33,937 nt of DNA from contig PNNF01000023.1 in NCBI GenBank assembly GCA_013824085.1, positions 1 through 33,937 of the forward strand, given 5' to 3'. Numbering within the stretch: the stretch's first letter is position 1; every line of letters starts with the position of its first letter. The position numbers and the translations under genes were made by a program. This document shows, piece after piece, positions 1-33,937 of this stretch. Origin of the DNA: Chlorobiaceae bacterium (GTDB lineage Bacteria; Bacteroidota; Ignavibacteria; Ignavibacteriales; Ignavibacteriaceae). The notes beneath the pieces were generated by a model. The model did not search any database. It had not been told where the DNA came from and was given only the letters and a program-made list of their open reading frames with translations.

Positions 1-2
1 CA

Positions 3-1016
3 AGATTTGTTAATGGTGGTGTAAATACGATGCAAGCTCAAATTGGAGCGCAAGCCCCAGTCGCAAGTGGTGTTAGTGTAGGTCTTCCTGTAACAGTAGT
101 TGGGTTTAATAATGTCTCTTCTTTCTTGTTTCGTATGGAATACGATACGACGAGAATATCCTTTAATCCTTTAACTGGTGTCATAAATAGGATTGCTGCA
201 TTAAATGCACCTTCAACATTTACTAGTGTTACTACAGTAAATGTTCCTGCTACTACAAGAAGAGAAATATTGTTCTATTGGGAATATGATTTAACTAGTT
301 TATTAAATGTTCCTTCTGGAAAATTGTTTGATCTTCAGTTTTTAACTTTATCAACTTCTCCAGCATCTGTAACGTTTAGACCTGGTACTATCGTAGAAGG
401 ATTAGTTCCTCCTTCGTTTAGCGTTAATTTGATTAACGGTGGTGTAAATGTTAATTCTATTCCTGTTGAATTGACTTCCTTTAAAGCCGCAGTTATTGGT
501 AATGTAGTAAATATTTCTTGGACTACTGCTACCGAAAGAAATAACTTAGGTTTTGAAATAGAAAAATCTTCTGGAAATAATGTTTGGAATAAAATTGGTT
601 TCGTAAATGGAAATGGTACTACAGTTCAACCTCAAAGTTATTCTTTTACTGACAGAGTTGTTCCTGGAACATTTTCTTACAGACTAAAGCAAGTTGATTT
701 TGATGGTCAGTTTGAATATTCATCAATTATTCAAGTTAATGTTGGTAACCCTGAGACATTTTCTTTGAATCAGAATTATCCTAATCCTTTTAACCCTACA
801 ACGAATATCAGTTTTTCAATCCCTCAATCAGGTTTTGTTAAATTGAGTGTATTCAATTTGTTAGGTCAAGAGGTTGCAAGATTAGTTGATGGCACAATGC
901 AAGCTGGGTTTCATAATGTTACTTTTAAAGCCGAAAATCTGAATACTGGCGTTTATATCTATAAATTAGAAGCAAACGACTTAGTTCAGACTAAAAAAAT
1001 GACATTGCTCAAGTAG
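3..1016 (+). CDS. Secreted cohesin-like protein with type IX secretion C-terminal sorting domain (5' partial)
   Basis: The reading frame is open to the left edge, so the gene starts outside the window; the ATG at 30 is internal. The visible part has three regions. First is a beta-rich cohesin-like module (about nt 30-450) with a hydrophobic strand pattern and an MEYDTTRISF-type strand. Next is a fibronectin-like module beginning VELTSFKA (about nt 465-745). Last is a type IX secretion C-terminal domain of about 80 residues, beginning NQNYPNPFNPTTNISF and ending in GVYIYKLEA and KKMTLLK. The sorting domain says the product is exported to the cell surface or released after T9SS processing. The phrase NGGVN ends the visible cohesin-like module and also occurs just before it, 141 codons earlier, which suggests tandem modules. 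The natural ligand is unknown. The T9SS call is confident; the cohesin-like call is by eye. Confidence 0.88.
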   Translation, partial: RFVNGGVNTMQAQIGAQAPVASGVSVGLPVTVVGFNNVSSFLFRMEYDTTRISFNPLTGVINRIAALNAPSTFTSVTTVNVPATTRREILFYWEYDLTSLLNVPSGKLFDLQFLTLSTSPASVTFRPGTIVEGLVPPSFSVNLINGGVNVNSIPVELTSFKAAVIGNVVNISWTTATERNNLGFEIEKSSGNNVWNKIGFVNGNGTTVQPQSYSFTDRVVPGTFSYRLKQVDFDGQFEYSSIIQVNVGNPETFSLNQNYPNPFNPTTNISFSIPQSGFVKLSVFNLLGQEVARLVDGTMQAGFHNVTFKAENLNTGVYIYKLEANDLVQTKKMTLLK

Positions 1017-1040
1017 TATTTACTTATATCCCTCATTAAG

Positions 1041-1070
1041 AAAGGCAGACAAAATCTGCCTTTCTTTTTA
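1041..1070 (+). terminator. Rho-independent terminator after the T9SS cargo gene
   Basis: A 9-bp perfect stem (AAAGGCAGA / TCTGCCTTT) with a 5-nt loop is followed by a T-rich run. It begins 25 nt after the stop codon and separates the gene from the downstream tRNA. Confidence 0.85.
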
Positions 1071-1126
1071 AGTCTATAGGATATTAGTAAATTTTTTTGT
1101 ATTTTAAAGTCTAAAAATTAAAATAT

Positions 1127-1199
<73 letters not shown>

Positions 1200-1206
1200 C
1201 TAAGTT

Positions 1207-1231
1207 AAGGTTGTTAATAGCAACCTTTTTT
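1207..1231 (+). terminator. Terminator after tRNA-fMet
   Basis: A stem AAGGTTG / CAACCTT with a 7-nt loop runs straight into a T tract, starting 8 nt after the tRNA. The short distance fits a monocistronic tRNA transcript. Confidence 0.8.
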
Positions 1232-1459
1232 ATTTTAAAAAATTTGAGATTTTTTTTTATGAAAGTTTAAAAATCTATTCCTTTGTAACTCTCCACAAGA
1301 AGTAAAGTGTAAAATCATTCTGAGTAGAAAGTTTTTGTTTGGAATAAGTAAAATGAAACAAGTAATTCGGAAATTGCAAAGTAATATTCTGAAGTTGAAT
1401 GAAAAGTGACAAACTTGGCAGTTAGAAGTCTATCAATAAATTGTCTCAGATATTTCCTT

Positions 1460-1757
1460 GTTATTCTGAGGTTTGTAATGAGGACCAACTAAACTAACAA
1501 TTTTTGCATAGCTAATTATTTTTGCCGACGAGGCATCCTAAGTGTCTAATTTCTCCTGAGACAAATAATGGCTGCAATTCTTCATCCCAAGACAAGCCGT
1601 AGAATAAAAAAGAAATTTGATTTGATCCACATTAAGAACATGTTTTATTGAGTCGCTCATTTGGGTCAGAAAATTTTTCAAATAATCGTTCCATTTCTTT
1701 ACTATCCTCAAAATCTCCTTTATGAAAATTATCTAAACGAAATTTACTGATTGAGTT
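1460..1757 (-). pseudogene. Decayed small zinc-ribbon protein gene
   Basis: Read on the minus strand from 1757, one frame gives a charged N-terminal stretch (with MERLFEKF from the ATG at 1694). It continues with C-S-stop-C-G-S, then FLFYGLSWDEELQPLF, SGEIRHLGCLVGKNN, a stop, L-C-K-N-C and another stop. This matches the layout of a familiar small bacterial zinc-ribbon family: CPxCG, then a YG.P..ELF..AE.GEI.LGGC segment, then a second CxxC. The in-frame stops are at 1634-1632 (TAA, between the two Cys of the first knuckle), 1514-1512 (TAG) and 1496-1494 (TAG). The frame itself is preserved, so the gene was silenced by substitutions rather than by deletion. The family resemblance is recalled, not searched. 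Confidence 0.55.
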
Positions 1758-1829
1758 TTATTATTCTTAAGAAATATTGACAGTCAAATAAATAATGGAA
1801 ACTGATTGGTGAAGTAAAATTACTCACTC

Positions 1830-2085
1830 GACTGCATTAGAGAGGAATTGTGACGTTAAAATTGGAAAGGTGACTTTAGTATTAGTAATGAAATTTTTAG
1901 TGCAGAAGATATCTATAAGCGAGTTGATCAAAGAATAAAAATAATGATTTAACCCGTATTAGAGTTGATTAGAGACGTCGAAATAAATGATGAAATAAAA
2001 ATACTCAGCTAACTCTATAAAAGTTTATGCTGAGTATTTATCAATTAATGGTGAGAATTTTAGTGATGCGTTAAAAAATAATTAA
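1830..2085 (+). pseudogene. Possible relic of a small helical-protein gene
   Basis: On the plus strand the frame through 1872 reads a plausible amphipathic protein (SNEIFSAEDIYKRVDQ) to a TAA at 1950-1952. It resumes in the same frame as LELIRDVEINDEIKILS up to a stop near 2010. A frame change then leads into KVYAEYLSINGENF and DALKNN, ending in a TAA before 2090. The composition is protein-like and quite unlike random AT-rich translation, but at least one stop and one or two frame changes break it. I do not recognise the family. It may be unrelated to the zinc-ribbon relic on the other strand. Confidence 0.35.
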
Positions 2086-2105
2086 CGATTAAAACAATTG
2101 TGTTA

Positions 2106-2519
2106 TTATTTCAATTGCAATAAATAATCTGCAATTTTTCCTAATTCTTTAACGTCCTTATTATTGTATGAAGGCATAATAACATTTTTATATTTTTCTC
2201 TAAATGCTTTCATTCTATCAGAAGCGATGAACGACTGAGGATTACGCAAATAATTAATCAATTTATCTCGATCATAATGTTCGCTCAAATTATATAGAGT
2301 TGGTCCCATCGCAGTTCCTTGTAAATTGCCACCGTGACACGTTGTACAAGTAAATTGTTTTACAAGTATATCACCTGTAGGAACGTTGCTCTGTGTAGTT
2401 CCATAGTTCTCTGAAAGTGTTGTCAATTCAGCCTCACCTGTTGATGTAGCTTTCTGAAGGAAAAAGAGCAAAGTAAATAATAGTAGAAAGCCAGCGGTCC
2501 ATATTTGTGTTTTTGTCAT
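2106..2519 (-). CDS. Membrane-anchored monohaem c-type cytochrome
   Basis: This 137-residue protein starts with a short cytoplasmic end and one hydrophobic segment (residues 7-21), which acts as an uncleaved anchor or signal. A low-complexity linker leads to a class I cytochrome c fold. Haem is bound at C58-T-T-C61-H62; G72-P73-x-L75 is the usual turn after it, and M115 in VIMPSY is the likely sixth ligand. It should act as an electron carrier on the outer face of the cytoplasmic membrane. It is the last gene of a three-gene minus-strand operon, 43 nt after the cell-wall amidase; a functional link to that amidase is not obvious. The redox partner cannot be told from the sequence. Confidence 0.88.
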   Translation of the reverse strand: MTKTQIWTAGFLLLFTLLFFLQKATSTGEAELTTLSENYGTTQSNVPTGDILVKQFTCTTCHGGNLQGTAMGPTLYNLSEHYDRDKLINYLRNPQSFIASDRMKAFREKYKNVIMPSYNNKDVKELGKIADYLLQLK

Positions 2520-2562
2520 AGTTTACTCATCTATTTTAGTTTGTTTAATTTAAATTAAAAAT

Positions 2563-4128
2563 TTATTCTTCCCTAATTATTAAATCATAATAATTCTTGA
2601 AAGATTTAATTGCATTGAAGATTGATTGTGCAACCTCCTCTTGACCTTTTTTACTCATCAAATATTTTTCATCTGTTGGATTAGAAAGATATCCAGCTTC
2701 AACAAGCACGCTTGGCATTGATGCACCAACAAGAACAAAAAATCCAGCTTGCTTAACTCCACGCGAAGGAATGTCAAGATTTTGTCTAAACTGTTTATCT
2801 AACATTTCAGCAAACTTCTCTGAATACTGCATATGTGCTGCTTGTGCCATACTGACAAGAATAAAATTCTCATCCGTTAATTTCTGATAGCGCTTGGGAT
2901 CAGCTTCAAATTCAATTACACTATTTTCTCTCGCTGCAATTTCAATTGCGTCGTCAGTTCTTCCAGGACGCAATAAATATACTTCCGAACCACTTGCATT
3001 AGATTTTTTATTAGGCGTCGAATTGCAATGAATTGAGATAAATAATTTTCCGTCATTATCATTAGCAATTTTTCCGCGTCTATAAAGCTCAACAAAACGA
3101 TCATCTTTCCGTGTATAAACTACTTTAACGTCCTTCATATTTTCTTCGAGCATTTTGCCTAACTTTAAAGTAATTGCAAGAGTAATATTTTTTTCGACAC
3201 TTTTATTTCTTCCAATTGCTCCAGGGTCTTTGCCACCGTGCCCCGCATCAAGAACAATCACATCAAAATTCCAACGATCGCGATTAGAACGGATTCTATT
3301 TTTTTTTGCTTGAAAAGATTTGTTATGAATCGTAACAAAAATCTTTTGCTCATTTCGATTATGCAGAACTTCATAATCGCCAAAATCTTTATGAAGAGTG
3401 AATTGCAAGCGAGCACCATTGTTTGTATTAGTTGCTCTGACTTCTCGAACTAATCCTTCAGTAAAATTTATTGGAAATTTTTTTTCATCTATTCTTAATT
3501 CTGTAACATCAAGAGTAAGAATATTGTTCCTTAATGAATTTTTGACATTCCGAATTTTTTTGTTGAAATTTATTTCGAGCAAAGTGCCATTAACTTTTTC
3601 ATCAACATCAAATTTGATATCAGCAAAATTTATCTCTTCTTCTTTTTCTGTTGCGTCAGATTGCTCAGTCTGATTGGGCAAATCTACAATATCGGGTTTC
3701 GTTTCTGAATAAGTAACAACCGAATTAAAACAACGAGACAACGTTGACCTCATAAAATCAAGTGGAAATAAAATATCATTCTGAATTACAATAGTTGAAA
3801 TTGGAAGTTGAACGATTTCTTTTTTCTGCTCTTCTTTATTGAACAGTGCAACGAACGGATTTCTTGCAGTAAATTTTAAATTGAACTTTGGAAAAATTAT
3901 TTCGGCTTTTTGATGTTCTTCACTATATGCATATCGCAAGCGAAGTTTACTTGCAAATTCTTTGGCTGAGATAAAAACAATATCGTTTCTCTTGAATGCG
4001 TTTAGTTCAACAGACTGATTATTAACTTTGACATAAATTTTAGAAAATGATTGTGCATACGAATCAATAAAAAATGAAAGTATGATAAACGCAAAAATAA
4101 TGGTGGATTTATTTCTCATTGATTTCAT
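2563..4128 (-). CDS. N-acetylmuramoyl-L-alanine amidase (Amidase_3) with N-terminal Cu-amine-oxidase-like and AMIN-type domains
   Basis: This 521-residue exported enzyme cleaves the amide bond between MurNAc and the peptide stem of peptidoglycan. A signal peptide covers about residues 5-25. Residues 30-140 look like a copper-amine-oxidase N-terminal-like domain, 165-270 like an AMIN targeting domain, and 288-515 are the zinc amidase. The four expected zinc/catalytic residues are present: H297 in LDAGHGG, E312 in VEKNIT, H367 in SIHCNS and E477 in VLVEAGYLSNP. The start overlaps the stop of the methyltransferase-like gene as ATGA. A second in-frame ATG three codons on (MRNKST) could also be used. 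The likely role is daughter-cell separation or wall remodelling. Confidence 0.93.
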   Translation of the reverse strand: MKSMRNKSTIIFAFIILSFFIDSYAQSFSKIYVKVNNQSVELNAFKRNDIVFISAKEFASKLRLRYAYSEEHQKAEIIFPKFNLKFTARNPFVALFNKEEQKKEIVQLPISTIVIQNDILFPLDFMRSTLSRCFNSVVTYSETKPDIVDLPNQTEQSDATEKEEEINFADIKFDVDEKVNGTLLEINFNKKIRNVKNSLRNNILTLDVTELRIDEKKFPINFTEGLVREVRATNTNNGARLQFTLHKDFGDYEVLHNRNEQKIFVTIHNKSFQAKKNRIRSNRDRWNFDVIVLDAGHGGKDPGAIGRNKSVEKNITLAITLKLGKMLEENMKDVKVVYTRKDDRFVELYRRGKIANDNDGKLFISIHCNSTPNKKSNASGSEVYLLRPGRTDDAIEIAARENSVIEFEADPKRYQKLTDENFILVSMAQAAHMQYSEKFAEMLDKQFRQNLDIPSRGVKQAGFFVLVGASMPSVLVEAGYLSNPTDEKYLMSKKGQEEVAQSIFNAIKSFKNYYDLIIREE

Positions 4129-4703
4129 TTTATAAAAGGAATAATAAAACCAGTGGATTTTTTATAACTTACAAATTCATCCTTAAAATGTTTTTCAAGA
4201 ATTTTTTCTTCTAAGCGTGCACGCAAAATTAAAAACGGAATTTGAACTAATGCAAACGCAAAGACAACGTAGCTCAGCACAGCAATAGCAACAGCAAACT
4301 CAATTATGATTTGAAAAAAATATTGTGGGTGTCTGATCCACTTAAATAAGCCAGTTGTAATCAAAGTATGCTTCTTAAAAATAATTACATCTTGAGAATA
4401 ATTTCCTTTCAAAGATTTTTGTACAACTATTTGTAACCAAGAAGAAATCAAATAAATTATCAGAGCAATAATTCTTAGTGTAATATTTTCATTTGAATAG
4501 CCGAGTGTTCCGATTTGAAAAAGAGCAAATATCAATGCTATCAGCGAGAGCGTTGCTAATGCAGTTGGCAGCGCTTGCAAATAGGTAGAAGGTTTTTCTT
4601 TATATTGACCAACAGCTGAAATTAATCCTCTCTTAGCGGTGCTAATATTTGCACCGAAAAGAGCAATCACATTAATTCCAATTATTATATTTATAGGATC
4701 CAT
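4125..4703 (-). CDS. Integral-membrane methyltransferase of the isoprenylcysteine carboxyl methyltransferase (ICMT/PEMT) family
   Basis: The 192-residue protein has several hydrophobic segments (about 3-20, 45-65, 75-95, 130-160). It carries the family's conserved C-terminal half: HTLITTGLFKWIRHPQYF (residues 112-129) and RARLEEKIL (161-169), followed by YKKSTGFIIPF. In characterised relatives these form the SAM pocket within the membrane. The substrate in bacteria of this family is generally unknown and cannot be deduced here. It is the first gene of the operon with the cell-wall amidase and cytochrome c, and the stop overlaps the amidase start by 4 nt. A TAnnTTTG-type promoter lies about 65 nt upstream. 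Confidence 0.8.
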   Translation of the reverse strand: MDPINIIIGINVIALFGANISTAKRGLISAVGQYKEKPSTYLQALPTALATLSLIALIFALFQIGTLGYSNENITLRIIALIIYLISSWLQIVVQKSLKGNYSQDVIIFKKHTLITTGLFKWIRHPQYFFQIIIEFAVAIAVLSYVVFAFALVQIPFLILRARLEEKILEKHFKDEFVSYKKSTGFIIPFIK

Positions 4704-4767
4704 TTTTTAAAAAATTGTTTTAGTAATTTAGTAAACTGATTCCATTTTTCGAGATTTTATTAGAGTG

Positions 4768-4797
4768 CAAAAATATAGAAACAATTTAAGTTACAAT
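4768..4797 (-). promoter_or_regulatory. Candidate Bacteroidota-type promoter for the methyltransferase-amidase-cytochrome operon
   Basis: On the minus strand, ATTG (4797-4794) is followed 18 nt later by TATTTTTG (4775-4768). This matches the TAnnTTTG -7 box fully and has an approximate TTTG -33 box. It points towards the start at 4703. The genome is AT-rich, so chance matches are frequent. Confidence 0.4.
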
Positions 4798-4832
4798 ATT
4801 TTTTTGTGATTATGCATTAATCAATATTTAGA

Positions 4833-4864
4833 TTTCCTTTCTTAAGCATTGATTCATATTTTTG
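4833..4864 (+). promoter_or_regulatory. Candidate Bacteroidota-type promoter for queC-queF-glnD-murI
   Basis: TATTTTTG (4857-4864) matches the TAnnTTTG box exactly. It is preceded after 20 nt by TTTC (4833-4836), close to the TTTG -33 box. It would start transcription about 25 nt before the queC ATG. With the minus-strand site it makes a divergent promoter region. Confidence 0.4.
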
Positions 4865-4896
4865 TAAACATTTTTCTTATTAATTAAACAGAGTAG

Positions 4897-5583
4897 ATGA
4901 AAAAAAAAATTGCAGTTGTTGCACTAAGCGGTGGAATGGATAGTTGTGTAACTGCAGCTATCGCAAGAGAAGATTACGAAATTGCTTGTGCACATTTTAA
5001 TTATGGCCAAAGAACAGAGAAGCGAGAGTTAAAAGCTTTCAATGAGATCACGGAATTTTATGGAGTGAAAAATAAAATCGTTATCGATTATTCACACTTC
5101 TCAAAAATTGGAGGCTCATCTCTTACTGATCAATCGATAGAATTAATAAAGGCGAACTTATCAAGTAAAGTTATTCCAAATTCGTATGTTCCTTTTCGCA
5201 ATGCAAATATTTTAACGGCTTGCGTTAGTTGGGCAGAAGTCATTGGAGCCGATGCGGTCTTTATTGGTGCTGTGTATGAAGACGCAAGCGGTTACCCCGA
5301 TTGTCGTCCAGAATTTTTTGAAGCATTTGAAAAAATGGTTGAGCTTGGAACAAGACCCGAAACAAAAATAAAAATTGTTACACCAATTATTCATCTTTCA
5401 AAAACTGAAATTGTTAAAAAAGGAATTCTACACAACGCTCCTTTATCACTAACTTGGTCTTGTTATCAAAGCGATGAGGAAGCTTGTGGAGTTTGTGATA
5501 GTTGTGCTTTTCGATTGCGTGGTTTTCAACAAGCAGGAATTGACGACTTAATTAAATATAAAACTAAACCAAATTATTTGTAA
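4897..5583 (+). CDS. queC: 7-cyano-7-deazaguanine synthase
   Basis: QueC converts 7-carboxy-7-deazaguanine to preQ0 with ATP and ammonia in queuosine biosynthesis. The 228-residue protein has the PP-loop ATP motif LSGGMDS (residues 10-16), the family motifs FNYGQR (34-39) and VPFRNANIL (98-106), and a C-terminal zinc site C189, C197, C200, C203 in the CGVCDSC cluster. It is full length for the family. It is the first gene of the plus-strand operon, 17 nt before queF, which performs the next step. The genes for the earlier steps (queD, queE) are not in this window. No purine-rich Shine-Dalgarno of note precedes the ATG, as is common in this phylum. Confidence 0.96.
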   Translation: MKKKIAVVALSGGMDSCVTAAIAREDYEIACAHFNYGQRTEKRELKAFNEITEFYGVKNKIVIDYSHFSKIGGSSLTDQSIELIKANLSSKVIPNSYVPFRNANILTACVSWAEVIGADAVFIGAVYEDASGYPDCRPEFFEAFEKMVELGTRPETKIKIVTPIIHLSKTEIVKKGILHNAPLSLTWSCYQSDEEACGVCDSCAFRLRGFQQAGIDDLIKYKTKPNYL

Positions 5584-5600
5584 AAAAATAAGGCACTAAT

Positions 5601-5966
5601 ATGAACGACAAAAAAAATATTCTTGAAATTTTTCCTAATCCAAAAAAAGGAAGAGACTACTTAATTACTCATATCGCACCAGAGTTCACTTCTGTCTGTC
5701 CAAAAACGGGACAACCAGATTTTGCAACAATTTCAGTTGAGTATATTCCAGATTCCTTTTGTGTCGAATTAAAATCATTGAAATTTTATTACAATGCTTA
5801 TCGAAATGATGGAATATATTTTGAAGGTGTAACTAATAAAATTCTGGATGATTTAGTTGCAGTTTGTAAACCAAAGTATATGAGAGTAACAGCTGACTTT
5901 AATGTTAGAGGCGGCATTACTTCAGTAATTGAAGCAGAATATAAAAAATCAAACAAGAAGAAATAA
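5601..5966 (+). CDS. queF: NADPH-dependent 7-cyano-7-deazaguanine reductase (short, type I)
   Basis: QueF reduces preQ0 to preQ1, the base later inserted into tRNA at position 34. At 121 residues it is the short single-domain T-fold form. The catalytic cysteine is C33 in [10 protein letters not shown] with D40 nearby; E56 in ELKSLK binds substrate; [15 protein letters not shown] and VRGGI are the other conserved blocks. It directly follows queC (17 nt) and ends 1 nt before the best glnD start, so the three are almost certainly co-transcribed. Confidence 0.95.
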
Positions 5967-5967
5967 T

Positions 5968-8532
5968 ATGCCGGAGCCGGCTGATATAAAAAAATTATTC
6001 AAAGAGAAAAAAGAAACTTTCTTTTCTCTTCGTAAGATTATAGAAAACTCTTTTCAGACTTCTCTTGAATATAGCGTTTTCATCGAGCAAATAATTATTG
6101 AAATTGTCGGGACAAAAAAATTAGATTTTGCAATCGCTTCAAGTGGCTCTTTTTCTCGAAGAGAATTATCGCAATACTCCGACATCGATCTTTTTTTTAT
6201 AGTTGAAAACGGAAAAGATTTAGATCCCGAGATTAATATTCTTGTTACACAGTTGTGGGATAGTGGAATAGAAATTTCTCATACAGTGCGAGATGCTTCG
6301 GATATAAAAAAATTCTTGGATGAAGATTTACATTCATTTACTCAACTTTTTGAAACGCGATTTATTGTTGGCGCTATGAATGTTTATGATAATTGGAATC
6401 AAGCCCTGCTTGACTCTGTTACACACGAAGTAAAAGAGAAACTCGTCAAAGCCTTGATTGAAGACGCTGAAAGACGATATCAAAAATTTGGGAACTCTCC
6501 AAAAGTAATTGAACCTAACGTTAAGCAAACTGCTGGCGGGCTTCGCGATCTTCAACTCCTTGAATGGCTTTATTTAATTCATCATGAAGAACCACTGAAC
6601 AAACAAAAAGAATTAACGCAGTCCGAAATTTTTATTAAAGTGTTGGCGGAAGAAAAAATTACTACAGAAAAAGAATGTGAAAGATTACACAACAGTTACA
6701 AATTTATTTTGACTGTTAGAAATTTACTCCACTTTATTCATAAACAAAGAAACGATAGACTTGAATTTGAAGATCAAATAAAAATTGCAAGATACCTTCA
6801 ACATAAAAAAGAAGGTTATCGATCTTTTATGAAAGATTATTTCCACGCATCAAATGTAATTTTTAGATTAAAAAAATCAATTCTTAAAAGATATCGCATC
6901 GAGTTTAATTACAAGCTTCCCGATTTACTTCAGATAGAGCTTGACCCAGAGTTTACGATAAAAGCCGGAATTATTTCCTATCAAGGAAAACAATTTTTAA
7001 ATATGGCTTCAATACTAAAGGTTTTTTATCATCGCGCTTTTCACAACGCAAGATTTGACGAAAATCTAAGAACGATAATCATTGACAGCATTGATAATAA
7101 AGAGCAAAGAGTAGGTCCAGGCTCTGCAATCTATTTCAGAAAATTATTAGCATTACAAAAAAATGTGGGTAATACTTTAACAACAATGAATGAGTTGGGA
7201 GTGCTCGAAGTTTTTATTTCTGAATTCAAAGAGATGAATGGATTTATTCAGCACGGAGTTTATCATTGTTACACTGCCGACGAACACACATTGAAAACAA
7301 TTTCAAATATTGAAAAATTAGATGATGTTCATTCTCCTTTCTATCAATTATTTATTCGGATGGAAAATAGAGAGATACTTTATTTAGCACTATTGTTTCA
7401 TGACATTGCAAAGCCGATTAATATTGTCGGCCACGAAATAATTGGTGCAGATATGGCTCGAACAATAATGGGGCGTTTGGGTTATGATGATGATGAAATT
7501 GATAAAGTTGCTTTCCTTGTGCAAAACCATTTGATGATGGAAAAAATTGCATTCAGAAGAAACTTGAATGATCCTGAAACATTAAATTCATTTGTTTCAA
7601 TTTTTGATTCTGTTGAATTGCTCGACTATCTTTATCTGCTGACTTATGCCGATTTATCAGCTGTAAATCCAGCACTCTGGACAAGTTGGAAATATGATTT
7701 GCTGAACGAACTTTACAGAAAAGCAAAATCTATGATTGAAGAGAAACTCTCCGGCGAAGATTTGCTTTTTACGACAACCTCAATTTTACCGCACGAAGTA
7801 AGTAAACATTCTGAAAATATTTCTGATTTACATGTTCAAGAACATATCAATTCGATAAATGATATAACTTATTTATCTCACTTTTCAGAAGAAGAAATTG
7901 CAAAACATATTGAAGAAATCAATGCGGGCTTGACTGTGTCTGTATTGTTTAAGGAGTTAGAAAATTTTACCAACGTTACAATAATAACAAATGATTCATC
8001 TGGCTTGTTGTCGAAACTTTGCGGCGTCTTCGCAATTAATGATTGTAATATTCACGACGCAAAAATATTTACTCGCAAAGATGGAATTGTAATTGATAAT
8101 TTCAATGTAACAGATTTTCGTTCGCATAAAAAAATTGACCCCGAGCGTTATAAAAAACTCGAAGAAAATTTTTACTCAGTTCTATCCGATCTGCTTCAAC
8201 TGAATGTTGAAATTTCAAATATGAAATCGCGTTGGTGGAGAATTGAAAATAGATTTTTAAAAAAGCAGGGACAGGTAAGAATAAAGTTCGAGGAGCAAGA
8301 GAAGTTCACAATCATCGATGTGCATTCACCCGATAGACTTGGATTTTTGTATCAAGTTACAAGCAAGATGTATGATCTTGGACTCATAATTTATTTTGCA
8401 AAAATTGCGACTAAAGGTGATGAGATTGTAGATGCTTTTTATGTTTTAGATCGTGATCAAAAAAAAATCTCAAAGAATTATTATAATTTTATTGAGATGC
8501 AACTTACAGAAGCGATTAATCAAATTTTATAA
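5968..8532 (+). CDS. glnD: [Protein-PII] uridylyltransferase / uridylyl-removing enzyme
   Basis: GlnD senses glutamine and adds or removes UMP on PII proteins. The ATG at 5968 (MPEPADIKK) is preferred because an upstream ATG at 5929 would overlap queF by 38 nt; this gives 854 residues, normal for the family. Domains in order are: nucleotidyltransferase (G60-S61 with the D72-x-D74 pair in SQYSDIDLF), a helical linker and PII-UTase region, an HD hydrolase domain near 475-590 (LLFHDIAKP, GHEIIGADMA, VQNHLMM), and two ACT domains near 665-740 and 780-850. All key motifs look intact. No PII (glnB) gene or glutamine synthetase is seen nearby. Its place between queuosine genes and murI is probably only operon packing. 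Confidence 0.94.
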   Translation: MPEPADIKKLFKEKKETFFSLRKIIENSFQTSLEYSVFIEQIIIEIVGTKKLDFAIASSGSFSRRELSQYSDIDLFFIVENGKDLDPEINILVTQLWDSGIEISHTVRDASDIKKFLDEDLHSFTQLFETRFIVGAMNVYDNWNQALLDSVTHEVKEKLVKALIEDAERRYQKFGNSPKVIEPNVKQTAGGLRDLQLLEWLYLIHHEEPLNKQKELTQSEIFIKVLAEEKITTEKECERLHNSYKFILTVRNLLHFIHKQRNDRLEFEDQIKIARYLQHKKEGYRSFMKDYFHASNVIFRLKKSILKRYRIEFNYKLPDLLQIELDPEFTIKAGIISYQGKQFLNMASILKVFYHRAFHNARFDENLRTIIIDSIDNKEQRVGPGSAIYFRKLLALQKNVGNTLTTMNELGVLEVFISEFKEMNGFIQHGVYHCYTADEHTLKTISNIEKLDDVHSPFYQLFIRMENREILYLALLFHDIAKPINIVGHEIIGADMARTIMGRLGYDDDEIDKVAFLVQNHLMMEKIAFRRNLNDPETLNSFVSIFDSVELLDYLYLLTYADLSAVNPALWTSWKYDLLNELYRKAKSMIEEKLSGEDLLFTTTSILPHEVSKHSENISDLHVQEHINSINDITYLSHFSEEEIAKHIEEINAGLTVSVLFKELENFTNVTIITNDSSGLLSKLCGVFAINDCNIHDAKIFTRKDGIVIDNFNVTDFRSHKKIDPERYKKLEENFYSVLSDLLQLNVEISNMKSRWWRIENRFLKKQGQVRIKFEEQEKFTIIDVHSPDRLGFLYQVTSKMYDLGLIIYFAKIATKGDEIVDAFYVLDRDQKKISKNYYNFIEMQLTEAINQIL

Positions 8533-8543
8533 GGAAACGTCTA

Positions 8544-9374
8544 TTGAACTTTATGGAAAAAGCAAAACCGATTGGAGTTTTTGATTCTGGAATTGGTGGA
8601 CTTACAGTAGTGCGAAAACTTTCATCAACATTGCCAAACGAAAATATAGTTTATTTTGGTGATACTGCTCGTGTGCCTTATGGCTCTAAGTCAAACGAAA
8701 CTGTCATTGAATATTCAATTCAGAACACAAAATTTTTGATTGAAAAAAATGTTAAAGCTGTTGTAGTTGCTTGTAACACTGCTTCATCAGTTGCTATTCC
8801 TGAATTGCGAAAAAGATTTTCGATACCAATTATTGAGATGATAAATCCCGGCGCTACTGCTGCATTAAAAGCAACAAGGAATAATAAAATTGGTGTGATA
8901 GGAACACGAGCAACGATCAATAACAAAGCGTATTCTAAAGAGATAAAAAAATTTAATGAGAATGTAGAAGTCTTTGAAGTTGCTTGTCCGCTTTTCGTTC
9001 CGTTGGCAGAAGAGGGTTGGATCGATCACAAAGCTACTTATGAAATTGCCGAAGAATACTTAAAACCTTTTAAAGAATTTGGGATTGATACTTTAGTTCT
9101 TGGTTGCACGCACTATCCGATATTAGCAAAAGTTATTCAAGAAGTTATTGGTGACGATGTAATGTTAATCGATTCAGGAGTTGCTTCATCAGAAATAGTG
9201 AGAGCAGAGATTGATAGAATTGGATTAACGACGAACTCAAATACATTGGGGAATCAAAATTTTTATGTGAGTGATCTTCCAATAAAATTTAAGGAAATTG
9301 CAGAATTATTTTTGGGCAGAGAAATAAAAAATGTTCAGAAAGTTGATGTTGAACATTTAGTTAGTTTGGGTTAA
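8544..9374 (+). CDS. murI: Glutamate racemase
   Basis: MurI makes D-glutamate for peptidoglycan. The protein has the family signature FDSGIGGLTV (D14, S15), FGDTARVPYGSKS, the first catalytic cysteine C77 in ACNTASS and the second C188 in LGCTHYPIL, each placed as expected. Counting from the TTG at 8544 it has 276 residues. That start is favoured by AAGGAA ending 7 nt upstream. The ATG at 8553 (MEKAKPIG) would have a spacing of 16 nt, but cannot be excluded. It lies 11 nt after glnD and closes the plus-strand operon; the next gene is convergent. Confidence 0.95.
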   Translation: MNFMEKAKPIGVFDSGIGGLTVVRKLSSTLPNENIVYFGDTARVPYGSKSNETVIEYSIQNTKFLIEKNVKAVVVACNTASSVAIPELRKRFSIPIIEMINPGATAALKATRNNKIGVIGTRATINNKAYSKEIKKFNENVEVFEVACPLFVPLAEEGWIDHKATYEIAEEYLKPFKEFGIDTLVLGCTHYPILAKVIQEVIGDDVMLIDSGVASSEIVRAEIDRIGLTTNSNTLGNQNFYVSDLPIKFKEIAELFLGREIKNVQKVDVEHLVSLG

Positions 9375-9417
9375 TAGAGAAAACTTTTTAATAATTTTTT
9401 TCGATTGAATTTATTTT

Positions 9418-10395
9418 TTAATTTTCTTCAAACATTTTTTTAAGTTCAATTTTGTCAGATGTTTTTCCTAACGCAAGCATCAGTTTTATTCTTGCTTTTT
9501 GTCCATTCAAGTAATCAGTAAATATAACGCCCATTTGGTGTAGCCATTTGCCAGCACCGGGATAACTATAAACATCAAGCGTTTCGCCAGCAGGACAGCG
9601 AGAAACTAAAACGACAGGAATATTTTTTTCTACTGCAAATTTAATTCCTTCAAATGCAGATGGCGGAACATTGCCAACTCCAAGCGCTTCAACGATTATT
9701 CCTTCAGCCCCACTCTCAGCAGAAAATTTGAAAAATTTTTCATCCATTCCAGCATAACATTTTATCAAATCAACATTAGCATTTATTTTATCTGCATCGA
9801 TAGTTTCTAATTTTCTTGGTAGCCGATTAAACACAACTCTGCCTTTATCAATAAATCCGAGCGAACCAAAATCGAGACTGTGAAAAGTTTCAATATTGTC
9901 AGTATGAGTTTTTGTTACTTCGCTTGCTGCATTTATTTCACCATTTAGACAAACGAGCACGCCCATATTTTTACTGTTTTCATTCAAACAAATGTTTATT
10001 GAGTCCAACAAATTTTTCGGACCGTCCCAATCTCTCTCGGAACTATTTTTCATTGAGCCAGTAATTACAATTGGAGTTGATGTCTGAATTGTAAGATCAA
10101 GCAGATAAGCAGTCTCCTCAAGTGTGTCAGTTCCGTGAGTAATTACAATGCCATCAAATTTATTTAGTTCTAAAAAAGTTTTTATTTTTTTTGAGAGCAA
10201 AAACATTAATCGTGGAGTCATATGCGGACCGGGATAATTACCAAAGTCGAATGCCTCAATATTTGCAATCTCATTAAGAGCCGGTATAAGATTAATTAAA
10301 TCATTGCCAGAAAAATGTGGAATAGCTCCGCCGGTGGTTTCATCAATCTTCATTGAAATAGTTCCGCCGGTAAAAATTATCAAAATATTTTTCAT
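9418..10395 (-). CDS. ansA: L-asparaginase (cytoplasmic, type I-like)
   Basis: The enzyme hydrolyses L-asparagine to aspartate and ammonia. The 325-residue protein has both active-site signatures: FTGGTIS with nucleophile T12, and ITHGTDTLEE with T89-D90. It also has TGSMKNSSERDWDGPKN, and a conserved lysine in VTKTHTDNIETF that completes the charge relay. There is no signal peptide, which fits a cytoplasmic enzyme. It is the last gene of the five-gene minus-strand operon, 34 nt after the SDR. Glutaminase side activity cannot be judged from sequence. Confidence 0.92.
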   Translation of the reverse strand: MKNILIIFTGGTISMKIDETTGGAIPHFSGNDLINLIPALNEIANIEAFDFGNYPGPHMTPRLMFLLSKKIKTFLELNKFDGIVITHGTDTLEETAYLLDLTIQTSTPIVITGSMKNSSERDWDGPKNLLDSINICLNENSKNMGVLVCLNGEINAASEVTKTHTDNIETFHSLDFGSLGFIDKGRVVFNRLPRKLETIDADKINANVDLIKCYAGMDEKFFKFSAESGAEGIIVEALGVGNVPPSAFEGIKFAVEKNIPVVLVSRCPAGETLDVYSYPGAGKWLHQMGVIFTDYLNGQKARIKLMLALGKTSDKIELKKMFEEN

Positions 10396-10429
10396 AAAAT
10401 TCAGAATTATTTATTAATTATTCTCACGA

Positions 10430-11221
10430 TTAGAATAAACTTTTTACCCTTCCACCGTCAACGTGAATTGAGTTTCCAGTTATGTATGCGGCTTGTTCTG
10501 ATGCTAAAAAAACGATTGCCGCAGCAATCTCTTCAGGCATTGCCATTCTTTGCATCGGAATTTCTTTGGTCATGTTTGCAAGAATTGTTTCGTGTGACTC
10601 GTTGGTTTGTTTTGCTTTGTGTAAAGCTAATTCATAAATGCGTTGAGTTAAAGTATAACCCGGCGCCACTGAATTTACTGTGATATTATTCTTTGCAAGT
10701 TGTGTGCTGAGCGTTTTACTTAAGCCGAGCAATGCAGTTCGAAATGTATTTGAGAGAATAAGATTTTCAACTGGTTGATGAACTGCAATTGAAGTTATGT
10801 TAATGATTCTTCCCCAATTTTTTATTTTCATTTTTGGTATAACAAGTTTTGTAAATCTAACGACACTCATTAATACTTGTTTATAAGCGAACTCAAATTC
10901 TGCCTCATCAAGATCTTCAAAAAATCCAGCCGTTGGTCCACCACAATTGTTTACAAGAATATCTATGTCACCAAATTTTTCTTTCACCAAGTTTACGGTA
11001 TTATTAATGTCGCTGATTTCATTGATATCGCAAATAGTCCAGAATAAATTATTATTACCATATTGTGAAAGTTCAGAAAAAGTTTCGAGAAGTTTTTCTT
11101 TGCTACGTGAACAGATAACAACTTTTGCATCTTCTTTCAAAAAGAGTTCAGCAGTTGATTTTCCAATGCCGCTACTTGCTGCAGTAACGAGCACAACTTT
11201 ATTTCTCAATCCTAAATTCAT
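10430..11221 (-). CDS. Short-chain dehydrogenase/reductase-like protein with altered catalytic residues
   Basis: The 263-residue protein has the Rossmann fold of the SDR family: TAASSGIG (13-20) for cofactor binding, a CSRS stretch (37-40) suggesting NADP preference, NNCGG (91-95), and VAPGY and HVDGG near the end. The catalytic serine is S144 in NITSIAV. At the spacing of the normal Tyr and Lys (S+13 and +17) the residues are S157 and R161, in the sequence LSNTFR. I recall a branch of FabG-like SDRs with this SNxxR pattern, so the change is probably inherited and not a decay event. The reaction is unknown and classical hydride-transfer chemistry is doubtful. It sits 14 nt after the MarC gene. 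Confidence 0.85.
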   Translation of the reverse strand: MNLGLRNKVVLVTAASSGIGKSTAELFLKEDAKVVICSRSKEKLLETFSELSQYGNNNLFWTICDINEISDINNTVNLVKEKFGDIDILVNNCGGPTAGFFEDLDEAEFEFAYKQVLMSVVRFTKLVIPKMKIKNWGRIINITSIAVHQPVENLILSNTFRTALLGLSKTLSTQLAKNNITVNSVAPGYTLTQRIYELALHKAKQTNESHETILANMTKEIPMQRMAMPEEIAAAIVFLASEQAAYITGNSIHVDGGRVKSLF

Positions 11222-11235
11222 AACTGAATTATTAG

Positions 11236-11823
11236 TTAATAGTTTATGATTATGTTAGTTATTCCGACGCGTATCATCATTATTGCAATTGCTGCAAGGA
11301 ACAGAGATGCAATTTTTGCAAATGCTTTCGTGCCTGCTTCTCCCATAATTTTTATTACCCATTCGGAATTGTGGAGTACAAACCAAGCGATAACAAAATT
11401 TAAAAGCATTGAAACTATTGTTGGAGTAAATCCATATTGGTCAATCAGAATCATTATTGTTGTTAATGCAGCAGGACCAATAATAAGTGGGATGCCGAGG
11501 GGGACGATTCCAATTTTTGTTCCCGGCTTTTTTCTTACATCAGATGAAAACATTATATCGTTTATTGAAAGAATTAACAGAATGATTCCGCCCGCAATTC
11601 TAAAATCGTCAATTGTAACACCAAGGAAATTGAGAACCAATTTTCCTGCAAAAAGAAAAAGTAGAGCTATAACAAAAGCAGCCGCAATTGAATCTCTAAC
11701 TAATCTCTTTTTTTCCTTTTCTGATAGATCGCTCGTAAAGCCCAAGAATAAAGGGACAGTTCCAATTATATCAATTGCAACAAAAAGTGGAATGAATGAG
11801 AGTAAAAAAAGTTCTAAAGTCAT
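11236..11823 (-). CDS. MarC-family integral membrane protein
   Basis: This 195-residue protein has about six transmembrane helices and matches the MarC/UPF0056 family from the opening segment (FIPLFVAIDIIGTVPLFL) through FRIAGGIILLILSINDI and VPLGIPLIIGPAALTTIMIL. The family was once linked to multiple antibiotic resistance in E. coli, but that link was later withdrawn. The transport role is unproven; neutral amino-acid transport has been proposed for relatives. It lies third in the minus-strand operon, 39 nt after the alpha/beta hydrolase and 14 nt before the SDR. Confidence 0.9.
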   Translation of the reverse strand: MTLELFLLSFIPLFVAIDIIGTVPLFLGFTSDLSEKEKKRLVRDSIAAAFVIALLFLFAGKLVLNFLGVTIDDFRIAGGIILLILSINDIMFSSDVRKKPGTKIGIVPLGIPLIIGPAALTTIMILIDQYGFTPTIVSMLLNFVIAWFVLHNSEWVIKIMGEAGTKAFAKIASLFLAAIAIMMIRVGITNIIINY

Positions 11824-11862
11824 ATTATAAATCTATTTATTTCGTTTAACAAAATTAATCAG

Positions 11863-12651
11863 TTAAAAAGATTTTTTTAGAAAATCTTCAATAATTTTAT
11901 TTACAATTATTGGTTCTTCTACTGGCGACATATGTCCAGCTTCTTTGATTATATGGAAATTGCAATTTGGAATTTTATCTGCGAAATATTTCATCTCAAT
12001 CGGAGGAGTTAAAGAATCTTCTTCGCCACAGATTGCAAGTACGGGAAAATTTATTTGTGGTAAGAAATCGAGTGAATCATTTCGTCCCATCATTGCAAGC
12101 TGACAACCTTTAACTCCAATCGGATTTATTTTTTTTGCTGCGTTAAGATGTTGTTCATAAGCAACACTATTTATTGACTTAAATTTTTTACCAAAAATAT
12201 TAGAAAAAAAACTTTCGACGTATGAATCTAATCCCTCAGAATTTATTTGCTTGATTGCTGCGGCTCTTTTCAATTTACCTTGATTAGAATCAGCAGTTGC
12301 ACGAGTATCGCAAAAAATTGCTCCGTTAAACCGGTCATAAAATTTTTCGATTGCACGGAACGAAATGTAACCACCCATTGAAAGTCCACAAATAATTGTC
12401 TTCTCAATTTTTAATTCATTCAATATTAATTCAATCTCATCGACAAAGGCTTCAATCGTATATTGTCCATCTTCGACTAATGATTTTCCCATTCCTCTGA
12501 AATCATAAGAGACGCAATAATATTTATTTTTTAGAAATTCGATTTGGTAATTCCACATAGTATTATCAAGTAAAAAACCATGTACGAAAAAAATTGCTGG
12601 GTTGCTTGTGTTGCCTACTTCAAAAACGGGGAGACCATTTATCATCTTCAT
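11863..12651 (-). CDS. Alpha/beta-fold hydrolase
   Basis: The 262-residue protein has the oxyanion-hole motif FVHGFLLDNTMW (22-33), the nucleophile elbow GLSMGG with S91, and catalytic D212 (GEEDSLTPP) and H240 (EAGHMSP). This is the complete triad of the esterase/lyase-type alpha/beta hydrolases (related to 3-oxoadipate enol-lactonase and BioH-like proteins). There is no signal peptide, so it should be cytoplasmic. The substrate cannot be told. The ATG overlaps the stop of the upstream antiporter gene as ATGA, so translation is probably coupled. Confidence 0.88.
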   Translation of the reverse strand: MKMINGLPVFEVGNTSNPAIFFVHGFLLDNTMWNYQIEFLKNKYYCVSYDFRGMGKSLVEDGQYTIEAFVDEIELILNELKIEKTIICGLSMGGYISFRAIEKFYDRFNGAIFCDTRATADSNQGKLKRAAAIKQINSEGLDSYVESFFSNIFGKKFKSINSVAYEQHLNAAKKINPIGVKGCQLAMMGRNDSLDFLPQINFPVLAICGEEDSLTPPIEMKYFADKIPNCNFHIIKEAGHMSPVEEPIIVNKIIEDFLKKSF

Positions 12652-14636
12652 ATTTTTTCTTCCTGCTCCAAATTATTAGAAAGGTAATTTATTGCGTCAT
12701 CAACTGATTTGTGTGTGCCAGTAATTACTAAAGTATCTTTTGCCAAAATTAATTCATTCGGACCAATGTTTGTAATAGGATTATCGCCTCTGACTATTGC
12801 AATTATTGTTGCATCTGTTTTTGCACGCAGATCAATTTCTTTGATTGATTTGCCAACGAAAATATTATTCTCTGCTACGTAGAAAGTTTCGGTTAATCCT
12901 GCAGCAAGAATTTCATCAAGTTGAATAAACGGTTTATGAGTCATTATAGTTGATCGCATCAAGCTGTAAGACTCGCTTCTCAACATTCCAATCTGCTTCA
13001 TAATAATATTTAAAGGGATGTGGTATCGAGCAAGCACACGAGCAAAGATTTGTAATGAAGTTTCAAATTCTTCAGGAATAACTTCATCCGCACCTAAACT
13101 GATAAACTCATTGATTTCATTGAGATATCTCGTCCTTACGATTGAGATAATTTTGGGATTTAATTGCTCGACATTTTTTAATCCAATTTTTGTAGCCGTT
13201 GGATCAGAGATAGCAAAGACAATAATATTTGCTTGGTGAACAAAAGCTTCTCTCATAATCTGCTTTTTTGTAACATCACCATAAATAATATTTTCCCCAA
13301 GTTGTTTATTCATCAGAACAATTTCGGGATTTAATTCTATTACGACATAACTTATTCCCGTCTCCTTTAATACTCGTGCAAGATTTTTTCCATTCAATCC
13401 GTAACCAACAATTACAACGTGTCCCGAAAAAGAATTTGGATTATTACTCTGCTCGGAAATATCGCTTCTATCTTTTGATGAAATAAATTTAATTAGAAGA
13501 GGCGCGAGCTGGTATAAAAATGGAGCGAGTATCATTGTGAATATTGATGAAGCAAGAAAAGCATTCGATGCAAAAGTATCAAGTAAATTAAATTTTGCTC
13601 CTGCAATAGATAATACAAATGCGAACTCTCCAATTTGAGCCAAAGCAAATCCACTTAAAAGTGATGTTCTGATTGGAAATTTTGTGAACAAAACTAACAA
13701 AGTTACAATTAGTCCTTTTATAAAAATTATTCCAACAACCAGAATTATCACCAATAAATTATTTTCAACAACGAATTGTAAATTGAGCAACATCCCAACG
13801 GAGATAAAAAATAGACTGTTAAATGCGTCTTTGAATGGAAGAGCTTCGGCAACTACTTGATGACTATATTCAGAATCTGAAATTATCAAACCTGCAATGA
13901 ATGCACCAATACCAAGCGTCATGCCGAGTGACTGCGTAATGTATGCAGTTCCAAGAATTAGTAAAAGAATTCCAATAGTGAATACTTCTCTAATTCTAAG
14001 ATTTGCGATTTGATACAATATTTTTGGAATTAAAAATTTTGCCAACAAAATTATTACTCCAACTGAGCCAAATGCAAAAAATAATTTTAACATAAGTGGA
14101 CCAAAATTTATCGGCTCAGAACTCCCCAATATTGGAACAAGCAAAAGAAATGGCACAACCATAATGTCTTGAAAGATAGAAACAACAACTCCAATTTTTG
14201 CATGTGGAGTGTCAAGTTCATTTTTGTCAAGGAAAATTTTTAATATTATTGAAGTGCTGGAAATTGCAATCAACATTCCATAAAAAATTGCTTTATTCAA
14301 TTCGACATTTAAGAAAGAAAAAATAATTGCAAAGACGATTATTGTTACAAGGACTTGTGGAATTGCAATCCTTAACAAAATTTTTTTCATCTCAAGTAAT
14401 TTGCTGATTGATAACTCGAGTCCAATGCTAAACATTAACATTACAACTCCAATTTCAGCAAGGACTTGAATTCTTTCCGACTGTTCTATTAATTGTAAAC
14501 CGAATGGACCAATGACTACACCCACAATTAATAAGCCGACGATGCTGGGTACATTAATTTTTTTTGAAATAAATAAGATGAGAATTGCAAAAGCAAGTAT
14601 TATTACAATTTCTTTTATGATAGTAAAATCAGTCAT
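12648..14636 (-). CDS. Kef-type cation:proton antiporter (CPA2) with RCK (TrkA-N and TrkA-C) domains
   Basis: The 662-residue protein has an N-terminal membrane domain of about 12-13 helices (residues 5-385) with the CPA2 Na/H-exchanger layout, including LLIVGVVIGPFGLQL, MLMFSIGLELSI and IGAFIAGLIISDSEYSH. A cytosolic RCK domain follows (about 405-525), whose Rossmann motif GYGLNGKNLA should bind a nucleotide. A TrkA-C domain (about 575-655) comes last. Relatives exchange K+ or Na+ for H+ and are gated by the RCK part. It is the first gene of the five-gene operon. There is no separate KefF/KefG-type ancillary subunit beside it. Ion choice is not decidable by eye. Confidence 0.92.
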   Translation of the reverse strand: MTDFTIIKEIVIILAFAILILFISKKINVPSIVGLLIVGVVIGPFGLQLIEQSERIQVLAEIGVVMLMFSIGLELSISKLLEMKKILLRIAIPQVLVTIIVFAIIFSFLNVELNKAIFYGMLIAISSTSIILKIFLDKNELDTPHAKIGVVVSIFQDIMVVPFLLLVPILGSSEPINFGPLMLKLFFAFGSVGVIILLAKFLIPKILYQIANLRIREVFTIGILLLILGTAYITQSLGMTLGIGAFIAGLIISDSEYSHQVVAEALPFKDAFNSLFFISVGMLLNLQFVVENNLLVIILVVGIIFIKGLIVTLLVLFTKFPIRTSLLSGFALAQIGEFAFVLSIAGAKFNLLDTFASNAFLASSIFTMILAPFLYQLAPLLIKFISSKDRSDISEQSNNPNSFSGHVVIVGYGLNGKNLARVLKETGISYVVIELNPEIVLMNKQLGENIIYGDVTKKQIMREAFVHQANIIVFAISDPTATKIGLKNVEQLNPKIISIVRTRYLNEINEFISLGADEVIPEEFETSLQIFARVLARYHIPLNIIMKQIGMLRSESYSLMRSTIMTHKPFIQLDEILAAGLTETFYVAENNIFVGKSIKEIDLRAKTDATIIAIVRGDNPITNIGPNELILAKDTLVITGTHKSVDDAINYLSNNLEQEEKI

Positions 14637-14816
14637 CTTAAATTTATTTGTTTTGAAAAAAGTTGTTGCTAAAGATAATTCTTTAGTAAAAATTTATTGA
14701 AAATATTTTTTTAAAATGTATTCAGCGAAATCCAAAATTGTAAATCATTGTGATTTTCTTTACTCAGAAATATTAAAAGATTTTTCCAAAGAATAACAAA
14801 ATAGAAAAACAAAAAA

Positions 14817-15581
14817 TCAGATCAACTTCATATCTTTTAAGAAGGGCAAAACTTCTCTTGTAACTCTAACAACTTCGGGATCAATCTCAACCGTCAGAAG
14901 TGCTTCAGTCTCAAGCAGTTCAATCATTTTTTCGCCTTTCGGGTCATATACAGAACTAGAGCCATCATAATGCAGATTTAAGTTGTCGTCACCAACTCTA
15001 TTTACGCCAATCATAAAAAATTGATTTTCAATTGCACGTGCTTTCAATAACACACGCCAATGCTCGGCTCTTTTAACAGGCCAATTTGCAATGTTCACCA
15101 TCACTTGCACATTTTGTTTTGCATAAAACCGATAAAGTTCAGGAAAACGTAAATCGTAACAAATCGACAAACCAAATCTCACATTCTCAATCTCTGCAAT
15201 AATAAAGCGTTCACCCGCAGTGTAATATTTATCTTCTTCTGCAAGTGTGAATGGATGAATTTTTTTATAAACCTCTTTTAGTTCCCCATTTTTATTTATA
15301 TGCAGAAGAGCATTGAAATATTTATTTCCTTCTTTTAGAACCATTCCACCCAAAACATTTGTTTTATATTTTGTAGCGAGATAAGAAAAAAAATCTACAC
15401 TCTTCTCGTTCAAAGTTTCGCCAATTGAAGTAACGTTCATAGAGAAACCGGTAAGAGTTAATTCGGGTAGAATTAAGACATCGCCAAGTGAAGATTTTTT
15501 TTCAAGCAGAGATAAAATTTTTTTTGAATTTATTTCTTTATTTTCCCATGCTGGAGCATATTGGAGTAAATTAATTATCAT
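14817..15581 (-). CDS. Carbon-nitrogen hydrolase, omega-amidase (YafV/Nit2-like)
   Basis: The 254-residue protein has the nitrilase-superfamily triad: E40 in LPELTLTGF, K107 in VYKKIHPF and C141 in SICYDLRFPELYR. The segments NIANWPVKRAEHW and ARAIENQFFMIGVNRVGDD are typical of the YafV/omega-amidase branch. That branch removes the amide from 2-oxoglutaramate or 2-oxosuccinamate, repair products of glutamine/asparagine transamination. It is transcribed divergently from the Mrp operon. 180 nt separate it from the downstream antiporter gene, so it is probably its own unit. Confidence 0.88.
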   Translation of the reverse strand: MIINLLQYAPAWENKEINSKKILSLLEKKSSLGDVLILPELTLTGFSMNVTSIGETLNEKSVDFFSYLATKYKTNVLGGMVLKEGNKYFNALLHINKNGELKEVYKKIHPFTLAEEDKYYTAGERFIIAEIENVRFGLSICYDLRFPELYRFYAKQNVQVMVNIANWPVKRAEHWRVLLKARAIENQFFMIGVNRVGDDNLNLHYDGSSSVYDPKGEKMIELLETEALLTVEIDPEVVRVTREVLPFLKDMKLI

Positions 15582-15738
15582 TTTTTACTCAAATTATTTT
15601 TTTGATATATTATTTCTAATTTTTTTTAACTAATAGAAAAATAACATTTAATAATCATCTATAATATGATAAAGTTTATTTTTCGTAATAAATTTTTTAT
15701 AAAAATCGTTTAAAGGTTATTTAAGATAGTGTTAATCA

Positions 15739-18039
15739 ATGATTGAAGTTATTCTACTAAGTTTTCTATCTGCATTCTTATTGCCACTGTTTTTTAGATT
15801 CAATAAAAAACTGCCGGGAATTATTTCAACTTTAGTTGCTTTTTTTCTTTTCATCTATTTTGCATCTACTTTGCCAACCATCCTTTCTGGTAATGTAATT
15901 AAAGAATCTACTCCTTGGTTTCCTGCTGTTGGAATAAATTTTTCTTTTTATTTAGATGGACTTAGTTTATTGTTTGCCCTTTTGATTACAGGCATTGGAA
16001 CAGTTGTATTTCTTTATGCAAGTAAGTATATGGAGGACTACAAATATTCTGCGCGCTTCTTCGTTTATCTCACTTCGTTTATGGCGTCGATGCTCGGTTT
16101 AGTCCTTTCGGATAATCTTATTTTACTTTTTATTTTTTTGGAACTTACAAGTGTAACCTCATTCTTGTTAATCGGATTTAAGCACGAAAAAGAATCGTCA
16201 AGATATGCAGCACTTCAAGCTCTAATTGTTACTGGCACTGGTGGATTAATTTTGTTCGCGGGAATTATTGCGATAGGAATTATTGCGGGAACATTTAATA
16301 TTTCTGATTTATTGAGCAATCAACAATTAATTGTTCAACACTCAGCATATGGATTAATTTTATTTACTTTTCTTTTGGGAGCGTTTACAAAATCAGCACA
16401 GTTTCCATTTCATTTTTGGTTGCCAAGCGCAATGGAAGCTCCTACTCCTGTTAGTGCTTATCTACACTCGGCTACAATGGTTAAAGCTGGTGTCTTTTTG
16501 CTTGCTAGGATGAATCCAATTTTAGGCGGAACAGAATTGTGGCAGAACTCATTAATACTTTTTGGCACAATCACAATGCTCTTTGCAATTCTTACAGCAG
16601 TAAAACAAACTGACTTAAAAAAAATTCTTGCTTACTCAACAGTAAGTATTCTCGGAACATTGGTAATGCTGATTGGAATTGGAACTGACTTTGCCATAAG
16701 AGCAATGATAATCACTTTGATTGCACACGCAATTTATAAAGCTACTCTGTTTTTAATTTCAGGAACAATTGATTCGCAAACAGGAACAAGAGATGTTACG
16801 AAGTTGCGAGGTTTAAAAGATAAAATGCCAATTACATTTGCGACTGCAATTTTGGCAATGTTGTCGATGTTTGGAATAATTCCATTCCTCGGATTTATTG
16901 GAAAAGAGACATTACTCGATTCTGTAATTAGATCTGGCCTTTATTTCCCATTTCTTCCAATTATAGTTTTTGTATCGAGTGTTTTTGTAATTGCTGTTGC
17001 TTCAATAGTTGTGCTGCGTCCTTTCTTGTTTGCATTCAAAAAAACGCCGAGAGATGTAACCGAAGCTCCATTTCGAATGTGGATTGGTCCAGCGTTGTTA
17101 TCATTGCTTGGATTGGTCTTCGGAATTTCGGCAACGTATTCATTGACGAGTATTGTTAATTCTGTTTCGGCATCAATATTTAATTTTAATTCTGATTACA
17201 CAATAAAACTTTGGTATGGATTTAATCTAAATTTCTTTTTAAGTGTGCTGATTGTATTGGTTGGTTTAGTCTTTTATCGTTATAGAAATATTTTTATAAA
17301 AATAGTTTCTCACTCAGCAATAATAAATTATGTTAAGCCCTCTTTCTGGTATGATAAATTTATAAGTGGATTAAATAAATTAGCTACTACTCAAACTTCA
17401 TTATTGCAAACTGGATTTCTGCGACATTACATAATAATTATCATGCTTGCGTTCATAGTTTTTGTGGGTTATACGTTTTTTAGAAATATTCCATTGTCAG
17501 AAATTAATCCAAACTTTAACTCTACAACCTATGAAAAAATTCTTGCAGGAGTAATTGTAATTTCTGCATTCTTTGTTGTAAAAGCTAAGTCAAGATTATA
17601 TGCAATTATTTCGATGGGCGTGGTTGGATATTCAATCGCAATAATTTTTGTTTTATATGGAGCACCAGATTTAGCATTAACACAATTCGCAATTGAAACT
17701 TTGAGTGTTATACTTTTTGTCTTCGTGCTTTACAAATTACCGAAGTATCAAAATTTTAGTCATCCCACAAGAAGGATGAGAGATTTTTTAATTGCGGGAT
17801 CTTCAGGATTAATCATTACGCTAATCGTTTTTTATGTAACTTCAATACAACTTCAATCTGAAGTAAAAAAATTCTTTTCAGAAACAAGTCTTCCAATTGG
17901 GATGGGCAGAAATGTAGTGAACGTTATCATTGTTGATTTTAGAGCGCTAGATACGTTAGGAGAAATTACAGTTCTTGGTATTGCTGCAATCGGTGTCTTC
18001 TCTATGTTGAAATTAATTTTGCGGGAGGAAAAGAATTAA
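15739..18039 (+). CDS. mrpA: Na+/H+ antiporter Mrp subunit A
   Basis: The first and largest subunit of the seven-part Mrp antiporter has 766 residues. The N-terminal two thirds is a NuoL-like proton-channel module with the key charged residues E135 ([10 protein letters not shown]), K218 ([16 protein letters not shown]) and K249 ([14 protein letters not shown]). The C-terminal part is a NuoJ-like module carrying the typical [15 protein letters not shown] segment near the end. It therefore includes the C-terminal extension that marks a genuine MrpA rather than a stray NuoL. The stop and the mrpB start share one base (TAATG). Confidence 0.96.
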
Positions 18040-18455
18040 TGTATTCGATAATTCTCTCTTCAACTACAAGAATAGTTACGCCACTGTTACTACTCTTTTC
18101 ATTTTTTCTTTTGATAAGAGGACACAACGAACCCGGCGGTGGATTTGTTGGCGGATTAGTTGCAGCTACGGCGTTCTTACTCTACTTGATTGCATTCGGA
18201 GTTCTGAGAGTAAAAAGACTCTTACGCATTGAGCCATTATTTTTAATTGCGCTTGGTTTATTAATTACTTTAGTTAGTAGTCTGTTCGGACTTTTCTTTC
18301 AAGAAGAATTTATGAAAGGGTTTTGGTTGAAAGAAGAAATTCCAATACTCGGAAAATTTGGAACTCCATTTTTGTTTGACATAGGAGTTTATTTTTTGGT
18401 AATTGGAGTAATTTTAAAAATTATTTTTTCATTAGCTGAAGAGGATAAAGATTAA
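18039..18455 (+). CDS. mrpB: Na+/H+ antiporter Mrp subunit B
   Basis: A 138-residue membrane protein of four predicted helices, with the MnhB signature [20 protein letters not shown] near the N terminus. It forms a membrane part of the Mrp complex next to the NuoJ-like region of MrpA. Its start overlaps the mrpA stop by one base, and its own stop overlaps the mrpC start by one base. Confidence 0.94.
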
Positions 18456-18808
18456 TGGAAGCACTTTTAGCTATTGTGATTGGAGTGCTTTACACTGCAG
18501 GCATTTATATGATGCTTCGTAGAAGTCTTGTCAAAGTTATTTTTGGATTAGTTTTTCTCGGGCACGCAGCTAACTTACTAATTTTTACTCTCGGTAGAAT
18601 TACAACAGGCAAGCCACCGTTTGTTGCGGCAGGAGCTACATCTGTTGTTGAACCTTTTGCAGATCCACTTCCACAGGCATTAATATTGACTGCAATCATC
18701 ATCGGATTCGGAGTTCAAGCTTTTGCAATAATTTTATTTAAGAAAGCTTATCACACAGTTGGAACAGATGATGTCGATAAAATGAATAGCACGGATAGGA
18801 TTGAGTAA
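18455..18808 (+). CDS. mrpC: Na+/H+ antiporter Mrp subunit C
   Basis: A 117-residue NuoK-like subunit with three predicted helices. Conserved MrpC/MnhC features are [15 protein letters not shown], the loop with [17 protein letters not shown] and the final helix ending in ILFKKAY. It follows mrpB with a one-base overlap and ends 3 nt before mrpD. Confidence 0.95.
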
Positions 18809-18811
18809 GTC

Positions 18812-20326
18812 ATGAATTTAATTTTAGTATTACCAATTTTAATTCCATTTACAACTGCAATTCTTTGTTTGTTCTTTTGGAAAAATATTAAAGCGCAAAG
18901 AATTTTTCATCTCTCAGGTGCTTTTCTCTATTTGATTTTTTCCTTCGTCTTATTTTCTGAAGTGAGAACAAATGGAATTTTAGTTACACAAGTTGGAGAT
19001 TGGGTTGCACCATTTGGAATAACATTTGTCGGAGATTTATTCAGCGCAATAATGATTCTGATCAATGGTATCATTGGCTTTGCGACCGCTATTTACGCTG
19101 TCGGAAGCATTGATGAAAAAAGAGCTCAGTATGGATTTTATCCGTTACTTCAATTTTTAATTATGGGAATTAGTGGCGCTTTTTTAACGGGTGATATTTT
19201 CAATTTATACGTCTGGTTTGAAGTGATGCTGATGTCTTCGTTTGTATTAATTGCTCTCGGAGGTACCAAACCACAAATTGAAGGAGCAATAAAATATGTA
19301 ACGTTAAATTTATTGTCGTCAGCTTTTTTTCTTACTGGCTGCGGAATTTTATATGGTGTTGCGGGAACGCTTAATCTCGCCGACTTATCAATAAAATTAG
19401 CTGAGCTAAATAACCCCGGATTAGTAACAGTAATTGGAATGTTATTTTTAGTTTCATTTGGAATTAAAGCAGGAATTTTCCCACTCTTCTTTTGGTTACC
19501 CGCTTCATATCACACTCCGCCTGCTGCAGTATCTGCAATCTTCGGCGGAATGATGACGAAAGTTGGTGTCTATTCTTTGATTAGAGTTTACACGCTTCTC
19601 TTCAATCACGACATCGGTTATACGCACACAATAATTTTAGTACTCGCTTCTTTCACAATGGTAACAGGAGTCTTAGGCGCTTTTGCACAAACTGAGTTTA
19701 GAAGAATTTTGTCGTTCCACATCGTTAGTCAGATTGGTTATATGATTTTAGGTCTCGCAATATTTACGCCTCTCTCAATTGCAGGAACCATATTTTACAT
19801 AGCTCATAACATCTTTGCGAAAACAAATTTATTTTTTATAAGTGGTGTTGTGCGATCAATTTCAGGAAGTTATTCTTTGAAAAAATTAGGTGGCTTGTAT
19901 AAACCTTATCCGATGCTCGGAATTTTATTTTTAATTTCTGCATTTGCACTTGCGGGAATTCCACCTCTGTCTGGTTTTTGGGCAAAGTTTATTGTGATTA
20001 AAGCAGCATTAGAAGTAGAAGATTTAATCTCAGTTGCAGTTGCGTTGTTCGTAAGTTTATTGACTCTTCTATCAATGATAAAAATTTGGAACGATGCTTT
20101 TTGGAAAGATAAAATTGATTCAGAATCTGAAGAAGAAGTAAATCAGTTTAAGTCGATGAGCAAAGTAAAAAAAATATTTTTTCTTTCACCTATAGTCTTA
20201 CTTGCATTAATAACAATATCAATCGGCTTCTTCCCCGAATTTCTTTTTTCGCTTTCACGCGATGCTGCTGAGCAGTTGTTAAATCCACAGATTTATATTG
20301 AAGCGGTTTTAGGAAAAGTAAAATGA
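18812..20326 (+). CDS. mrpD: Na+/H+ antiporter Mrp subunit D
   Basis: A 504-residue NuoN/NuoM-like proton-channel subunit with about 14 helices. The conserved charged residues sit where expected: E137 in WFEVMLMSSF, K219 in FGIKAGIFPLFFWLP and K250 in GGMMTKVGVYSLIRVY. With MrpA it forms the two antiporter-like modules of the complex. The 3' end overlaps mrpE by four bases (ATGA), which suggests translational coupling. Confidence 0.96.
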   Translation: MNLILVLPILIPFTTAILCLFFWKNIKAQRIFHLSGAFLYLIFSFVLFSEVRTNGILVTQVGDWVAPFGITFVGDLFSAIMILINGIIGFATAIYAVGSIDEKRAQYGFYPLLQFLIMGISGAFLTGDIFNLYVWFEVMLMSSFVLIALGGTKPQIEGAIKYVTLNLLSSAFFLTGCGILYGVAGTLNLADLSIKLAELNNPGLVTVIGMLFLVSFGIKAGIFPLFFWLPASYHTPPAAVSAIFGGMMTKVGVYSLIRVYTLLFNHDIGYTHTIILVLASFTMVTGVLGAFAQTEFRRILSFHIVSQIGYMILGLAIFTPLSIAGTIFYIAHNIFAKTNLFFISGVVRSISGSYSLKKLGGLYKPYPMLGILFLISAFALAGIPPLSGFWAKFIVIKAALEVEDLISVAVALFVSLLTLLSMIKIWNDAFWKDKIDSESEEEVNQFKSMSKVKKIFFLSPIVLLALITISIGFFPEFLFSLSRDAAEQLLNPQIYIEAVLGKVK

Positions 20327-20796
20327 AAAAACTTGCATTGAATTTTATATTAGCAATTGTATGGGTTGGTCTCCTCGGCGAAAAAGATTTTAAAGTTTTT
20401 GTTGAAGGATTTATTGTCGGTTTTGTGGTAATCTGGCTTGTAAGATATTCATCAACATCGCTTAGTTACTTTGAAAAAATTCCTAAGTTGATTTGGTTTA
20501 CACTTTTCATGATTAAAGAAATTATTGTCGCAAATTTCATAATCACCTATGACATCATTACACCAAAACATCATATGAGTCCCGCCATTATTGGTATTCC
20601 GCTTGATTGTGAAACAGATATTGAAATTACTCTACTCGCAAATTTAATTACTCTAACTCCCGGCACATTGAGTTTAGATGTTTCGAAGGACAGAAAAATT
20701 TTATACATTCACGCAGTTTATACTTTGAACAAAGAAGAATTAATAAGAGAGATAAAAGAAAAATTTGAAAAACCACTTTTGGAAATATTAAGATGA
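20323..20796 (+). CDS. mrpE: Na+/H+ antiporter Mrp subunit E
   Basis: A 157-residue protein with N-terminal helices and a cytoplasmic C-terminal domain. Typical MrpE/MnhE features are [14 protein letters not shown], the middle segment with [13 protein letters not shown] and the block [18 protein letters not shown]. It overlaps mrpD and mrpF by four bases each (ATGA). Confidence 0.94.
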
Positions 20797-21071
20797 GCTT
20801 CATTTATGTTGCAGCAAATATATCAATGGTTCTGCTGATTTGCTCAGTGGTTCTTGTCTTGATTCGTCTTTTCAGAGGACCGAGTATTGAAGACAGAATA
20901 GTTGCACTCGATGTATTATCAGTGATTGGTATTGCAATTATTTCGGTTTATTCAGTTTTAACTCAAACACCACTTTTAATCGATATCGGAATAATGCTTG
21001 CAATTTTATCTTTTATCGGAACAGTTGCTCTTGCTTATTACTTACACAAAGGACTTAAAAAAAATGTTTGA
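20793..21071 (+). CDS. mrpF: Na+/H+ antiporter Mrp subunit F
   Basis: A 92-residue, three-helix protein with the MrpF signature FRGPSIEDRIVALDVLS in the first loop. In the known complex it packs with MrpE and MrpG. Its last eight bases overlap the mrpG start. Confidence 0.94.
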   Translation: MSFIYVAANISMVLLICSVVLVLIRLFRGPSIEDRIVALDVLSVIGIAIISVYSVLTQTPLLIDIGIMLAILSFIGTVALAYYLHKGLKKNV

Positions 21072-21399
21072 AATAATTGCAGGTCTATTATTAATAATTG
21101 GTTCGCTCTTTATTTTAATTGCGACGATAGGTATTTTGAGAATGCCCGATATTTTTCTGCGAATGTCCGCAACTACAAAAGCAGCAACGCTTGGTATATG
21201 CGTTGTTCTAATTGGAACAGCAATGTTTTATCAAGACTTTGGAATATTAACAAGAGTAGTTATCATCATAATGTTCTTGGGACTTACAGCACCCGTTGCG
21301 GCTCATATGATTGGGAGAGCAGCATACTTGGAAGGGCTTCCACTGTGGCACAAAACTCATATTGATGAAATGAAAGATGAATTTCCAAGAAAAAAATAA
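21064..21399 (+). CDS. mrpG: Na+/H+ antiporter Mrp subunit G
   Basis: A 111-residue protein counted from the ATG at 21064 (MFEIIAGLLL). An in-frame ATG at 20998 lies deep inside mrpF and would add a non-family extension, so it is rejected. The family signature is IGILRMPDIFLRMSATTKAATLG, followed by two more helices and an LTAPVAAHMIGRAAY segment. With this gene the operon has all seven subunits in the canonical A-G order, which makes it a group 1 Mrp system that exports Na+ (or Li+, K+) for H+. Confidence 0.94.
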   Translation: MFEIIAGLLLIIGSLFILIATIGILRMPDIFLRMSATTKAATLGICVVLIGTAMFYQDFGILTRVVIIIMFLGLTAPVAAHMIGRAAYLEGLPLWHKTHIDEMKDEFPRKK

Positions 21400-21408
21400 A
21401 AAATTTTT

Positions 21409-22449
21409 ATGAAAAATATCTTAATCATAACACTTCAAATTATTATTGGCGCAATGTTCATTTTTTCAGGAGTGTCTAAATTATTTCCGATTGAGTATTT
21501 TGAATTTCTACTCGTTACTCAGGGAATTTTAGATTGGAATCTCGCCCCTTATTTTTCACGTTCTTTAATTGCTTTTGAAATTTTTCTTGGACTCGCATTT
21601 CTTCAAAAAAAAATGCTTCGAGAAATTTTTATTCCTGTTTCATTACTGATTTTATTGGTGTTTAATCTCCACTTAATTTTTACGCTCTTTACAACTGGAA
21701 ATACTGGCAGTTGTGGTTGCTTCGGACAATTAATTCCAATGACGCAAACCGAAGCATTGATAAAAAATATTCTTACGATGGCAATATTGATTTTTCTTTT
21801 CACTGTAGCGAAAAAAGAAACTGATAAAAAATATCTACTTCCTCTGCTTTTGCTCCTCGTAGTAATCGGGTTAACTTTCATTCTCAAGCCCGTCAAAGAA
21901 TATAAAACTGCAAGCGAGAGTTTACCCAATGTTCATAATATTGAAACAGATGTTGATACTTTAAGTAAACAAGAAGAAAAATCTAAAGCAGACACTGCGA
22001 AAATTATAGTTGATCCGAATAAAGAATTTCAAAAAAAATATCCTCCCGTTAATTCTATTTTTTCTGATTTTAAAGAATTTATTAATCCCAAAAATTCTGA
22101 AATTAAAAAAGTGAACTTAAACAGAGGAGAAAAGTTGATTGCGATTCTGAGTCTTGATTGTGACCATTGTATTGAAGTTACAAAAAAATTTGGTATCTCA
22201 AACTGGAAAGAAAAAAATCAACAACTTTTTATTTTGTTTTTAGGTGAAGAGAATCAGGTCGAATTATTTTTTCAACAAGCTGGGGCAAAGTTTCCATATA
22301 AAATTTTAGATGCACAAACATTTTTTCCATTAATCCAAACTAGTCCGCCGCGAGTAGTTTATTTAGTGAACGGAAATATACTTGGCGATTGGGATGGCGA
22401 AACATTTTCAATTGAGACAGTCCTCAAAAAATTGGAATCAGTCCGCTAA
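21409..22449 (+). CDS. DoxX/MauE-like membrane protein fused to a thioredoxin-like domain
   Basis: The 346-residue protein has an N-terminal four-helix DoxX/MauE-type domain (about 5-135) with the paired cysteines C102 and C104 in GSCGCFG. A further helix follows (143-160), then an acidic/lysine-rich linker, and a C-terminal thioredoxin-like domain (about 235-345) with C251-D-H-C254 and a probable cis-proline in TSPPRVV. This is the arrangement of Bacteroidota proteins thought to pass electrons across the membrane for disulfide exchange. It follows mrpG by 9 nt and is probably in the same transcript. The link to Mrp function is unknown. Confidence 0.85.
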   Translation: MKNILIITLQIIIGAMFIFSGVSKLFPIEYFEFLLVTQGILDWNLAPYFSRSLIAFEIFLGLAFLQKKMLREIFIPVSLLILLVFNLHLIFTLFTTGNTGSCGCFGQLIPMTQTEALIKNILTMAILIFLFTVAKKETDKKYLLPLLLLLVVIGLTFILKPVKEYKTASESLPNVHNIETDVDTLSKQEEKSKADTAKIIVDPNKEFQKKYPPVNSIFSDFKEFINPKNSEIKKVNLNRGEKLIAILSLDCDHCIEVTKKFGISNWKEKNQQLFILFLGEENQVELFFQQAGAKFPYKILDAQTFFPLIQTSPPRVVYLVNGNILGDWDGETFSIETVLKKLESVR

Positions 22450-22592
22450 CATAGTGTAACTGTCAATAATTGCTTTTCGTAATCATTTCTATAATTTGAA
22501 AAAAAGCCCGTTTTTTCTTGATTATGGCAAATACAGTTCATAAAAAAGCCAAATTAAAGTTCAAAATCCAAATAAATATGAAGAATTATATC

Positions 22593-22607
22593 TGGCACAT
22601 ACTTTGC
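22593..22607 (+). promoter_or_regulatory. Sigma-54-type promoter (-24/-12) for the ferredoxin-oxidoreductase operon
   Basis: TGGCAC, five bases, then TTGC: this fits the core RpoN consensus TGGCAC-N5-TTGC without mismatch. It lies 35 nt before the GTG of the ferredoxin subunit, which would place the transcript start near 22619 and give a short leader. RpoN-type promoters need an enhancer-binding activator; no activator gene or clear tandem activator site is visible in this window. Confidence 0.6.
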
Positions 22608-22642
22608 TTTATTCTTGTAAAGAAATAAATTAAGAGATTGCC

Positions 22643-22873
22643 GTGGTCAAAGGAACAGTTGTAATATCAACAGAAAATTGTAAAGGATGTGAGCTTTGCA
22701 TTATTGCTTGTCCGCAAAACAGCTTACAACTTTCGACAAAAATAAATCCTAAAGGATATAGATTTGCAGAATTGAAGGATGAAACTTGCACGGGCTGCAC
22801 AAATTGCGCTCTGGTTTGTCCTGATGCTATAATTACAGTTTATCGAAGAAAAAAAGATCCGAAAGCAGCTTAA
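22643..22873 (+). CDS. korD: 2-oxoacid:ferredoxin oxidoreductase, delta (2x[4Fe-4S] ferredoxin) subunit
   Basis: A 76-residue bacterial-type ferredoxin with two complete cluster motifs: C13, C16, C19, C23 and C49, C52, C55, C59. It carries electrons from the TPP enzyme to free ferredoxin. The start is a GTG (MVKGTVV); no ATG stands before the first motif. It heads the four-gene operon and is followed 20 nt later by the alpha subunit. The sigma-54-type site lies just upstream. Confidence 0.9.
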   Translation: MVKGTVVISTENCKGCELCIIACPQNSLQLSTKINPKGYRFAELKDETCTGCTNCALVCPDAIITVYRRKKDPKAA

Positions 22874-22893
22874 CTATTGAGTTAATAGAAAGT

Positions 22894-23982
22894 ATGAAAG
22901 AAAATATGGAAAAAGAAATTAGATTAATGAAAGGGAACGAAGCACTTGCAGAAGCCGCTATTCGTGCGGGAATGGATGCTTACTTTGGATACCCAATCAC
23001 TCCTCAATCCGAAATTTTAGAATATCTTGAAGAACAATCACCAAAAAGAAATTGTGTTGTGCTGCAAACTGAAAGTGAGCTTGCATCTATAAATATGATT
23101 TATGGTGCGGCTGGCGCTGGTGCAAGAGTAATGACTTCTTCATCTTCTCCCGGAATCAGTTTGATGCAAGAAGGAATTTCATACATCGCTGCTGCAGAAC
23201 TTCCTTGCTTATTGGTTAATGTCGTTAGAGGCGGCCCTGGCTTAGGAACTATTCAACCTTCACAAGGAGATTATTTCCAAGCAGTAAAAGGTGGCGGACA
23301 CGGCGACTATAGACTAATAGTGCTTGCTCCTGCGACTGTTCAAGAGATGGTCGATTTTGTTTTTGAAGGATTTAGACTCGCTGAAAAATATCGTAACCCT
23401 GCTCTCATTCTTGCTGATGGTGCACTCGGACAAATGATGGAAAAAGTTGAACTGCCAGCAGAAGGTTCTCTCCCAAAGGTTGTGCCTGCTTGGGCTACAA
23501 CAGGAAAAACAAAAGATCGTGAAAGAAATGTAATTACAACTTTGCATATTCAACCTGAAGAGATGGAAGCAATGAACTTAAGGTTGGAGAAAAAATATGC
23601 TGAAATGCAATGTGAAGTTCGTTATGAAGAAATAAATACAAGTGATGCTGAAATTATTTTGGTTGCTTTCGGACTCTCTGCAAGAATCTCACAAAAAGCT
23701 TGTGACCTTGCTCGAGAAAAAGGAATTAAAGCCGGCATAATCAGACCAATGACTCTCTTCCCATATCCATCAAATATTCTTGCTGAACTCGCTGAAAAAA
23801 TTGATGCGTTTTTAGTTGTGGAAATGAATGCGGGACAAATGGTTGAAGATGTTAGATTAGCTGTCAATGGAAAAGTTCCTGTTCATTTCAAAGGTAGAAA
23901 GGGTGGAATGATTCCTACCCCTGAAGAAATTTTAGTCGAGATAGAAAAAATTGTTATACCTAAACAAGTTTTGCAAGATTAG
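22894..23982 (+). CDS. korA: 2-oxoacid:ferredoxin oxidoreductase, alpha subunit (KorA/VorB type)
   Basis: The 362-residue protein carries the pyrimidine-binding half of the TPP enzyme, beginning MKGNEALAEAAIRAGMDAYF, with GYPITPQSE, the ESELASINMIYGAAGAG block and SSSSPGISLMQEG. A C-terminal domain for transketolase-like dimer contacts follows (about 250-350). The start could be 22894 or the ATG at 22906 (MEKEIRLMK). The family covers 2-oxoglutarate and branched-chain 2-oxoacid enzymes. I favour 2-oxoglutarate because isocitrate dehydrogenase lies in the same window, but this is inference. Confidence 0.88.
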   Translation: MKENMEKEIRLMKGNEALAEAAIRAGMDAYFGYPITPQSEILEYLEEQSPKRNCVVLQTESELASINMIYGAAGAGARVMTSSSSPGISLMQEGISYIAAAELPCLLVNVVRGGPGLGTIQPSQGDYFQAVKGGGHGDYRLIVLAPATVQEMVDFVFEGFRLAEKYRNPALILADGALGQMMEKVELPAEGSLPKVVPAWATTGKTKDRERNVITTLHIQPEEMEAMNLRLEKKYAEMQCEVRYEEINTSDAEIILVAFGLSARISQKACDLAREKGIKAGIIRPMTLFPYPSNILAELAEKIDAFLVVEMNAGQMVEDVRLAVNGKVPVHFKGRKGGMIPTPEEILVEIEKIVIPKQVLQD

Positions 23983-23990
23983 GAGAAGTG

Positions 23991-24770
23991 ATGAAAGAAA
24001 ATCAAAATTTAGATGATATGGAAATAGTATTTCAAAAAACTGAAGCATTAACAGAATTAAATTTTCATTATTGCCCAGGTTGTGGACACGGAGTTGCACA
24101 TCGGTTGTTAATGGAAGTTGTTGAAGAAATGGGAATTACAGAAGATACGATTGGCGTTGCTCCTGTTGGCTGTTCTGTCTTTGCTTATCAATATATGAAC
24201 ATTGATATGCAAGAAGCTGCTCACGGTAGAGCTACTGCTGTTGCAACTGGAATTAAAAGAGTACTCCCTGACAAATATGTCTTCACTTATCAAGGCGATG
24301 GCGACTTAGCTGCTATTGGAACTGCTGAAACAATCCACACAGTAAATCGTGGCGAAAATATTTTGATAATGTTCATTAACAATGCAATCTACGGAATGAC
24401 CGGCGGACAGATGGCACCAACAACTCTCGAAGGAATGGTTACATCAACTTGTCCTTATGGAAGAGATGTAAAACATGTTGGCTCACCATTAAAAATGTCA
24501 GACCTCGTTGCTCAACTTGGTGGCGCTTGCTATGTTACTCGCCATATAGTTCACACTCCAAACGGAGTTAGAAAACTTAAGAAAGCGATCAAGAATGCGT
24601 TTGAATATCAAAAGCAAAAACTTGGTACAAGTCTGATTGAAGTTGTTACAAATTGTCCTTCAGGTTGGAAATTAACACCCCGAGAAACAATCGATTTCAT
24701 TGAAGAAAAAATGTTACCAATTTATCCTCTTGGTGATCTTAAAGTTCCAACAAATATTTCTAAAAATTGA
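23991..24770 (+). CDS. korB: 2-oxoacid:ferredoxin oxidoreductase, beta (TPP-binding) subunit
   Basis: A 259-residue subunit that binds the pyrophosphate half of TPP. The ATG at 23991 is chosen because AGGAG ends 5 nt upstream; a GTG one codon earlier is less likely. Motifs are HYCPGCGHG near residue 28, VAPVGCSVF near 58 and the TPP signature GDGDLAAIG to NNAIYGMTGGQ (about 102-139). Cysteines in CPGCG and near 150 and 215 could hold a cluster, as in related enzymes. It starts 8 nt after the alpha subunit stop. Confidence 0.9.
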   Translation: MKENQNLDDMEIVFQKTEALTELNFHYCPGCGHGVAHRLLMEVVEEMGITEDTIGVAPVGCSVFAYQYMNIDMQEAAHGRATAVATGIKRVLPDKYVFTYQGDGDLAAIGTAETIHTVNRGENILIMFINNAIYGMTGGQMAPTTLEGMVTSTCPYGRDVKHVGSPLKMSDLVAQLGGACYVTRHIVHTPNGVRKLKKAIKNAFEYQKQKLGTSLIEVVTNCPSGWKLTPRETIDFIEEKMLPIYPLGDLKVPTNISKN

Positions 24771-24778
24771 GGTAGTAG

Positions 24779-25342
24779 ATGATTAGAACAGATGAAATAA
24801 TAATAGCTGGTTTTGGTGGACAAGGAGTTTTATCTCTTGGACAGATGCTTGCATACGCAGCATTAATGGAAGGAAAAGAAACAAGTTGGATGCCTTCTTA
24901 TGGACCTGAAATGCGTGGCGGAACAGCGAATTGTATTGTAATTATTTCTGATAAAAAAATTAGTTCTCCAATAATTTCTAAATTTGATTCTGCAATAATT
25001 CTTAATCAACCTTCTTTAGAAAAATTTGAGAAAGCAGTAAAACCGGGTGGATTTATTTTTTATGAAGAATCAACCGTATTAGAGCCACCGACTCGAAAAG
25101 ATATTGAAAGCTTTAAGGTGAATGCAATTGAAGAAGCTAATCTAATGGAAAAGAAACAAGTTGCTAATATGATTATGCTTGGAGCATTTCTTGAAGTTAA
25201 GCAGTTACTAAAATCAGAAAGCATTTTGAAAGCGTTAGCAAAAGTACTCCCTGAAAGACATCATCATTTAATTCCTATGAACGAAGCAGCGTTGAGCAAA
25301 GGGAGAGAAATAATAAGTAAACTGCATCATTCTTTAGTTTGA
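24779..25342 (+). CDS. korC: 2-oxoacid:ferredoxin oxidoreductase, gamma subunit
   Basis: The 187-residue protein is the POR/KOR gamma domain, which in relatives closes over coenzyme A. It opens with EIIIAGFGGQGVLSLG and has SWMPSYGPEMRGGTANC, both highly typical. A GAGG element stands 6 nt before the ATG. It completes the delta-alpha-beta-gamma set and follows the beta subunit by 8 nt. Confidence 0.9.
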   Translation: MIRTDEIIIAGFGGQGVLSLGQMLAYAALMEGKETSWMPSYGPEMRGGTANCIVIISDKKISSPIISKFDSAIILNQPSLEKFEKAVKPGGFIFYEESTVLEPPTRKDIESFKVNAIEEANLMEKKQVANMIMLGAFLEVKQLLKSESILKALAKVLPERHHHLIPMNEAALSKGREIISKLHHSLV

Positions 25343-25376
25343 ACTTTAATCTGCAACGAACCAAAGAGGTAGAAAG

Positions 25377-25634
25377 ATGAACGATAAAAATATTAATTGT
25401 GGACGTGACTGTAGAAATACATGTGCCATGTTAAACGAAGCATTACGAAAAGAAACTTCTTCTGTAAGATTTTATGAAAGTGTTTTTGAAGAATGTAATA
25501 CACCTGAAGTCAGAAATTTTTTATCTGATATTATTGATGCAAGAAGACAAGAGATTTTAAAAATAATTCAGAAGCTGAATGAAATTCATGCACGTTCTCA
25601 ATCATTAGATGGACTTGCAGCAAGCTTTAACTAA
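25377..25634 (+). CDS. Small Cys-bearing ferritin-like (rubrerythrin-half) helical protein
   Basis: The 85-residue protein has three cysteines at a regular spacing (C8, C12, C16) before two helices. The pattern LNEALRKETSSVRFYESV, then a turn TPEVRNFL, resembles the first helix pair of rubrerythrin-like ferritins (E..A..FY and PEVR.FF). In the second helix the usual ExxH iron ligands appear as DARRQE, so a di-iron site is doubtful. It starts 34 nt after the gamma subunit, with AGAGG 8 nt before the ATG, and probably shares the operon. It may help deliver or guard iron-sulfur clusters, but this is a guess. Confidence 0.7.
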   Translation: MNDKNINCGRDCRNTCAMLNEALRKETSSVRFYESVFEECNTPEVRNFLSDIIDARRQEILKIIQKLNEIHARSQSLDGLAASFN

Positions 25635-25781
25635 AAGAATACTATTACAGGGATTTTCTCGCGTCAATATTTTTTAATATCTGAAATACTTTGTCAACTT
25701 TTTTTTACGTTTTATCCAATCACAAAAACACGAATTACTTTTCTTAGCGTCTCCGCTTCTCTGCGAGAACGGATTTTATTT

Positions 25782-25843
25782 TCCCGCAGATCGCGCAGAT
25801 GACCGCAGAAAAAAATCAGCGAAAATCTGCGAGATCAGCGGGA
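25782..25843. repeat. GC-rich imperfect inverted repeat (REP-like) between convergent genes
   Basis: Two 19-nt arms, TCCCGCAGATCGCGCAGAT at 25782-25800 and ATCTGCGAGATCAGCGGGA at 25825-25843, pair with two mismatches around a 24-nt loop. The short unit CGCAGA recurs three times in the left arm and loop. A second GC-rich block (CTTAGCGTCTCCGC to CTGCGAGAA, 25744-25769) stands just before it. The composition contrasts sharply with the AT-rich surroundings. It lies between the ferritin-like gene and the convergent DoxX gene and might also act as a two-way terminator. Confidence 0.65.
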
Positions 25844-25880
25844 GGATTTTTCCCCCGCATTACCGCCGATGACCAAATTA

Positions 25881-26342
25881 TCAATCCTTGTTACGAACTG
25901 TAGCCCCAATAACCAAGCCCGCTGCAATCAATACTAAATTTTTGATAATGTATTGTCCTTCAAGCGTTGGTGCATATGGAATGTGTGAAAATACTTCATA
26001 CGGAAAAAGTACGATTGGAGTGAAAGTCCCAAGCATTTGTAGAAACAAAAGCAAAAGTGTAAAACGTAAAAATTTTCCTGCGATTAACCCAAGCCCAATT
26101 AACGACTCCCAAGCTGCAAGAATAAAAATTGAAATGTTCGGAGTAATGATACCAAATGAAAGTAAACCAATTGTTCGTGTTGCTAATTCTTGTGCGGGAC
26201 TGAGTCCAGGAAAAAATTTTAAGAACCCAAACCAAAGAAATATTATTCCCAGACTTATTCTTAAAAGTACAATTCCATAAACTCCCATCCAGTTTGTAAT
26301 GCGTGGATCGATTCGATTATAAATCTCGTGTAAATTTTTCAT
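25881..26342 (-). CDS. DoxX/DUF417-like integral membrane protein
   Basis: A 153-residue protein with four predicted helices. Family-like features are LLRISLGIIFLWFGFLKFFPG in the first helix, an AWESLIGLGLIAGK segment in the second and GQYIIKNLVLIAAGLVIG in the last. The role of this family is poorly known; relatives are linked to quinone-level redox or oxidative stress. A TAGGAA element stands 6 nt before the ATG. It is convergent with the oxidoreductase operon, and the palindromic repeat lies beyond its 3' end. Confidence 0.82.
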   Translation of the reverse strand: MKNLHEIYNRIDPRITNWMGVYGIVLLRISLGIIFLWFGFLKFFPGLSPAQELATRTIGLLSFGIITPNISIFILAAWESLIGLGLIAGKFLRFTLLLLFLQMLGTFTPIVLFPYEVFSHIPYAPTLEGQYIIKNLVLIAAGLVIGATVRNKD

Positions 26343-26660
26343 AAAAATTTCCTATTTAAAATTGTTTTTTATTTTTTGATAATTATTTCTAATGCGCTAG
26401 TTATGTCATTAGTGCTGCTTCAAAAATATCTAAAAACAAGTCAGCCAAAAAATTTTTCTAAATTCAATAATTTCTCTCTTGCATAAAATCATTTTTGTAT
26501 TTTTTTTCTTACTTCATTGAGATCGAGAAATATCTTTTGTGCAAAATTTATTCCTTGTCAATAATATTTTGTCTTGAATTAAGGAAAAATTTTAGATAAA
26601 TTTAAGTCAGTACATCTTTATTTTTACATCAGGTCCTTAATCCTAAGAAAGGATTTAGAA
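26343..26660. other. Intergenic region between divergent DoxX and kinase-like genes
   Basis: About 318 AT-rich bases with no reading frame of note. On the plus strand CTTG (26573-26576), a 20-nt gap and TAAATTTA (26597-26604) form an approximate TTTG / TAnnTTTG promoter for the kinase-like gene. A 6-bp hairpin lies at its ribosome-binding site (listed separately). Nothing else stands out. Confidence 0.45.
26639..26655 (+). promoter_or_regulatory. Small hairpin covering the ribosome-binding site of the kinase-like gene
   Basis: AATCCT (26639-26644) can pair with AGGATT (26650-26655) around a 5-nt loop. The right arm contains most of the AAAGGA Shine-Dalgarno, 8 nt before the ATG. The stem is short and weak, so it may be chance. 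Confidence 0.3.
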
Positions 26661-27371
26661 ATGATTATCGATGGAAACTTAGCAAAAGCAAAAAAATATC
26701 TTGATTTGATTTCTGCACGCAGCGAACAAGAGAGAGATAAATTAAGAGGTCCTTGCATTACAATCTCCCGAGAGACCGGAGCCAACGCTCGTAAATATGG
26801 AGAACAACTCTTACTGCAGCTTCCCCAATTTCAAAAACATTCTACTTCTCCTTGGGCTTATTTCGATAAGGAATTGATCGACAAAATTATCAACGACCAC
26901 GATTGGCCACAGAGATATTCTGAATATCTTTTTGATAAAAACTCCTCTGTCTTTGGTGATTACATAAACGAATTACTCGGACTACACACTGGAATGTATG
27001 CTATCCAAAGAAAAATTGTGAAGTCAATAGTGCGCCTTGCTGAACAAGGAAATGTTATTATTGTTGGTCGAGGAGCCAATATTATCACGGCAAAAATGTC
27101 TAACTCATTTCATATTAGGATAACAGCATCATTGGAGAAGCGAATTAACCACCTCGTAGATTATCATAAATTGAGTCCAGCAGAAGCGATTGAATTTATT
27201 GAGACTGAAGAGGAAGCAAGAAAAAAATATATCAAAAAAAATTTCCTTAAAGATATTGATGATCCACAACTTTATCATCTAATAATAAATATTAATTTGT
27301 TTAACGATGAAGAAGTGACTGAGCTAATTACTTTTTCTCTCAGAAAAAAATTTCCAAATTATTTTAATTGA
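26661..27371 (+). CDS. Cytidylate-kinase-like family protein with altered P-loop
   Basis: The 236-residue protein has the layout of the cytidylate-kinase-like family: ITISRETGANARKYGEQL (33-50) at the P-loop position, FDKELIDKI (68-76), the VGRGAN segment (136-141), HIRITASLEKRI (151-162) and EEEARKKYIKK (183-193), followed by YHLIININLF. In typical members the P-loop reads ISREYGSGGxxIG; here the glycines of GSGG are mostly replaced (GANAR), so nucleotide binding may be weakened or different. The true substrate of the family is unsettled. It stands alone, with AAAGGA 8 nt before the start. Confidence 0.8.
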   Translation: MIIDGNLAKAKKYLDLISARSEQERDKLRGPCITISRETGANARKYGEQLLLQLPQFQKHSTSPWAYFDKELIDKIINDHDWPQRYSEYLFDKNSSVFGDYINELLGLHTGMYAIQRKIVKSIVRLAEQGNVIIVGRGANIITAKMSNSFHIRITASLEKRINHLVDYHKLSPAEAIEFIETEEEARKKYIKKNFLKDIDDPQLYHLIININLFNDEEVTELITFSLRKKFPNYFN

Positions 27372-27561
27372 TTAGCAGATTACCTAATTAATTGTCGTCT
27401 TCTTGCGAGGATAAAATTTTTTTTTATTCATCAAATAATTTCATTTGTTGAAAATCAATTTCTACTGAGAACTCTTTCATAAATATTTTCTCATTGCTAA
27501 ATTTTATCGCCCAAATAAATTTATCATTTTGCATTTCAGTCAATCAATAAAAATATTTTTT

Positions 27562-27589
27562 TATGATTCATTTAATAACTTGAATCATA
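27562..27589. repeat. Perfect 9-bp inverted repeat upstream of the DUF4159 gene
   Basis: TATGATTCA (27562-27570) and TGAATCATA (27581-27589) are perfect reverse complements with a 10-nt spacer. They lie about 62 nt before the DUF4159 start, where an operator would be expected. No T tract follows the second arm, so a terminator is unlikely. In AT-rich DNA a chance origin is possible. Confidence 0.5.
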
Positions 27590-27650
27590 TAATTTAGTTG
27601 AATAGATTGTCATTTTGTAAAGCAAAAATTTGAAACCATTAAAAGTTTAG

Positions 27651-28307
27651 ATGAAAATTATTTTATATTTTTTATTCGCTCTTTTCTTATCATCACAAAC
27701 GTTGATGCAAGCACAAGAGTTTTCGATTGCACGCTTAAAATATGGCGGCGGTGGCGATTGGTATAACGATCCATCATCAGAAGTGAATCTGCTTAATTTT
27801 ATTCGGACGAATAGCAACATTAAAGTTAATGCTGAATATAAATTTGTCGATTTAGCTACTGACGAGATTTTTAATTATCCATTTATTTTTATGACGGGTC
27901 ACGGAAATATTATTCTCACTTCATCTGAAGCAGAAAGATTAAGAACTTATCTTGAGTCGGGAGGATTTTTATATGTTGATGATGATTATGGTTTTGATAA
28001 ATCTTTTAGACGTGAATTAAAAAAAATATTTCCCAATAATAACCTTGTTGAACTCCCACACAATTTTGGTTTGTATAATTCTTTTTTCTCATTTCCAAAT
28101 GGAGTTCCCAAAACGCATGAACACGACAACAAACCGCCACAGGGCTTCGGAATTTTTATCAATAACCGATTAGTTCTCTATTATACTTACGAAACAAATC
28201 CAAGCGACGGTTGGGCTGATAAAGAAGTTCATAATAACACTCCTGAAAAAAGAGAAGAGTCACTTAAGTTTGGAATGAATATAGTAATTTGGGCTTTGTC
28301 AAATTAA
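27651..28307 (+). CDS. DUF4159 domain exported protein
   Basis: The 218-residue protein starts with a signal peptide (about 1-21, ending TLMQA before QEF), so it is exported. The rest is a single DUF4159 domain: FSIARLKYGGGGDWYNDPSS, then FIFMTGHGNIILTSSEAERL, YLESGGFLYVDDDYG and SFRRELKKIFP, a flavodoxin/glutamine-amidotransferase-like alpha/beta layout. The biochemical role is unknown. It shares one base with the next gene (TAATG), so the two are translated together. In relatives this pair commonly belongs to a MoxR/VWA membrane gene set, which is absent here. Confidence 0.85.
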   Translation: MKIILYFLFALFLSSQTLMQAQEFSIARLKYGGGGDWYNDPSSEVNLLNFIRTNSNIKVNAEYKFVDLATDEIFNYPFIFMTGHGNIILTSSEAERLRTYLESGGFLYVDDDYGFDKSFRRELKKIFPNNNLVELPHNFGLYNSFFSFPNGVPKTHEHDNKPPQGFGIFINNRLVLYYTYETNPSDGWADKEVHNNTPEKREESLKFGMNIVIWALSN

Positions 28308-31300
28308 TGTCAAACGAAAAAAAATATTATTCCGAAATACTCAACAAGTTAAAGCGCCTTGAAAATCGTGAACTTAGTGTTTCTGCTTTAACGGGAATAC
28401 AATTTTATCTCATCGGCTCTGCACTCTTGTTTCTATTGATTTCTTTGCTCGAAAGCATCTTCTATTTCCCAATACTTGTGCGAACTATTTTATTTAGCAG
28501 TTGGTTTGTCTTATCATTCTGTGCGATAGTATATTATTTTATACTCCCATTGGTTAAGCAAATTATTCCAATTGTAAAAACTGATTATCAAAATATTGCA
28601 GTAAAGGTTGGAAGTTTTTTCCCTACAGTTAAAGATGATTTGATTAATGCAATGCAGTTGGTTTCGATTGAGAACAAAAAACTTTACTCGAATAAATTAA
28701 TTGATGCAGCATTTTTTAATACCTATAATAAAGTAAAAGATTTCAAGTTTGAATCTGTAGTAACATTTGATAAGACTTTGAAACTTCTTTTTATCTCAAT
28801 TCCAATTCTTCTTTTTTCAATCGCACTCGTAACAATGGTTCCATCGCTTCAAGCCGCCTCATTCAGAATGATAAATTACAATCTCGAATTTGTTCCTCCA
28901 CAAAAATTTAAGTTTGTAGTTGAGCCGGGTGACGCTTCAGTATCTAAAGGAATGAACTTGCCACTCTTCGTTAGCACTATTGGAACGAAACCAGAAAAAG
29001 TGCTTCTGATGTTTAGAGATATTTCGCAGACAAATTATGAATCTGTAACTTTAGCAAAAGATAGTAATGGAAATTTTCAACATGAATTGAAATCAATTCA
29101 AAGAAAAACTTTTTACTACTTAACCGCCGAAGGAATAAATAGCGAGGAATACGTAATAGAAGTAGATGACCCATTGATAATAAAGTCGATGGAGCTTGTT
29201 GTAACTCCGCCAGCGTATTCTGGTTTGCAATCATTTGCACAAAAAGATAATGGAAATATTTCTGCTTTATTTGGAAGCAAAATTAATTTTGAAATTATTT
29301 TTAATAAAGAATTAAAAGACGCTCACATCCTCTTTAATGATAGCTCAAAAGTGAACTTAAAAACTTCTTCGAATTTTGCTGACGGCGGATTTACACTAAA
29401 ACAAGAGACTGATTATAAAATTATCACAAGAGATTTAGACGGCAGTGAAAATCTTTCACCAATTACTTACAACATAAAAATCTTTTTTGATTCAAATCCA
29501 CAGATAGAAATAATTGAGCCGAATAAAAATGTAAATCTAAATGAAGATCAGCGCCTTCCTTTGAGTGTTAAAATTTCAGATGATTTTGGATTTAGTAAAC
29601 TGACATTAAACTATCGTTTGTCAGCATCACAATTTGATTTCGTTCAAGAAAAATTTACAACATTAGAAATTCCAATTAGCAAAACAACTAAAGAAGAACT
29701 CGTAAATCACGTCTGGAATTTGAGCAATCTGAATCTGGCTACAAATGATGTGATTACTTACTATCTTGAAATTTTTGATAACGATAATATAAGCGGTCCA
29801 AAATCTACTCGCACTTCTGAGTTTAATGTGCGGCTTCCTTCATTAGATGAATTATTTTCTCAAACCGAAAGTGATCAAGAAAAAATTGAACAACAGCTAA
29901 CTGAAACTCTCAAAGAAGCTGAAGAGTTGAAAAATAATTTAGAAAAAATTTCTCAAGAGTTGAAGCAAGATAGAAGAGAAATTAGTTGGGAAGAGAAAGA
30001 GAAGATTGAAAAATCACTCGAACAATTTGAACAGCTGCAAAGTAAAGTTGATGAGTTGAGTAAAAAAATTGACGAATCTAAAAGAGAGCTTCAAGATAAC
30101 AACCTTCTATCCAAAGAGACGATGAACAAATATTTTGAACTTCAAAAATTATTTAGTGAAATGTCAAATGATGAGATGAAAAAAGCAATGGAACAGATGC
30201 AAAATCTCCTGAAAAATATGGATAGAAAGCAGATCCAACAATCTCTTGAAAATATGAAACTCGATGAAGAAGCGTTTAGAAAAAGTCTGGAACGAACGAT
30301 AAATCTACTCAACAGAATTAAAGTTCAACAAAAACTTGATGAAGTAATTAAGCGGAATGAATCGATTTCTGAGAAACAAGAAAATTTAGAGAAAGAACTT
30401 GAGCAGAAAAATTTGAGCGATGAGAAAGAGCGTAATGAGTTATCCAAACAGAATGAAGAACAGACAAAATCACTTGAAAAACTTGAAGAAGAATTGAAAG
30501 ACCTCCAAAAGAAGATGGAAAAACTTAAAGATATGCCAAAGGAAGAACTTGAAAAATTAAGAGAGGAATTTGAGAAACAACAAAATTCAGAATTATCTGA
30601 ACAGAGCTCTGAACAAATTAAGAAGCAGCAAAAAAGTGAAGCACAGAAAACTCAAAGTCAGTTGAAAAAAAATATTCAGAAGAATAAAAAAAGTTTAGAG
30701 AACTTGCAGCAGTCGATGCAACGACAAAATGAAGTGAAAACATTTACAGAGATGTTAAAAATTCTTGACAATATTATTTCGCTCTCTAAGGAACAAGAAA
30801 ATTTAGCTAAGAAAAATAATTTTAATTCGAACAAGAACGAGAATGCTCGAGATCAAGAAGGTATAAAAAGAAATCTCGAATCTATTTTTAAGCAGATGAA
30901 TCAACTTGCACAAAAAACTTTTGCAGTTACTCCTGAAATGGGAAAGTCACTTGGTGATGCTCATAGAAGAATGGACCAAGCACAACAAGATTTGCAAGAA
31001 AATAATTCTTCAAATGCTACGATGAATCAGAACCAAGCTATGAAGTCACTAAATGATGCGGCTTCTATGATGAAAAATCAGATGGAAAATATGATGCAAG
31101 GCGGTGAAGGTGGAAGTGGAATGATGTCGCTTATGCAACAGCTTCAGCAATTGTCACAACAACAAATGGGACTGAATAGTCTTACACAAATGTTGCAACA
31201 AGCAATGAAGCAAGGAGGACTTTCCCCAGAACAACAATCGCAGTTGCAACGGATTTCACAAGAACAAGAGATGATTAGAAAATCGATTGACCAACTTAAT

Positions 31301-31684
31301 CGTGAAGCGATGGAGTCTGGTAAATCAAAAACTTTAACTCAAAATCTTGAGGAAATAAATCGACAGCTTCGAGAAGTTGTAACTAATATGAAAACTGAAA
31401 AACTAAGTGATGAATTAATTCAGAAGCAAGAGAAAATATTATCAAAGTTACTTGATGCGCAAAGATCGATTAACGAAAGAGACTTTGAGCAGAAAAGAGA
31501 AGGCAGAACAGGGCAAAATGTTGTTGGCGACACACCTGCCGAATTAAATTTTGATAAACTTAGGGGAAGAGAAAATTTACGTGATTTATTAAACAGAGCA
31601 ATTCAAGAAGGGTTCACCAAAGATTATGAAGATCTAATCAGAAAGTATTATGAAGCAGTACAAAATAAAATAATTAATAATTAA
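28307..31684 (+). CDS. DUF4175-type membrane protein with very long coiled-coil region
   Basis: Counted from the ATG at 28307 (MSNEKKYYS), the protein has 1125 residues. Two to three membrane helices lie at about 28-85 and one at about 160-185. A beta-rich extracytoplasmic region follows, with Ig-like strands and a VVTPPAYSGLQ motif (to about 515). A charged coiled coil rich in E, K and Q spans about 515-870. Then comes a Met/Gln-rich stretch (about 910-980), and a conserved tail with LNFDKLRGRENLRDLLNRAI. The coiled coil could span part of the periplasm. It overlaps the DUF4159 gene by one base. Family membership is recalled, and the function is unknown. A start at 28289 would overlap further and is less likely. 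Confidence 0.8.
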   Translation: MSNEKKYYSEILNKLKRLENRELSVSALTGIQFYLIGSALLFLLISLLESIFYFPILVRTILFSSWFVLSFCAIVYYFILPLVKQIIPIVKTDYQNIAVKVGSFFPTVKDDLINAMQLVSIENKKLYSNKLIDAAFFNTYNKVKDFKFESVVTFDKTLKLLFISIPILLFSIALVTMVPSLQAASFRMINYNLEFVPPQKFKFVVEPGDASVSKGMNLPLFVSTIGTKPEKVLLMFRDISQTNYESVTLAKDSNGNFQHELKSIQRKTFYYLTAEGINSEEYVIEVDDPLIIKSMELVVTPPAYSGLQSFAQKDNGNISALFGSKINFEIIFNKELKDAHILFNDSSKVNLKTSSNFADGGFTLKQETDYKIITRDLDGSENLSPITYNIKIFFDSNPQIEIIEPNKNVNLNEDQRLPLSVKISDDFGFSKLTLNYRLSASQFDFVQEKFTTLEIPISKTTKEELVNHVWNLSNLNLATNDVITYYLEIFDNDNISGPKSTRTSEFNVRLPSLDELFSQTESDQEKIEQQLTETLKEAEELKNNLEKISQELKQDRREISWEEKEKIEKSLEQFEQLQSKVDELSKKIDESKRELQDNNLLSKETMNKYFELQKLFSEMSNDEMKKAMEQMQNLLKNMDRKQIQQSLENMKLDEEAFRKSLERTINLLNRIKVQQKLDEVIKRNESISEKQENLEKELEQKNLSDEKERNELSKQNEEQTKSLEKLEEELKDLQKKMEKLKDMPKEELEKLREEFEKQQNSELSEQSSEQIKKQQKSEAQKTQSQLKKNIQKNKKSLENLQQSMQRQNEVKTFTEMLKILDNIISLSKEQENLAKKNNFNSNKNENARDQEGIKRNLESIFKQMNQLAQKTFAVTPEMGKSLGDAHRRMDQAQQDLQENNSSNATMNQNQAMKSLNDAASMMKNQMENMMQGGEGGSGMMSLMQQLQQLSQQQMGLNSLTQMLQQAMKQGGLSPEQQSQLQRISQEQEMIRKSIDQLNREAMESGKSKTLTQNLEEINRQLREVVTNMKTEKLSDELIQKQEKILSKLLDAQRSINERDFEQKREGRTGQNVVGDTPAELNFDKLRGRENLRDLLNRAIQEGFTKDYEDLIRKYYEAVQNKIINN

Positions 31685-31752
31685 AATTCACAACTTATTT
31701 ATTATCTTTAAACCAAATTAAAAATAAAAATAATTTTTTTAGGAGTCTGTTT

Positions 31753-33207
31753 ATGTCCAAAAATATTCCAATAACTGTTGCACACGGTGATGGTATAGGT
31801 CCAGAAATTATGGATGCAACGTTAAGAATTATTCAAGCTGCAGGAGCTCGAATCGAAATTGAAACTATTGACATTGGTGAAAAAGTCTATCTTAGCGGAA
31901 ACTCCGCAGGTATCGCTGAAAGTTCTTGGGATTCATTACGAAGAACAAAAGTTTTTTTGAAAGCACCAATAACTACTCCGCAAGGTGGCGGATTTAAGAG
32001 CTTGAATGTAACTACAAGAAAATCGCTTGGGCTTTATGCTAATGTGCGTCCTTGTGTTTCGTTTCATCCATACGTAGCAACAAAACATCCCGTTATGGAC
32101 GTTGTTATTATTCGCGAAAATGAAGAAGATCTTTATGCGGGAATTGAACATCGACAAACTGATGAAGTTTATCAATGCTTAAAATTAATTTCTCATCCAG
32201 GTAGCGAAAAAATTATTCGTTATGCGTTTGAATATGCAAGAGCAAATGGTAGAAAAAAAGTTACTTGCTTTGTTAAAGACAATATTATGAAAATGACCGA
32301 TGGACTTTTCCACAAAATTTTTGATGAAGTAGCACTTGAATATCCTGAACTTATAAGTGAAACATGGATTGTGGATATTGGTGCTGCAAAGCTTGCTGAC
32401 ACTCCCGAAAACTTTGATGTAATTGTAATGCAAAATCTTTACGGAGATATTCTTTCTGATGTTGCTGCACAAATCGCGGGTTCAGTTGGTTTGGCGGGTT
32501 CGGCTAATGTTGGTGACCACGGCGCTATGTTTGAAGCTATTCACGGCTCAGCACCAAGAAGAGCAGGACAAAATTTAGCGAATCCTTCAGGACTTCTGCT
32601 CGGTGCAGTATTGATGTTGAATCATATCAATCAACAAGATGTTGCAACTAAAGTTCATAATGCTTGGCTCAAAACTCTTGAAGATGGAATTCATACTTAC
32701 GATATTTATAAAGAAGGTGTTAGTAAAGAAAAAGTTGGAACAAGAGAATTTGCCGATGCAGTTATTGCAAGAGTTGGACAAGTTCCTTCTAAATTAAAAG
32801 TAGTTAGCTATCATGCAGACGATGAAAAGAAAATGAAACCGATTGTATATAAGAAAAGACCAAAAGCAAAAAAAGATTTAGTTGGTATTGATGTTTTCTT
32901 GCATTGGGACAATGGAACTGCAGAAGAGTTAGGAAATGCTTTTAGCAAGGTAACCGGTGGTGGAATGAAACTAAAGTTAATTAGCAACAGAGGCGTAAAA
33001 GTGTGGCCGAACGGACAACCAGAAACTTTCTGCACAGATCATTGGAGATGTAGATTTTATTCTGTGAACGAAGGCGAAATAATTAATCACAAAAATATTA
33101 TTGACCTGCTTACAGCAATTAATGACTCGGGTTTCGAGTTTATCAAAACAGAGCATCTTTACAATTTTGATGGAGAAGTTGGATATACTTTAGCTCAAGG
33201 ACAATAA
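31753..33207 (+). CDS. icd: Isocitrate dehydrogenase (Thermus type, probably NADP-dependent)
   Basis: The 484-residue enzyme decarboxylates isocitrate to 2-oxoglutarate, or runs in reverse in a reductive cycle. It shows VAHGDGIGPEIM, KSLNVTTRKSLGLYANVRP for isocitrate, VIIRENEEDLYAGIEH, KDNIMKMTDG and the cofactor loop EAIHGSAPRRAGQNLANP. An R-R pair at the adenine-ribose position, where NAD enzymes carry Asp, suggests NADP. The C-terminal 120 residues (VGIDVFLHWDN to LISNRGVKVWP and WRCRFY) match the extra domain known from Thermus thermophilus IDH. AGGAG ends 8 nt before the ATG. It lies 69 nt after the DUF4175 gene, and a strong terminator follows. Confidence 0.94.
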   Translation: MSKNIPITVAHGDGIGPEIMDATLRIIQAAGARIEIETIDIGEKVYLSGNSAGIAESSWDSLRRTKVFLKAPITTPQGGGFKSLNVTTRKSLGLYANVRPCVSFHPYVATKHPVMDVVIIRENEEDLYAGIEHRQTDEVYQCLKLISHPGSEKIIRYAFEYARANGRKKVTCFVKDNIMKMTDGLFHKIFDEVALEYPELISETWIVDIGAAKLADTPENFDVIVMQNLYGDILSDVAAQIAGSVGLAGSANVGDHGAMFEAIHGSAPRRAGQNLANPSGLLLGAVLMLNHINQQDVATKVHNAWLKTLEDGIHTYDIYKEGVSKEKVGTREFADAVIARVGQVPSKLKVVSYHADDEKKMKPIVYKKRPKAKKDLVGIDVFLHWDNGTAEELGNAFSKVTGGGMKLKLISNRGVKVWPNGQPETFCTDHWRCRFYSVNEGEIINHKNIIDLLTAINDSGFEFIKTEHLYNFDGEVGYTLAQGQ

Positions 33208-33234
33208 GCGAAATTTATTTTCTCTTTAAAAAAG

Positions 33235-33263
33235 AAAAGGGACTTTCTCAAGTCCCTTTTTTT
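33235..33263. terminator. Strong, probably two-way terminator between icd and the convergent barrel gene
   Basis: An 11-bp perfect stem (AAAAGGGACTT / AAGTCCCTTTT) with a 4-nt loop is flanked by T on the right and A on the left. It can therefore end transcription from both sides. It lies 27 nt after the icd stop and 17 nt beyond the 3' end of the minus-strand gene. Confidence 0.9.
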
Positions 33264-33280
33264 ATTTTATAACAATTTAA

Positions 33281-33937
33281 CTAGAACACCCAATATCTAA
33301 ATCCAACCGTAAACCTAATTGTTGCGTCTTCTATTCCTGTAGGAATAACAACGTTTCCAAATCTATCAGCTTCCATAAGTTCATAAGAAAGTGACCCATA
33401 AACGCCGAGTTTATTTAAGATATAATAATCTGTTCTTGCGTTTATGCCATAGCTCGTGTATGAATCTTCGCCAGCAACTGGTTGGTCGAATGAATACATT
33501 TCATACATCAGATTTACAGATGAAGCCCATTTGTATGAATGGTCATATGAGTAAGAGAGATTCAATGCAATAGTATTTGCGGGATTCATTTTATCTTTAT
33601 CTTCCAAACTCATTAAGTATTCGAGACTTCCATAAAATTGTTGATTAAAGTCGATAGGTTTTGCATATCTGAAAGAAAGAGCTAAAGAACCTTTAGTGCT
33701 GTAATCTTCGCCAGCAATCATATATGTGCCTTCATCTAAGAAAACATTTGAGTATCCAACTCTTGCTTCCCAGCCAACAAATTTTTGCGAAATTCTATAG
33801 ACTGAACTGAACAATATTTGTTGAATTTTGAATGGGTTTGCTTCTTTTCCGATAACTCTATTTATATCTTTGTAGAACTCTATTTCAGCATCGTCTTTAT
33901 ATTCAAAATAGTAGAAACCATTATCATTTTTTTCAAT
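33281..33937 (-). CDS. Probable outer-membrane beta-barrel protein (5' partial)
   Basis: The frame runs to the right edge of the window without a start that must be used; the TTG at 33814 is internal, so the N terminus lies outside. The visible 218 residues are a run of alternating hydrophobic/polar strands rich in aromatic residues (for example YSYDHSYKWASSVNLMYEMY and GVYGSLSYELM), with short acidic turns. It ends in TVGFRYWVF, the terminal phenylalanine expected of outer-membrane barrels. About eight to ten strands can be counted. The substrate or function is unknown. Confidence 0.75.
   Translation of the reverse strand: MEKNDNGFYYFEYKDDAEIEFYKDINRVIGKEANPFKIQQILFSSVYRISQKFVGWEARVGYSNVFLDEGTYMIAGEDYSTKGSLALSFRYAKPIDFNQQFYGSLEYLMSLEDKDKMNPANTIALNLSYSYDHSYKWASSVNLMYEMYSFDQPVAGEDSYTSYGINARTDYYILNKLGVYGSLSYELMEADRFGNVVIPTGIEDATIRFTVGFRYWVF

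Follow-up and report, generated by a model that had tools for sequence, protein, structure and literature searches.

The operon and its probable promoter element

The window, by which we mean the whole stretch of 33,937 nucleotides that was analysed, carries a four-gene operon at 22643-25342 in the order delta-alpha-beta-gamma, together with a -24/-12 element and two upstream dyads (Table 1). The aligned start codon is ATG in most relatives, against GTG in the window. The preliminary description had called this a kor operon. Its assignment to a 2-oxoacid:ferredoxin oxidoreductase was retained; however, the alpha subunit cleared the NCBIfam cut-off for VorB, a branched-chain 2-oxoacid enzyme name, and no Kor model, so the "kor" label is to be taken loosely. 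Like the VorB subfamily (NCBIfam NF005507), the locus has an alpha subunit above the cut-off, and its genes for alpha, beta, gamma and the ferredoxin form a single operon; unlike the subfamily, the beta, gamma and ferredoxin subunits fell under the NCBIfam cut-offs shown. The best reading of the alpha-subunit profile is thus a VorB-type 2-oxoacid:ferredoxin oxidoreductase, for which branched-chain 2-oxoacids are putative substrates. A search of the open-licence literature for ketoisovalerate ferredoxin oxidoreductase returned none among the matches listed.

Table 1. Predicted genes and regulatory features of the oxidoreductase locus
Feature	Position	Strand	Basis
Distal dyad, weak copy ATTTCTATAATTTGAAAA, putative enhancer-binding-protein site	22485..22502	+	pair model
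Proximal dyad, strong copy TTTGCCATAATCAAGAAA, putative enhancer-binding-protein site	22514..22531	-	15.4 bits
-24/-12 element TGGCAC-N5-TTGC, predicted sigma-54 promoter	22593..22607	+	sequence match, conservation
Predicted transcript start	22619..22620	+	sigma-54 geometry (general knowledge) and A at motif position 28
Ferredoxin-like (delta) subunit, two 4Fe-4S motifs, GTG start	22643..22873	+	
Alpha subunit, 2-oxoacid:ferredoxin oxidoreductase, VorB type	22894..23982	+	540.5 bits vs cut-off 399
Beta subunit, thiamine diphosphate binding	23988..24770	+	NCBIfam matches below cut-offs
Gamma subunit	24779..25342	+	NCBIfam matches below cut-offs

We located TGGCACATACTTTGC on the forward strand at 22593-22607, with 35 nt from its last base to the GTG at 22643, which confirmed both the mismatch-free TGGCAC-N5-TTGC and the distance to the start codon described earlier. 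TAnnTTTG-type promoters, said to occur elsewhere in the window, were counted 52 times against 53.4 expected, and this claim was not borne out. The GG of the sigma-54 -24 region lies within TGGCAY at the window site and in 16/16 nearest orthologues. The -12 GC, 10 bp from the GG, is present in the window as TTGC; the spacing is kept in relatives, with the C in 10 of 36 different oxidoreductase sites. With the T of TGG as position 1, motif position 28 is A in 27/36 of these sites and corresponds to 22620 in the window, adjoining the predicted 22619.

The expected number of TGGCAC-N5-TTGC matches in the window was 0.05, and 5 of 100 dinucleotide shuffles held one. Across the source genome (2,654,925 bases, 75 contigs), we found one exact match on the forward strand, none on the reverse strand and none in a reversed control. 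Chance alone would give ~1 to 4 (window shuffle rate or base composition, scaled), so the exact match by itself is not significant genome-wide. With its single hit, the genome scan for exact sites that had been proposed was uninformative as regards a regulon, and the relaxed core was needed. The significance of the site comes from its conservation and placement, not from the exact match.

Conservation of the core among KorA loci

KorA matches were obtained in 31/31 genomes. The window's family comprises 19 genomes, and 16 of them (source included) have an orthologue inside the window's KorA clade; TGGCAY-N5-TTG stands 45-66 nt before the start in all 16. As for the three other family genomes, the KorA of G018 falls in the hairpin group described below, that of G014 is distant (54% identity), and the G013 locus is without a ferredoxin gene. 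The nearest named relatives were MAGs called Ignavibacteria, Ignavibacteriaceae or Bacteroidetes; 77 of 80 named loci were readable, 22 of which carry TGGCAY-N5-TTG and one more TGGTAC.

We then placed the sites on a KorA tree of 106 rows, source included (101 different; some G-handle and named rows are the same record). The results showed TGGYAY-N5-TTG before the operon in 39/42 rows of one clade (SH-aLRT 98) and in 0/64 rows elsewhere, a distribution for which one gain and two losses are sufficient. The predicted conservation in relatives is thereby borne out, in the nearest family orthologues as in the clade. Around the 36 different oxidoreductase sites the flanks are hardly conserved, and motif position 6 is C or T in 36/36; since these sites were chosen by TGG[CT]A and TTG, those letters are not independent evidence in this count. 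A functionless chance hit, to which the single exact genome match (not above chance expectation) would be no obstacle, is scarcely credible when the core holds the same place in the orthologues and clade rows amid unconserved flanks, and we rejected a chance match on this conservation, barring a start alignment that is mistaken in all rows.

In a neighbouring KorA clade we observed a terminator-like hairpin (GGTTAC...GTAACC, then T) directly before the ferredoxin start, found by regular expression in 24/106 rows. In 18 hand-picked, aligned leaders (including L030:1123-1222, L080:2620-2719, L084:2629-2728, L099:2620-2719 and L107:2632-2731), 9/11 predicted pairs were changed on both sides. Lying so close to the start, the hairpin is more suggestive of attenuation than of the terminator of an upstream gene.

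The core elsewhere in the genome and the sigma-54 consensus

With the relaxed core, the search for further sites that had been suggested was productive: TGGCAY-N5-TTG occurs 38 times in the source genome, against 11 in the reversed control. Intergenic positions account for 14/38 of these sites, against 3/26 of the N6-spaced equivalent (Fisher p 0.02), and an ORF start lies 35-63 nt downstream of 12 N5 sites, against 1/26 N6 sites (mechanical ORFs; Fisher p 0.006), the N5 stretches being shorter than the N6 stretches so that some ORFs could be cut. The operons headed by the core include a flagellar operon with fliL, fliM and flhA, a second with fliF, hydG-hydE, a group A6 [FeFe] hydrogenase operon and hsp20-dnaK; the core also precedes a cytochrome c gene directly after an enhancer-binding protein gene, and a gene run containing another enhancer-binding protein. 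Against the reversed control, the counts in other genomes were 33 vs 23 (G001), 72 vs 80 (G007) and 105 vs 41 (G009), so G001 and G007 are not clearly enriched; 24/32 fetched G001 sites were called intergenic, often reading TTGG.

Individual loci showed features of their own. The promoter of the group A6 operon (L254:231-10592, G000:C6) is without the dyad pair; a gene for a kinase-related Fe-S protein and a number of receiver-like genes follow downstream. At L255:6997-9869 and L260:1906-10269, an enhancer-binding protein gene adjoins TGGCAY-N5-TTG or lies in the same gene run, the genes concerned being the cytochrome c gene and, in the run, GcvH-like, Fe-S and other genes. A kinase-like gene before an enhancer-binding protein appears split into ORFs of 141 and 76 aa at L264:4568-5285 (G000:C45), perhaps by a frameshift or an assembly error. 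At L265:4130-7846 (G000:C68), a 1239-aa protein adjoining an enhancer-binding protein gene begins with LGLDLGVSSIGWAI, residues that we take to resemble the RuvC-I start of Cas9.

Flagellar operons of the fliL/fliM kind are classical sigma-54 targets. FliM was found in 20/31 genomes (8, 7 and 5 across three families), and in 20/20 loci TGGCAY-N5-TTG stands 555-618 nt before the FliM match, which is the place of the fliL promoter in the source genome. This identifies the core as sigma-54, with the -12 C relaxed here. HydG, the maturase of [FeFe] hydrogenase, was sought in the 31 genomes, matched in 16 and full-length in 11 (the source, three more of its family and seven of two other families), and TGG[CT]AY-N5-TTG lies 46-95 nt before the HydG match in 11/11 of these loci (TGGCAY 3, TGGTAY 8).

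The base after TTG was A in 17, C in 10, T in 9 and G in 0 of the 36 oxidoreductase sites, and A in 13, T in 3, C in 2 and G in 2 of the 20 fliL sites; with 3/11 hydG sites, C follows TTG in 15/67 sites overall. The TTGC reported earlier is thus correct for the window itself, but the conserved core is TGGCAY-N5-TTG and the final C is not kept, which is unusual for sigma-54 and means that the exact consensus would miss most such sites. The window site resembles sigma-54 promoters in TGGCAC and TTGC, N5 spacing, 5' leader length and upstream dyads, and the source genome resembles sigma-54 systems in having rpoN and enhancer-binding proteins; the difference lies in the base after TTG, mostly A or T and seldom C across relatives, fliL and hydG. 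A 2025 sigma-54 regulon survey gives the consensus TGGCAC-N5-7-TTGCT and reports chaperone genes as sigma-54 targets in Bacteroidota (PMC12316311), and the consensus is also given as TTGGCATNNNNNTTGCT (PMC6615313). Neither "Ignavibacteri" nor "ferredoxin" occurs in the survey's main text (PMC12316311). In the open-licence literature, we found neither RpoN of Ignavibacteria nor sigma-54 control of this oxidoreductase described, and no paper that brings sigma54, FeFe hydrogenase and enhancer binding protein together; a paper that mentions oxoglutarate ferredoxin oxidoreductase alongside sigma54 deals, judging by its title, with cold shock.

The presence of rpoN, on which the original proposal depended, was confirmed: the genome encodes a single RpoN in which the activator-interacting, core-binding and DNA-binding domains (AID, CBD and DBD) are all found; it carries the box ARRTVAKYRESL, and its residues 6-482 align to a solved sigma-54 chain. 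The rarity of the -12 C, the sigma-54 hallmark, could mean that TGGCAY-N5-TTG is read by another sigma factor or regulator. We consider this highly improbable, as GG and TTG are spaced as in sigma-54 promoters, the core precedes the fliL and fliF operons and hydGE and adjoins enhancer-binding protein genes, and RpoN was detected in 30/31 genomes, the sole miss being 81% complete.

Upstream dyads and the proposed activation

Counts of upstream k-mers and perfect dyads were not above shuffles. Some gapped pairs upstream were slightly high, mostly A/T-rich, and inspecting these led to an 18-base dyad, usually present twice per promoter, with the consensus CTTCTCAAAATTGGGAAG over 57 sites and the pattern nTTnYCRnWWWYRRGAAn. 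We analysed the 35 upstream regions that were long enough (one of the 36 was dropped). When the spacing was allowed to vary from 20 to 45 bp, the best pair was 31 or 33 bp apart in 20/35 regions, compared with 21/210 shuffles; the p-value of this comparison overstates the significance because the rows are related. In a leave-one-out test excluding near-identical regions (spacing 29-33), 29/35 regions beat the 350-shuffle maximum of 10.0, the full model being used to score the shuffles. In 26 of these 29 regions, the start of the distal copy falls at -96 to -100 (15) or -106 to -110 (11), positions that differ by one helical turn. Six regions failed: L047 has no copy of at least 7 bits, and five have single copies elsewhere or other spacings. 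Oxidoreductase operons without the promoter gave 0/13 above 7.5 (11 from two other families, 2 from the window's family).

In the window, the pair reaches a score of 18.1. Its proximal copy is strong and lies 79 nt ahead of the TGG, measured to the T; its distal copy is weak and scores higher when shifted one base on the reverse strand (22486-22503; single score 10.9). By sequence, such dyad pairs would supply the upstream activator sites of a sigma-54 promoter. Like the paired activator sites of the NtrC, NifA, NorR and FhlA type, the window dyads lie about three helical turns apart, their centres being about 97 and 125 bp upstream of the predicted start. We know of no box of such activators that nTTnYCRnWWWYRRGAAn matches.

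A real sigma-54 site could still be accompanied by a second, housekeeping promoter giving most of the transcript, as the operon is metabolic and a weak sigma-70-like match lies at 22496-22525. That match, however, overlies the dyads and is not conserved as such, sigma-70-like matches number 1 against 1.5 in shuffles, and the window has no more Bacteroidetes-type -7 boxes than chance would give, which together make a dominant housekeeping promoter unlikely.

Upstream of hydG, the dyad scores 10.4 bits or more in 11/11 loci and reaches 12.6 bits in 9. Random 200-nt sequences reached 9 bits in 5.8% and 13 bits in 0.4% of cases, which are low estimates because the model ignores A/T runs, and the hydG dyad has these. 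The two other families have the dyad before hydG and lack it at the oxidoreductase. Among 13 other sigma-54-type sites of the source genome scored for the dyad pair, L252 reached 16.4, hydG 8.7 (one strong copy) and the rest at most 6.5. The exact dyad pattern gave 7 matches in the source genome and 7 in the reversed control; only the oxidoreductase and hydG copies have the core behind them. Perhaps one activator, or close kin, is common to the oxidoreductase and hydG-hydE promoters. At L252:925-939 (G000:C5), a TGGCACTCATTTTGT site has the 16.4 pair nearby and the next ORF ~390 nt away, and may possibly be a third target of the same activator.

We identified 11 PF00158 matches in the source genome, 7 of them strong enhancer-binding proteins, with a receiver domain in 5, a PAS domain in 1 and neither in 1; all 7 carry a GAFTGA-like motif, which reads GAFTDA in 2. 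There was no PF00158 match on the window's contig C23, and no match to the 7 activators turned up in 12 stretches surrounding hydG in 8 genomes or, in 2 of those genomes, the oxidoreductase. By orthology, the activators on C10, C7, C26 and C38 are candidates, none favoured over another: all four are reciprocal best hits in both G001, which has oxidoreductase dyads and no HydG match, and G027, which has the dyad at hydG only.

The lack of a neighbouring activator gene in these stretches, together with the AT-rich dyad, would also suit sites of a repressor or a global DNA-binding protein. Against this, the dyads accompany the promoter, with 0/13 promoterless oxidoreductase loci passing the shuffle maximum, and the two positions of the distal copy, which differ by one helical turn, and a pair spacing of mostly 31 or 33 bp both argue for activator enhancers; we regard the repressor-type reading as a minority possibility to be kept in mind.

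Taken together, 22593-22607 is very probably a genuine sigma-54 promoter, since close relatives retain the site plus paired activator-like sites and the latter also stand before a hydrogenase-assembly gene. We put at roughly 85% the full reading, drawn from sequence comparison, that it is the RpoN promoter of the four-gene operon, opened through looping by an enhancer-binding protein at the dyads. RNA polymerase with RpoN would wait at 22593-22607 as a closed complex, and the enhancer-binding protein would occupy 22485-22502 and 22514-22531, contact the promoter by DNA looping and open it through ATP hydrolysis once its signal arrives. The same activator or close kin would probably also open the hydG-hydE promoter and tie the ferredoxin-reducing enzyme to [FeFe]-hydrogenase assembly. 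We infer the dyad binding, the looping, the signal and the single protein for both operons, as well as the control by an external signal that had been proposed at the outset. A broader reading, evenly balanced in our judgement, would combine an Ignavibacteria sigma-54 of relaxed -12 (TGGCAY-N5-TTG, then A, T or C) with one enhancer-binding protein at paired TTnYCR-RRGAA dyads, switching a ferredoxin-linked module (the oxidoreductase in one clade, hydGE in three families); the oxidoreductase would have joined the regulon once, and the neighbouring clade would have the covarying terminator-like hairpin instead.

New here are the test across the clade, the pairs of activator-like sites, the connection to hydG and the relaxation of the -12 base. 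Because of the last of these, standard-consensus searches would undercount sigma-54 promoters in Ignavibacteria. Sigma-54 promoters do not fire without an activator, so such control would place 2-oxoacid oxidation, and perhaps also hydrogenase assembly, under a strict signal gate in a bacterial group that has received little study; which signal the activator answers to would become a testable question.
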